NCBI GenBank assembly: GCA_949282255.1
Contig: CASDPA010000030.1
Span: 1 to 51,628, forward strand
DNA: 51,628 nt
Reading direction: 5' to 3'
DNA from: an uncultured Spirochaetales bacterium
GTDB taxonomy: Bacteria > Spirochaetota > Spirochaetia > Sphaerochaetales > Sphaerochaetaceae
Below are positions 1 to 51,628 of this stretch, piece after piece. Position 1 is the stretch's first letter; the number at the start of each line of letters is the position of its first letter. The notes below the pieces were generated by a model. It did no database searches. It saw nothing but the letters and a program-made list of their open reading frames with translations, and was not told where the DNA came from. The position numbers and the translations under genes were made by a program.

Positions 1-110
1 GTGCACGTGGCGTTACAATTCAGGGCGCTGTTGCGCTGGTTGGTACCAGACCCTTATAGGGTCAGAGCAAACTACCGGCTGAGCCGGTAGTCATGATTTG
101 ACATATACTT
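1..110 (+). mobile_element. Right end of a TnpB-type (IS200/IS605-like) element, partial
   Basis: The first bases read in frame 3 as the last 18 codons of an ORF that begins ARGV and stops at 57-59; an ARG tail after the last RuvC motif occurs in TnpB proteins, but this is a weak match. The stop lies inside a hairpin (arms GACCC/GGGTC), followed by a second, stronger hairpin (CTACCGGC/GCCGGTAG, about 71-90). Hairpins overlapping the 3' end of tnpB and the element's right end are typical of omega-RNA-bearing elements. Most of the element lies outside the window, so this call rests on structure and context only. Confidence 0.42.
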
Positions 111-138
111 GAATCTCTGTTCTGAAAACATATATAGT
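109..138 (+). promoter_or_regulatory. Candidate sigma-70-type promoter for the FN3 lipoprotein cassette
   Basis: A -35-like TTGAAT (109-114) and a -10-like TATAGT (133-138) are separated by 18 bases. The leader to the first gene would be about 130 bases. It contains an aborted 11-codon reading frame at 227-262 that starts like a signal peptide (MKKLFGMF) and stops at once; I see no other gene in 139-275. Confidence 0.35.
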
Positions 139-275
139 ACTAGCAGTAAATAGACATGAGGAAGCTATTATGTTCGATATTTTTTGAATAATAGTGTAAT
201 TTCTTCATAGTCTATAGGTTTGAAATATGAAAAAGTTGTTTGGTATGTTTTTTCACACCTAAATAGGATATCGGG

Positions 276-3200
276 ATGAAGAATAAGATTTTTTCAATAT
301 TGTTTTCAGTGTTTTTCGCTGCTCTTTTCATTTCCTGTCCGGCAGCTCCTCCGACGGAACCTATGGACAGCTATCTGCCATATGTTGTTCCTTCAACTGT
401 GAATGGTTTGACGGCTTCTAATGGATATGAAAATGAGATCAGACTTTCCTGGAATGCTTCTTCCAATGCTACAGGATATCAGGTATGGATGATTGATGCC
501 AATAACTATGGAGCCGCCTCAGGGACTTCTTCATCGTCCCACAGCTATTCAAAACTTGAGCAGCGGGGTTTCAATTTTTATGAACAGGTCTCTGGTACGT
601 CTTGCGATATTAAAAACCTTGGTAAAGGCAAGGCTTATATTTTTTCCGTTGTGGCGTTGAGGGATCTGGGGGAAGATGTCACTTCAATCAATAATAGATT
701 GCTATATTCCGATATAAGCGATTTTGTGGAAGGAAGCACTGTTGGAAATATTTCCTTATCGGCCGTTCCCACTACAAAAAGCATAATCCTGTATTGGGAT
801 GTTCCTAATATTTTTTCTGCAATACCATCCGTTCCTGGGGCAGAAGAACCTTTATATGATCATGAGTTCACAATCAAGTATAGGGAGAAGGGAACAAATG
901 ATTGGTCCATGGTTGAAAGCGATGAGGTAGGAGATGTTTTTTCTTATCCGATGTCCATTTCCGAATATTCTCTGAAACTGGATACAACGTATGAATTCCA
1001 GGTCTCCATGGCTGTGGAAGTCGGGGGAGAGCAGATTTCATCCGTTGATAGCGATATCCTGCCGGTTGTAACAGACTCCTTGTTCTCGATTGAACCTGTT
1101 CTTTCTGTGGATGTGGAGCAGGGGGTATCGATTGACTCGATTGCCGTAAGTTGGAAGGTCCCTTCTATCCCGACAGGAATTGATAGCAAGAACGTATTCA
1201 AGATAGAACGGGCTGTGGATGATGGATCGGATCCGTCTTCACTTGAATGGACAACACTTATTTCTCCTGCGGATTTTGATGCTCTCTCCATTGAGGCTTC
1301 CGGAGGTGTTTATTCTTGGAAGGATGATACGGCATTGGATAATACCAAATACTATTACCGCATTACAAATGGTTATAAGCAATCCGAAGGTGTGTATATC
1401 ATGCAGGACAGTTCCGATCCAGTCACGACGTCTTCCTCTTCTGGATGGAAAATTTGGAGACCTGATGTGGCAAAGGTGGTATTTACCAAAGGTGCTGATG
1501 GTAATTCTGGAACTTTGTCTTTCTCTTGGGAATACCCATATGAGGCTGATGAAAGGATTTCCTGGTCGATCGAGGAGAATGTTTGGAACAGCAATGATGG
1601 AAAGACGGAATCGAATAGCATTGATGATTTGATTGCCATATGGGATGAGGATTTGAAGGTTTATAAAGCTTCTCCGCATACGATAAAGGCGGAAGAGGGT
1701 GTTGTCAAGGTTTATTCCTACAAACTCAGTTTTATGGTCGATGGAGAGATAGTTTCTGTTTTAAATATGGCTTCGGATGATAATATCACGCTTGGCTCTT
1801 CATCGGGAACGGTATTGATATCCAATCTCAGTGCAACCACAAATTATGTAGGTGTGGTACAGCTTTCATGGAAAGTGGATTCTTCAATAACCGGTTTGGA
1901 TGCGTCTTCTTATACAATTTATGAGGATGATGAGATAAAGGATATCGAAGGGCTTGCGATAAGCGGTGAAGATGTGGAAAAATCGATATCGCTTCCAGCT
2001 GTTGGGATCCATTCATATATGATCGCTGTTACCGTGATGGAATCGGATGTTCAAAATGTCTATTATTGTCCCGAGGTTGTCACAGGATCCGTTTTGAATG
2101 TTCCTGAAGCACCTTTTGCAACCGATGGTACCGATAAGGACGGCATAACAGTAACATGGACGGTGCCGGAAGATCCGGTTGTTTACGAACTGTATTATAA
2201 GTCCGAAACTGCGGAGGATTTTGAATGGAGCATTCTTCAAGATGACGATAACGATGGCTCTGTGTATCTTCCAAAAGCGGGGGATGCCACGGATGGACAA
2301 ATTTTCGAATTCAGGATAAAGGCATATAATAAAAATCAATCCACGGAGGAAGGCAATATCTACACGGATTATTCTTCCATTGAGAAAGGTAATGTCTTCG
2401 GAGCCGGGGCCATGACCGTTTCCGCCGCGTATGGAGAGGATCCCGAAGCTATATCCATTTCTTGGACTTCGGCTTTTGGTGCAGATTATTATGAAATATA
2501 CAGGGATGGCGATAAGCTTCCCGGACAGCATAAGGGTACCGGTTATTCCGATTCCTCCGTTTCAAAACTTTCTCCTGATGAGAACAATCCCATACCGCTT
2601 TCTAAAGAGTATGTTTATACGGTTGTTCCTGTAAGCAATAGTCTTGGTTCAGTGGATATTTCGTATTGCAAGAATGCTACAGGAAAACTGTTTGCGCCTC
2701 CTGAAGAAATCAATGCTTCGAAGGGGGGGTATGTCGGCAGAATAAATATTTCATGGAGCGCAGTCGATGATGCCTCGTATTATATGCTGCAGAAATATAA
2801 GTTGTCCGATTCCGGTGAATATATCGCAATGGGTGATTCCATACGGGTGAATGGAACTTCGTATGACGATACGGTTTCGACAGAGTCCGTATATTATTCG
2901 GTACAGGCTGTGAATTCCAACGGAGTGCCTTCGCTATATCAAAATGGTTTCTCTTCAGAAAAGAACATGTATGGGGAAATTGAATCTTCCAACTATGGCT
3001 ACAGACTCTCCAAGCCTCAGACCTTCTTTGTTAGCGAACAGGCAGATGAAAACGGGGTCTATAAGGAATATGTCCAGCTGACATGGTCCCGCTCTCTTGG
3101 TGCCGACATTTATAGGATTAGCGCGCTCGATGGCATGACCGAAATTAATGTGGCAGAAGGCATGGTATATGGGAATGAAGCCCAATTGGTGACAAATGGT

Positions 3201-3884
3201 AAGTCGGAAGATGAAATCGGCTATCTTTCATATAATCCGTCGACAGGCATTTATATATATAACGATGCAACCGGGGTATTCACCACTTCCTCCATGATAA
3301 CCTCTTTTGCCATAGCAGCCAAAAACAGTATAACGGAGAATATTTCGGAAAACGCAACAGATAATACTCCTGTGCACAGACAGTTCACAGATGTCGAATA
3401 TGTGAATCTTGTAAACCGAACTCTTTATGGATTGCTACATAGGGCTGATGAGTCTTCTGTAATAAATGGGGACTGGTTCCAATATGGACTTTCAGATAGT
3501 ATGGTCACTTATTCTGAGAATAATGCCGCAGTCAATGTGCCTCGATATTGGGGAGCAGGACATAGGACCGGATTGGTTTCCCTTACAGGATTTTATGATG
3601 ATTTGATTAAAATTCGTTTAACAACAAGCGATTTGGTGACGGATAATGATGGTGGATTCGCAGAGGGAGAAGATCCTTTGAATTACTTGAGAAATGGAAT
3701 CATAACAGTGGATACTTCGTTGCTTGAGGATTCCAACAGTGGTAAAAAATACAAACCAGGCGTATCTGTTAAGTTTGGAAATATCAATGTGATTAATATC
3801 GACTCTTCCGCAAGTTATACGGTGACTATAGATGGTGCTGTCACGACCATTAATGATTCAGATTCACTGCAAAGGCCGTTCTAG
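276..3884 (+). CDS. Large multi-FN3 lipoprotein
   Basis: 1202-residue exported protein. It starts with a basic n-region and hydrophobic core ending in a lipobox (LFISC), so Cys is predicted to be lipidated. The rest is a run of about nine FN3-like modules, each recognisable by a core strand such as LSWNA, LYWDV, VSWKV, VTWTV, ISWTS, ISWSA or LTWSR, followed by a tyrosine-rich strand (GYQVW, YYEIY, YYMLQ, IYRIS). The last ~250 residues after the final module have no repeat I recognise. It is probably a surface or periplasmic adhesion or polysaccharide-binding scaffold, but no ligand can be read from the sequence. First gene of a cassette: the next starts 11 bases downstream. The ribosome-binding site is weak. 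Confidence 0.8.
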   Translation: MKNKIFSILFSVFFAALFISCPAAPPTEPMDSYLPYVVPSTVNGLTASNGYENEIRLSWNASSNATGYQVWMIDANNYGAASGTSSSSHSYSKLEQRGFNFYEQVSGTSCDIKNLGKGKAYIFSVVALRDLGEDVTSINNRLLYSDISDFVEGSTVGNISLSAVPTTKSIILYWDVPNIFSAIPSVPGAEEPLYDHEFTIKYREKGTNDWSMVESDEVGDVFSYPMSISEYSLKLDTTYEFQVSMAVEVGGEQISSVDSDILPVVTDSLFSIEPVLSVDVEQGVSIDSIAVSWKVPSIPTGIDSKNVFKIERAVDDGSDPSSLEWTTLISPADFDALSIEASGGVYSWKDDTALDNTKYYYRITNGYKQSEGVYIMQDSSDPVTTSSSSGWKIWRPDVAKVVFTKGADGNSGTLSFSWEYPYEADERISWSIEENVWNSNDGKTESNSIDDLIAIWDEDLKVYKASPHTIKAEEGVVKVYSYKLSFMVDGEIVSVLNMASDDNITLGSSSGTVLISNLSATTNYVGVVQLSWKVDSSITGLDASSYTIYEDDEIKDIEGLAISGEDVEKSISLPAVGIHSYMIAVTVMESDVQNVYYCPEVVTGSVLNVPEAPFATDGTDKDGITVTWTVPEDPVVYELYYKSETAEDFEWSILQDDDNDGSVYLPKAGDATDGQIFEFRIKAYNKNQSTEEGNIYTDYSSIEKGNVFGAGAMTVSAAYGEDPEAISISWTSAFGADYYEIYRDGDKLPGQHKGTGYSDSSVSKLSPDENNPIPLSKEYVYTVVPVSNSLGSVDISYCKNATGKLFAPPEEINASKGGYVGRINISWSAVDDASYYMLQKYKLSDSGEYIAMGDSIRVNGTSYDDTVSTESVYYSVQAVNSNGVPSLYQNGFSSEKNMYGEIESSNYGYRLSKPQTFFVSEQADENGVYKEYVQLTWSRSLGADIYRISALDGMTEINVAEGMVYGNEAQLVTNGKSEDEIGYLSYNPSTGIYIYNDATGVFTTSSMITSFAIAAKNSITENISENATDNTPVHRQFTDVEYVNLVNRTLYGLLHRADESSVINGDWFQYGLSDSMVTYSENNAAVNVPRYWGAGHRTGLVSLTGFYDDLIKIRLTTSDLVTDNDGGFAEGEDPLNYLRNGIITVDTSLLEDSNSGKKYKPGVSVKFGNINVINIDSSASYTVTIDGAVTTINDSDSLQRPF

Positions 3885-3895
3885 GAGGAAAAGGA

Positions 3896-6169
3896 ATGAA
3901 AAAAAAGCTTGTATCAATTTTTGCAATATCAGCAGTCTTATTTCTGGTCTCCTCCTGCAATTGGGATGTATGGGGAGCTGAATATAAGGATTATGGAAAA
4001 GGGACGGGAACAACTTCCTCGGCCCTGATATTCAAAGGGGATGCGCCTGCCGCACTCACATCCACGCAGGCAAGATTCTCAGATAAGATTGTTGTAGGGT
4101 GGAATTCGGTCACCGGTGCCGATTATTATGAGGTCTATCGTGCTGAAGTTTCATCCATTGGAGAAGATATATCATCCCTTTCCTGGTCAAAGATGCTTGA
4201 ATCTCCTGTCGGTCTTGTCTCCTATACCGATACCGATGTCGAATCTGGAAAGATATATGTGTATCGTGTCCGAGCGCGTAGCTTTTCCCTTCCAAGCGTT
4301 TTAGGCTCATACTCTGATGTCTCATATGGATGGCTGCTGGCACCCCCCGAAACACTTTCCGCAACCCAGGGCGCAAGTGTGAAATCGATAAACATATCAT
4401 GGTCGAAGGTTTCAAACATATCAGGCTATAGGATTTATTGGAGTTCTACAGGATACGGCGGAACTTGGCAGGTTGCCGTTCCTGAGGGTTACGATGGGTA
4501 TGATTACATCCTTTCTCCCAATGTTCTGGAATTCCAGTTTGTACCTTCAAGCCAATACAAAGGTCAGAAGATCTATTTTTATATTGAATCTATTTCCAAA
4601 TCCGGAGAGCAGTCCGATCCTTCGGTGCAACGTGTCGGATATACATTTGTCGAGGGAGCTCCGTCTGCACCTATGAATTTCTCAGTTTCAAAAGGATCTT
4701 CCACTTCATCCATCACTTTGCAGTGGGATGCTATGTATGGGACTTCTTCTGATGGGGGCCAGGTTGATTATGATTGGGAAATCTATCGCTCTGCTCCAGG
4801 AGAATCGGAGAGAAAAATATATTCGACAGTCGATGGGGATCCTCAGCCTGGATCCAATGAAGGTGTAATGACATATATCGACACCTCAAATCTTAAGCCG
4901 GGTGTCGAATATACCTATACTGTCAGTGCAATAGGGAAAATAACAGATGATAGTGGGGTGGAGACTTCTGTTAATGGACTTCCTTCTCAAGATACAGGTT
5001 TCCTTTTGTCTCCTCCTACAGAACTTGAGAGTATCGGAATCAGACAGGATCCGAATGGTTTCGAATTCACTTTCAAGGATGCACTCGGGGCAAAGGATAA
5101 TCCGACATGGACATATACCGTTTATGGAAGTGAGAGTAAGAGCGGTCCTTGGACCCCGCTTGAAGGTTATGTTAATTTTCCTGTTACGGATGACAGCCGC
5201 AAGACAGTTTTTTCTCCTTATGATGGGGATGCGGATAAGTTTGAGTATTTTACAATCAAGACATCCGATGGTTATCTTGAAAGTGCTGATTATGTAGAAG
5301 CTGTCGGCTCTCCGATAATGGTAAGCCGCCCAACACGACCGGATGGATTCTCCGCTTCTGATAATGTGGTCTATGCTGGCACCGAGGCCGTCAATGGAGT
5401 TTATCCGATAACCGTTTCCATGGTGAAGGGTAATCTTGTGGCTTCGTATAACCTGAGGATATGGAAAGAAAAACCAGCGTCGAATTCCTCCTCGGGATAT
5501 GAAGAGCAAGATAATGTTTCATTTTCTGTTGATTCTGGAAATGCAGTGATCAATGAAGCGGCAAGAGCTCCGATTGGAACAATGTATTATTTTGCAGTCC
5601 AGGGTGTTGATGTGCTTGGACGCAAGGGTGAATGGTCCGATGTCGATTCCGGTTATGGTGCGATAACGGGAAATGCTCTCATAAAGTATATGCAGTGTTA
5701 CGGCTTCAAGCCTTGGGAATATCTTAATAAGCCCGTATTGAATGCTGAATATCCGTATCCTGATAAGGATATTGTTGAAAAATGGACCAATAGTAAGATT
5801 TACGGATACGTCAAGCAGGCAGGTACAGGCAGTCTTACGGATGGAAATGTTGTCACCGAATACAGTTATTTCCATAACGGTAGAATCAGTTATTCCGCAG
5901 CCTTGAGTGGCGCTAATGGTAAAATCACATTCTCTTACAATAATTTCGGTGAGGTTGAATGGCTTAATACCACCGGCAGCTATACTATGGTCGTTGGGCT
6001 TTCTGGATCTGGCAGTTGTGATGGAGCTTTAACTATTGGAGGTATGTATCCGGCATCGATCGGTTTTGATAAGATTTCTGTAAGCAATCAGGCTTTTGCC
6101 GGTTATTATACTGTTCTTCAGAAAAATGGTACCGCAGCAGAGGATGTAAGTCCTAACCAAAGCTATTGA
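3896..6169 (+). CDS. Multi-FN3 lipoprotein, second copy-type
   Basis: 757 residues. The signal peptide ends in a clear lipobox (LVSSC). About five FN3-like modules follow, starting near residues 50, 150, 255, 375 and 485, with cores VGWNSVTGADYYEVY, ISWSKVSNISGYRIYW and LQWDAMYG. The ~170-residue C-terminal part is Gly/Ser/Tyr-rich and beta-like. A strong Shine-Dalgarno (TAGGAGG) sits before the ATG, 11 bases after the upstream FN3 gene, so the two are co-transcribed. Module style is shared with the upstream protein, suggesting duplication and divergence. Function unknown; a cell-envelope scaffold is the safest description. Confidence 0.8.
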   Translation: MKKKLVSIFAISAVLFLVSSCNWDVWGAEYKDYGKGTGTTSSALIFKGDAPAALTSTQARFSDKIVVGWNSVTGADYYEVYRAEVSSIGEDISSLSWSKMLESPVGLVSYTDTDVESGKIYVYRVRARSFSLPSVLGSYSDVSYGWLLAPPETLSATQGASVKSINISWSKVSNISGYRIYWSSTGYGGTWQVAVPEGYDGYDYILSPNVLEFQFVPSSQYKGQKIYFYIESISKSGEQSDPSVQRVGYTFVEGAPSAPMNFSVSKGSSTSSITLQWDAMYGTSSDGGQVDYDWEIYRSAPGESERKIYSTVDGDPQPGSNEGVMTYIDTSNLKPGVEYTYTVSAIGKITDDSGVETSVNGLPSQDTGFLLSPPTELESIGIRQDPNGFEFTFKDALGAKDNPTWTYTVYGSESKSGPWTPLEGYVNFPVTDDSRKTVFSPYDGDADKFEYFTIKTSDGYLESADYVEAVGSPIMVSRPTRPDGFSASDNVVYAGTEAVNGVYPITVSMVKGNLVASYNLRIWKEKPASNSSSGYEEQDNVSFSVDSGNAVINEAARAPIGTMYYFAVQGVDVLGRKGEWSDVDSGYGAITGNALIKYMQCYGFKPWEYLNKPVLNAEYPYPDKDIVEKWTNSKIYGYVKQAGTGSLTDGNVVTEYSYFHNGRISYSAALSGANGKITFSYNNFGEVEWLNTTGSYTMVVGLSGSGSCDGALTIGGMYPASIGFDKISVSNQAFAGYYTVLQKNGTAAEDVSPNQSY

Positions 6170-6183
6170 GAGAGTGTGTTGTT

Positions 6184-6678
6184 ATGGGAAAGTTGAAAAT
6201 CATCATTTTGATATTCTTATCTTTATTCTTGATCCTTGCAGGCTGTGAAAACAGCATACCCAATCCAATTGTCGGTACATTCGTTCTTCTTGCAGAAGCT
6301 GAAGGAGCTCCCAATTATATGCTTGCCGGGTTCAGCTTTGCCGAAGATGGGTCTTTCAGTTATGCGGAGGTCATAAAAGGTTCGACAAAGGTTATCAAAG
6401 CTTCCGGCTCGTATAGTGTTATGTTGGATTATTTTAATTTTGTTACTTCTTCAGGACAGATAAACATCACCATCGATTCTTTTAGTGAAACGGATATTGC
6501 AGAAAACCTTATTCTTCATTTGGGTGTTAATCCTTTTCTGTATGATTGGCAATGTGATAAAAATAATGGTCCCTCCGGTATGACTCTTGTTGTTGATGCC
6601 AATGATAGCCGGAAAAATTATGAGCTTGTCTACAAAGGCTCTGCATCAGCGCTTGATGATATCATAACAGGATATTGA
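6184..6678 (+). CDS. Small putative lipoprotein
   Basis: 164 residues with a textbook lipobox (LILAGC) after a hydrophobic helix. The mature part alternates short beta-like stretches (GSFSYAEV, GSYSVML, GQINITI), suggesting a small beta-sandwich or lipocalin-like fold; I do not recognise the family. A TTG in the same frame at 6166 overlaps the previous stop, but the ATG at 6184 places the signal peptide normally and is preferred. It is the third gene of the FN3 cassette. Confidence 0.65.
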   Translation: MGKLKIIILIFLSLFLILAGCENSIPNPIVGTFVLLAEAEGAPNYMLAGFSFAEDGSFSYAEVIKGSTKVIKASGSYSVMLDYFNFVTSSGQINITIDSFSETDIAENLILHLGVNPFLYDWQCDKNNGPSGMTLVVDANDSRKNYELVYKGSASALDDIITGY

Positions 6679-6689
6679 GGAGGAAGGAT

Positions 6690-7352
6690 ATGAGGAGATA
6701 CATTATTGGTTTAATTGTTTGCACTTTGTTTTCACTCCTTCCCCTTGGTGCTGCGACTTTGAAGCCGGAGACTGTTGATGCAATCATCAATGCACTAAAC
6801 GAGAGGGGATATACTGTTGTTGATGGGAATGCCTTGTCCTCGGCTGCAAAAGAGCAAAATAATTGGTGGGATTCGGAAATAGAGGAAGCCCATTTCAGTT
6901 ATGATGTTTATTTCAGGTCTTTTAAAAACCGTGGATCGAATTTCTCGGTAGGCGGCGGGCTTAATATCGGGCTTCAGACCTCGTCTTTCAAATTCGAGTT
7001 ATATGGTTTGGGGGATTATTTCTTAAAGCCCTTGGGTGGAGAAGGAGGAGCCGCCTCTTTGGAATATATGTTGGAGGTAGGGGGCATGCTGGCATGGAAA
7101 TTCATGGAGGTATGGCGCACGAGGACATACATATGTCTGGATATAGGATATTTCATGCAGTTCGCTTCTATTCCAAGGGCTCCAAAGGATGTATTCTTAG
7201 CTATGAACGGTATCATGATAAGACCTGCGGTAAAGACTTATTTCCAAATAAGCAAGCATTATGATATGTCCTTGGGGATTTTCTACCAGACTCCATTGTA
7301 CCCGGTTTATAATGATTATAGGGGAGTCGGAGTTGTCGTTGGAATCCTCTGA
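6690..7352 (+). CDS. Predicted outer-membrane or exported beta-rich protein
   Basis: 220 residues with a cleavable signal peptide (likely cleavage after LGAA). The mature part contains many amphipathic beta stretches rich in Gly, Tyr and Phe (FSVGGGLNIGLQ, FKFELYGLGDYF, MLAWKF, YICLDIGYFMQF) and ends in GVGVVVGIL, which suits an 8- to 10-strand outer-membrane barrel. The ATG at 6690 was chosen because GAGGAGG lies just upstream; an in-frame TTG start at 6675 is less likely. Last gene of the cassette, followed by a terminator. It may be the outer-membrane partner of the three lipoproteins; that is inference. Confidence 0.6.
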   Translation: MRRYIIGLIVCTLFSLLPLGAATLKPETVDAIINALNERGYTVVDGNALSSAAKEQNNWWDSEIEEAHFSYDVYFRSFKNRGSNFSVGGGLNIGLQTSSFKFELYGLGDYFLKPLGGEGGAASLEYMLEVGGMLAWKFMEVWRTRTYICLDIGYFMQFASIPRAPKDVFLAMNGIMIRPAVKTYFQISKHYDMSLGIFYQTPLYPVYNDYRGVGVVVGIL

Positions 7353-7367
7353 CCGATTGAAAAAAAT

Positions 7368-7393
7368 GGTCCTCCGCGTCGGAGGACCTTTTT
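7368..7393. terminator. Bidirectional intrinsic terminator
   Basis: Near-perfect hairpin (GGTCCTCCG/CGGAGGACC) with a T run on its right and an A run on its left. It can therefore stop both the lipoprotein cassette and the convergent epmA-efp unit. Confidence 0.85.
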
Positions 7394-7407
7394 CATCTTT
7401 CTAAAGC

Positions 7408-7971
7408 TCAGTTGTTGACCCTTTCAAGATATTCCTTGGTTTCGGTGTTGACCCTGACCTTTTCTCCCTGCTTGATGAAGCCGGGAACCCTGATCTTGAG
7501 GCCGGTTTCAAGAACCGCATCCTTTGTCACACCCTGGACGGTGTCACCGCGGACCGCATCTTCCGTCTCGGTTACGACATATACGACCTTGGATGGAATC
7601 TGGATGTCAAGGACCTGGTCCTCCCACATCGTGACCCTGTAGGTCTCTCCGTCTTTCATGAGGAACTCGTAGTCGGGGAAACTCTTCATTGGAACCTCGA
7701 TCTGCTCATAGCTTTCCGTGTTCATGAAAGCGAAGTTCTCGCCATCGTTGTAGAGATACTGGAAATCCCTATCCTCAATCGTGATGTCCTCGGCGTTGTC
7801 CTGGGTCTTCATCGTCTCCTGGAGGGTCTGTCCTGTAGAAGGGCTCTTTAATTTCAGGCGTACGAATGCAGAACCCTTACCGGGGTTCACAAATTCACGC
7901 TCGATGCAGAGAAACGGCTGTCCTTTGATCAAAAGAGCTGTTCCTTTCTCAATCTGTCCTGCTTTAATCAT
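7408..7971 (-). CDS. efp: Translation elongation factor P
   Basis: 187 residues, full length for EF-P, which rescues ribosomes stalled at polyproline stretches. The N-terminal KOW-like domain carries the loop NPGKGSAF with Lys32 at the position that is post-translationally modified in many bacteria. Two OB-like domains follow, including the characteristic GLKIRVPGF segment near the C-terminus. A GAGG Shine-Dalgarno lies upstream of the ATG. It is downstream of the epmA remnant, the gene family that lysylates this very residue, so the two were probably one operon. Confidence 0.96.
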   Translation of the reverse strand: MIKAGQIEKGTALLIKGQPFLCIEREFVNPGKGSAFVRLKLKSPSTGQTLQETMKTQDNAEDITIEDRDFQYLYNDGENFAFMNTESYEQIEVPMKSFPDYEFLMKDGETYRVTMWEDQVLDIQIPSKVVYVVTETEDAVRGDTVQGVTKDAVLETGLKIRVPGFIKQGEKVRVNTETKEYLERVNN

Positions 7972-7994
7972 AAATCTTTTACCTCAAAAAAGTG

Positions 7995-8967
7995 TTAATT
8001 CGTATTATTGCCACTAGATAACATATCAGAAAGAGGGAATGAAAGTAAAGGTGTTATTTCCTTTAATCCGAGTTCGACCATCAAAAGCCGGTCCAGGCCG
8101 ATGGCGACTCCGCTGGATTTAGGCATATCGATCTGTGTAAAAGAGAAATCGGCCTCGGGAATCACCTCTCCGGTTTTTTTCCTTTCCTGCCTTAATCGTG
8201 AATATTCCTTTTCATAGTATTCCGCAATTTTCCGCTTATCGGTCTCTCTCGACTCCGTTTATATACATCTCCCATCTGGCTCTGTATGGACGTCCTTCCT
8301 TTTCAAGGGCGAGGCATTCGATCTGTTTTGGATAGTCGGTGAGTATCACCGGACATGCGAGAGGAAGAGACGGCTCAACATCGTTTATGAATATCCTGTT
8401 GAACGTATCGTCCCAGGCTTCGCCATCTGGAACATAAAGCCCTCTTTTTTCTGCGTGATCCTTTAAAAATCGGTAATCCTGGGCTTTTAGAAGATCAAGG
8501 CCGGAATACTTTTTTACGGCTTCTTCCACGCTCATCACAAGCGGCTTGCTTGTGACATAGGAAGGCGCATCGGCAAATGATATCTCCTTTAAAAATTCCT
8601 CCGTCAGGGTTATGGAATCCTTTTCATCGAAATCCACCGTATAGTATTCAAGCATCGAGAATTCCGGGTTATGGATTTCTCCAAGCTGCTCTGCGTTGCG
8701 GAAGCATTGGCTGATCTGGTATATGGAGCCTGATCCCGAAGCAAGCATCCTTTTCATGAAGATTTCCGGAGAAGGAATCAGATACAGCTCTCTTTTTTCC
8801 ATGAAGCTGTTTATGAATGTGGTGGAGAAGTTCTTTATCGTAGGCTCTGGTATTAACGAAGCCGAGAGCGATGGTGTGAACACCTCAAGATATCCCCTTG
8901 TATCGAAGAATCTTCGAATATTGCCATAGAGATCGCTTCTTTTTCTCTGATAAATGAAATTGAACAT
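7995..8967 (-). pseudogene. epmA: EF-P lysine ligase (EpmA-type), frameshifted
   Basis: Class II lysyl-tRNA-synthetase-like catalytic core without an anticodon-binding domain. Visible are the motif 1 region (YLEVFTPSLS), motif 2 with FRNAEQLGEIHNPEFSMLEYY, and RWEMYINGVE. After that Glu the frame ends at a stop (8236-8238). One base over, the protein resumes with RETDKRKIAEYYEKEY and carries motif 3 (SGVAIGLDRLLM) to a stop at 7995. The family's conserved ELAN-type segment, expected between NGVE and RETD, is missing. The lesion is therefore a short out-of-frame deletion near 8241-8254, not just a base slip. Start chosen at ATG 8967; no good ribosome-binding site is visible. A sequencing error cannot be excluded but would not explain the missing motif. 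Confidence 0.8.
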
Positions 8968-9060
8968 GCGGCAATTGTAATCCAATACAGGATTTGTTGA
9001 AAAGACCTTTATGCGCGCGCATGTTGAAGAAACAACCGTTAAGCGGTATATTCTTAAGAT

Positions 9061-10377
9061 ATGTTCAGCTATACCACAGAAGAGAGGATATATTCGCTTG
9101 CAACCCCGTTTTCCCCGTCTGCACTTGCAATAATCAGGACAAGCGGGGAAGGTTGCATAGATTACCTTTGCAATGCATTTTCCAATCCGGAAAAACTCTC
9201 CCGCGCAAAATCCAATTCCCTTCTGCACGGGTTCATGCTCTCCTCTGCTGGACAGAAGATAGACGAGGTTGTCCTCGCAGTATATAAAAGCGGGCATGGA
9301 TACACAGGAGAAGAGGCTGTGGAGATAACAATGCACGGTAGCTTGCCAGCAATAAAGAGGCTTTCCCGTCGTCTTGAGGAGCTTGGTTTCCGTCAGGCTC
9401 TCAAGGGGGAGTTCACATACAGGGCCTTCATGCATGGAAGGATGGATCTCACGGAGGCCGAGGCGGTGGAGGAGATAGTGCGCGCAAAAAGCGACGAGGC
9501 CCAGAAGAATGCGCTGGACAGGCTCGGTGGAAATCTCAGAAGAGCCATTGAAGAAATAAGGGCGCGCCTTGTGGATATCCTTGCCTCGCTGGAGGTGCAG
9601 CTGGATTATGCGGAGGATGAGATCCTTGAGGATTGGGTATATCCCAAAGATGAGGTGGAGGATATTATCTCGATGCTTAAGAGAATTGTCTCCACTTATG
9701 ATTCCTCCAAACTCTACTCCCAGGGGGCCGTTGTTGTGCTTGCCGGAAAGACGAACGCAGGCAAGTCTTCGCTTTTCAATGCTCTTTTGAAGGAAAACCG
9801 TGCTATTGTCTCTTCAGAGGAGGGGACTACGAGGGATTTTCTCGAGGCGCTCTGCGATATGGACGGGCTTCCTGTGCTGCTTTATGATACGGCAGGTCTC
9901 AGAAGCGAGGGCGGGGGCGTGGAAAAGGAAGGAATGAAGAGGGCCAAGGCTCTCATGGACAAAGCCGATCTGGTGCTTTATCTTACCGACGGAAGCGATA
10001 AGGAGCTTCCTGATGGGGATGAAAGGACGGTGATAATCAATTCCAAGAACGACATTTCCGGAAAAAAGGACGGAATCTCGTTCTCTTCGGTTACAGGAGA
10101 GGGAATTGCCGATGTTGTTTCGCTTGTCAAAGAGAAGCTCATGGGTCGGATTTCACCTGCTACCGATGTGCCGCAGATCGAGTCTGCAAGACAAAAAGAT
10201 GCGCTTTCGGCATCTGCCGAGATACTTGAAAAGAGCATGGCGGATGAAAATGCTCCTGTGGATATCATGGCCATGTATTTCCAGGATGCGATCAATTCGC
10301 TTGCACTTTTAACAGGAGAGATCGGAAGCGAGGAGATACTTGAAAAGCTTTTCTCCTCGTTCTGTTTGGGAAAATAA
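9061..10377 (+). CDS. mnmE: tRNA modification GTPase MnmE
   Basis: 438 residues, slightly short of the family's ~450. With MnmG it forms the complex that makes the 5-carboxymethylaminomethyl group on wobble uridine 34. Visible are the N-terminal folate-binding domain, then a GTPase domain inserted in a helical domain: G1 [10 protein letters not shown]2 GTTRD, G3 DTAG, G4 SKND (Ser where Asn is usual). The C-terminus is FCLGK, the family's catalytic Cys motif. It is followed after 2 bases by mnmG, so the partners are co-expressed. The start region lies 93 bases from the divergent epmA start. Confidence 0.96.
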
Positions 10378-10379
10378 CG

Positions 10380-12179
10380 ATGAGGGATTATCAGGCAATA
10401 GTAATCGGGGGTGGACATGCTGGAATAGAGGCGTCGCTTGCCCTCTCAAGACAGGGTTTCGATACCCTTTTGATAACGCAGTCGCTGGATGCGATCGGAC
10501 GCCTTTCCTGCAATCCGGCCATAGGCGGACTTGCCAAGGGCAACCTTGTGAGGGAAATCGACGCTCTCGGCGGTGAAATGGCACATTTGATAGATGCCAC
10601 AATGATACAATTCAGGATCCTCAATAGGCGCAGAGGTCCCGCGGTGCAGGCCTACCGGGCGCAGGCGGATAAGTTTTCCTATTCCCGCCTTGCAAAGGAG
10701 ACGCTTGAACGGCAGGAGCATCTGAATCTTTTCATGGATACGGTTACGGATTTCATGATCGAGGATGGAAGGATTGCCGGAGTTGTCACAAAGCGCGGCT
10801 GGAGCATAAGTGCGGAGGTCGTGGTACTCACAACCGGTACCTTCATGGAAGGCAGGATATTCATCGGCGAGTACGATGCCCCAAACGGTAGGCTTGGCGA
10901 GGAGGCCGCGCTCGGCTTGGGCGTGAATCTCCGAAAAAAAGGCTTCCGCTTGGGACGCATGAAAACCGGAACCCCGGCAAGGGTAAAAAAATCCTCCCTC
11001 GATTTCTCTCTTCTCGAGGTTCAGGAAGGGGATGAGGAGATGCGCCCGTTTTCGTTTGACTACGAGCATGTATCCCGTCCTGCGCTCGACTGTTATGTCA
11101 CATATACAAATGAAAGGACCCATTCTATAATCCGGGACAACATACACAGGTCCCCCCTGTATGGTGGGAAGATAGTGGGCAAGGGACCCAGATATTGTCC
11201 TTCCATCGAGGATAAGGTGGTGCGCTTTCCGGAGCGCGAGAGGCACCAGATCTTCATCGAGCCCGAGGGGATAGGCACTGAAGAGATGTATCTAAACGGG
11301 CTTTCCTCATCTCTTCCTGAAGAGGTGCAGCATCAGTTCATCAGGACTCTTCCCGGCCTCGAGCACGTGGAGATAATGCGTCCTGCGTATGCTGTTGAGT
11401 ATGATTACCTCGATCCGTTGGAGTTGTATCCCAGCCTTGAGAGCAAAAGGTGTAGGAACCTGTTCATCGCAGGACAGACAAATGGAACCTCGGGCTATGA
11501 GGAGGCTGCCGCCCAGGGGCTTTTGGCGGGAATAAACGCCGCGCAGGCGCTTAAAGGGGAGGAACCGCTCATATTATCCAGAACCGACTCATACATAGGG
11601 GTACTGGTGGACGATCTGACCACCAAGGGCACCGAGGAGCCGTATAGGATGTTCACCTCCAGGGCGGAGTACAGGCTCTGCCTCAGAAACGGGAATGCGG
11701 ATCTGCGCCTTACGGAAAAAGGGTATGACGTAGGACTTGTAAGCAAGGAGAAATTCGAGCGTCTGGAGCAGAAGATCGCGGATATGCAGGCTCTGAAGGA
11801 TCTTCTATCTTCAGCAAGACATGGCAGGAAAAGCTGTCTTGAGGCTTTGAGGGAGCCGGAAACCGTGATATCCGATTTCGATCTATCCGGCCTCGATGGA
11901 TTCAGTGATTCTGTCATGGAAGAGGTGGAGCTCGATGTGAAATACTCCGGTTACCTTGCCAGACAGGAGAGGGAAGTGGAGAAATTTGCTCGATTGGAGG
12001 GTGTAACCATTCCTTTTGATTTTGATTATGATTTAGTGGAGGGGATTTCCGCCGAATCAAGGGAGAAGTTCAAGAAGGTCCTTCCTGTCAACCTTGGACA
12101 GGCTTCCCGCATAAGCGGCGTGAGGTTCTCCGACATAGCTGTGCTTTCTGTTGCGCTCAAGGGGCAAAAACGTGGATAA
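10380..12179 (+). CDS. mnmG: tRNA uridine-5-carboxymethylaminomethyl synthase, FAD subunit
   Basis: 599 residues, a normal length. The N-terminal dinucleotide-binding motif [10 protein letters not shown] binds FAD. The family motif [11 protein letters not shown] (residues ~40-50) and the [17 protein letters not shown] segment are present, and the helical C-terminal domain that contacts MnmE and tRNA is intact (YSGYLARQ). The gene starts 2 bases after mnmE and its end overlaps the rsmG start by 8 bases. Confidence 0.97.
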
Positions 12180-12801
12180 AAGTCTTTTACCTGAGGCCTT
12201 CGACCGTTTGGAAATAGGCTATGATGATGCCGTTCTTTCCCGGTTTGATGCTTATCTGGGGGAAATAATGCTTTTCAATCCCACCTATAAGCTTGTCGCC
12301 CAAAATGATGAGGATGAAATCGTCATAAGGCATTTCATAGATTCCGCAGCGGCCATGCCTTATATGGCCTCGCTTGGACCGAAGACGATTGCCGACCTCG
12401 GAAGCGGTGCCGGTTTTCCCGGCGTGGTGCTTGCAATATTGATGCCGGATACGAAATTCACCCTTGTCGAGCGGATGAGCCGCAGGGTTTCGTTCCTGCG
12501 CAATGTGATTGCACGTTTGGCTTTGGATAATGTTGAGATAGCAGATTGCGACGCAAAGCGCGTTGCAAAGACTTTCGATGTCGTTACAGCCAGGGCATAC
12601 CATCCTGTATACGACTGCTTTGATGAAATGGAACGTCTTGTTTCCGATAGTGGACACATTGTGCTTTATAAAGGTCCTGAGAAAAATGCAAAATCGGAAG
12701 CGGAGGTTCTTCAAAGGAACAAAAAGATCGATGACTGCACAATCATACATCTTCAGGTTCCTTTTTTGGATGAGGCCAGAAGCCTCCTTGTTTTAAGGTG
12801 A
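12172..12801 (+). CDS. rsmG: 16S rRNA (guanine-N7) methyltransferase RsmG
   Basis: 209 residues with the SAM-binding motif [15 protein letters not shown] and the family signature around [12 protein letters not shown]. It methylates G527 of 16S rRNA. The GTG at 12172 is chosen because AAGGGG lies a few bases upstream; a TTG at 12151 would extend the protein by seven unlikely residues. It overlaps mnmG, the classic mnmE-mnmG-rsmG (trmE-gidA-gidB) order. Confidence 0.93.
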
Positions 12802-12806
12802 ATCAT

Positions 12807-15800
12807 ATGGGTAGAAAGAAAGGTGGCATAATAACCACGTTGTATGTTTTGATACTGTTTATCGCGGGCGCCGGCATGATCGCATTGGGCTATACTCTGG
12901 ATATGTTCAGAGCTCCGCTTAAGGATATAGCGGAGAGGATCTATTCCTTCCTTGTCGAGAATATCGCATTTGCCGGTTCCAATGAGAAAGGAAATCCTCT
13001 ATTGGTTCCCGGCGTGTTTCTGATTGTGGAGTCGTTGCTGGTCACCTATTACAGGAGAAGGAAGCCGTACAGTCTTATTTTTTCCTTCTATCTTTATTTC
13101 GTATATTTCTCCGCACTGATCCTTTTTCATCTGAGAAGCGGGATCATGACACCGGCTTTCGTGATGGAACGGGTCGGGGTGGATAAGATACCTCTTGTTT
13201 CCATCCTATGCTTTTTGGAGGTCGTTCTCGGTCTTGTGATCATGTACATAACAGGCTCTCTCGATCAGAAGTGGCGCACCTCCAGAGCCCGGCTCGAGGA
13301 TGATGAGGCGATAGACTACGAGGGCTCCTCCGAAGAGGAGAAGGTGGCTTATCCCAGCCGCCATAAGCTGAAGAAGGCCGAGCGCAGGGCGCAGGCCAAG
13401 GAGGCTAAGCGGCAGGCAAAGGAAGAAAAGAAGCTCCAGAAGGAAGAAGAGAAGAGAAAAGCCGAAGAAGAGAAGCAGGAGAGGCTGGACAGGATCGCAT
13501 TCGAGCGGGAGCAGGCAAGGCTTGAGAAGAAGGAGGCCAAGAAAAAGGCCAAGGCCGAGAGAAAGGCGAAGAAGGAGGATGACCAGGATATAGACGAGAC
13601 CTTCAATACTTCGGATCTCGAGGTCAAAATGGATATCCCCGAGCCTGCAAGAAGCATGGACGAGCCTCTTTCCGTGCCCACGGTGGGGGAGGTACCCCGT
13701 TTCGATTCCTTTGAGAACGCGGATGATATAGATCTTGTTTCGCCCGATCCGATGGACGTGTTTAAAAAATCCCTGGGGCTTGACGATGGTTTTGCCGTGA
13801 AGGATACCGGATCCGTCGGACAAACCGGAGGAGTGGATTTTTCGGATTCCAGGCCTTCTTTCTTCGATGATGGTTTCTCTTCAGTCGGGCAAGAGACTTC
13901 GATGCCGAAGTATTCTATGGGACAGGCTGGAGGACATTTTACGAAGGGCGGCATTTTGGAGGCCACACTTGAAAGCCTGAATGATTATCAGGATGCTCCT
14001 ATCCGCCGTCCGTCCTCTCCGATCATCGGATTGGACAACGGCGCCGATCAGGCAAATGGAGCGAGGAATGTGCATAACGGGGATAATTTCGCTCCAAGCA
14101 ACCTCAGCAAGAATCATCCCCGCTATAAGCTGTTCGAATCACTGAGAAACCAGAACAACGGAAATTCTTCGAACGTTTCCCATATCCCGTCGATGCCGTT
14201 CGTCGGGCAGAAATCGCCTGTTCAGCCAAACAGCTATGATTCAACCTTCGTTACGCTTGAGCAGCAGAAATCCAGCCTGTCAGATCGCCTTGAAAGAATG
14301 AAAAGGGAATCGTTCGAGTCCTCCAATCCATATATGACGACGCCTCAGACGCCGGTTCCCACATACGATATGAAGAAGGTGGAGGAGGAAAGGATCGAGA
14401 CTCCCAAGCAGGAGAAACGGATAGCTGGCAGAAAGGATGTCTTTACCCGGGAGGAAGAAGAGGAGAAGCCCGATTATATCGAAGAGCTTAATCGGCGCTT
14501 CGCATCCCAGATCAAGGATGAGCAGGAAGAAATCGTTCCGCCGCCTCGTCAGCCTGCTGTTTCCCGCTCTGTCATGAAGGAGGAGGAACAGGACGAGCTT
14601 CCTTTAAAGCCCATGAGAAGCGAGGATATCCCGAGCATGGATGAAAAGCACAAGGGCAAATACGACGATGGCTCCGATACTCCTACAAAGCAGGAGAACG
14701 AGATGTATTACTCTGTCGGAATCGGAGGCTTGGCGAGCAATGATGAAGGCATGAGCGGAATCAGGGCGCGTGCGCGTATGCGCTATAATCCACCTAGTGC
14801 GGATATGCTGGTCGATTATCCATCTGCTGACCGTCAGATAGACGCGCAGACGATTGAACGCGGTGAGCGAATTCTTACCACGCTTCATGATTTCAAGGTG
14901 GATGTCACAATGTCCAACATCGTCAAGGGCCCGACTGTTACGATGTACGAATTGAAGCTTGCTGACGGTGTGCCTGTATCCAAGATAAAGACCAGGTATG
15001 ATGATCTGCAGTATGCACTCGGGGAAAGGAGCATAAGAATCCTGGCTCCTGTTCCGGGCAAGCAGGCGGTGGGAATCGAGGTGCCTAACAGAAAGAGGGC
15101 CACTATCGGTTTCAAGGATATGCTTGAAACCTTCATGGGCAATGCCGAGTACAAGAAATTTGCCGTTCCTATGATTTTGGGACGTACCATCACCGGAGAG
15201 CCTGTAAGCATCAATGTCGCCAAGGCCCCGCATCTTCTGATTGCGGGCTCCACAGGAAGTGGAAAGTCTGTGGGAATCAACAGCCTTATTGCGACGATAC
15301 TATATACCAAGAGCCCGAGGGATGTGCGTCTGATAATGGTTGATCCGAAGGTTGTCGAACTCAAGATCTATAACGGTATACCTCATCTGCTCACTCCTGT
15401 GATCACTGAAGCCCAGAGGGTGAAGAAAGTCCTTGCCTGGCTTACCGAGGAGATGGACAGGCGGTATGAGATGATAAGCCGCTATAATGTCAGGAATATT
15501 GAGGCGTTCAATGAGAAGCTCAAGAAAGATAAGATTCCGGCCGAGAAGCTTCCTTATATCGTGTTGATCATGGATGAATACGCGGATCTCATGTCGACAA
15601 TAGGAAAGGATATAGAATTCTATATCGGGCGTCTTGCCGCGATGGCCAGGGCCGTCGGCATCCATCTGGTGCTTGCAACGCAGCGCCCGAGTGCGGAGGT
15701 CGTCACCGGTACGATAAAGAACAATATCCCGACCAGGATCGCGTTTGCTGTCTCTTCTTCGGTAAACTCCAAGATCATCCTCGATGAGATGGGAGCAGAG

Positions 15801-16205
15801 TCACTTCTCGGAAAGGGCGACATGCTTTATAAGACCCCGACCAGCCTGGAGGTGATTAGGATCCAGGGCGCATTCCTTTCCGATGGGGAGGTGGAGCAGA
15901 TCGTCGAGCAGGTCAAACTCAACGGGGAGTCCGATTATCTTGATGAATCCATATTCGAGGAAAACGGCCCTGATGATGATATGGATGGCGATGATGATTT
16001 CGATTATATGGACAGCGAGGAGGAGGAATACGAGAGGGCCAAGCAGATCGTATATGAGAAGAAGAGCGCTTCCGCCTCCTATCTGCAGCGTAGGATGAAG
16101 ATCGGATACAACAAGGCCGCACGCTATGTCGAGAGGATGGAGGAGGATGGGATCGTCGGACCTCCTAACGGCAGCAAGCCGCGCGAGCTGTTGAAAATGG
16201 TATGA
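12807..16205 (+). CDS. ftsK: DNA translocase FtsK
   Basis: 1132 residues. It pumps DNA at the division septum for chromosome dimer resolution and segregation. In order: about four transmembrane helices in the first ~150 residues; a long Lys/Glu/Ala-rich, coiled-coil-prone and then low-complexity linker (about residues 170-630); the RecA-like motor with Walker A GSTGSGKS and Walker B VLIMDEYAD; an acidic stretch; and the C-terminal winged-helix gamma domain (ASASYLQRRMKIGYNKAARYVERME) that reads KOPS sites. The ATG at 12807 has an AAGGTG Shine-Dalgarno; a GTG at 12798 overlaps the rsmG stop. A terminator follows. Confidence 0.95.
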   Translation: MGRKKGGIITTLYVLILFIAGAGMIALGYTLDMFRAPLKDIAERIYSFLVENIAFAGSNEKGNPLLVPGVFLIVESLLVTYYRRRKPYSLIFSFYLYFVYFSALILFHLRSGIMTPAFVMERVGVDKIPLVSILCFLEVVLGLVIMYITGSLDQKWRTSRARLEDDEAIDYEGSSEEEKVAYPSRHKLKKAERRAQAKEAKRQAKEEKKLQKEEEKRKAEEEKQERLDRIAFEREQARLEKKEAKKKAKAERKAKKEDDQDIDETFNTSDLEVKMDIPEPARSMDEPLSVPTVGEVPRFDSFENADDIDLVSPDPMDVFKKSLGLDDGFAVKDTGSVGQTGGVDFSDSRPSFFDDGFSSVGQETSMPKYSMGQAGGHFTKGGILEATLESLNDYQDAPIRRPSSPIIGLDNGADQANGARNVHNGDNFAPSNLSKNHPRYKLFESLRNQNNGNSSNVSHIPSMPFVGQKSPVQPNSYDSTFVTLEQQKSSLSDRLERMKRESFESSNPYMTTPQTPVPTYDMKKVEEERIETPKQEKRIAGRKDVFTREEEEEKPDYIEELNRRFASQIKDEQEEIVPPPRQPAVSRSVMKEEEQDELPLKPMRSEDIPSMDEKHKGKYDDGSDTPTKQENEMYYSVGIGGLASNDEGMSGIRARARMRYNPPSADMLVDYPSADRQIDAQTIERGERILTTLHDFKVDVTMSNIVKGPTVTMYELKLADGVPVSKIKTRYDDLQYALGERSIRILAPVPGKQAVGIEVPNRKRATIGFKDMLETFMGNAEYKKFAVPMILGRTITGEPVSINVAKAPHLLIAGSTGSGKSVGINSLIATILYTKSPRDVRLIMVDPKVVELKIYNGIPHLLTPVITEAQRVKKVLAWLTEEMDRRYEMISRYNVRNIEAFNEKLKKDKIPAEKLPYIVLIMDEYADLMSTIGKDIEFYIGRLAAMARAVGIHLVLATQRPSAEVVTGTIKNNIPTRIAFAVSSSVNSKIILDEMGAESLLGKGDMLYKTPTSLEVIRIQGAFLSDGEVEQIVEQVKLNGESDYLDESIFEENGPDDDMDGDDDFDYMDSEEEEYERAKQIVYEKKSASASYLQRRMKIGYNKAARYVERMEEDGIVGPPNGSKPRELLKMV

Positions 16206-16211
16206 GATATG

Positions 16212-16238
16212 GCCGCACCAGGTGCGGCTTTTATTTTT
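16212..16238 (+). terminator. Intrinsic terminator after ftsK
   Basis: Hairpin with perfect 8-base arms GCCGCACC/GGTGCGGC and a one-base loop, followed by a T-rich run. Confidence 0.85.
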
Positions 16239-16294
16239 GCTTATTGCCACGCCGGCCCGCTTTGATTATAGTTTTTCCGTGATTGGAGGCCGGG

Positions 16295-17089
16295 ATGAGA
16301 AAAGCCGTCAGAAATGGAATATTGATAGACGAGGACCAGGCTGTGCTGCCTGTGACCCTCAGAAGCGTGCAGTATGCCTACTCCTGCTATGAGGCGCTCA
16401 AGCTGAAAAACGGGGAGTTCGTGCATTTGGACGAACATCTCAGGAGGCTTGATGAATCTCTTAAGGGAATCGGGATTGTTAAGACTTTCACAGATGAGGA
16501 TATCCGCACCTGGCTTGAAATGCTTAAGACCGCAGAGGGCCTTTTCAATGAGACCTTCAGGATCCTCGTTGTCGGCGAGAGACCCAACATCGTCTTCATC
16601 ACTCATCAGGAGACGAGGATCTATCCTTCGTCCTATTATGATGAGGGCGTGGGGTGCATAACCTATCAGGGAGAGCGTTTTTTGCCCAATTACAAGACCA
16701 GCAATCTGCTCTTAAGCTATCTTGCTCTCGAGAGCGCGGAAGAGAAAGGTTGCTTTGAAGCGCTTTTTGTGAACAGGTACGGCTATATAACGGAAGGGAC
16801 GAGAAGCAATTTCTACGCTCTTAAAGGTAAGAAAATATATACGGCTCCCGATAAGGACGTGCTCTTGGGAGTTACCAGGATAGGTGTATCCGAGTGTGCC
16901 GACGAGTTGGGGCTTGAGATCGTATACGAGCCGGTGTATTTGAAGGATGCTTTCCTTTATGATTCCCTCTTTATTTCCTCAACAAGTATGAAGGCGATCC
17001 CCATAAAGGAACTTGACGGCAAAGCGGTTCCAAGAAAAAGCGGGGATCTTGTCAAAGAGCTTTCCGAACTGGTGGGAAAATGGGAATAG
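16295..17089 (+). CDS. Class IV PLP-dependent aminotransferase
   Basis: 264 residues, fold type IV (branched-chain aminotransferase, D-amino-acid aminotransferase and aminodeoxychorismate lyase family). The Schiff-base lysine is in NYKTSNLL and the PLP-phosphate-binding signature in ITEGTRSNFYAL. The substrate cannot be decided from sequence. No pabA or pabB is nearby, so aminodeoxychorismate lyase has no contextual support; a small branched-chain-type aminotransferase is as likely. The ATG at 16295 follows GGAGG; a TTG at 16283 is less likely. Confidence 0.82.
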   Translation: MRKAVRNGILIDEDQAVLPVTLRSVQYAYSCYEALKLKNGEFVHLDEHLRRLDESLKGIGIVKTFTDEDIRTWLEMLKTAEGLFNETFRILVVGERPNIVFITHQETRIYPSSYYDEGVGCITYQGERFLPNYKTSNLLLSYLALESAEEKGCFEALFVNRYGYITEGTRSNFYALKGKKIYTAPDKDVLLGVTRIGVSECADELGLEIVYEPVYLKDAFLYDSLFISSTSMKAIPIKELDGKAVPRKSGDLVKELSELVGKWE

Positions 17090-17161
17090 ACACATCTGCG
17101 ATAATGAATTATGTTTATTCTGTTTGGATATAAGAAATTTTTACCCAAGGAATGAACATAT

Positions 17162-18652
17162 ATGGAATTTGAAGAATTATCGCTGTCGCCTGAAGTGATG
17201 GAAGGAGTTAGAAAACATGGTTTTTCAGCTCTTACCGAAGTACAGGCAAAGGTTCTGCCGGTCTCTCTTAATGCAAAAGATGTCATGGTGCAGTCAAAGA
17301 CCGGAAGCGGAAAGACGCTTGTTTTCCTCGTTACGATATTCGAAAAATATCTGAAGAATAAAGAAAGCCGCGCACTTGTGATCGCTCCTACAAGGGAGCT
17401 TGCCGTACAGATAGAGGAGGATGCCAAGTCGTTCTCCGTAGGGCTTGAAGACTATCACATCGGATGCTTTTTCGGCGGCATGGGGTATGAGAAGCAGCTT
17501 TCGGAGATAAAGGAAGGCCTTCAGCTCATAGTAGGCACGCCTGGAAGGCTTCTTGATTTTTCCAAGATGAAGAAGATCGATTTCTCCTCGTTCGACACGG
17601 TCGTCCTTGATGAGGCCGACAGGATGTTCGATATGGGCTTTTACCCGGATATCCAGGAGATGTTCAAGAAGATGAAGCCTTGCACGGAGCGTCAGACGAT
17701 GCTTTTTTCCGCAACGCTTTCGACAAAGGTCAGGAATCTCGCCTGGAACCATATGAACGAGCCCGAGGAGATCGATGTCCAGCCTGAGGAGATTACGGTA
17801 AAGGAGATCACACAGGAGCTTTTCCATGTCACAAAGGAGGAGAAGTTTCCTCTGCTGCTTTCCATAATGGCTAAGATCGATCCACGCAGCTGCATTATTT
17901 TCACAAACACGAAGGATAAGGCGGTGGAGGTTGCGACAAGGCTGAAGATGAACGGCTACAAGTCCAGCTATCTCATGGGGGATATGGCCCAGAGCCAGAG
18001 GCTTAGGACGCTTCAGAGCCTAAAGGACGGCAAGATTACAGTCCTCGTTGCAACCGATGTTGCGGCCCGGGGGCTTCAGATAGACGATCTCGAGCTTGTG
18101 GTCAATTATGATATTCCCGAGGATTTTGAAAACTATGTGCACCGTATCGGCAGGACCGCCCGTGCGGGAAAAACAGGAAAGGCGATAACTCTTGCCTGCG
18201 AGCAGTACATATACGGGCTCGAGGCGATAGAGGAGTATATCCAGATGAAGATTCCCGTGCTCTGGCCCGACGAATGCGGACTTGAGGCGGTTGAGGACAA
18301 GTCCAAGGATTATAAGGCTGGAAGAAGCGGGCGCAATGTCAAAAGGACTGGAAGCCAGGCATCTTCCTCCCGCGGACCGCGAAAGGCGGGCAAAGGCAAG
18401 ACTTCATCCTCTTCAACTGAGAAAAAGGTCTTTGATGGAAGTCAGAAATCAAAGCTGCAGGCAAAGAAGGATAAAAAGCCCGCGGATTCCACCTCTCGTA
18501 AGACCCGTAAGGCTTCGCCAGAAAAGAAGCTTAAAAGCGAAATTGCAGGAAAGAACGTCAAGCGCGTCAGCCTGAAGGATATTCCTGCTGTGGAAAAGAA
18601 GGAAGAAAAGGGAATCATTGGATTTTTCAAGAGATTTTTCAAGAGGGGGTAG
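17162..18652 (+). CDS. DEAD-box ATP-dependent RNA helicase
   Basis: 496 residues. Motifs in order: Q-motif-like GFSALTEVQ, motif I KTGSGKT, Ia PTRELA, Ib TPGRL, II DEAD, III SAT, then domain 2 with IIFTNT, ATDVAARGLQ and HRIGRTARAG. The ~125-residue tail is rich in Lys, Ser and Arg and probably disordered, resembling RNA-binding tails of RhlE/CshA-type helicases. It likely acts in ribosome assembly or RNA decay. plsC begins 2 bases after its stop. Confidence 0.93.
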   Translation: MEFEELSLSPEVMEGVRKHGFSALTEVQAKVLPVSLNAKDVMVQSKTGSGKTLVFLVTIFEKYLKNKESRALVIAPTRELAVQIEEDAKSFSVGLEDYHIGCFFGGMGYEKQLSEIKEGLQLIVGTPGRLLDFSKMKKIDFSSFDTVVLDEADRMFDMGFYPDIQEMFKKMKPCTERQTMLFSATLSTKVRNLAWNHMNEPEEIDVQPEEITVKEITQELFHVTKEEKFPLLLSIMAKIDPRSCIIFTNTKDKAVEVATRLKMNGYKSSYLMGDMAQSQRLRTLQSLKDGKITVLVATDVAARGLQIDDLELVVNYDIPEDFENYVHRIGRTARAGKTGKAITLACEQYIYGLEAIEEYIQMKIPVLWPDECGLEAVEDKSKDYKAGRSGRNVKRTGSQASSSRGPRKAGKGKTSSSSTEKKVFDGSQKSKLQAKKDKKPADSTSRKTRKASPEKKLKSEIAGKNVKRVSLKDIPAVEKKEEKGIIGFFKRFFKRG

Positions 18653-18654
18653 TC

Positions 18655-19395
18655 ATGAGAAGGTTCCGTCTTGCTGTTGCAATCATTTTCGTTCTGCCGA
18701 TTTTCATTCCGACCGTGCTTCTGGCGCTTTTGTCGGGGATTTTCTTCTTGCTGCGTCTCAAAAGACTCGGTAATCTCTGGCTGCATTTTTGGCTGGATAT
18801 CGCAATCTGGTGGATATGGGTGTGCTTCGGAGCCAAGGTCATTGTCACGGGTAAGGAGAATCTTCCAAAAAGAGGAACGAGGGTCTGCTATATCGGCAAC
18901 CATCAGTCCATGATGGATGTCCCCGCACTCTTCTGGGCCGGGATGTGGTCCGGAATAATCGGCAAGGTGGAGCTCAAGAAGGTTCCGGTGCTGAATCTGC
19001 TGATGATGGAGCTCAATTGCGTCTATATCGACCGCAAGAACCTGAAGGCGTCCTTAAAGGCGATATCCACCGGAGCGGAGAATATCAAGAAGGGCATCCC
19101 GATGTCCATATTCCCTGAAGGCACGAGGAGCAAGACACGCGAGATCGCGGAGTTCAAGGCCGGTTCGTTCAAGATGGCCACCAGGGCCAAGGCCGTGATA
19201 GTTCCTGTTGTTTTCCAGAACACCAGGCTTCTTTTCGAGGATGCAGGTTCCTTTAAAAGGGTTCCCGTGTATATAAAGATACTTCCTGGCATCGATACCT
19301 CCGTTATGGACGACGAGGAGATAAAGAACGTTCATAATGTCGTGGAAGAAAGGGTCAGGGAGGCCTATGCATCCCTTCCCTGCGTTAAGAGATGA
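18655..19395 (+). CDS. plsC: 1-acyl-sn-glycerol-3-phosphate acyltransferase (PlsC-like)
   Basis: 246 residues. N-terminal hydrophobic helices are followed by the HX4D catalytic motif as NHQSMMD and the glycerophosphate-binding motif FPEGTRS. It is expected to acylate lysophosphatidic acid to phosphatidic acid at the membrane. The start lies 2 bases after the helicase gene and the stop overlaps the ECF ATPase start (ATGA), so the run from helicase to S component appears to be one transcript. Confidence 0.88.
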   Translation: MRRFRLAVAIIFVLPIFIPTVLLALLSGIFFLLRLKRLGNLWLHFWLDIAIWWIWVCFGAKVIVTGKENLPKRGTRVCYIGNHQSMMDVPALFWAGMWSGIIGKVELKKVPVLNLLMMELNCVYIDRKNLKASLKAISTGAENIKKGIPMSIFPEGTRSKTREIAEFKAGSFKMATRAKAVIVPVVFQNTRLLFEDAGSFKRVPVYIKILPGIDTSVMDDEEIKNVHNVVEERVREAYASLPCVKR

Positions 19396-20717
19396 TAAGC
19401 TTAAACGATATCAGTTTTTCATATGAGAAGGGGGGAGAAAAGCTTTTTTCTTCCCTTTTCTTGAATATCGGGGATGATGAGAAGGTTCTGATTCTCGCCG
19501 AGCCCGGAAGCGGCAAGACAACGCTTGCAAAAATACTTACAGGCGCTGTTCCGAAGTATTTCGACGGACAGCTTTCAGGGCGCTGCGTTTTTGGATCCAC
19601 AGATATATTTTCTCTCGATATTCCGGAGCGTACGCGCTTTGTGGCCCGAACCAGCCAGAACAACGACGAGATGCTTTTATTCTCGACTCCTGAGGATGAG
19701 ATCGCCTTTCCTTTGGAATGCCGTGCTGTGGAACGCTCCATTATGGCTGCTACCGTAGATGAGCTTTTAAGAAAATACGAGCTTGAAGGCTATGTGGGCT
19801 GTTCTTCCTCCGAACTGTCGGGGGGCGAGAAGAGGAGATTGTCTCTTGCTGTTCTTGATGCCATGGCGCCCGTGCTGTGCATCTACGACGAGGCCTTCGA
19901 CGAGCTTGGCGTCAAATGGAGACTCCGCCTTGCGGAGGACATTAGGAAAAAACACAGCGTCCTCGTGCTCGGCTCCCATTACCTTCATGAATACGACGGC
20001 GTTTTCGACAGCATATACACCATCAAAGACGGACGCCTGGAAAGGCTTGAAGACCTACCTTCCTTTGATTTTAGCATACCCTCGTGCCCTGATGGCCGCA
20101 GCCGCCTTTCTGCATCTTCCTTGTTTTTTTCCCAGAGGCATAGATCGAGCGCGCTTTCAAAAAGCTTTTGCCTGAACGTGCAATCCTTCGAGGTCTCAAG
20201 CGGGGAAGTGGTGGCGCTTTTGGGAGAAAACGGTGCGGGCAAGAGCACCTTCTCAAAGATCCTTACAGGACTTTTGAAGCAGGAAAAAGGGGATGTGCTC
20301 ATAGATGGCATGCCGTTGTCTCAGAAGGAGAGGAAGCAGAAAATAGCCTATTTGAGCCAGAATCCGTACACCCAGCTCTTTCTTCCGACCGTATATGACG
20401 AGCTTTCATCCGTCTGCAGGGATAATGGAAGGATTGATGAAGCCCTTAAGTTGTTCGGCCTTGATAAGAATGCTTATGTGAACGAGATGAGCTATGGGCA
20501 TGCCAAGCTTGTTCAGGCGGCTGTTTTCTATCTTTTGGACAGGCCTTTTGTAATCTTTGACGAGCTTGACAGCGCGCTTGATTATGATGACATGCTTAAA
20601 GTTATCTCCGCTTTTTCTAAAAAGGGCGCGGGCATCATTTTGATAACCCATGATGTGAGAATAAGGGATTCTGTCTGTGGACGAAGATATATCCTTTCAG
20701 AGGGGGTGATGAGATGA
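19392..20717 (+). CDS. ECF transporter ATPase, two fused ABC domains
   Basis: 441 residues with two ABC ATPase halves in one chain. The first half has Walker A PGSGKT, signature LSGGEKRR and Walker B LCIYDE. The second, from about residue 250, has Walker A GENGAGKST, Q-loop LSQNPYTQ and Walker B FVIFDE, but its signature is degenerate (MSYGHAK instead of LSGGQ). It energises the membrane protein and S component encoded next, with ATGA overlaps on both sides. Energy-coupling modules usually have two separate ATPases; the fused form is known (YkoD-like), and here it looks asymmetric. Confidence 0.88.
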   Translation: MISLNDISFSYEKGGEKLFSSLFLNIGDDEKVLILAEPGSGKTTLAKILTGAVPKYFDGQLSGRCVFGSTDIFSLDIPERTRFVARTSQNNDEMLLFSTPEDEIAFPLECRAVERSIMAATVDELLRKYELEGYVGCSSSELSGGEKRRLSLAVLDAMAPVLCIYDEAFDELGVKWRLRLAEDIRKKHSVLVLGSHYLHEYDGVFDSIYTIKDGRLERLEDLPSFDFSIPSCPDGRSRLSASSLFFSQRHRSSALSKSFCLNVQSFEVSSGEVVALLGENGAGKSTFSKILTGLLKQEKGDVLIDGMPLSQKERKQKIAYLSQNPYTQLFLPTVYDELSSVCRDNGRIDEALKLFGLDKNAYVNEMSYGHAKLVQAAVFYLLDRPFVIFDELDSALDYDDMLKVISAFSKKGAGIILITHDVRIRDSVCGRRYILSEGVMR

Positions 20718-21460
20718 GGGTCGGAACCTATATCTATTCAAAGAGCATCATCCATAAGATGGATGCGAGAGCAAAGATTATTTTCTGCATATTGTTCTCA
20801 GCAGCCGCAGTTGTGATAAATGATGTATGGACGCTTTTTTACATGTTCCTCTTTTCCCTTATGCTCTCTTTTATAGCGGTAGGAATAAAAGAGACGGTCA
20901 GAAATTATAAAAGGCTTCTTCCTCTTTTATTATGCATAGTCCTTTTCATGCCTTTACAGGAGCGCGGAGGAGAGGCGCTTTTAATGGTGTATTCCTTCAA
21001 GCTTGTTACCGTTGAAGGATTTTTAAAGGCCCTTTCGGTTGCCTTGAAGTTCATATCGATCTCCATTGCCTTTTCTCTTCTTCTGGAGACCGAGAGGCAG
21101 GAGATATTGATTTCAGCCCTCAGGGCCTTCGGCCTCCCGTATGGTGCGGCCCTTACGCTTTCGATGTCCCTTTCCTTTATTCCGATGCTTATTGCAAGGT
21201 TTGACGAGATAAGAGCCTCGATGAGTCTTAGGATGAACGATGAGAGTAGGGAAGGCCTTCTTGCTGTTCTAGTTGCAGTTGTTGTGAGCGCAGTCAAGCA
21301 GATACCTGAGACTGCGGCCTCCCTTGAGGAGAGAGGGTATTCGAATAATGGTGTAAGGACAAGCTACAGGCATCTGGAATGGTCTTTCAGCGTATTTACA
21401 CAAATGCTTATTGCGGCCATAATACCAGCAATATTTTTCATCCTGGAGGTGTTTTTATGA
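20714..21460 (+). CDS. ecfT: ECF transporter transmembrane protein EcfT
   Basis: 248 residues, about five or six transmembrane helices. The N-terminus (KMDARAKIIFCILFSAA) is typical of the CbiQ/EcfT family (DPRxK-like segment). The cytoplasmic coupling region contains SLEERGYSN, matching the ARG-type coupling motif with Glu in place of Ala. It joins the ATPase to the S component. The start and end overlap neighbours by 4 bases (ATGA). Confidence 0.9.
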   Translation: MRVGTYIYSKSIIHKMDARAKIIFCILFSAAAVVINDVWTLFYMFLFSLMLSFIAVGIKETVRNYKRLLPLLLCIVLFMPLQERGGEALLMVYSFKLVTVEGFLKALSVALKFISISIAFSLLLETERQEILISALRAFGLPYGAALTLSMSLSFIPMLIARFDEIRASMSLRMNDESREGLLAVLVAVVVSAVKQIPETAASLEERGYSNNGVRTSYRHLEWSFSVFTQMLIAAIIPAIFFILEVFL

Positions 21461-21975
21461 GCAACAACAGGGCCGCATTGAGGATTTCCCTGCTTGCCGT
21501 ATGTACCGCGCTTGTTGCGGTATTCACAATCGCCGTACGTGTTCCCGTCCCTGCAACCGGAGGGTATATAAGCCTTTGCGATGTGGCCGTGACGTTTGTG
21601 GCATATTCCTTCGGACCTATTACCGGATTTATCGCAGGAGGACTCGGAACAGCGCTTTCCGATATGCTAGGAGGCTATATGCAATGGGCTCCGGTATCGT
21701 TTGTCGTGCACGGGGTGGAAGCTCTTTTGATCGCTCTTTTAGTAAAAAAGGATCATGTTACACTTCTTGTTAAGATTCTTGCCGCCATCGTGGCCGTAAT
21801 TGTGGTCGCCGGAGGCTACTATCTTCTAACCGGGCTCTTTTTGATAGATTTTAAGACCGCATTGGCCGAGGTTCCTGGAAACCTCATACAGGCCGCGGTA
21901 GGAGCGGTGCTCGGGCTTGTGCTTTCTGAGGCGGTCAGAAAGGCGTATAGGAAAATCGACACCCTCAGATGGTGA
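21457..21975 (+). CDS. ECF transporter substrate-binding (S) component
   Basis: 172 residues, about six transmembrane helices, with features of the riboflavin/HMP-type S components: GGYISLCDVAV, FGPITGFIAGGLGTALSDML. This is the substrate-specific membrane subunit; the solute is probably a vitamin or precursor but cannot be named. It is encoded with its own ATPase and EcfT (dedicated, group I arrangement). The ATG at 21457 overlaps the ecfT stop and has a GGAGGT site. No riboswitch is visible because the gene is inside an operon. Confidence 0.85.
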   Translation: MSNNRAALRISLLAVCTALVAVFTIAVRVPVPATGGYISLCDVAVTFVAYSFGPITGFIAGGLGTALSDMLGGYMQWAPVSFVVHGVEALLIALLVKKDHVTLLVKILAAIVAVIVVAGGYYLLTGLFLIDFKTALAEVPGNLIQAAVGAVLGLVLSEAVRKAYRKIDTLRW

Positions 21976-21995
21976 TCAATATTGGAGAATTGATG

Positions 21996-23528
21996 ATGGA
22001 TCATGATTCGATCGTAGTTTTGGATTTCGGAGCGCAGTACAGCCAGCTTATTGCCCGCAGGGTGCGCGAGTGCGGGGTATATTCCCAGATAGTCCCATTT
22101 ACGACGCCGGCTGAAGAGATAAAAAGGATGGGAGTTAAGGGCATAATACTTTCGGGAGGACCCGCAAGTGTCAAAACCCCCGGTTCTCCCCGCCCTGATA
22201 AGGCCATATTCAACCTTGGAGTTCCCGTGTTTGGAATCTGCTACGGCCTTCAGGTCATGTCTCTGGTGCTCGGAAGAAAGGTCGAAGGGGCGGAGAAGAA
22301 GGAATACGGTCTTGCCGACATATCCATAAAAAAGGAAAGCCTTCTTTTTAAGGGGCTCGGAAATGAAAGCCGTGTATGGATGAGCCATGGGGATTCGGTA
22401 TCAGAAATGGCTCCGGGCTTCACCTGCACTGCCGATACCCCTAACTGCCCGTATACTGCCGTCGAGGATGAGGCGAGGAATTTTTACGGGGTGCAGTTCC
22501 ATCCGGAGGTGGTGCACTCGGTGGACGGCATGGCGATGATCCGTAATTTCGTCCTTGAAATCTGCAAGGCGAAAGCCGACTGGTCGATGGGAAACTTCAT
22601 CGAGGATTCGATTAAAAAGATAAGGGAGACAGTAGGGGACAGGCAGGTTCTCTGCGGACTTTCGGGAGGAGTGGACTCGTCGGTTGCCGCAGTTTTGATC
22701 CATAAGGCGATAGGAGACCAGCTTGTTTGCGTGTTTGTGAATAACGGCATGCTCAGAAAAGGAGAGGCTGAGAGCGTCCTTAATCTTTTTGGAAAGCATT
22801 TCAATATGAGGCTGCAGTATGCAGATGCTGAAGATGATTTCCTCTCAGCTTTAAAGGGTGTTACAGAGCCGGAAGCAAAGAGGAAGATAATCGGAAAGCT
22901 TTTTGTGGATACGTTCTACAGGGAAGCAAAAAAATGCGGGGATATTTCCTTTCTGGCCCAAGGCACGCTCTATCCGGATGTTATTGAAAGCAGAAGCCCT
23001 TCAGGCGGGCCGTCTGCGACAATAAAGAGCCATCATAATGTTGGAGGAATTCCTGAAGATCTCAAATGGGAGCTTCTGGAGCCATTGAAGGAGCTTTTCA
23101 AGGACGAAGTGAGGGAGCTAGGGAAGGAACTCGGGCTGCCAGAGGAGCTTGTCTACCGCCATCCATTCCCAGGCCCGGGGCTTGGAGTAAGATGCATAGG
23201 CGAGGTCACTAAGGAGCGCCTCGATACGCTCCGAGATGTCGATGCGATCTTCATCGATGAGATAAGAAAGGCCGGACTCTATGGAAAGATATGGCAGGCG
23301 CTTGCCGATCTTCTTCCTGTAAAGAGTGTAGGTGTGCAGGGAGACGAGAGGACATACCGCGAGGTGTGCACTCTCCGTGCAGTCACAAGCGAGGATGCAA
23401 TGACGGCAGATTGGTATCATATGCCGTATGAGGTGATGCAGAAATGTGCAGTCCGCATCTGCAACGAGGTTCCTGGTGTGAACAGGGTGCTTTATGATAT
23501 GTATGCCCGTATATGTTTATTATTTTAG
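21996..23528 (+). CDS. guaA: GMP synthase (glutamine-hydrolysing), abnormal C-terminus
   Basis: 510 residues. It converts XMP to GMP. The glutaminase domain has the nucleophile Cys in GICYG and the His-Glu of QFHPEVVHS. The PP-loop ATPase domain has SGGVDSS, and the dimerisation domain reads through HPFPGPGLGVR and GERTY-like DERTYREV. The family almost always ends in a YD...KPPxTIEWE-type tail. Here the match stops after VLYD and the protein ends MYARICLLF. DNA downstream of about 23500 is foreign, so the last ~12 residues seem to have been replaced. The start could be 21993 or 21996. Confidence 0.93.
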   Translation: MDHDSIVVLDFGAQYSQLIARRVRECGVYSQIVPFTTPAEEIKRMGVKGIILSGGPASVKTPGSPRPDKAIFNLGVPVFGICYGLQVMSLVLGRKVEGAEKKEYGLADISIKKESLLFKGLGNESRVWMSHGDSVSEMAPGFTCTADTPNCPYTAVEDEARNFYGVQFHPEVVHSVDGMAMIRNFVLEICKAKADWSMGNFIEDSIKKIRETVGDRQVLCGLSGGVDSSVAAVLIHKAIGDQLVCVFVNNGMLRKGEAESVLNLFGKHFNMRLQYADAEDDFLSALKGVTEPEAKRKIIGKLFVDTFYREAKKCGDISFLAQGTLYPDVIESRSPSGGPSATIKSHHNVGGIPEDLKWELLEPLKELFKDEVRELGKELGLPEELVYRHPFPGPGLGVRCIGEVTKERLDTLRDVDAIFIDEIRKAGLYGKIWQALADLLPVKSVGVQGDERTYREVCTLRAVTSEDAMTADWYHMPYEVMQKCAVRICNEVPGVNRVLYDMYARICLLF

Positions 23529-23703
23529 CCACGATCTCCACCTTGCGTTTGTCTGCTGGTCTTATCAGGCGGGGGCTATTTCTCCTTTTTTTGAAGTAAA
23601 TATCGGCAAAAAATATGAAAGAAATGAATTAAAATCTTCTTATAAAATTGCCGATAATATGATAAACTTATATTTAGGTTTGATTTATAACAGCGGAGAT
23701 CAT

Positions 23704-24591
23704 ATGCGGTATTTTTCGGTTGCCGAAACAGCGAAAAAATGGAACATCTCGGAGCGCAGTGTCAGGAATTATTGTGCACAAGGACGTGTAGAAGGAGCAA
23801 TCATTACAGGAAAAACATGGAACATTCCTGAAGATGCAAAAAAGCCGGAACGCTCCAATAAGAGAAAGGATCGGCTGACTTTACTGGATATTCTGCAGGA
23901 ACAGAAAGAGAATAGGTATTCCGGAGGTATTTATCATAAGACGCAGATTGATCTGACGTATAATTCGAATCATATTGAGGGTAGTCGTCTGACCCATGAG
24001 CAGACCAGGTATATTTTTGAAACCAATACCATTGGAATGGAAGACGGCCCACTTAATGTGGATGATGTGATTGAGACTGTAAATCATTTTCGCTGTATCG
24101 ATATGATCATCGATCATGCTAAATCTGCTTTGACGGAGAAATTCATCAAAGAACTTCACCGGATTTTGAAAAGTGGTACAAGCGATTCCCGGAAAGACTG
24201 GTTTGAAGTGGGGGGCTATAAGAAACTACCCAATGAGGTTGGCGGTATGGAAACGGCTCTTCCTGAAGAAGTGTCCGACAAGATGAAGGCTTTGCTGGCG
24301 GCGTATAACGCCAAAGCTGAAAAGACTCTTGATGATATCCTGGATTTTCATGTCAGGTTTGAAAGGATCCATCCATTCCAGGATGGCAACGGACGTGTAG
24401 GACGGTTGATCATGTTCAAGGAGTGTCTGAAACATGATATTGTTCCATTCATCATCGAGGATGATTTTAAGCTGTTTTATTACCGGGGACTGAAGGAATG
24501 GGGTTATCAGAAAGGTTATCTGAGAGATACCTGTCTTGCCGCACAAGACAGATATAAAACTTATTTGGATTATTTCAGGATTGCGTACTGA
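23704..24591 (+). CDS. Fic-family protein with N-terminal HTH
   Basis: 295 residues. An N-terminal MerR/excisionase-like helix-turn-helix (YFSVAETAKKWNISERSVRNY) is followed by a Fic domain with the complete catalytic motif HPFQDGNGRVGR (His223). A class II-type inhibitory helix is present, S88xxxE92G93 in SNHIEG. Fic proteins transfer AMP or other nucleotide moieties onto proteins, and the inhibitory Glu normally keeps them off. The target is unknown. The ATG at 23704 has GGAG upstream; an extension to 23494 would overlap guaA and adds unrelated residues. 23529-23703 is A/T-rich with no gene seen. First gene of the accessory island. Confidence 0.88.
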   Translation: MRYFSVAETAKKWNISERSVRNYCAQGRVEGAIITGKTWNIPEDAKKPERSNKRKDRLTLLDILQEQKENRYSGGIYHKTQIDLTYNSNHIEGSRLTHEQTRYIFETNTIGMEDGPLNVDDVIETVNHFRCIDMIIDHAKSALTEKFIKELHRILKSGTSDSRKDWFEVGGYKKLPNEVGGMETALPEEVSDKMKALLAAYNAKAEKTLDDILDFHVRFERIHPFQDGNGRVGRLIMFKECLKHDIVPFIIEDDFKLFYYRGLKEWGYQKGYLRDTCLAAQDRYKTYLDYFRIAY

Positions 24592-24634
24592 TGGTTAGCG
24601 TCGTATTTGTATCTTTTTCCCTATGAATAATCAT

Positions 24635-24669
24635 ATTCTCACGAAGTGTGTTTAAGTTTGTGAGATAAT
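24635..24669 (+). promoter_or_regulatory. Distal operator-like inverted repeat upstream of the second fic gene
   Basis: Left arm ATTCTCACGAA (24635-24645) and right arm TTTGTGAGATAAT (24657-24669) with an 11-base spacer. It repeats the downstream site almost exactly and is centred 51 bases from it. Confidence 0.6.
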
Positions 24670-24679
24670 TTTATTTAAA

Positions 24680-24708
24680 TTGATTTATCTCACGAAAATA
24701 ATTATAGT
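24680..24708 (+). promoter_or_regulatory. Promoter for the second fic gene
   Basis: -35-like TTGATT (24680-24685), 17-base spacer, -10-like TATAGT (24703-24708). The proximal inverted repeat covers the spacer and -10, as expected for a repressible promoter. Confidence 0.55.
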
Positions 24709-24719
24709 TTGTGAGATAA
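24685..24719 (+). promoter_or_regulatory. Proximal operator-like inverted repeat
   Basis: Arms TTATCTCACGAA (24685-24696) and TTTGTGAGATAA (24708-24719) with an 11-base spacer, the same geometry as the distal site. It ends 18 bases before the start codon. The likely ligand is the winged-helix domain of the Fic protein encoded next (autoregulation); that is inference. Confidence 0.6.
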
Positions 24720-24737
24720 TAGAGAAGGTGAGAGATT

Positions 24738-25784
24738 ATGAGGGTGTTTGACTATTCAGATTTGAAGAATAGGATGTGGGACAGCGAACTCTTGGGGCTT
24801 GTAGCGCAAATCCATGAATTCAGGGGAAGGCATGAGCTATATCTCAAGCAAAAGCCTAAAGAGCTTGAGAGGCTGATGGAGATTGCAAAAATCCAGAGTA
24901 CCGGGGCCTCCAATGAAATAGAAGGCATCAGGACCACAAATGCAAGGCTGAAACAGCTTGTAGCTAATAAGACGGCTCCGCGCAACCGAGCAGAGGAAGA
25001 GATCATGGGCTATTGTGAGGTGCTGAATACGATTCATGAGAACTATGAATATATCCCGATCCGTACAAACTACATCCTGCAGCTGCATCGTACTCTATAC
25101 AGATATTCTGAGAAGGGGTTCGGGAGACGCTTTAAAAGTACACAGAACTATATCAGTGCAATGGACAGATGGGGAAATGAAACAGTTCTCTTTACGCCGC
25201 TATCGCCAATCGAGACCGAGGATGCGATCTGCGCCATATGCGGAAGCTACAATCAGGTGTTTGGCACGGAAGATGTTGATGCGCTCATCCTGATTCCAAT
25301 CTTCATTCACGATTTTCTTTGCATCCATCCCTTCATTGATGGAAATGGAAGGATGAGCAGATTGCTTACAACCCTTCTTTTATACAAATCCGGTTACATG
25401 ATCGGTAAGTATGTCTCTCTTGAGAGCAAGATTGCAAAGAACAAGGATGCATATTACGATGCGCTTGAGATCAGCCAGAATGGATGGCATGAAAATCGGG
25501 AAGATCCCGTACCGTTCATCAAATATCTTTTAAAGACAATTCTTGCTGCTTACAGGGATTTCGAGGACAGGGTGGACATGGTTGGTGAAAAGAAATCTGC
25601 AGAAGAGATTGTGAGACGTGCGGTATCAGGACAGATTGGAAAGTTCACAAAAAGCGACATACTCGAGTTTTGCCCTACCATCGGAAAGACATCGGTGGAG
25701 AGCTCGCTCAAGAAGCTATCGGATGATGGCTTATTGGCCAAACATGGTTCCGGGCGTTCAACCTTTTACACTAGAAATGATTGA
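24738..25784 (+). CDS. Fic-family protein with C-terminal winged helix
   Basis: 348 residues. An N-terminal Fic_N-like helical region carries the inhibitory motif S58xxxE62G63 (SNEIEG). The Fic core has an intact HPFIDGNGRMSR motif (His197). The last ~70 residues (FTKSDILEFCPTIGKTSVESSLKKLSDDG in part) look like a winged helix-turn-helix. This is the common Fic/DUF4172-like architecture with a DNA-binding tail. It is distinct from the upstream Fic, which has its HTH at the N-terminus, so it is not a simple tandem duplication. It is preceded by two matching operators. Confidence 0.88.
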   Translation: MRVFDYSDLKNRMWDSELLGLVAQIHEFRGRHELYLKQKPKELERLMEIAKIQSTGASNEIEGIRTTNARLKQLVANKTAPRNRAEEEIMGYCEVLNTIHENYEYIPIRTNYILQLHRTLYRYSEKGFGRRFKSTQNYISAMDRWGNETVLFTPLSPIETEDAICAICGSYNQVFGTEDVDALILIPIFIHDFLCIHPFIDGNGRMSRLLTTLLLYKSGYMIGKYVSLESKIAKNKDAYYDALEISQNGWHENREDPVPFIKYLLKTILAAYRDFEDRVDMVGEKKSAEEIVRRAVSGQIGKFTKSDILEFCPTIGKTSVESSLKKLSDDGLLAKHGSGRSTFYTRND

Positions 25785-25857
25785 TATGGCTCATCATGCT
25801 GGGTATTCTCTGGAAATTTTAATCTTCGGGTATCCGTCCTCCTTTGCTTGTTTTTAA

Positions 25858-25886
25858 TTGACTTGAATGAAAGCTGGGATTTTAAT
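25858..25886 (+). promoter_or_regulatory. Promoter for the ArsR-type gene
   Basis: TTGACT (25858-25863), 17-base spacer, TTTAAT (25881-25886), 31 bases before the ATG. Confidence 0.55.
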
Positions 25887-25917
25887 TAAGTAAACTCAAA
25901 ACAAATGGGGTGTTGTC

Positions 25918-26322
25918 ATGGAACTTGACCATCTGTTGAAAGTGCTGGAAAATCCAGTCCGCTTAAAAATATTCCAAATACTATCAGAGAGAAAACATTG
26001 TGTTCGCTCTTTAGCCGGGAAGCTAGGCGTTTCTGAATCTGCCGTTTCCCAGTATATGACAGTTATAAAAGATGCCGGGCTGATTCATGATAAAAAAAAT
26101 GGCCATCATACGCATTTTTCTTTGCATGATGCTGTCGATTATCTTGCAGAATATTTTAATCGGATGCGGACTGCTTTACTCTCAGCAGACCGTGATATGC
26201 CAGCCTTACAGTGCAAATGCCGTAAGGAGACTCCGTATGAAGCTCTTGGCTTAGGATATATGTCGTCCTCAGTCCCATCAATTATATCGTTTATGACCTC
26301 ATGTTATGGGATTTATTATTAG
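25918..26322 (+). CDS. ArsR-family transcriptional regulator
   Basis: 134 residues. The first ~95 residues are a typical ArsR winged helix: ENPVRLKIFQILSERKHCVRSL, then LGVSESAVSQYMTVIKDAGLIHDKKNG as recognition helix and wing. Cys residues in the tail (LQCKCRKE) could bind metal. The last ~27 residues have no family character and may be read-through after an old frameshift. No arsenic or metal transporter gene follows, so any target must be elsewhere or lost. Base use resembles the adjacent fic genes rather than the housekeeping block. Confidence 0.75.
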   Translation: MELDHLLKVLENPVRLKIFQILSERKHCVRSLAGKLGVSESAVSQYMTVIKDAGLIHDKKNGHHTHFSLHDAVDYLAEYFNRMRTALLSADRDMPALQCKCRKETPYEALGLGYMSSSVPSIISFMTSCYGIYY

Positions 26323-26400
26323 GAGGGGAAAACTGAAAATCTGAAGGTTCAGGATGAGCCGGAAGATGAGTGTGAAAAACACTGAAACTAGGAGGATAAA

Positions 26401-26541
26401 ATGAAGATTGATGTGAAGCTGGAGAAAGAGGACTTGAAGTTATTAGCCCGAATGCAGGCCGTGTGCAATTCGTTGAAATGCCATGAATGCCCGCTCTTTG
26501 AGACGTCGCTCCCTTCACGGGAGCGTGAATTGAAATGGTGA
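26401..26541 (+). CDS. Small cysteine-containing ORF fused into a CRISPR-like repeat
   Basis: 46 codons with an excellent ribosome-binding site (AGGAGG, 5 bases before ATG). The first ~34 residues look like a real small protein (LARMQAVCNSLKCHECPLFE, with CxxxxCxxC spacing). The last ~12 residues are translated from the first CRISPR-like repeat, starting at 26505. The gene therefore looks truncated at the array boundary. Family not recognised. Confidence 0.45.
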   Translation: MKIDVKLEKEDLKLLARMQAVCNSLKCHECPLFETSLPSRERELKW

Positions 26542-26737
26542 AGAGAATCTGAAGATAGTGAAGGTGTGAGCGTCGCTCCCTTTGGGAGCGTGAATTGAAA
26601 TTTGTCGTAGTCGCCGGGCTTGATAGTCTCAACTGCGTCGCTCCCTTCACGGGAGCGTGAATTGAAATTTTCGGCTCTATAACTTATTGTGGATTAGGCT
26701 TGGTCGTTCCCTTTTGAGAGAACGGGAATTGAGAAAC
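26505..26737 (+). CRISPR. Short type I-C-like CRISPR remnant, no cas genes
   Basis: Repeats at 26505-26536, 26572-26601 and 26637-26668, then a degenerate fourth at 26703-26737. The first three share hairpin arms GCTCCC/GGGAGC and the 3' tail GTGAATTGAAAT, typical of type I-C repeats. Spacers are 35, 35 and 34 bases and unlike one another. Repeat 2 is 30 bases because its loop is TTT instead of TTCAC. The fourth has arms GTTCCC/GAGAAC and an altered tail. The tail orientation and the degeneracy at the right suggest transcription left to right. No cas gene is in the window. Confidence 0.72.
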
Positions 26738-26881
26738 AGGCTAATAATTCAGATGCATTATTTCTTCATTAATGTAAGGTTGTAGCTAGGAATCAAAACA
26801 CATAATAAAAAAATTTTATTATAGGAATATCAGAGTATAATTGCAAAAATAACTTAGTTATTCTAATTTATTAATGGTTGA

Positions 26882-26914
26882 GTCGCTTTCATTTTAGAAA
26901 GTGTGAATTGAAAT
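26882..26914 (+). repeat. Isolated CRISPR-like repeat with recoded stem
   Basis: 33 bases. It shares GTC at the 5' end and the full tail GTGAATTGAAAT with the array repeats, but its hairpin arms are GCTTTC/GAAAGT around an ATTTTA loop. It lies 145 bases beyond the degenerate fourth repeat; the DNA between (26738-26881) is A/T-rich with at most a very decayed copy near 26779-26799. Confidence 0.6.
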
Positions 26915-26939
26915 ATTATTATTTATATTCAGGATTATG

Positions 26940-26975
26940 CCTGGCAGAATAATTTACAGTCTTGCCAGGTTTTTT
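26940..26975 (+). terminator. Intrinsic terminator at the island edge
   Basis: Arms CCTGGCA (26940-26946) and TGCCAGG (26963-26969), followed by six T. Confidence 0.6.
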
Positions 26976-27067
26976 GTTGATTTCCATTGTTTTGAAGCAT
27001 TGTATTGAGCTGATTTATGAAACAGGATGCTATGTTTTATTGCAATCTACCTATATACTGATTATAT

Positions 27068-27087
27068 CCTGGCCTTGAAATGCCAGG
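27068..27087 (+). promoter_or_regulatory. Inverted repeat before the beta-glucuronidase gene
   Basis: Arms CCTGGC/GCCAGG with an 8-base centre, ending 21 bases before the start codon. The same hexamer arms recur in the hairpin at 26940-26969. It could be an operator or a leader hairpin; there is no direct evidence for either. Confidence 0.3.
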
Positions 27088-27108
27088 TTGAAGAGTAAGG
27101 GAGGAGTG

Positions 27109-28911
27109 ATGCTGTATCCTAGGATCAATGAAAAAAGAAGTGTCATCAGTTTGGATGGGGTTTGGAAATTCTGCCTTGATGATGGGACTCACGGGGATAG
27201 GATTGATGATACCTATATTTCTGCCAATGCGGAGATTATAAGCGTTCCCGCATCCTATAACGATCAGAAGGATGATCTGAAATACCGAGAACATTATGGC
27301 TGGGTTTACTATGAAAGGAAATTCACAGTTCCCAAAGTTTTCAAAAACGAACGCCTCGTATTGCGTTTTGACGCAGTCACTCATTATGCCAAGGTTTATA
27401 TCGACGGTAGGCCTGTTATGGAGCATAAGGGGGGATTCCTCCCGTTCGAGATAGAATTGGATGGCTTGGTTGAAGCTGGAAAAGAGTTTCTGCTGCAGGT
27501 CGCCGTGGACAACAAGGTCAACCATTCCACGCTTCCGGTTGGAAACGAGGAGGGGACTGCATTCTTCGGCTCCGACAATGCTGGAGTCCCTTCCGTGGAG
27601 GCGGCAAAGGCATGGAGGAAGAAACGCAATCTTCCAAATTTCGATTTCTTCAATTACTCCGGCATCAATAGGAGCGTGAGGATCTACACGACACCTAAAT
27701 CGTATATCAGAGATATCGTACTTGTTCCTTCCGTTGACGGCAAAGATGGACTTGTCGATTATCGCGTTGAAACCTGCGGCAAGGAAAATGTGTCGATAGA
27801 GATCCTTTCCCGCGAGGGTGCATCGGTTGCAAAAGCGGAAGGCGCTTTCGGTCGGATCAGAATCAAGGATGCCAGGCTTTGGAACCCATATCCGGAGGAT
27901 CCCTATCTTTATAGTGCACGTGTGACTTTCGGTGAGGATGAGTATACCGAGCGATTCGGAATCAGGACCGTCAAGGTGGATGGGCATAGATTCCTTATAA
28001 ACGATAGGCCGTTCTTCTTCAAAGGCTTTGGTAAGCATGAGGATTCGGCTGTCCATGGACGCGGATTCGACCTGGCGTATGATGTGAAGGACATGAGCCT
28101 GATAAGGTGGATGGGTGCAAATTCCTTCAGAACCAGTCATTATCCTTATGCCGAGGAGATGTACTATCTGGCTGATGAGGAAGGTGTGGTTATCATAGAT
28201 GAGACGCCCGCAGTCGGCATCGGGGCGGGCACTGTCCAAGATCCATACACCACATTCGACATCAGAAGCCATCATGAGGATGTGATACGGGATTTGATAG
28301 CAAGGGATAAGAACCATCCTAGCGTGGTCATGTGGAGCATGGCGAACGAGCCGGATACGGAGCATTATCCTGAGTCCGCAAAAGAATATTGGTGCAGCCT
28401 TTATGATTTTACACATTCGCTTGACCCTCAGAACAGGCCGGTGACGTTCGTCTGCTGCCAGAACAATTACGAGGTGGATCTTGCGACGAGGGAAATGGAC
28501 GTCGTCTGCATCAACCGGTATTACGGCTGGTATAATCTTTCCGGGGATATGGATGCCGCTTGTCATGCATGGAACATCGAACTTGATTTCTGGGAGAAAA
28601 TCGATAAGCCGCTTATCGTTACAGAGTATGGTGCTGATACTCTTCCCGGTTTCCATCTCACGGCCCCTGAGATGTTCAGCGAGGAATTCCAGGTCATGTA
28701 CTACGACAGGACGAACAGCGAATTGGACAAGCGCGCCTTCGTTGTAGGCGAGCACCCATGGAATTTCGCCGATTTCAATACGATACAAGGTGTATTCAGG
28801 GCCGATGGAAACCGCAAGGGGCTTCTTACAAGAGATAGGCGGCCAAAGATGGGAGCTCATTACTTCAGAAACCGTTGGACAAAAATTCCGAATTTTGGAT
28901 TTAAAAAGTAA
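27109..28911 (+). CDS. uidA: Beta-glucuronidase, glycoside hydrolase family 2
   Basis: 600 residues, matching E. coli GUS in length. It hydrolyses beta-D-glucuronides to free glucuronate. Acid/base Glu414 is in ANEPDT and the nucleophile Glu506 in TEYGADT. The carboxylate-recognition N-x-K motif is present as Asn568-Arg-Lys570 in GNRKG, which separates glucuronidases from galactosidases of the same fold. The N-terminal jelly-roll and immunoglobulin-like domains are complete. No signal peptide, so cytoplasmic. The ATG at 27109 follows GGGAGG. It is followed by a terminator and then a hydrolase, KDPG aldolase and KDG kinase genes. A 607-codon antisense frame exists but is a shadow. Confidence 0.93.
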   Translation: MLYPRINEKRSVISLDGVWKFCLDDGTHGDRIDDTYISANAEIISVPASYNDQKDDLKYREHYGWVYYERKFTVPKVFKNERLVLRFDAVTHYAKVYIDGRPVMEHKGGFLPFEIELDGLVEAGKEFLLQVAVDNKVNHSTLPVGNEEGTAFFGSDNAGVPSVEAAKAWRKKRNLPNFDFFNYSGINRSVRIYTTPKSYIRDIVLVPSVDGKDGLVDYRVETCGKENVSIEILSREGASVAKAEGAFGRIRIKDARLWNPYPEDPYLYSARVTFGEDEYTERFGIRTVKVDGHRFLINDRPFFFKGFGKHEDSAVHGRGFDLAYDVKDMSLIRWMGANSFRTSHYPYAEEMYYLADEEGVVIIDETPAVGIGAGTVQDPYTTFDIRSHHEDVIRDLIARDKNHPSVVMWSMANEPDTEHYPESAKEYWCSLYDFTHSLDPQNRPVTFVCCQNNYEVDLATREMDVVCINRYYGWYNLSGDMDAACHAWNIELDFWEKIDKPLIVTEYGADTLPGFHLTAPEMFSEEFQVMYYDRTNSELDKRAFVVGEHPWNFADFNTIQGVFRADGNRKGLLTRDRRPKMGAHYFRNRWTKIPNFGFKK

Positions 28912-28922
28912 GATTAATATAT

Positions 28923-28958
28923 GGCGGGGTAGTTCATGCTCCCGCCTGTTTGTTTTTT
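28923..28958 (+). terminator. Intrinsic terminator after uidA
   Basis: Arms GGCGGG/CCCGCC (28923-28928, 28941-28946) followed by a T-rich tail. Confidence 0.7.
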
Positions 28959-29016
28959 CAGTGGTTTATGTTTGGATTTGCTTCCAATACATACTGGATG
29001 ACGTCATAATGACACT

Positions 29017-29952
29017 ATGGTGTTCCTTATATCAATAGTTGTTTTTCTTTTTCTTGTCGGCTTTTTATGCATGTATTGGATTTATTTTTTGGCTTTCCGT
29101 CCTCCTAAAAAAAAGGAGGATGATTATTTGGACCTTCCCAAAGGGGAGCAGTATAGAAAATACGACGATGAGACTATAAGGCTTTGCAAGGTCTTTGCAG
29201 CAATTCCATATGAAAGCGTGTGCATAACCTCCGTTGACGGTTATAAGCTGTATGCAAGGTATTATGAGGTGGAAAAGGGTGCGGATCTGCAAATAGAGTG
29301 CCATGGCTACCATGGCAGTCCAATAAGGGATTTCTGCGGAGGAAATAAAATTGCAAGAGAAAGCGGATACAACACGTTGGTCATAGAGCAGAGAGGTATG
29401 CTGCGCAGCGGTGGAAGGGCGATAACATTCGGAATCATGGAACGTTGGGATGTGAGGTCCTGGTGTACATATGCCTATGAACGCTTTGGGAAAGATAAGA
29501 AAATCATACTTTCAGGAATATCGATGGGTGCTTCTGCAGTCCTTATGGCATCCTCTTTGGATCTGCCTGATAATGTATCTGCCATCATCGCCGATTGCCC
29601 TTATTCCTCTCCACTAAGAATCATCAGGAAGGTGGGCTCCGACATGGGGCTTCCCGTACGTTTTCTCACACCTCTTGTAATTCTCTCCGCAAGAATATTC
29701 GGAGGATTCGATATCAATGGATCGACACCGCTGGAGGCAGTTGAAAAAACGGATATACCCATACTCCTGATTCATGGACAGGATGATCGTTTCGTTCCAT
29801 ATGAAATGAGCGAGGAACTTAAGAGGGCTAATTCCAAAATAAGGCTTGAAAGCTTTCCTGGCGCTGGACATGGGCTGTCTTATATGCTTGATACCCCGCG
29901 TTATGAAAGGATTGTGCATGAATTCCTTTCTGATGCTTTTTATAGAACATGA
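29017..29952 (+). CDS. Membrane-anchored alpha/beta hydrolase
   Basis: 311 residues. One N-terminal transmembrane helix (about residues 2-27) precedes an alpha/beta-hydrolase domain. The nucleophile is Ser169 in GISMG, the acid Asp256 or Asp257 in GQDDRFVP, and the base His285 in GAGHG. It resembles YqkD-type serine hydrolases of unknown substrate. Next to uidA it could de-esterify substituted glucuronides or xylan fragments, but that is only a contextual guess. The ribosome-binding site is weak. Confidence 0.75.
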   Translation: MVFLISIVVFLFLVGFLCMYWIYFLAFRPPKKKEDDYLDLPKGEQYRKYDDETIRLCKVFAAIPYESVCITSVDGYKLYARYYEVEKGADLQIECHGYHGSPIRDFCGGNKIARESGYNTLVIEQRGMLRSGGRAITFGIMERWDVRSWCTYAYERFGKDKKIILSGISMGASAVLMASSLDLPDNVSAIIADCPYSSPLRIIRKVGSDMGLPVRFLTPLVILSARIFGGFDINGSTPLEAVEKTDIPILLIHGQDDRFVPYEMSEELKRANSKIRLESFPGAGHGLSYMLDTPRYERIVHEFLSDAFYRT

Positions 29953-30068
29953 TTGTATGTAGAGGCTGTTAACTCATCATAGTTTTCTTTCTCATCATAT
30001 AAATAAATCTTTTTACTAAGTTCATCCCCTTATCTCTTCTTTCTTATTTAAAAATGCAGAAGTTCTCA

Positions 30069-30098
30069 TTGACAAGTGGTGGTGTGAGATTTTATGCT
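30069..30098 (+). promoter_or_regulatory. Promoter for eda-kdgK
   Basis: Perfect -35 TTGACA (30069-30074) and -10-like TATGCT (30093-30098), 18 bases apart. The start of transcription would fall at the left arm of the adjacent palindrome. Confidence 0.55.
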
Positions 30099-30102
30099 TT
30101 AA

Positions 30103-30133
30103 TTGTATTTACGAATATATTTCGTATATACAA
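30103..30133 (+). promoter_or_regulatory. Palindromic operator upstream of eda
   Basis: 31-base dyad: TTGTATTTACGAA (30103-30115), centre TATAT, TTCGTATATACAA (30121-30133). Twelve of 13 positions in the arms are complementary. It sits at the predicted transcription start, ideal for repression. The IclR-type regulator encoded downstream is the obvious candidate. Confidence 0.7.
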
Positions 30134-30154
30134 AATAACAAGGAGATTGCAAGT

Positions 30155-30799
30155 ATGGATTTATTGGCATTGATAAAAGAATACAAGCTGGTTTCAATTG
30201 CCAGGAGGGTTTCCGTTTCCGACATTGTCAATGCGGCAAAAGCTGTCAGCGATGGCGGCATACGTTTTCTTGAAATCACATTCGATCAGGCTGATCCGCA
30301 TTGCATAGATAAGACATCAGAATCGATTTCGCTTGTCAAAAGTGAATTGAAGGATCGCATGTATGTCGGAGCAGGTACTGTGCTGACTGTTGAACAGGCA
30401 AGGGCAGCCCGCGAGGCAGGAGCTGATTTCGCATTGGCTCCGGATACGAATGTCCAGGTTATTAAAGAAATGAAGAAGCTTGGTATGATTGCTGTACCAG
30501 GGGCATTGACGCCGACTGAGATAATGACAGCATGGAACGCGGGGGCTGATATAGTGAAGCTCTTTCCTGCCGGGAATTTCGGACTATCCTATCTGAAAGC
30601 CATACGCGGTCCGATCAGCCACGTTCCGCTCATGGCTGTCGGCGGTGTGGATGAGAATAATGTCAGCTCCTTTCTTAAGGGAGGCTTTTGCAGCTGCGGG
30701 ATAGGCTCTAACATAATGAGGAACGATCTGATAGCAAAAGGCGATTTCGATCAGATAAGGCAAATAGCTGCAAGATTTGTTGAGAACAGCAGGTTGTAG
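30155..30799 (+). CDS. eda: 2-dehydro-3-deoxy-phosphogluconate (KDPG) aldolase
   Basis: 214 residues, a class I aldolase of the KDPG/KHG family. Schiff-base Lys135 is in DIVKLFPAG and the catalytic Glu40 in FLEITF; GAGTVLT and GGVDENN form phosphate-binding loops. It splits KDPG to pyruvate and glyceraldehyde 3-phosphate, the last step of hexuronate breakdown. A good Shine-Dalgarno (AAGGAG) precedes the ATG. Its stop is 11 bases before kdgK. Confidence 0.93.
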   Translation: MDLLALIKEYKLVSIARRVSVSDIVNAAKAVSDGGIRFLEITFDQADPHCIDKTSESISLVKSELKDRMYVGAGTVLTVEQARAAREAGADFALAPDTNVQVIKEMKKLGMIAVPGALTPTEIMTAWNAGADIVKLFPAGNFGLSYLKAIRGPISHVPLMAVGGVDENNVSSFLKGGFCSCGIGSNIMRNDLIAKGDFDQIRQIAARFVENSRL

Positions 30800-30810
30800 G
30801 AGGTACTGAT

Positions 30811-31833
30811 ATGGGTAAAATGGTCTGTTTCGGAGAGTTGATGCTCCGATTGAATCCGGAGGGATATCTCAGAATACCCCAGGCTGATTGTTTTTTGGCA
30901 TCCTATGCTGGAGGAGAGGCGAATGTCGCTGTCTCTCTTGCCAATTATGGGGAACATGCCATGTTTGTGACCATGGTTCCTGACAATCCTCTTGGTCAGA
31001 GCGCGATCAATTCCATAAGGCATTGGGGTGTCGATGTCAGCTGGATGAAAAAAGGAGGAGACCGTCTTGGGATATATTTTGTTGAAAAAGGTGCTTCCCA
31101 AAGGGCTTCCCGTGTCGTTTATGATAGAAAATACTCGTCCGTATCCATGTCAACCGTTGCCGACTATGACTGGGATGAGATATTTGACGGTGCCGATTGG
31201 TTCCACTTCACAGGAATAACTCCAGCTCTCAGTGACAGTCTTGTCGAAGTCTGCATAAAAGCCTGCGAAACCGCTAAGAAGAAAGGGATCACCATCAGCT
31301 GTGACCTTAATTACAGGAAAAACCTCTGGTCGAAAGAAAAGGCCGGAAAGGTCATGTCGGAGCTTGTTCCTTATGTGGATGTGCTTATTGCAAACGAGGA
31401 GGATGCCCAGGATGTTTTCGGTATCAAGGCGGAAAATACGGATCTCATAGGCGGAAAGATCAGCGACGATGGGTATGTGAAAGTTGCAAAGAAGCTTGTC
31501 GAAAGGTTTGGTTGCAAGAAGGTGGCCATCACACTGCGCGGATCCATTTCCGCAAGCGTGAATAATTGGGCAGGTATTCTTTATGAGGATGGCAAGGCCT
31601 ACAAGTCGAAGAATTATACGATCGACATCGTCGACAGGGTTGGGGGAGGAGACAGCTTCGGCGGCGGCCTCATCTATGCGATCCACAACGGATTTGCTGC
31701 TCAGGATACAATAGAATTTGCTGTTGCTGCTTCCTGTTTAAAGCATACCATAGAGTTTGATTTCAACATGGTTTCCGTAGATGAGGTGAAAAAGCTCATG
31801 TCCGGAGACGGATCCGGCAGGGTTCAGCGATAA
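30811..31833 (+). CDS. kdgK: 2-dehydro-3-deoxygluconate (KDG) kinase, PfkB family
   Basis: 340 residues, ribokinase/PfkB fold. The N-terminal sugar-binding GGEANVAVSLANYG and the C-terminal ATP/catalytic signature DRVGGGDSFGGG (base Asp in GGGD) are present. It phosphorylates KDG to KDPG, the substrate of the aldolase encoded just upstream. Family members differ in sugar preference; the assignment relies on the pairing with eda. A terminator follows. Confidence 0.85.
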   Translation: MGKMVCFGELMLRLNPEGYLRIPQADCFLASYAGGEANVAVSLANYGEHAMFVTMVPDNPLGQSAINSIRHWGVDVSWMKKGGDRLGIYFVEKGASQRASRVVYDRKYSSVSMSTVADYDWDEIFDGADWFHFTGITPALSDSLVEVCIKACETAKKKGITISCDLNYRKNLWSKEKAGKVMSELVPYVDVLIANEEDAQDVFGIKAENTDLIGGKISDDGYVKVAKKLVERFGCKKVAITLRGSISASVNNWAGILYEDGKAYKSKNYTIDIVDRVGGGDSFGGGLIYAIHNGFAAQDTIEFAVAASCLKHTIEFDFNMVSVDEVKKLMSGDGSGRVQR

Positions 31834-31842
31834 GCATATGGC

Positions 31843-31869
31843 AAAAGGGTGCGCAACTGCACCCTTTTT
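31843..31869 (+). terminator. Intrinsic terminator after kdgK
   Basis: Ten-base arms AAAAGGGTGC/GCACCCTTTT with loop GCAACT, ending in a T run. Confidence 0.85.
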
Positions 31870-31891
31870 GCCTTCCATATCGGCTCTGAGC

Positions 31892-31920
31892 TTTTCAAAG
31901 CACCAATAAAAAACTATCAT
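31892..31920 (+). promoter_or_regulatory. Promoter for the IclR regulator
   Basis: TTTTCA (31892-31897), 17-base spacer, TATCAT (31915-31920), 20 bases before the GTG start. Confidence 0.45.
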
Positions 31921-31939
31921 TTCCTCTAGGGAGGACGGC

Positions 31940-32689
31940 GTGCATAATCCTACATACCGGGTGATAAAAATACTTAATCTGGTTTCCGAGGAAAACAGCA
32001 ATCTCACAATGGTGGAGATATCAAGGCGGACAGGTATTCCCTCTGGGACGATTTTTCCGATACTCCAGACCTTGGTTCAGGAGGGATACCTGCGTTGCAG
32101 CGAGGGGGCTAATACCTACAGCATCGGATTGCGCTTGTTTTTGCTGGGCTCCCCGTTTCTTACCCGCGACTCCATATATGAGAATATGCGCACAGTAATG
32201 GAAGACCTTACAAAGGAGACCGGAGAGACCAGCCATCTTGCAAAGCTTGATGGAGCTAGTGTCCTTTATATCATGAAGATCGAATCTCCGCAGCCCATAA
32301 GGATGTTCTCCGAAATCGGCAAGAAGCTTCCCGCTTACGGTACTGGGCTGGGAAAAGCTTTAATCAGCAAGATGGATAAAGAGGCCTTGAAGCGGCTTTA
32401 TCCTGAGGGCCTGAAGCCGCTTACAAAAAACACCATTACAGATTTTGATATCCTATATGATCAACTTTCGCATTCTAATGGTTTCTTTTATGAGTGTGAG
32501 GAATCCAATGAGGGAATCAGATGCATTGCCCGTCCGATATTAAGAAATGGTGATGTTGTTGCTGCAATAAGTGTTGGAATACCGGTTTTCAGATACACAG
32601 AAGAAAAGGCGCATCTGATTGAATGCGCTCTTGAAAAGGCATCATTATCCATGACAAAGATACTTTCTTTCTCTGATAACATCTTCTGA
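31940..32689 (+). CDS. IclR-family transcriptional regulator
   Basis: 249 residues. The N-terminal winged helix (MVEISRRTGIPSGTIFPILQTLVQEGYL) precedes the IclR effector-binding domain (TGETSHLAKLDGASVLY, LPAYGTGLGKAL, SNEGIRCIARPI). KdgR-type IclR proteins repress hexuronate genes and release on KDG binding; the position after kdgK makes that role likely. GTG start with a GGGAGG site. Confidence 0.88.
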   Translation: MHNPTYRVIKILNLVSEENSNLTMVEISRRTGIPSGTIFPILQTLVQEGYLRCSEGANTYSIGLRLFLLGSPFLTRDSIYENMRTVMEDLTKETGETSHLAKLDGASVLYIMKIESPQPIRMFSEIGKKLPAYGTGLGKALISKMDKEALKRLYPEGLKPLTKNTITDFDILYDQLSHSNGFFYECEESNEGIRCIARPILRNGDVVAAISVGIPVFRYTEEKAHLIECALEKASLSMTKILSFSDNIF

Positions 32690-32711
32690 ATGTCAAAAAG
32701 CCTATCTCATC

Positions 32712-33111
<400 letters not shown>

Positions 33112-33134
33112 TCCTTGCTCTTTTTTTTGATTGA

Positions 33135-33157
33135 AAAAGCCGCCTTAAAGACGGCTT
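33135..33157 (-). terminator. Intrinsic terminator after galE
   Basis: On the minus strand, arms AAAGCCGTC and GGCGGCTTT around a short centre, followed by T-rich sequence. Confidence 0.65.
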
Positions 33158-33184
33158 TGTATCGATATCCTTTAATTTGTCTTT

Positions 33185-34204
33185 TTATTTGGCATATCCA
33201 TCCGGATTCATGCTCTGCCATCTCCAGGAATCGGCACACATCTCATCGATACCGTATTCGGCTTTCCATCCAAGTTCTTTGAGAGCCTTTGTCGGATCGC
33301 AATAGCATGCGGCGATATCCCCGGGCCTTCTTGGTTTGATCTGATATTTCAGCTCGTGGCCGCAGGCCTTGCTGAATGCCTTGATCACCTGCAATACGCT
33401 GTATCCGTTTCCTGTTCCAAGGTTGTATATCGAAACACCTTGCTTATCTTCGAGCTTCTTTATCGCCTTCACATGTCCTTTTGCAAGATCCACGACGTGG
33501 ATGTAATCCCTTACTCCGGTTCCGTCCGGGGTATTGTAGTCATTGCCGAATACGCCTATGCACTCAAGTTTGCCGATCGCCACCTGCGCAACATATGGAA
33601 GAAGATTGTTCGGAATGCCTTTCGGGTCTTCTCCGATCAACCCGCTCTTGTGGGCTCCTATCGGATTGAAGTATCTGAGAAGAATGACGTTCCACTGCTT
33701 ATCTGCGGTATTGAGATCGATCAAAATCTGCTCAAGCATCCATTTTGTCCAACCATACGGGTTTGTGCACATTCCTTTCGGACAATCTTCTGTTATGGGC
33801 ACGAATGCAGGATCTCCATAAACGGTTGCCGAGGAGCTGAAAATGATATTCTTGCAACCATGGGCTTTCATCACCTTTGTAAGAGTGAGAGTTCCAGTGA
33901 TGTTGTTGTCATAGTATTCCTGCGGCTTAGAAACTGATTCCCCTACGGCTTTGAGCCCGGCGAAATGGATTACTGCATCCACAGTGTAAGATCCGAATAT
34001 ATTATCAAGCGCTTTCTCATCCCTGATATCCGCTTCATGGAATTTAAGGCTTTTTCCTGTAATCTTCTCGACTCTGTTAAGTGATTCGCAACTTGAATTG
34101 CTGAGGTTGTCTACGACCACCACGTCATAGCCGGCTTCCAAAAGCTCTACACATGTATGGGATCCGATATAGCCGGCCCCTCCTGTTACCAAAATTGTCG
34201 ACAT
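33185..34204 (-). CDS. galE: UDP-glucose 4-epimerase
   Basis: 339 residues, extended short-chain dehydrogenase. The N-terminal NAD motif is [10 protein letters not shown] and the catalytic pair YGWTK (Tyr-x3-Lys), with a Ser/Thr in SSSATVYG. It interconverts UDP-glucose and UDP-galactose for galactose use and glycan synthesis. A GAGGAGG Shine-Dalgarno lies upstream. Monocistronic, with its own promoter and terminator. Confidence 0.95.
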
Positions 34205-34247
34205 CTTGCACTCCTCCTCGATTTCCGTTTTTGAACTGCTATCTATT

Positions 34248-34276
34248 ATTCTAGCCTTGTAAAGGATAAATCACAA
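34248..34276 (-). promoter_or_regulatory. galE promoter
   Basis: Minus strand: TTGTGA (34276-34271), 17-base spacer, TAGAAT (34253-34248), about 44 bases before the start codon. Confidence 0.5.
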
Positions 34277-34691
34277 GCATACTGTTTGTTCTGCCATGTG
34301 GAAATTATTTTATAAATCCTTATTGCTATTGATCTGCTAGCTTTGATCCTTTGTTTTGAGCTGCTTAAGTCTTACTCTTTCGCCGTTTATTGGATGTAAT
34401 GCAGTATTTTTATTTAATTCTTTATAATATCAGTAATAATACTTAATAGCTTTTTTATCTGATTTTTCTTTTTATATTTTTTCTGCACTTTTTTCAGCAA
34501 CAGGGAAAAGAATGTGGAAAAGTGAGGAAAATTGAAGACCGTATGGAAAAAGCCGCAAATTTCCACAAAAGTAAGCAAATATAATTAAGTTTTTCCCGAA
34601 AAATAACCAATTGTATAAATGCTCTTTATCCTCGATAAAAATTTTTTTTAACTAAAAAAGCGTGTTTTTTGTACTTTTTTCTTCATTAAAG
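34277..34691. other. A/T-rich intergenic region without genes
   Basis: No gene seen. The stretch is strongly A/T-rich and contains four GGAAAA motifs at 34504, 34516, 34526 and 34545, spaced close to whole helical turns, then an inverted element (GTGGAAA-type against TTTCCAC near 34567). Intrinsically bent DNA is possible. No DnaA-box cluster was found. Confidence 0.4.
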
Positions 34692-34729
34692 AAAAAAAAA
34701 CGCCGAATAGATGGCTGAGACGGCATTTT
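34692..34729 (-). terminator. Intrinsic terminator after the truncated TolC gene
   Basis: Minus strand: TGCCG and CGGCG arms flanked by A and T runs, starting immediately after the stop codon and ending in at least eight T. Confidence 0.6.
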
Positions 34730-35098
34730 TCACAGCGTGGAAGCATAAGAGAGGTTTGCAAGTGTGCGCTCTACGCTTTTTGCTGCAGCATCGGTTATTA
34801 GGTTTGTCCCAAGACTCATGCTGATCCCGATATCCCCGTTTGCCTCCAAACCTCCTGTTGATCCTATGGCACTGCCGGCGGCGGTAAAGGATCCGTCGAT
34901 CGAGATATCAGGGATGTAGGATGAGAGAGTGTTTGCATTCCTCAGACTCTGTTTGAGCCCGATCTGTGCGATTTCAAGGCTGATATTGTTCTCCTTTGCG
35001 CTTGTAATCGCCTCATCCAGTGTCAGAACGTCGCCGGATGAAGCGTAAAGTGCTGCGGACATGATCAGACAAAAAATCGAAAAGAGGATTTTTTTCAT
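34730..35098 (-). pseudogene. TolC-family outer-membrane efflux protein, 3'-truncated
   Basis: 122 residues with a signal peptide and the N-terminal TolC/OEP pattern: LTLDEAITSAKENNISLEIAQIG in part, then SLRNANTLSSYIPDISIDGS, then LGTNLITDAAAKSVERTLANLSYAS. It stops at residue 122, while the family needs ~450 residues to form its barrel and periplasmic tunnel. A terminator begins right after the stop, suggesting an internal deletion joined to the operon's end. It retains an excellent Shine-Dalgarno (CAGGAG). No inner-membrane pump genes are present here. Confidence 0.65.
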
Positions 35099-35211
35099 TC
35101 ATGTTCTCCTGATTGTTTTATTTCCGAAATAGTATTCCAAGATGGAAAAATGGATTCAGTTAATGTTTCCTGTTTGTTTTATGGCAAAAAATGTACTTTT
35201 TATGACGTATA

Positions 35212-35724
35212 TCAATTTAGAAGCTTCAGCAGCCCGTTTCTTATTTTTGTGGATATCTGGAAATTGTTTTTGGAATATAGGCTGTATTTCTCCTCGAGCA
35301 TTTTAAGGTTCCGTTCCGCATCCGTTACCTCTTCTTCCGCCTTTGTGAGATCCTTCTCTGTAATTAAGCCTTTGCTATAATCCTTTTTAATTCTTTCATA
35401 AGTTTCCTTGACATTATTGAGATGCTCTTTGGCTCTTTCCATTTTCTCTTTGGTTTCTAGAAAGTCTTCATATTGATTTATATTGCTATCGGCTCCGGGT
35501 ATCTTTTTGATGCCTATGCTTATTGATGCATCTGGAAAGCTCTCATCAAAAGATCCGCTGCCAGTCTGGGTTGCTGCATCAGGATTTATGTTCAGTATTT
35601 TTTGCTTAAGCTGTATCAGTGCTGGTTCTGGATAAAAAACATCATCCTGCTGGGTGGAGGTTGTTGCATAGGAAGTAAAAGAGGTAATCAGTAATAAGAT
35701 TGCGATTGCTGCAGTTCTGATCAT
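35212..35724 (-). CDS. Exported coiled-coil protein of unknown function
   Basis: 170 residues with a signal peptide (cleavage near SYA). About residues 85-150 form a strong Lys/Glu-rich coiled coil (KEKMERAKEHLNNVKETYER, KDYSKGLITEKDLTKAEEE). The phrase YSKGLITEKDLTKAE resembles the helical hairpin of TolC-like efflux proteins (RYxxGxxSxxDLLxAE), so it may be a remnant or relative of that family. It lies 113 bases upstream of the truncated tolC in the same direction. Function not assignable. Confidence 0.5.
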   Translation of the reverse strand: MIRTAAIAILLLITSFTSYATTSTQQDDVFYPEPALIQLKQKILNINPDAATQTGSGSFDESFPDASISIGIKKIPGADSNINQYEDFLETKEKMERAKEHLNNVKETYERIKKDYSKGLITEKDLTKAEEEVTDAERNLKMLEEKYSLYSKNNFQISTKIRNGLLKLLN

Positions 35725-35845
35725 TTTTTTCTCCGAAATATCTTACTATTTTCAGTATTCCGAATGGATTGATAGTTGCTGTTGTGTTTTTTCTGTTTGT
35801 TATATGATTTAAAATGTGGTTTTTATAAGACATACCGCCAGAAAA

Positions 35846-35867
35846 CCTGCCAGGCTTGTCCTGCAGG
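35846..35867 (+). repeat. Left-end hairpin of the IS605-type element
   Basis: Stem CCTG-C-CAGG/CCTGCAGG with one bulged C and loop CTTGT (35855-35859). It shares the 13-base core CAGGCTTGTCCTG with the right-end hairpin. TnpA of this family recognises such subterminal hairpins, which commonly carry an unpaired base. Confidence 0.75.
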
Positions 35868-35883
35868 ATGAATGCGGCAAAGT

Positions 35884-36087
35884 TCACTTCGTCTTGTAGA
35901 AGGCAATCACATGGCCACAATCCGGACAATAGTATGCAGCAGCCTTCTTTTCCAGTATCAAGCAAGATCGGACATTTTCAGTGTGTAATTCAAACTTGAA
36001 TGTTACGTTTGTGCTGAAAGGCATGCTCCCCGATGAAATGACTGTTCCTTTTGCCATCTCTTTGCCACAGATTGGACAATTCATCAT
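35884..36087 (-). CDS. Zinc-ribbon protein (DUF6487-like), translationally coupled to tnpA
   Basis: 67 residues. CPICGKEMAKG near the N-terminus and YYCPDCGHVI near the C-terminus provide two CxxC knuckles for one zinc. It resembles small PF20097/DUF6487-type proteins of unknown function. Its ATG overlaps the tnpA stop (ATGA), and it lies inside the element between the left-end hairpin and tnpA, so it travels with the transposon. A start one codon later is also possible. Confidence 0.7.
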   Translation of the reverse strand: MMNCPICGKEMAKGTVISSGSMPFSTNVTFKFELHTENVRSCLILEKKAAAYYCPDCGHVIAFYKTK

Positions 36088-36494
36088 TCGGTACCTCCGA
36101 TGTTCGACTTCTGGTTCTCTATGTACTTTTTCACGCTTTCCTCCGTGATTGCACCGACACTTCCGTAATAGCATCCTCTGGACCATAGTCCGGATCCCCA
36201 GAACTTGCGCTCCTTCAATTTTGGGAAGGCTGTGAAGATATGTACCGCAGAGATTGATTTCAGAGTGCGCGCTATCGAAGAGGGCGCATCGTCAGGGGAG
36301 GCCTCAAGAAAGATGTGGACATGCTCGGGCATGACCTCTATCGCTTTGAGTGTCCAGCCATACTCGGCACAGGTCTGTGCCAGTATCGTTTTCGTCTCCA
36401 CTTCCACCGCTCCAGTGAGCACAGGATGCCTGTACTTTGTACACCATACGATATGATACTGCAGTGTCGAGACCGAATTGTTATTGTTTCTCAT
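36084..36494 (-). CDS. tnpA: IS200/IS605 transposase TnpA (Y1 HUH)
   Basis: 136 residues, a full-length single-domain HUH transposase. The metal-binding HUH pair is His58-Val-His60 in MPEHVHIF, the catalytic tyrosine is Tyr124 in EESVKKYIENQ, and Gln128 completes the site. It cuts and joins single-stranded element ends. It is divergent from tnpB, with 36 bases between start codons. Confidence 0.93.
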   Translation of the reverse strand: MRNNNNSVSTLQYHIVWCTKYRHPVLTGAVEVETKTILAQTCAEYGWTLKAIEVMPEHVHIFLEASPDDAPSSIARTLKSISAVHIFTAFPKLKERKFWGSGLWSRGCYYGSVGAITEESVKKYIENQKSNIGGTE

Positions 36495-36530
36495 ATTGTA
36501 TCCTATTATAAAGAATGGTATGATTGTTGT

Positions 36531-37766
36531 ATGCGAAGGTCAATCACCGTTTTCCCCAGGCTCACTGGCAATGAGGTCTCTTCAATCGTGGAGACGAGGA
36601 AACAGTATGCAAGGGCCTTCAACATGTCAACTGAGTGCCTCATCAACAACAACAGCACATCCAAGAGGTTCCTTCACAAGGTCCAATATGAGACGATAAA
36701 GGAGGAGTGTCCGTCTCTTCCTACAGGACTCATACAATGTGCAAGAGATGTCGCAGTGGAAGCCGTCAAGAACTGGAATGTGAAGAGGACGAAGCTTAAG
36801 CAGAAGAATCCTAAGAAAGCTGAAAGAATGAAAAGGCCATCGATGAAGGAGAAGTGCGCGATGCGCTATGATGTGCGCACCATCACGCTCCGCGGCTCCC
36901 AGCTCACATTCAGCACCTGTGACAAAAGGATAAAGACAATCATCTCAATCCCTGAGTTCTTTACAGAAAGATACTCTCCGTCGGAGGGTTGGAAGTTCAA
37001 GGGTGCGAACATAGGGATGGACAGGAAAGGAAGGGTATTCGTCAATCTCATCTACGAATGCCCTGATTACGATATAGTTGAAAACGATGGGAAGATAGTG
37101 GGACTGGACAGAGGCGTTTACAACATTGTTACAACCTCTGAAGGAGTCCACTATGGAGCGAAGGATGTAAGGCGGGTCAAGAGGAAATACAACCATGTGC
37201 GTTCCGTGTTGCAGGAGAAAGGCACTCGCAGTGCCAGGAGAAGGCTCAAGGCCATCTCCGGCTGCGAGAAGCGGTTTGTCCATGACCAGAACCACTGCAT
37301 TTCCAAGAAGCTTGCCAATACTGATGAGGATGTATCCGTATATGTCCTTGAAGACTTGTCATCCATGAACATGCTGAGACTCAAGGGAAAGAGCAACAAG
37401 ACCATGAGGAAATGGCTCTCAAACTGGTCGTACTCGGACCTTGAGTTCAAGCTCAGCTACAAATGCCAGAGGAATGGTATAAGGGTTGAGTTCGTGGATG
37501 CGCGCTATACGAGCCAGAAGTGCTCGGTGTGCAAGACGATAGACAAGGCTTCGAGGAATGGGAACAGATACACATGCAGGCATTGCGGCAGCAGAATGCA
37601 TGCCGACACGAATGCCGCCATCAACATCCGCGACAACTACATCACCCGGGTTATGCAATCCGGGCAGGCTGCAGTCAAACAGCCGCATGGATGGGGTGCC
37701 ACAGGTAGACCGGAAACGGAGTCTATGGAGAAAACGCTCACGTCCAAGCCTTCAGGCTTGTCCTGA
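36531..37766 (+). CDS. tnpB: RNA-guided nuclease TnpB
   Basis: 411 residues. The N-terminal helical OrfB region is followed by a split RuvC nuclease: Asp193 in VGLDRG, Glu274 in VLEDLS and Asp359 in HADTNAA, with a zinc ribbon (CSVC...CRHC) before the last motif. All three acidic residues are intact. TnpB proteins cut DNA guided by an omega RNA from the element's right end and help retain the element. The start is ATG 36531; a longer frame from 36315 runs antisense to tnpA and is rejected. The stop codon lies within the right-end hairpin. Confidence 0.92.
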   Translation: MRRSITVFPRLTGNEVSSIVETRKQYARAFNMSTECLINNNSTSKRFLHKVQYETIKEECPSLPTGLIQCARDVAVEAVKNWNVKRTKLKQKNPKKAERMKRPSMKEKCAMRYDVRTITLRGSQLTFSTCDKRIKTIISIPEFFTERYSPSEGWKFKGANIGMDRKGRVFVNLIYECPDYDIVENDGKIVGLDRGVYNIVTTSEGVHYGAKDVRRVKRKYNHVRSVLQEKGTRSARRRLKAISGCEKRFVHDQNHCISKKLANTDEDVSVYVLEDLSSMNMLRLKGKSNKTMRKWLSNWSYSDLEFKLSYKCQRNGIRVEFVDARYTSQKCSVCKTIDKASRNGNRYTCRHCGSRMHADTNAAINIRDNYITRVMQSGQAAVKQPHGWGATGRPETESMEKTLTSKPSGLS

Positions 37767-37769
37767 AGG
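37749..37769 (+). repeat. Right-end hairpin, candidate 3' part of the omega RNA
   Basis: Perfect 8-base stem CCTTCAGG/CCTGAAGG with loop CTTGT, overlapping the tnpB stop codon. In related elements the omega RNA covers this region and its guide is the DNA just beyond the right end. Confidence 0.65.
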
Positions 37770-38135
37770 TCGTTGACCATGGACACATTTATTTGGGGTG
37801 TGGTGGTGAAAGCTAAAGGAGCGGCGGAATGAGTAGATTAGAATAAACCAAACAAATCGGAAGTACATCATCCCGCCGTCCTGCCATTAATGAAAGCAGA
37901 GCAGAATGTGGAAATATGCAAGATTGTTTGTAGTATTTATATTGTTGATTGTGCAATTTGTACGCGTGCCGTATTCCTTTTCCTCCTTCAGATGATCCAA
38001 ATAAATACCATTATTTACGCCTTTGCCCGTATTACGCTAGCCTAAAGTTTTGAAATTGTGTATAAAGACGTGGTTACGGTATTAAAATTCTTGATCTGTA
38101 ATAATTTCCATTGTTTCTTTAAAGAGGGGAGTGCA
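37770..38135 (+). other. Long leader region before the amino-acid ABC transporter
   Basis: No gene seen. A long-range inverted repeat (37821-37832 against 37868-37879, twelve pairs with one mismatch, 35-base loop) could form in RNA or be an old element end. Further on the DNA is A/T-rich. No riboswitch class was recognised. GGGGAG at the end is the ribosome-binding site of the next gene. Confidence 0.4.
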
Positions 38136-39245
38136 ATGATAGAGATTAAGCACTTAAGGAAAGAATTTGATGCTGATACCATCCCTTTGAAAGACATTAG
38201 TGTCACAATCAACAAAGGCGATGTGATATCGATAATCGGGCCTTCCGGCACTGGAAAATCAACCTTGCTAAGATGTATGAACATGCTTACCGAGCCGACT
38301 TCGGGCAGCATAATCGTAGAAGGGCAGGACATCACCCAGAAAGGATGCAATCTTAACGAGATCAGAAAAAAGATGGGGATGGTGTTCCAATCCTTCAATC
38401 TGTTCGGACACCTCACGATAATCGAAAACATCATGAATCCTCAGATCACCCTTTTAGGCAGGAGCCGTCAGGAGGCATATGACAAAGCCATGTATCTTCT
38501 CCAGCAGGTCGGTCTTGCCTCAAAGGTTTTTTCCTATCCGGATGAGCTTTCCGGCGGACAGCAGCAGAGGATCGCAATAGCGCGCACCCTTGCAATGGAT
38601 CCCGATATAATCCTTTTCGACGAGCCTACATCCGCTTTAGATCCATCGATGATAGGGGAGGTCCAGTCTGTAATCAAGATGCTGGCAAAAAGCGGTAGGA
38701 CGATGATGATAGTCACTCATGAAATGGATTTTGCGAGAAAGATTTCAAACCGCATACTTTTCATGTATGACGGTTTGATCTATGAAGATGGTACACCCAA
38801 GCAGATTTTCGAGCATCCGAAACACGAGATGACAAAGAAATTCATACAACGCCTTTCTTCGCTCACATATAAGATAAATTCCACGGATTTCGATATTGAA
38901 GCGATGAATGAGGAACTGCTTGCCTACGGTGAGAAGCTGCTGATCGAAGCCGAACGTCTGAGCAAGCTCACTCTTGCGCTTGAGGAGATATGCATAAACA
39001 ACATTGCCGCCGATTCGGAGATTCCCGATATCCTTGTCAAGGTCGAATATTCCGAGAAATTGGATATCCTTACTATGCTTATCTGTTATAAGGGTGAAAA
39101 ATTCGATGTGTACACTTCCGCGAGCAAATTGTTTCAGAACCTGCTTGCAGAACCTACTACGGAAGTGAGACAGGATGACATCAAAGATGACCCGATGGGG
39201 TATGAGCATCTGATTTCAATACGGTTCAGATGGGTGGAGGAGTGA
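38136..39245 (+). CDS. Amino-acid ABC transporter ATPase with degenerate GHKL-like C-terminal domain
   Basis: 369 residues. Residues 1-~245 are a GlnQ/HisP-type ATPase: Walker A GPSGTGKST, Q-loop VFQSFNLFGHLT, signature LSGGQQQR, Walker B ILFDEPTSALD, switch His in VTHEM. GlnQ proteins end there. This one has ~120 more residues that resemble an RsbW-type GHKL fold: LALEEICIN as N-box, then ILTMLICYKGEKFD where kinases have the ATP-binding DxGxGF-type G1 box, ending HLISIRFRW. The key Asp is replaced, so ATP binding by the tail is unlikely. The ATG at 38136 follows GGGGAG. The permease gene starts 2 bases after its stop. Confidence 0.85.
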   Translation: MIEIKHLRKEFDADTIPLKDISVTINKGDVISIIGPSGTGKSTLLRCMNMLTEPTSGSIIVEGQDITQKGCNLNEIRKKMGMVFQSFNLFGHLTIIENIMNPQITLLGRSRQEAYDKAMYLLQQVGLASKVFSYPDELSGGQQQRIAIARTLAMDPDIILFDEPTSALDPSMIGEVQSVIKMLAKSGRTMMIVTHEMDFARKISNRILFMYDGLIYEDGTPKQIFEHPKHEMTKKFIQRLSSLTYKINSTDFDIEAMNEELLAYGEKLLIEAERLSKLTLALEEICINNIAADSEIPDILVKVEYSEKLDILTMLICYKGEKFDVYTSASKLFQNLLAEPTTEVRQDDIKDDPMGYEHLISIRFRWVEE

Positions 39246-39247
39246 TT

Positions 39248-40756
39248 ATGAAAAAGCTTTTTGTCATTCTTACTTCCTTTTTCCTTGTTTCTTCCTTTTC
39301 TTTTGCATCGAAGGCTGGATTTGAGACCATTGAGGATCTGAATGGTAAAAATATCGGTGTTCAGACCGCCGTTTTATATGAGGAACTTATTCAGGACAGG
39401 GTTCCGGACAGCACGATCCAGTATTATACCATGCCGAATGATATGATTCTTGCCTTAAAGTCCGGCAAGATCGATGCATACCTCATTGAGGAGGTCAGCT
39501 ACGGGGTCCAGAAGAAAAACCATCCGGACCTCACTGTCCTGGAGGAACCCGCCGGGTATATCAACGCAACCTGCATCATAGGGAACAACGAGAGGCAGGA
39601 TAAGCTATTATCCGAACTTAATGCATTCATAAAAGCCAGCCATGATAATGGTCTGCTGAGTGAGCTTTATGATTATTGGATAGCCGATTTCGATCCTGTC
39701 AACGATACTTGTGACATCACCGGATTTACAGGAGAGAACGGTACCATTGCCGTTGCGGTCGAAGGAGGATATGAACCGTTCTCGTTCATCAGCAATGGCA
39801 ATATATCCGGGTTTGATGTCGATTTCATCTGCCGCTTTGCCCGTGAATACGGCTATACCCCCGTGTTTTACGAAGTTCCGTTCGAAGCCATAGCCCCCGG
39901 GGTCGAAAGCGGTAAATATGATATCGGGATGAACATAGTGGTCAGTGAGGAAAGAAATGAGACGGGGACACTTTCCGATGTCTATTATTCCACTCCTATA
40001 AGGCTTGTGGTATTGGGAGAGGATGATTCTGCATTGGGCTTTTTTGAGAAGCTTGCGCAAAGCTTTGAAAAGACGTTCATAAGGGAATCCCGTTGGAAGC
40101 TGTTTGTCCAGGGTGCTGGGGTAACCGTGCTGATCACCATCACCTCGATCATAGCAGGGACAATTTTAGGTTTCTGTGTCTTCCTGCTTTGCCGCAAGGG
40201 CGGCCAGATAATGAATTCTGGTACGAATTTCTTTTTATGGCTTATCCACGGCATGCCTACAGTACTGCTTTTGATGATTCTTTACTATATCGTTTTCGGA
40301 TCTTCAAAGCTGAGCGGTACCTGGGTTTCAGTGGTGGGCTTTTCATTAATGTTCGCCTGTTCCATGATCGATATGCTCCGCGTAGGCTGCCATGCCATCG
40401 GACGTGGACAGTTCGAGGCATCCACCGCGCTTGGATACTCAGACGGCCAGAGCTTCTTTAAGATCATCCTTCCGCAGGCGGCTCAGCACTTTTTGCCGAT
40501 ATACCGCAATGATGTCGTTACATTGATCAAGGAAACCTCCGTTGTCGGCTATATCGCCGTATTGGATCTCACGAAGATAAGCGATCTTGTCAGAAGCAGG
40601 ACATATGAGGCGTTCTTCCCTCTGATTGTCACTGCAATAATGTATTTTGTGATTTCCGCCATCCTTACGAAGGTTGTCACCTGGATCGAGCATTCCATAG
40701 ATCCTAAACGGAGAAAGAAGGAAAAGATACTGAAGGGAATCAAAGAATGGGAGTAA
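39248..40756 (+). CDS. Amino-acid ABC transporter: solute-binding lobes fused to permease
   Basis: 502 residues. A signal peptide is followed by solute-binding lobes and, from about residue 275, a HisM/GlnP-type permease with an EAA loop (FEASTALGYSDGQSFFKIILPQA). The binding part is in unusual order. FETIEDLNGKNIGVQ to YDYWIADF (residues ~25-150) matches the second half of a family 3 binding protein. TIAVAVEGGYEPFSF to DVYYSTPIRLVV (~165-260) matches the first half. This is therefore either a circular permutation or a tandem pair, each copy having lost one half. It works with the ATPase encoded 2 bases upstream; the substrate is probably a polar amino acid. Confidence 0.85.
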   Translation: MKKLFVILTSFFLVSSFSFASKAGFETIEDLNGKNIGVQTAVLYEELIQDRVPDSTIQYYTMPNDMILALKSGKIDAYLIEEVSYGVQKKNHPDLTVLEEPAGYINATCIIGNNERQDKLLSELNAFIKASHDNGLLSELYDYWIADFDPVNDTCDITGFTGENGTIAVAVEGGYEPFSFISNGNISGFDVDFICRFAREYGYTPVFYEVPFEAIAPGVESGKYDIGMNIVVSEERNETGTLSDVYYSTPIRLVVLGEDDSALGFFEKLAQSFEKTFIRESRWKLFVQGAGVTVLITITSIIAGTILGFCVFLLCRKGGQIMNSGTNFFLWLIHGMPTVLLLMILYYIVFGSSKLSGTWVSVVGFSLMFACSMIDMLRVGCHAIGRGQFEASTALGYSDGQSFFKIILPQAAQHFLPIYRNDVVTLIKETSVVGYIAVLDLTKISDLVRSRTYEAFFPLIVTAIMYFVISAILTKVVTWIEHSIDPKRRKKEKILKGIKEWE

Positions 40757-40775
40757 CGGAGTTGTCTTGGTATGC

Positions 40776-40806
40776 ATGGGATCGTTTGCGCGGTCCCATT
40801 TTTTTT
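40776..40806 (+). terminator. Intrinsic terminator after the ABC transporter
   Basis: Nine-base arms ATGGGATCG/CGGTCCCAT with loop TTTGCG, followed by eight T. Confidence 0.85.
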
Positions 40807-40838
40807 ATTGCAAATCTATAATAAAGTTTTTTTTGCTG

Positions 40839-40844
40839 TATAAT
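40839..40844 (+). promoter_or_regulatory. -10 element for the MoxR operon
   Basis: Perfect TATAAT 20 bases before the start codon; the -35 region is poly-T-rich and not clear. Confidence 0.35.
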
Positions 40845-40863
40845 CGTTTTATCGAGGTTGCCG

Positions 40864-41823
40864 ATGGATATAAAGAGTCTTGCTGAAAATATTCTTAATG
40901 AATGCAAAAAGGTGATAGTAGGGAAGGACGATGTCATCAAGCTTGTCATTACAGCTGTTTTTGCTGGGGGAAACGTCCTTCTGAATGATTTGCCGGGAGT
41001 GGGGAAGACTACGCTGGCAAAGACGCTTTCCATTGCGCTCGGCTTGGATTATAACCGCATACAGTTTGTACCGGATCTGCTGCCCAGCGATATTACAGGC
41101 ATGAAGATCTTCAATCAGAAGACAGGAGAGTTCGAGCTCCGCCAAGGCCCGGTGATGACCAACCTTCTTTTGGCCGATGAGATCAACAGGGCCATTCCAA
41201 GAACACAGTCCGCATTGCTTGAGGCGATGGAGGAGCATCAGGTCACAATAGACGGGCAGATGATACCTCTTCCCAGGCCGTTTATCGTGATCGCTACCGA
41301 AAATCCTGTGGAAAGCGAAAGCACATTTCATCTTCCTGCAGCCCAGATGGACAGGTTCCTGCTTTCTCTTTCGATGGGATATCCGTCATCGGATGAGGAG
41401 ATGCGGATGCTCTGCCTGGTTGGGGATGGGATACCATTTGAAAAGGTGTGCGCGGTCGCAGATCCTTCTGTCATTCTTGATGTGCAGCAAGAGTGCAGGA
41501 ATGTGCATGTAAGTGATGCTGTAAACAAGTATATCGTATCCCTCGTCAATGCCACCCGCTCAGATTCTCGCATCAGGATGGGCGCAAGCCCGAGAGGTTC
41601 AAGATCCCTCTATCAGGCCTCAAAGGCATATGCGGCGATAAGCGGAAGGTCTTTCGTGACGCCTGATGATGTGAAAACGCTTATCCACAGCGTGCTCGAC
41701 CACCGCCTGATTCTTGAAAGCGGATCAAGATATTCAGGCCTTACCGTCAAAAAAGTTATGGACGACATGCTATGCAAGGTAGAGGCCTCCGTTGATGTAA
41801 GGGATTTCTCAAATGGCAGGTAG
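40864..41823 (+). CDS. MoxR-family AAA+ ATPase
   Basis: 319 residues. Walker A is LPGVGKTT, Walker B LLLADEINRA, and the sensor region ATENPVESESTFHLPAAQMDRF is typical of MoxR proteins. They act as chaperones for folding or metal insertion of partner proteins and are often encoded with DUF58 proteins, as here. The ATG at 40864 has a GAGG site. The stop overlaps the DUF58 start by 11 bases. Confidence 0.92.
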   Translation: MDIKSLAENILNECKKVIVGKDDVIKLVITAVFAGGNVLLNDLPGVGKTTLAKTLSIALGLDYNRIQFVPDLLPSDITGMKIFNQKTGEFELRQGPVMTNLLLADEINRAIPRTQSALLEAMEEHQVTIDGQMIPLPRPFIVIATENPVESESTFHLPAAQMDRFLLSLSMGYPSSDEEMRMLCLVGDGIPFEKVCAVADPSVILDVQQECRNVHVSDAVNKYIVSLVNATRSDSRIRMGASPRGSRSLYQASKAYAAISGRSFVTPDDVKTLIHSVLDHRLILESGSRYSGLTVKKVMDDMLCKVEASVDVRDFSNGR

Positions 41824-43069
41824 GCACTCATCTGAGCGGTCGAGCCTCCTTGTTTCATTGCCGGTGATTGTGTTTTCCGGCCTGCTTTGTCTTTTGACCG
41901 CGTTTTACGGAAAGAAGACATTTTCGTTCTATCTGATGATTATTTTCCTCTTTTCTTTCATCTCCAGATGCTGGGCCGCACTCTCTGCCTTGAAGGTGGA
42001 TGCACATATAGGCGTATCTGCATATGGAGTTTTCCCGCAAGAAAGCATGGAGGTGGAGCTCAGGGTGAAAAACAACAAGTTCCTTCCGATAGCATGGCTT
42101 GATTTGTATATGCCGGTTCCAAAGAGCGAAGCGCTTGTGCCTTCAGAAAACAGGATTCCTGACAGTTGGGAAAAAGCCGGGCTTTCAGATTTGGGCGCAT
42201 CTGAGGATATCGTCGGATCAAAAAGGCTTGGAAGGATGCTTTGGTATGAGGAATCCGTCTTTTTTATACATATGGATGCCAACAGGAGAGGGGTGTGCCG
42301 TTTTGATTCCTGGAGGCTTTTTACCGGGGATGGGCTGGGGCTTTCCGATTCTGATATCAAGCTTGAGAAAGGCATTGCTGTTGCAGTTTATCCTAAGATC
42401 GTCGATGTGGATTGCCGCCCATTCTTAAAAAATCTTTGGAATTCGTCGACCGGGGCAAAGGGTGTGATGGAGGACATGACCGTAATCAGGTCAACACGGG
42501 ACTATCAGGCGGGCGATGGGATAAAAAACATCAATTGGCGGCTTCTAGCAAGGGCTCTTCCTCTTACTGTCAATATTTATGAGGATATACTGCCTAAAAG
42601 CATCCATCTGATTTTCGATGGAGAAAGCTTTGCCAAGCACCCGGAGGAGCTGGAGACTGCGCTGAGCGTGATCGCATCCGAGCTTCTTGTTTTGAAAGAA
42701 CACGAAATGAGATGCATACTGTCCCTTCCTTTGGGAAAGGGTGGCGGAGCCTCGACTGTCGATGATGATATCCGGGAGGCGCTCTTTGGCATGGCATCAT
42801 ATGAGCCGGTCGGGGATGAGTTTGATCAGGAAAAAGGGGAGATGGTCCCGAGCATATCCTCATTTGATCTTTATAGTCTTTCCGTATCCAGCAGCAAGGC
42901 CGGTCATTTCTTCTATTTTACATATGATGCGGAAAACATGCCCCAAACCGGCGCTTTGGATCTGATAGACGGGGAGAAGGTTACTATCGTTTCCTTTATG
43001 AATATTCCCTTATCAGGAGATTGGGGACATCTGTTTTTGTCAGATCTGATAAAACGAGGTGTAAGATGA
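41813..43069 (+). CDS. DUF58-domain protein
   Basis: 418 residues. Two N-terminal transmembrane helices (about residues 12-55) are followed by a beta-rich extracytoplasmic-like part and the DUF58 signature RDYQAGDGIKNINWRLLAR, which leads into a von-Willebrand-like fold (HLIFDGES). Commonly co-encoded with MoxR; the exact role is unknown (cell-envelope or stress functions have been proposed for the family). It overlaps both neighbours, indicating coupled translation. Confidence 0.85.
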   Translation: MAGRHSSERSSLLVSLPVIVFSGLLCLLTAFYGKKTFSFYLMIIFLFSFISRCWAALSALKVDAHIGVSAYGVFPQESMEVELRVKNNKFLPIAWLDLYMPVPKSEALVPSENRIPDSWEKAGLSDLGASEDIVGSKRLGRMLWYEESVFFIHMDANRRGVCRFDSWRLFTGDGLGLSDSDIKLEKGIAVAVYPKIVDVDCRPFLKNLWNSSTGAKGVMEDMTVIRSTRDYQAGDGIKNINWRLLARALPLTVNIYEDILPKSIHLIFDGESFAKHPEELETALSVIASELLVLKEHEMRCILSLPLGKGGGASTVDDDIREALFGMASYEPVGDEFDQEKGEMVPSISSFDLYSLSVSSSKAGHFFYFTYDAENMPQTGALDLIDGEKVTIVSFMNIPLSGDWGHLFLSDLIKRGVR

Positions 43070-44340
43070 TCTTAAAAAAAGCCCTGCTCTCAGCAGCCTC
43101 GCAAATCATTTCATCTGCAATCTTATGTACTTTCTGGGGCATGTTCTTTAATGAAGGAAGCTTATCCTTATTTCCCGCCATATTGATCCTTTATGCTCCA
43201 TTGTCAGCCTTTGTAAATGTACTGCTTTTTGAAGGTGCTAGGTCCAGATCCATCATAATAATCATCAATGTGGCGGTATTGGCGGCTTTTTCTGCTTTGG
43301 TTTGCTTTTTCTCCACCTCATCCATGATTTTATACCGGTTCATTTGCATTCCATTCTTCATCGCTTATGATGTCTATTCTTTGAAGCTTGCTGAAAACGA
43401 TGTCTCGTATGGAACATTCATCCGCTTTTTCGATTTCAGCCTGGTGATGTTTCTTGTGGTCATGATTTATGCAGAAGGGCACACCGAGCCTGTTTCCATA
43501 ATCAATACATCGCTTTTGTCGCTCTTAGCCTCTATTTGCGCCATCCTTGTCATGCGGCATGACGGTGACAGCCTTTCTGGATGGGCATCGACAATCCTTT
43601 CTGTCGCCATTGTAGCATTGCTTATAGGGCTTTTGAGCGGATATGCGGGCTTGGCAGGTGGATCCCTGATTGCCATATGGAATGGGTTAAAGCATGCCAT
43701 CTTCTCCATATATTCGTTTTTGGTATGGCTTTTCAGCCTGCTTCCAAAGGCTAAGGCTGAACCTATGGGCGAGATTTTCCAACCTTCCTATGAGTTTATT
43801 CATGAAACCGAAGGACTGCGAGGAGAACAGACAGGAGGGGGGATTGTTTTTTTCATCGTTCTGGTTATCCTGATCACAATAGCCCTGGCTGTTCTGCTTA
43901 TTTTCAAAATACGGAAGACCCGCTTGGTTTTTCATACAGCTCCTAAAAAAAGAGAAAAGATTTTTTCCACTTCAATCTATAAAGGGCTTCTCATGGCTTT
44001 TTCCTCCATATGCTCCTTTTTCCGAATCCGCAAGTATGTTTTTGTGAATCGCAATAATTCTGTCGGCCTTTATTTCTGGTTTTGCATGGCGCTATATAGA
44101 AGCAGATGGCATAAAAGAGCAGATGAGACTCCGAGGAATTTCTTGAACCGGCTTATGACCATTATGCCTGAGATCCCTATTCTCGATATAGCAGATAATA
44201 TCGAAAAGGTTTTTTATGGTCCGGGGAATGTAGAGCCCGAAAGGGTGGAGAATGCGAATGAGATAAGATCCCACGTCAGGAAGACCCTGTGCCTTGGACG
44301 CTTTGAAGGCATTCTCCATTTTAGGCGAAGCAGAACTTGA
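43066..44340 (+). CDS. Polytopic membrane protein of the MoxR operon
   Basis: 424 residues with about nine transmembrane helices and a cytoplasmic C-terminal part (RADETPRNFLNRLMTIMPEIPILDIADNIEKVFYG in part) resembling the DUF4129 tail of membrane transglutaminase proteins. The Cys-His-Asp transglutaminase core that usually sits between these parts is absent. Its start overlaps the DUF58 stop (ATGA). It is probably the membrane partner of MoxR and DUF58; family assignment is tentative. Confidence 0.65.
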   Translation: MILKKALLSAASQIISSAILCTFWGMFFNEGSLSLFPAILILYAPLSAFVNVLLFEGARSRSIIIIINVAVLAAFSALVCFFSTSSMILYRFICIPFFIAYDVYSLKLAENDVSYGTFIRFFDFSLVMFLVVMIYAEGHTEPVSIINTSLLSLLASICAILVMRHDGDSLSGWASTILSVAIVALLIGLLSGYAGLAGGSLIAIWNGLKHAIFSIYSFLVWLFSLLPKAKAEPMGEIFQPSYEFIHETEGLRGEQTGGGIVFFIVLVILITIALAVLLIFKIRKTRLVFHTAPKKREKIFSTSIYKGLLMAFSSICSFFRIRKYVFVNRNNSVGLYFWFCMALYRSRWHKRADETPRNFLNRLMTIMPEIPILDIADNIEKVFYGPGNVEPERVENANEIRSHVRKTLCLGRFEGILHFRRSRT

Positions 44341-44405
44341 TGGCATTTATTTTAGGTCGCTTCCTTTGATTTCTTTCCAATTGGCAGATATGTTTCTGAT
44401 TTTTT

Positions 44406-44434
44406 TTGTTGCAGTTTCCTGGAAAGGTGATAAT
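44406..44434 (+). promoter_or_regulatory. Promoter for the URO-D/SBP/M20 operon
   Basis: TTGTTG (44406-44411), 17-base spacer, GATAAT (44429-44434). Confidence 0.5.
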
Positions 44435-44440
44435 ATTTCT

Positions 44441-44462
44441 GTAAGATATTAGTAAGATATTA
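44441..44462 (+). repeat. Tandem 11-base direct repeat at the transcription start
   Basis: GTAAGATATTA occurs twice head-to-tail, beginning 7 bases after the -10 element. Two sites one helical turn apart at the start point suggest a regulator-binding site, perhaps for the GntR protein encoded at the end of the cluster. Confidence 0.5.
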
Positions 44463-44477
44463 CAACAGAGGTGAACA

Positions 44478-45443
44478 GTGACAAAAAGGGAACTGGTTCT
44501 CAATACATTGAAAGGGGAGGTTGCGGATATTGTTCCAACCTCGTTTTCGCTTCATTTTCCTCCTGAAAAGAAATATGGCCAGGCTTCTGTAGAGGCGCAT
44601 CTGGACTTTTTCAAGAAAACCGATACGGACATCATCAAGATAATGAATGAAAATCTTTATCCGTCCTGTCCGTCTTTGTTTTGCGCTTCAGATCTTAGCC
44701 GGGTAAAGGCTTTCGGCAGGGATGCTGGATTCATACAGGCTGAAACTGATCTTGTGAAGGCTGTTTTGGATAAGGCAGACCCATCGGCGTTCTCCGTTTG
44801 TACCATTCAGGGTGCATGTGCATCGTTCGTACATATATTCCGACCTCAATACCAGGCATTAAGCGATATAAGAGCTCTTCATAAAAAGTTCTATAAGGAA
44901 AATAAGAATGCAGTTCTGGATGCAATCAAGCGGATTTCCGAAACCCAATGCCTGATGGTTGAAAGCGTTTTGGATGCTGGATGCGACGGAATATACTATG
45001 CTGCCTTGGGAGGAGAGGCCAGCCTTTTTTCACGTGAGGAATTCGAAGAGGTGCAGGCTCCTTTTGATAAGCAGATAATGGAGATTGCAAAAAAACGTGG
45101 GAAAACTGTCATTTTGCATATGTGCAAGAGCGATCTTGATATTGGCAGATTCTCATCTTATGCCCCGTACTGCGACGTCGTTAATTGGGGAGTGTATGAA
45201 AATTCCATTTCTTTGGACGAGGGGGCGCAGGTATTTCCTGATAAGGTGTTAATGGGAGGTCTAGCCAATCGTACAGGCCTTCTTGTGGATGGTTCTGCAG
45301 AGGATATACGTCGGCAGGTGCATTCCATCAGAAGAAATATGGCTGGAAAACGGTTCATCTTGGGTGCCGATTGCACATTGGCGACAAATCAGGATATTTC
45401 AAAGGTTAAAGCTGCCGTTGATGCGGCAAGAGATAAAATCTGA
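44478..45443 (+). CDS. Uroporphyrinogen-decarboxylase-family (MtaA/CmuA-like) protein
   Basis: 321 residues, TIM-barrel of the URO-D superfamily. It starts MTKRELVLNTLKGE, typical for members that act as cobalamin- or thiol-dependent methyltransferases. A metal-ligand-like HMCKSD lies in the position of the zinc-binding HxC motif, and GGLANRT precedes the C-terminal ILGADCTLATN. No corrinoid protein is encoded nearby, so methyltransferase function is unproven; true haem biosynthesis is less likely given the context. GTG start with GAGGTG upstream. Confidence 0.72.
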   Translation: MTKRELVLNTLKGEVADIVPTSFSLHFPPEKKYGQASVEAHLDFFKKTDTDIIKIMNENLYPSCPSLFCASDLSRVKAFGRDAGFIQAETDLVKAVLDKADPSAFSVCTIQGACASFVHIFRPQYQALSDIRALHKKFYKENKNAVLDAIKRISETQCLMVESVLDAGCDGIYYAALGGEASLFSREEFEEVQAPFDKQIMEIAKKRGKTVILHMCKSDLDIGRFSSYAPYCDVVNWGVYENSISLDEGAQVFPDKVLMGGLANRTGLLVDGSAEDIRRQVHSIRRNMAGKRFILGADCTLATNQDISKVKAAVDAARDKI

Positions 45444-45459
45444 CAAAAGGAGAGAGCAT

Positions 45460-47037
45460 ATGAAAAAAGGGTTGTGTTTTATTCTGATCCTATGTCTGGT
45501 CGGCTTTGGAGTGTTTGCAAATGGTTCAAAGGAGGCTTCTGATAAAGGGGATGATGGACTTGTGACAATTACGATGTGGCATAATCCGGCAATCGTGGAA
45601 GCCGGTGCGCCTCCTGAAGATTGGTTTGTATACGATGTGATAAGGGATGAACTTGGAATAGATCTGCAGTTGTCGCTTCTGCCCTCATCGGCTACAGATA
45701 GGGATATGAAAATGAATGCAGCAGGAGCTTCCAACTCGCTTCCTGATCTGATGAGCCTCAGCAGGCCTGTCATGGTGAAGCTTGCCCAGCAGGGGCTTTT
45801 GGCACCGGTTGACGATATGTTTGCCATGATGCCTGATCGCACAGCAAAAATGTATACGCAGGATTCATTGAATTATGCCACGGTGAACGGGCATGTATAT
45901 GGTTTTGTCGCTTCTACCGGTGATATCAAGAAAAACGAAGGTGTTCTGATAAGAAAGGATTGGCTTGACAACCTTGGTTTGGAAATTCCAGTGACACTTG
46001 AAGATTATATGAATGTCATGAGGGCTTTCACTTATGATGATCCTGATGGAAATGGCAAAGATGATACCTACGGCTATGGATGTTTTATTGAGATAACTTC
46101 TTCTGAAGAGGGACTTGGAAGACGTTTGGATCCTTTCTTTGGTGCTTTCGGATGTGCTGGAACTTGGGATCTATCTAAGGATAGTCCTGGTCTGAATGTC
46201 CTCAAGCCGGAATATTATGACGCATTGCAGTATATCATACAGATGCAAAAGGAAGGGGTGATTGATCCCAATTGGCTTGCCTATAAGAAGGATGATTTTA
46301 AGGCGGCTTGGAAGCAGGGCAGATTCGGTATCATGCGTGAGCAGCATGCATCCTATGCAGCCGAGTCAAATTATGCGCCTTTCGACAGCAATTTCCCTGA
46401 TGGCGAATGGATAGTCATCAATCCTCCTGTCGGTCCTGATGGAAAAAGCGCTGTAGGCGTATATACCAATGTCAACACTGGAGTAACGGCAGTTTCCGCA
46501 AGAGCTGCGAAAGAAGGAAAACTGGAAAAGATTGCTGAGCTTCTTGAGTGGATGTCTGGTCCCGGATACTACATGATAGGTTGGGGAGAGGAAGGAGTTA
46601 ACTTTATTCTTGATGAGAATGGTGTGCCGCAGACAGATAATCTTCCGGATCCTTCCAAGGCTTTCACAAAACCTGAGATGCAGCCATACCAGCAGCTGAA
46701 AGGGCTTGCCTTCTATTGGGGAGAAGCCGAGCTTATTTCTAGGTATCCGACATATGTGACTGCTGTTTCTCACAAAACAATGTCAGCTTTGGATACTTTG
46801 AGGGAAATGCAGGAATGCCCATGGATAAAGCAGGTGGGCGTAGATCTTCTTCCGCTGATCACAGGGGATCTTCAGAGATATTATGAACAATCATTAGCAG
46901 AGTTTGTTTCCGGCAACAAGGAGCTTACTCCTGAAAGCTGGGCCGCTTTCATCGATCAGTTTAATGCTCTTGGCGGAAAAGCTATCGAAGATGAGGGCAT
47001 CGCGCTTGCGAAAGAACTTAGTCTTTTGACTGACTGA
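45460..47037 (+). CDS. Family 1 extracellular solute-binding protein
   Basis: 525 residues. The signal peptide ends near VFA-NGSKEA without a lipobox Cys. The mature protein resembles large LipO/YtcQ or AlgQ2-type oligosaccharide-binding proteins, with the calcium-loop-like DDPDGNGKDDTYGYG. No permease or ATPase gene lies beside it, so it must share a transporter encoded elsewhere. The start was chosen at ATG 45460, after AAAGGAGAG. It is flanked by the URO-D gene 16 bases upstream and the peptidase 13 bases downstream. Confidence 0.82.
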   Translation: MKKGLCFILILCLVGFGVFANGSKEASDKGDDGLVTITMWHNPAIVEAGAPPEDWFVYDVIRDELGIDLQLSLLPSSATDRDMKMNAAGASNSLPDLMSLSRPVMVKLAQQGLLAPVDDMFAMMPDRTAKMYTQDSLNYATVNGHVYGFVASTGDIKKNEGVLIRKDWLDNLGLEIPVTLEDYMNVMRAFTYDDPDGNGKDDTYGYGCFIEITSSEEGLGRRLDPFFGAFGCAGTWDLSKDSPGLNVLKPEYYDALQYIIQMQKEGVIDPNWLAYKKDDFKAAWKQGRFGIMREQHASYAAESNYAPFDSNFPDGEWIVINPPVGPDGKSAVGVYTNVNTGVTAVSARAAKEGKLEKIAELLEWMSGPGYYMIGWGEEGVNFILDENGVPQTDNLPDPSKAFTKPEMQPYQQLKGLAFYWGEAELISRYPTYVTAVSHKTMSALDTLREMQECPWIKQVGVDLLPLITGDLQRYYEQSLAEFVSGNKELTPESWAAFIDQFNALGGKAIEDEGIALAKELSLLTD

Positions 47038-47050
47038 TTGGAGGTGGGAT

Positions 47051-48400
47051 GTGCGATACGAAAAATGGTGGGAAGACCACTTCGATGAATATTTCAAGGT
47101 GCTGTCGGATTATGTTTCAATCAAAAGTATCGCAATCCCTTCTGCTGATATCGATAAGCCGTTCGGGGCTGAATGCCGCCGCATGCTTGATCATATGCAT
47201 CGGGTTATGCAGGATTACGGGCTAGATGCCAGGATTTATAATTCTGTATTTGCCGAGGGACGTATAAAAGGCTCTGGGAAAAACAGCAAGACAGTTGCGG
47301 TGGTATGTCATGGTGATGTCGTACCGGCAGAAAACGGATGGGAAAAAGATCCGTTCACGCTTTATCGTAAGGATGATCATCTGGTGGGCCGTGGAACGAC
47401 TGATAACAAAGGGGCGGCTGTCGCCGTCCTGTTTTCTTTGAGATGCCTTTTGGAAAACGGCTGGAGGCCGAAAAATGATTTTGTGCTGAGAATCGGGTGT
47501 GCCGAAGAAATCGGAATGAAGGATGTCCCGTTGGCGTATGACATGCCTCCAGCGGATTTTACACTTGTTCCAGATTCTGGATTTCCTATAGCTTTTGGCG
47601 AGAAGGGAAGTGTTAAGGCCTCCTTTTCTCTCGATTGGGATTCAGAAATCACTATTGAAGGTGGTAACGGTACGTCAGTTATAGGGTTGGCATATGCGAA
47701 AAATTGTGCCGCAGCTTCTTTTGTGTTCCCCGATGGAATAAGGTTGGAAAACGGCGTATTGTCAGCCAAGGGGATTCAACGTCATCCTGCTATGCCAGAA
47801 GGAGGCAAAGATGCTTCTGTCATGCTGCTGGAATATCTTTTGTCTGAAAATTTGGTCACCGATCCTTCAAGCCGCAAATCTGCTAATACAGTATGCCGTC
47901 TTTTCTCCACATTCTACGGGGAAGGGCTCGGCCTTGCATGCTCTGATGAGATGTCCGGGCCTCTTACGGCAGTGCTTACCAGCATAAAGGCGGAAAATGG
48001 AAAACTGAAAGGGACGCTGAGCATCAGATTTCCTGTTTCATGCGATGCCTCCCATATTGAGGATAAACTGAAAAAGGTCCTTTCATCCTGTCATATCGAT
48101 TCATTTTCTTCCGGCTATATGAGGCCCATGTCGCCTCAGCTGGAAAAATTGAATGAGATATCCTGCCGTATGTATGGATGTTCAAAGCCTGCTTATATTA
48201 TGGCTGGAGGAACTTATGCACGGATGTTTCCTGGTGCTGTGGCTTATGGCATGGGCAGTCCGCTTGGCAATATCGCTCCTCCTTTTCCTAAGGGAGAGGG
48301 GCGGGCACATCAGAAGAACGAATCCGTTCATATAGAGAGAATGAAAAAAGGTTTTCTGATTTATGCTGAGGCCCTTGCCTGGCTTGATGATAATCTTTGA
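47051..48400 (+). CDS. M20-family metallopeptidase (Sapep/PepV-like)
   Basis: 449 residues, a di-zinc amidohydrolase. Ligands are visible: His87 and Asp89 in VCHGDVVP, bridging Asp118 in GRGTTDNKG, catalytic Glu152 and ligand Glu153 in CAEEIG, an Asp in VPDSGFP, and a final His in KNESVHIERM. The long insertion domain matches dipeptidases of the Sapep type. No signal peptide, so cytoplasmic. GTG start with GGAGGTGG upstream. It probably cleaves a compound imported with the binding protein; that is inference. Confidence 0.88.
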   Translation: MRYEKWWEDHFDEYFKVLSDYVSIKSIAIPSADIDKPFGAECRRMLDHMHRVMQDYGLDARIYNSVFAEGRIKGSGKNSKTVAVVCHGDVVPAENGWEKDPFTLYRKDDHLVGRGTTDNKGAAVAVLFSLRCLLENGWRPKNDFVLRIGCAEEIGMKDVPLAYDMPPADFTLVPDSGFPIAFGEKGSVKASFSLDWDSEITIEGGNGTSVIGLAYAKNCAAASFVFPDGIRLENGVLSAKGIQRHPAMPEGGKDASVMLLEYLLSENLVTDPSSRKSANTVCRLFSTFYGEGLGLACSDEMSGPLTAVLTSIKAENGKLKGTLSIRFPVSCDASHIEDKLKKVLSSCHIDSFSSGYMRPMSPQLEKLNEISCRMYGCSKPAYIMAGGTYARMFPGAVAYGMGSPLGNIAPPFPKGEGRAHQKNESVHIERMKKGFLIYAEALAWLDDNL

Positions 48401-48479
48401 TGTTTTTCTCATTCCGTTTTTTTTCCTATGGAATAAAAAATCCATATGGAGGATAATCTTTTCTTGGAGAATCTGTTCT

Positions 48480-49130
48480 ATGGTTATTGGAAAAGGGAAT
48501 AATGGCAAGACATTGAAGTCTGCAATTTATAAAGCTATGCTGAATGACATACTCACCGGGGTATACCGGCCAGAACAGCCGTTTACGGAAAAAGAGCTGG
48601 TAAGCAAGTTCAATGTCTCAAAATCTCCAATTCGGGAAGCTCTTATAGAATTGATCAATGAAGGGATGATACGGGCTATTCCGAGATATGGATATGAGGT
48701 TCTCCGAATACGTTCTTCCCAGGTCGAACAGGCAAAGCAGACACGCCAAGTACTTGAGTGTGGAGCGTTTGACATGTATTTCGATAGGATAACCAAAGAC
48801 AAAATCGATTTTCTTTATTCCATTATCAATGAGGCAAAAGGTAAGGAACATGATATTTTGGAGCATTGGGATGGAAATAGCTGTTTTCACCTGGCGTTGA
48901 TGGATTGCTACTGCAATGATTATCTATCCTCAATGTTGTCTTCTGTTTTGAATCTTATGAAAATTGCATATGTCCAATACCAGTATGACAAGTGGAAAAA
49001 TTTCCATTTTAAAGGAGATTCGCATACTCATTCCGATTTGCTTGGAAAGATTTCCTCCGGCGATAAAAATGAGGCCATACGTCTTTTGCGGATGGATATA
49101 GAAAGTTTTGGCATTGGAGTGCTGGATTAA
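48480..49130 (+). CDS. GntR-family regulator, FCD subfamily
   Basis: 216 residues. Winged helix with YRPEQPFTEKELVSKFNVSK and SPIREALIELINEGMI, then an all-helical FCD effector domain (CFHLALMD, HTHSDLL metal-type histidines). It closes the URO-D/SBP/M20 cluster and probably regulates it. The ATG at 48480 has GGAGA upstream; longer in-frame starts overlap the peptidase gene. Confidence 0.85.
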   Translation: MVIGKGNNGKTLKSAIYKAMLNDILTGVYRPEQPFTEKELVSKFNVSKSPIREALIELINEGMIRAIPRYGYEVLRIRSSQVEQAKQTRQVLECGAFDMYFDRITKDKIDFLYSIINEAKGKEHDILEHWDGNSCFHLALMDCYCNDYLSSMLSSVLNLMKIAYVQYQYDKWKNFHFKGDSHTHSDLLGKISSGDKNEAIRLLRMDIESFGIGVLD

Positions 49131-49204
49131 AAGAGAGAATAACAATTTCACCCGCTTTTTGGATATGTTCCTTAAAGAGCTTATTGCATTGTATTCTTAG
49201 TATT

Positions 49205-50092
49205 TTATTGCTCTTTAGATAATTCTGCCAAAGCAAGTCTTATAAAGGCCTGCAATATCCTATTTCCGGCGGCTTTCTTTGTATAAACACCGAAGGACAG
49301 CTCCTTCATGTCCCGTATCGGTATAACCGAAAGCCCAAACGATTTTGGAATGAATATCCTTGGCTGGATTGAAATACCAAATCCTGCTTTGACCAAAACA
49401 AGGGCATCTGCGACATGGTCGCAATAATACAAATCTGAAATTGGACGGTCCTCGGACAATTGGACCTGGGCGACCGCCATTTCCGAAGAAAGCACGGCAG
49501 GGTTGTATAGGACTAGTTTGTAAGGATCCATCTCTTCTGCAGAGATTGCCTCATGTTTTGCCAAAGGATGATCGTTTGTGCATATGCAGCAAAGCTCTGT
49601 CCGTATCAGCTCGTGATAAGCGATAAGCTGCCTTTGAGCCAGAACTTCCCTCAATCCCAACGCTATATCGATTGCTCCGTCCTCAAGCTTTGGAAAAACC
49701 ATTCCCCTAGGCATCTGGCGCAGGGAAGGATGTATGTTTGGGAAAAGCATCCTCATCCCGCTTAACACCGGTTCAAGAAGTATTGTCTGGGCCAGATCGT
49801 TGCATCCGATGTTGAATGTGAGCATTTCCACCGTATCAGGATCCGCGAATTTCGCCTTTGCCCGCTCTGATATCCGGAAAATGCTTCTTGCATCATCAAG
49901 AAACGCTTGTCCTTCCATGGTCAGCTCCACCTTGCGTGTCGAACGGTTGAACAGCTTTACGCCCAATTCCGCCTCAAGGCTCTGTATCTGATGGGTGACT
50001 GCCGGCTGAGACAAGTTCAGATGCTCGGAAGCCCTTGCGAAGTTCAGATAGTTTGCAACGGTGAGAAAGCATTCGATCTGTACGGTATTCAT
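49205..50092 (-). CDS. LysR-family transcriptional regulator
   Basis: 295 residues, full length. The helix-turn-helix NFARASEHLNLSQPAVTHQIQ (in part) is followed by LEAELGVKLFNRSTRKVELT and a periplasmic-binding-like effector domain. Divergent from the GPH transporter gene, so it probably controls it. The ATG at 50092 has GGGGA seven bases upstream. Confidence 0.9.
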   Translation of the reverse strand: MNTVQIECFLTVANYLNFARASEHLNLSQPAVTHQIQSLEAELGVKLFNRSTRKVELTMEGQAFLDDARSIFRISERAKAKFADPDTVEMLTFNIGCNDLAQTILLEPVLSGMRMLFPNIHPSLRQMPRGMVFPKLEDGAIDIALGLREVLAQRQLIAYHELIRTELCCICTNDHPLAKHEAISAEEMDPYKLVLYNPAVLSSEMAVAQVQLSEDRPISDLYYCDHVADALVLVKAGFGISIQPRIFIPKSFGLSVIPIRDMKELSFGVYTKKAAGNRILQAFIRLALAELSKEQ

Positions 50093-50393
50093 AAGCATTC
50101 CCCGAATTATTAATTCACTTTTTTTATTAATGATAACTTTTTTAGAATTCACATTCAATTGGGATTGCGGTAGATTAACAAAAGTAGCGGATTGTTTTTA
50201 GCAGGTCGGTTCTTGAAACGATAAAGTGTATGGCGGCATTTTCCCCTTGCTGGTTTGGATTTAGTCCGTTTTTATGAAAATGGCGGATTACATTTGGTTT
50301 TGCCACTGTTATTTTTTGTGGATTTCCTTATGGAATGGAATTTACCTGCTTCGGCATTCGTGTATCATATGAATCAAAGAAGGAGAAATTCTG
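50093..50393. promoter_or_regulatory. Divergent promoter region, lysR and GPH transporter
   Basis: 301 bases without a gene. A candidate rightward promoter has TTTACC near 50341 and TATCAT near 50363. A/T-rich inverted sequence near 50105-50140 could be a LysR-binding site. Nothing else is seen. Confidence 0.35.
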
Positions 50394-51536
50394 ATGAGTG
50401 AAAAGGCTTTATTGAAGAAACCTTTCGGCATGTCCGACAAGATCGGATACATGTTCGGTGATTTTGGCAACGACTTTACATTCATGCTTTCATCCATGTT
50501 CATGATGAAGTTCTATACCGATGTGATGGGTGTCGCTCCCGGAATCGTTGGACTTTTGATGATGATGGCCCGGTTTGTGGATGCCGTCACCGATGTTACG
50601 ATGGGGCAGATTGTCGACAGGTCCAAACCCACTAAGGATGGCAAGTTCAAACCCTGGATCAGGAGGATGTGCGGACCTTTGGCGATATCCGCATTCCTGA
50701 TTTTCCAATCAGCTTTTGCCGGTGCCGCAATGGCCTTCAAGATTTTCTGGATGTTCTTTACCTATCTTCTCTGGGGATCGATCTTCTATACCTCGGTCAA
50801 TATTCCTTATGGATCCATGGCCTCTGCAATCACTTCCGATCCCGATGAGAGAGTCCAGCTTTCCACATTCAGAAGCATCGGCGCCAGCCTTGCAAGCCTT
50901 GTGATCGGAACCGGTACTCCGATGATAGCATATGTCGTGGTCGATGGTACGACACAGCTTGATGGAACAAGGATGACCGTGATAGCAGGCATCTTCGCAA
51001 TCTGTGGATGCATCTGCCACCTTCTTTGCTTCAAGCTTTGTACTGAACGGGTTGAAATCCCCCAGAACACCTCTAAGCTCCAGGTTGGAAAGATGCTCAA
51101 GAGCCTCGTCACCAACAGGGCGCTTTTGGGAATCATATTGGCTGCAATAATGCTTCTTCTCGGCATGCTCGGTATGAGCGGCATGGCTCCGTACGTGTTC
51201 CCGACATATTATGGCAATGCGGGTGCCCAATCGGCATCTTCTTTCCTTTCCAGCCTGGTATCCATGCTTATCTGCGCACCTCTGGCTGCACGTTTTGCAA
51301 AGAAGATCGGAAAAAAGGAAATTGCTTTCATCGGAAGCCTTGCTTCGACTGCAATTTGGATTTTGTGCCTCATCACACGGCCAAACAACGCATATGTGTA
51401 TGTGGCATACTATACGGCAGCCTATACTGCTTTGGGATTTTTCAATTACATCGTATGGGCGATGATAACCGATGTCATCGATGATGCAGAGGTCAAGCAC
51501 AATGTGCGTGAGGATGGAACGATCTACTCCGTTTAT
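50394..51536 (+). pseudogene. GPH-family sugar/cation symporter, interrupted at the 3' side
   Basis: About 381 family-like residues. Twelve-helix glycoside-pentoside-hexuronide type: an N-terminus with KIGYMFGDFGNDF, MGQIVDRS between helices 2 and 3, NIPYGSMASAIT, and EDGTIYSVY near the tenth helix. After Tyr381 the reading frame continues without stop to the window edge but no longer resembles the family (KSARRLHPF), and the DNA becomes an element-like hairpin. The last two helices are thus displaced or lost. The family includes glucuronide carriers, which would suit the uidA-eda-kdgK genes, but specificity is unproven. Strong GGAG site before the ATG. Confidence 0.7.
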
Positions 51537-51628
51537 CAAAAATCGGCAAGAAGACTCCATCCTTTTCAGGGTGGAGATGAATTGCCGAATATATTGGAAA
51601 AATCAAGTAATTATGTTATAATGAATTA
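51537..51628 (+). mobile_element. Left end of an IS605-type element, partial
   Basis: Begins right after GTTTAT in the transporter gene. A nested hairpin has outer arms CGGCAA (51544-51549) and TTGCCG (51582-51587) and inner arms CTCCATCC/GGGTGGAG around TTTTCA. A strong promoter follows: TTGGAA (51594-51599), 17 bases, TATAAT (51617-51622), firing rightward off the window. This is the layout of an IS200/IS605-type left end with its own promoter. Confidence 0.45.

Follow-up and report, generated by a model that had tools for sequence, protein, structure and literature searches.

The window analysed here, a stretch of 51,628 nt from an uncultured Spirochaetales bacterium, harbours four regularly arranged repeats, R1–R4, that are separated by unique spacers of 34–35 nt and together form a short CRISPR array, as well as a fifth, divergent repeat, R5, located off this regular spacing (Table 1). 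An ORF of 46 codons upstream of the array runs into R1, so that no AT-rich leader is visible at this position; on the other side, a glycoside hydrolase gene follows next after the terminator. In the sister genome G003, homology to this part of the window starts only at 27014, indicating that the array segment is not common to the two genomes. Searches of spacers 1–3 against phage records and viral contigs yielded no significant target, the AT-rich flank gave no plasmid match, and an Rfam search returned no match to a CRISPR family. For decayed repeats in the gap separating R4 and R5, the best repeat-like score was no better than that of shuffled sequences (P 0.93).

Table 1 Features of the repeat locus, in window coordinates.
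Feature	Position	Strand	Description
IS110-type transposon end remnant, 99 bp	26228–26326	+	Makes up the 3′ end of an ArsR-type ORF
R1	26505–26536	+	Intact type I-C-type repeat, GTCGCTCCCTTCACGGGAGCGTGAATTGAAAT; 49.5 bits, I-C covariance model
Spacer 1, 35 nt	26537–26571	+	No significant match
R2	26572–26601	+	Stem and tail intact, loop 2 bases shorter than in R1; 39.8 bits
Spacer 2, 35 nt	26602–26636	+	No significant match
R3	26637–26668	+	Intact, identical to R1, GTCGCTCCCTTCACGGGAGCGTGAATTGAAAT; 49.5 bits
Spacer 3, 34 nt	26669–26702	+	No match
R4	26703–26737	+	Degenerate repeat, GTCGTTCCCTTTTGAGAGAACGGGAATTGAGAAAC; 1 compensated pair, 1 broken pair, tail damaged
AT-rich gap, 144 nt	26738–26881	.	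23% G+C; no detectable decayed repeat
R5	26882–26914	+	Divergent repeat, GTCGCTTTCATTTTAGAAAGTGTGAATTGAAAT; recoded 7-bp stem, exact handle; 20.6 bits
Intrinsic terminator	26939–26975	+	CCTGGCA...TTGCCAGG then TTTTTT; 24 nt past R5; fold −13.5 kcal/mol

The transposon remnant, which we take to be of IS110 type from recognition of the transposase sequence, matches the end of a complete copy on contig C13 of this genome with 100% identity; copies from several further genomes of the genus show 88–98%. In the copies compared (the remnant, L105, L106, L107, L108, L109 and L084), AGGAGG (AGGAGA for the L084 copy) lies at or right after the right end of the element, and an ATG follows within ~15 bases in five of the seven. 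Ribosome-binding sites thus seem to be its targets; in the genome G033 the insertion lies directly ahead of the type I-C cas3. Farther upstream, two similar dyads, TCTCACGAA...TTTGTGAGATAAT, at 24637–24669 and 24688–24720 precede a Fic-domain gene at 24738 and look like operator sites.

Reading R5 directly against R1 confirmed what the preliminary description had reported, namely that GTC and the 12-base tail are retained exactly, that the arms changed from GCTCCC/GGGAGC to GCTTTC/GAAAGT, and that two C-G pairs thereby became T-A and one G-C pair became G-T. Folding revealed that the stem in fact comprises 7 bp, the additional pair joining the C of GTC to the G of GTG, and that R5 forms all seven. 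The loop differs from that of R1 and is one base longer, and the hairpin, with −7.0 kcal/mol and a z-score of −2.4, is stable for its composition. The 12-base tail GTGAATTGAAAT occurs four times in the 2.35-Mb assembly, exclusively at R1, R2, R3 and R5. On folding, the same four repeats show a 7-bp hairpin close to the 5′ end with an 11-nt handle behind it, and the same four match type I-C in sequence and structure in a covariance model built from 23 type I-C repeats of outside genomes. In this model R5 obtained an E-value of 1.3e-4 in 5 kb, and no second R5-type repeat was detected nearby.

R4 behaves differently. The single compensated pair and the single mismatch had been correctly described, the changed tail GGGAATTGAGAAAC had been omitted. 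R4 does not form the hairpin–handle arrangement of the other repeats; its type I-C hairpin reaches −4.7 kcal/mol compared with −7.9 kcal/mol for the best fold, which is another hairpin, and the covariance model did not report it at E-values up to 5. With its damaged tail, its different best fold and its absence from the model output, R4 lends no support to compensation and is, in our reading, a decayed leader-distal repeat. Terminal array repeats are commonly degenerate (PMC2886076, PMC4869251), and both R4 and R5 lie on the leader-distal side; however, such repeats usually lose their 3′ handle, whereas that of R5 is exact, so that only R4 fits this pattern.

The argument that random decay would break the pairs proved overstated. 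The five arm changes of R5, affecting 5 of the 14 arm positions, are all C-to-T or G-to-A, and in simulations, which like all chance figures for R5 concern one repeat noticed for its compensated look, the probability that five changes leave seven pairs was 0.005 under uniform mutation, 0.03 with a moderate bias towards AT and transitions, and 0.16 when the changes are restricted to C-to-T and G-to-A. Because all five changes are of this latter type, the stem alone is weak evidence. The high value under the strongest bias, the AT-rich surroundings (23–33% G+C) and the P of 0.08 obtained when right arms are dealt randomly among the four distinct repeats are all in line with R5 being a decayed R1 copy, its pairs left standing by AT-biased mutation. 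Such decay should nevertheless have reached the handle too, which is what happened in R4. None of the 13 fixed positions of the R5 handle and 5′ end changed versus at least eight changes elsewhere, corresponding to P ~0.007 if changes are spread evenly, with the loop-change count behind this value depending on the alignment; most of the loop did change. Considering also the P of only 0.03 under the milder bias, we regard simple decay as unlikely. The untouched handle argues better for past constraint than the stem pairing does.

The preliminary description had proposed a covariation test at homologous loci. Among 36 type I-C-type repeats, mostly picked by end-fixing patterns and including the window's own, 97.2% of the stem cells were paired compared with 84.5% after shuffling, and two-sided changes occurred in 33 cells compared with 9.8, with 0 of 500 shuffles reaching either the pairing or the two-sided figure. 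Given this selection of the set, and since stem covariation with compensatory changes and G:U pairs has been published for the type I-C class by Kunin 2007 (PMC1896005), we take the result as a general property and nothing new. The repeats of the locus share with this class (Dvulg, Kunin cluster 3) a length of 30–33, a 7-bp stem near the 5′ end, a loose loop and the GTGRATTGAAAY 3′ end (PMC1896005), but differ in that the variation lies within one locus, that type I-C cas genes were not found and that R5 is solitary. Whereas this known class varies in such a way from genome to genome, variation of this kind inside one locus is unusual.

Uncompensated stems at other loci, which had been named beforehand as evidence against selection on the stem, do occur: in about 20 ordinary type I-C arrays the few arm-changed variants were mostly pair-breaking, none, in contrast to R5, showed two-sided compensated pairs, and one further pair-breaking variant was found beyond this set. 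The other finding named in that respect, an array natively using the recoded stem, did not emerge, as no homogeneous array of this kind was found. By exact and near-exact patterns, a native R5-stem array was found neither among 393 genomes from the phylum nor among 2.9 million viral contigs; in 84,980 species genomes the GCTTTC/GAAAG stem yielded one match, inside a heterogeneous array (L050) of an uncultured Clostridia MAG (CAMMAZ010000024.1). This array (6020–6582, minus strand) lies upstream of cas3 and adjoins an intact-looking type I-C effector set. Nearly all of its repeats differ and several are fully compensated; over seven differing repeats 45 of 49 pairs are formed (P 0.0015), the array having been chosen by its R5-like pattern, which biases one of the seven. 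Like our locus it holds a GCTTTC/GAAAG repeat, no further one having been found, and it does so amid several compensated within-array repeats; it differs from our locus as a multi-repeat array upstream of an intact-looking type I-C gene set containing cas3 and cas8c. At the opposite end of the Clostridia locus another repeat, GTCGCGCCCCACACGGGGCGCGTGGATTGAAAT, begins after a shortened ORF.

Searches for Cas8c (PF09709) and Cas1 revealed no Cas8c in the genome; the assembly is a 51-contig draft, 96.75% complete, and cas genes may be missing from it. The only Cas1 is of type I-F and is encoded on another contig with type I-F effectors adjoining; the genome yielded no other CRISPR-Cas locus equipped with cas genes. 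The array of this type I-F locus (L052, contig C28, 4418–5181) carries the repeat GTTTGCTATCGTATAGATAGCTTAGAAA beside the cas set. Lacking a detected Cas8c, and with its sole Cas1 being of type I-F, the genome is unlikely to house a type I-C system that still selects on R5 today. Type I-C systems are carried by two genomes of the same genus, G033 with the repeat GTCGCTCTCTTCGTGAGAGCGTGAATTGAAAT and G001 with GTCGCTCTCTACGCGAGAGCGTGGATAGAAAT, both with intermediate stems (CTCTC/GAGAG). R5 is separated from the G033 repeat by 7 edits and from R1 by 9, a small advantage of two edits. One AT-rich 14/15 match to the G033 leader before R5 (P 0.05) was rejected as a leader candidate: it is not common to G001, and the sequence before R5 lacks the inverted repeat that the leaders of G033 and G001 contain.

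The position of R5, 144 nt from the nearest repeat and followed within 24 AT-rich nucleotides by an intrinsic terminator, brings to mind a solitary repeat unit, i.e., a small RNA gene consisting of repeat, AT-rich stretch and terminator that mimics a type I-C repeat, either akin to the RNA anti-CRISPRs (Racr elements) or a form of one adopted by the host. The Racr elements, including RacrIC1, likewise combine a single type I-C-type repeat forming a hairpin with a subsequent terminator (PMC10651486), and solitary I-C-type repeats do exist in the genus on prophage-like DNA (G063, contig C33, 8999–9023; G001, contig C6, and G014, contig C13). R5, in contrast, lies on the chromosome among chromosomal genes and the IS remnant without a clear phage gene, one short neighbouring ORF giving a weak PHROG match only (E 0.076), and its identity to any repeat compared is below 90%. 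No convincing promoter precedes it; a TATAAT is located at about 26836, and the best promoter score was no better than that of shuffled sequences. In addition, the only CRISPR system found in this host is of type I-F, and the closeness of R5 to R1–R4 would be left unexplained. We consider a solitary unit, the main rival reading, improbable to a similar degree as simple decay. Somewhat less probable still is that R5 and its terminator constitute a chromosomal small RNA gene whose hairpin and handle are under selection without type I-C Cas proteins, perhaps blunting or steering incoming type I-C systems.

A non-CRISPR role of the hairpin under ongoing selection, for example as part of a regulatory RNA or of the terminator region of the operon, would agree with its stability and its position just before the terminator. 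The exact type I-C handle, however, is explained by a CRISPR role alone, and the conserved upstream region of the next gene in G003 starts at 27014, leaving R5 outside, making such a role very doubtful.

On the prophage-like contig C33 of G063 (L163), the minus strand carries GTCGCTGAAAAGCGTGGATTGAAAT at 8999–9023, preceded by the boxes TTGCAT and TATACT spaced by 17 nt, which score not significantly better than shuffles, and followed by a terminator 31 nt downstream; it is a candidate solitary repeat unit or RNA anti-CRISPR. A pattern common to this element and R5 had no match in the viral contigs. The second repeat, GTCGCTCTCTRCATGAGAACGTGGATAGGAAT, was found at 2271–2302 of L161 (G001, contig C6) and at 130562–130593 of G014 contig C13 (L164), in both genomes on prophage-like DNA, directly preceded by a small ORF and followed by a tyrosine integrase. 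The repeat of the G001 type I-C system has the same unusual GGATAG tail.

Taken together, we favour, with a probability of about 0.58, the reading of R5 as a diverged type I-C-type repeat that comes from a separate or older lineage, lies in the relic of a type I-C array without cas genes and was shaped under a matching Cas5c. The link is given by the handle: had R5 been a neutral copy of R1, it should have lost its handle in the way R4 did, whereas it kept both handle and pairing and hence most likely stems from another or older type I-C lineage. Further points in favour are the R5 hit of the outside-repeat covariance model, the restriction of its tail to this locus, the covariation across the class, the intermediate stems in the genus, the slightly smaller distance to the G033 repeat, the failure to find a type I-C effector and the pair-breaking variants of ordinary arrays. 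Of the two explanations offered in the preliminary description, selection on the RNA stem fits less well than descent from a second family of repeats sharing the handle. It is established that type I-C repeats are cleaved by Cas5c at the stem base. While a type I-C system was present, the transcript would have been processed in this way, with the 11-nt handle remaining on the crRNA; this requirement would fix the handle and the paired state, with the letters of the stem free to drift in pairs. R1–R3 would then represent the intact repeats and R4 the decayed leader-distal repeat of the cas-less array, and R5 would have lost its array context and spacers. We infer a functional stage in the history of R5 and a constraint that belongs to the past rather than the present. 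Speaking against this origin, R5 comes without a significant leader, without a second repeat of its kind nearby and without a native array found.

Covariation within a single locus would allow asking whether the repeats of an old array drift freely or stay under the control of Cas5c; usually this is addressed only by comparing species. As the evidence for it consists of one repeat and one heterogeneous array from another phylum, the locus is mainly useful as an example of a cas-less CRISPR relic. The prophage-borne solitary repeats of the genus are a separate matter and more directly testable.
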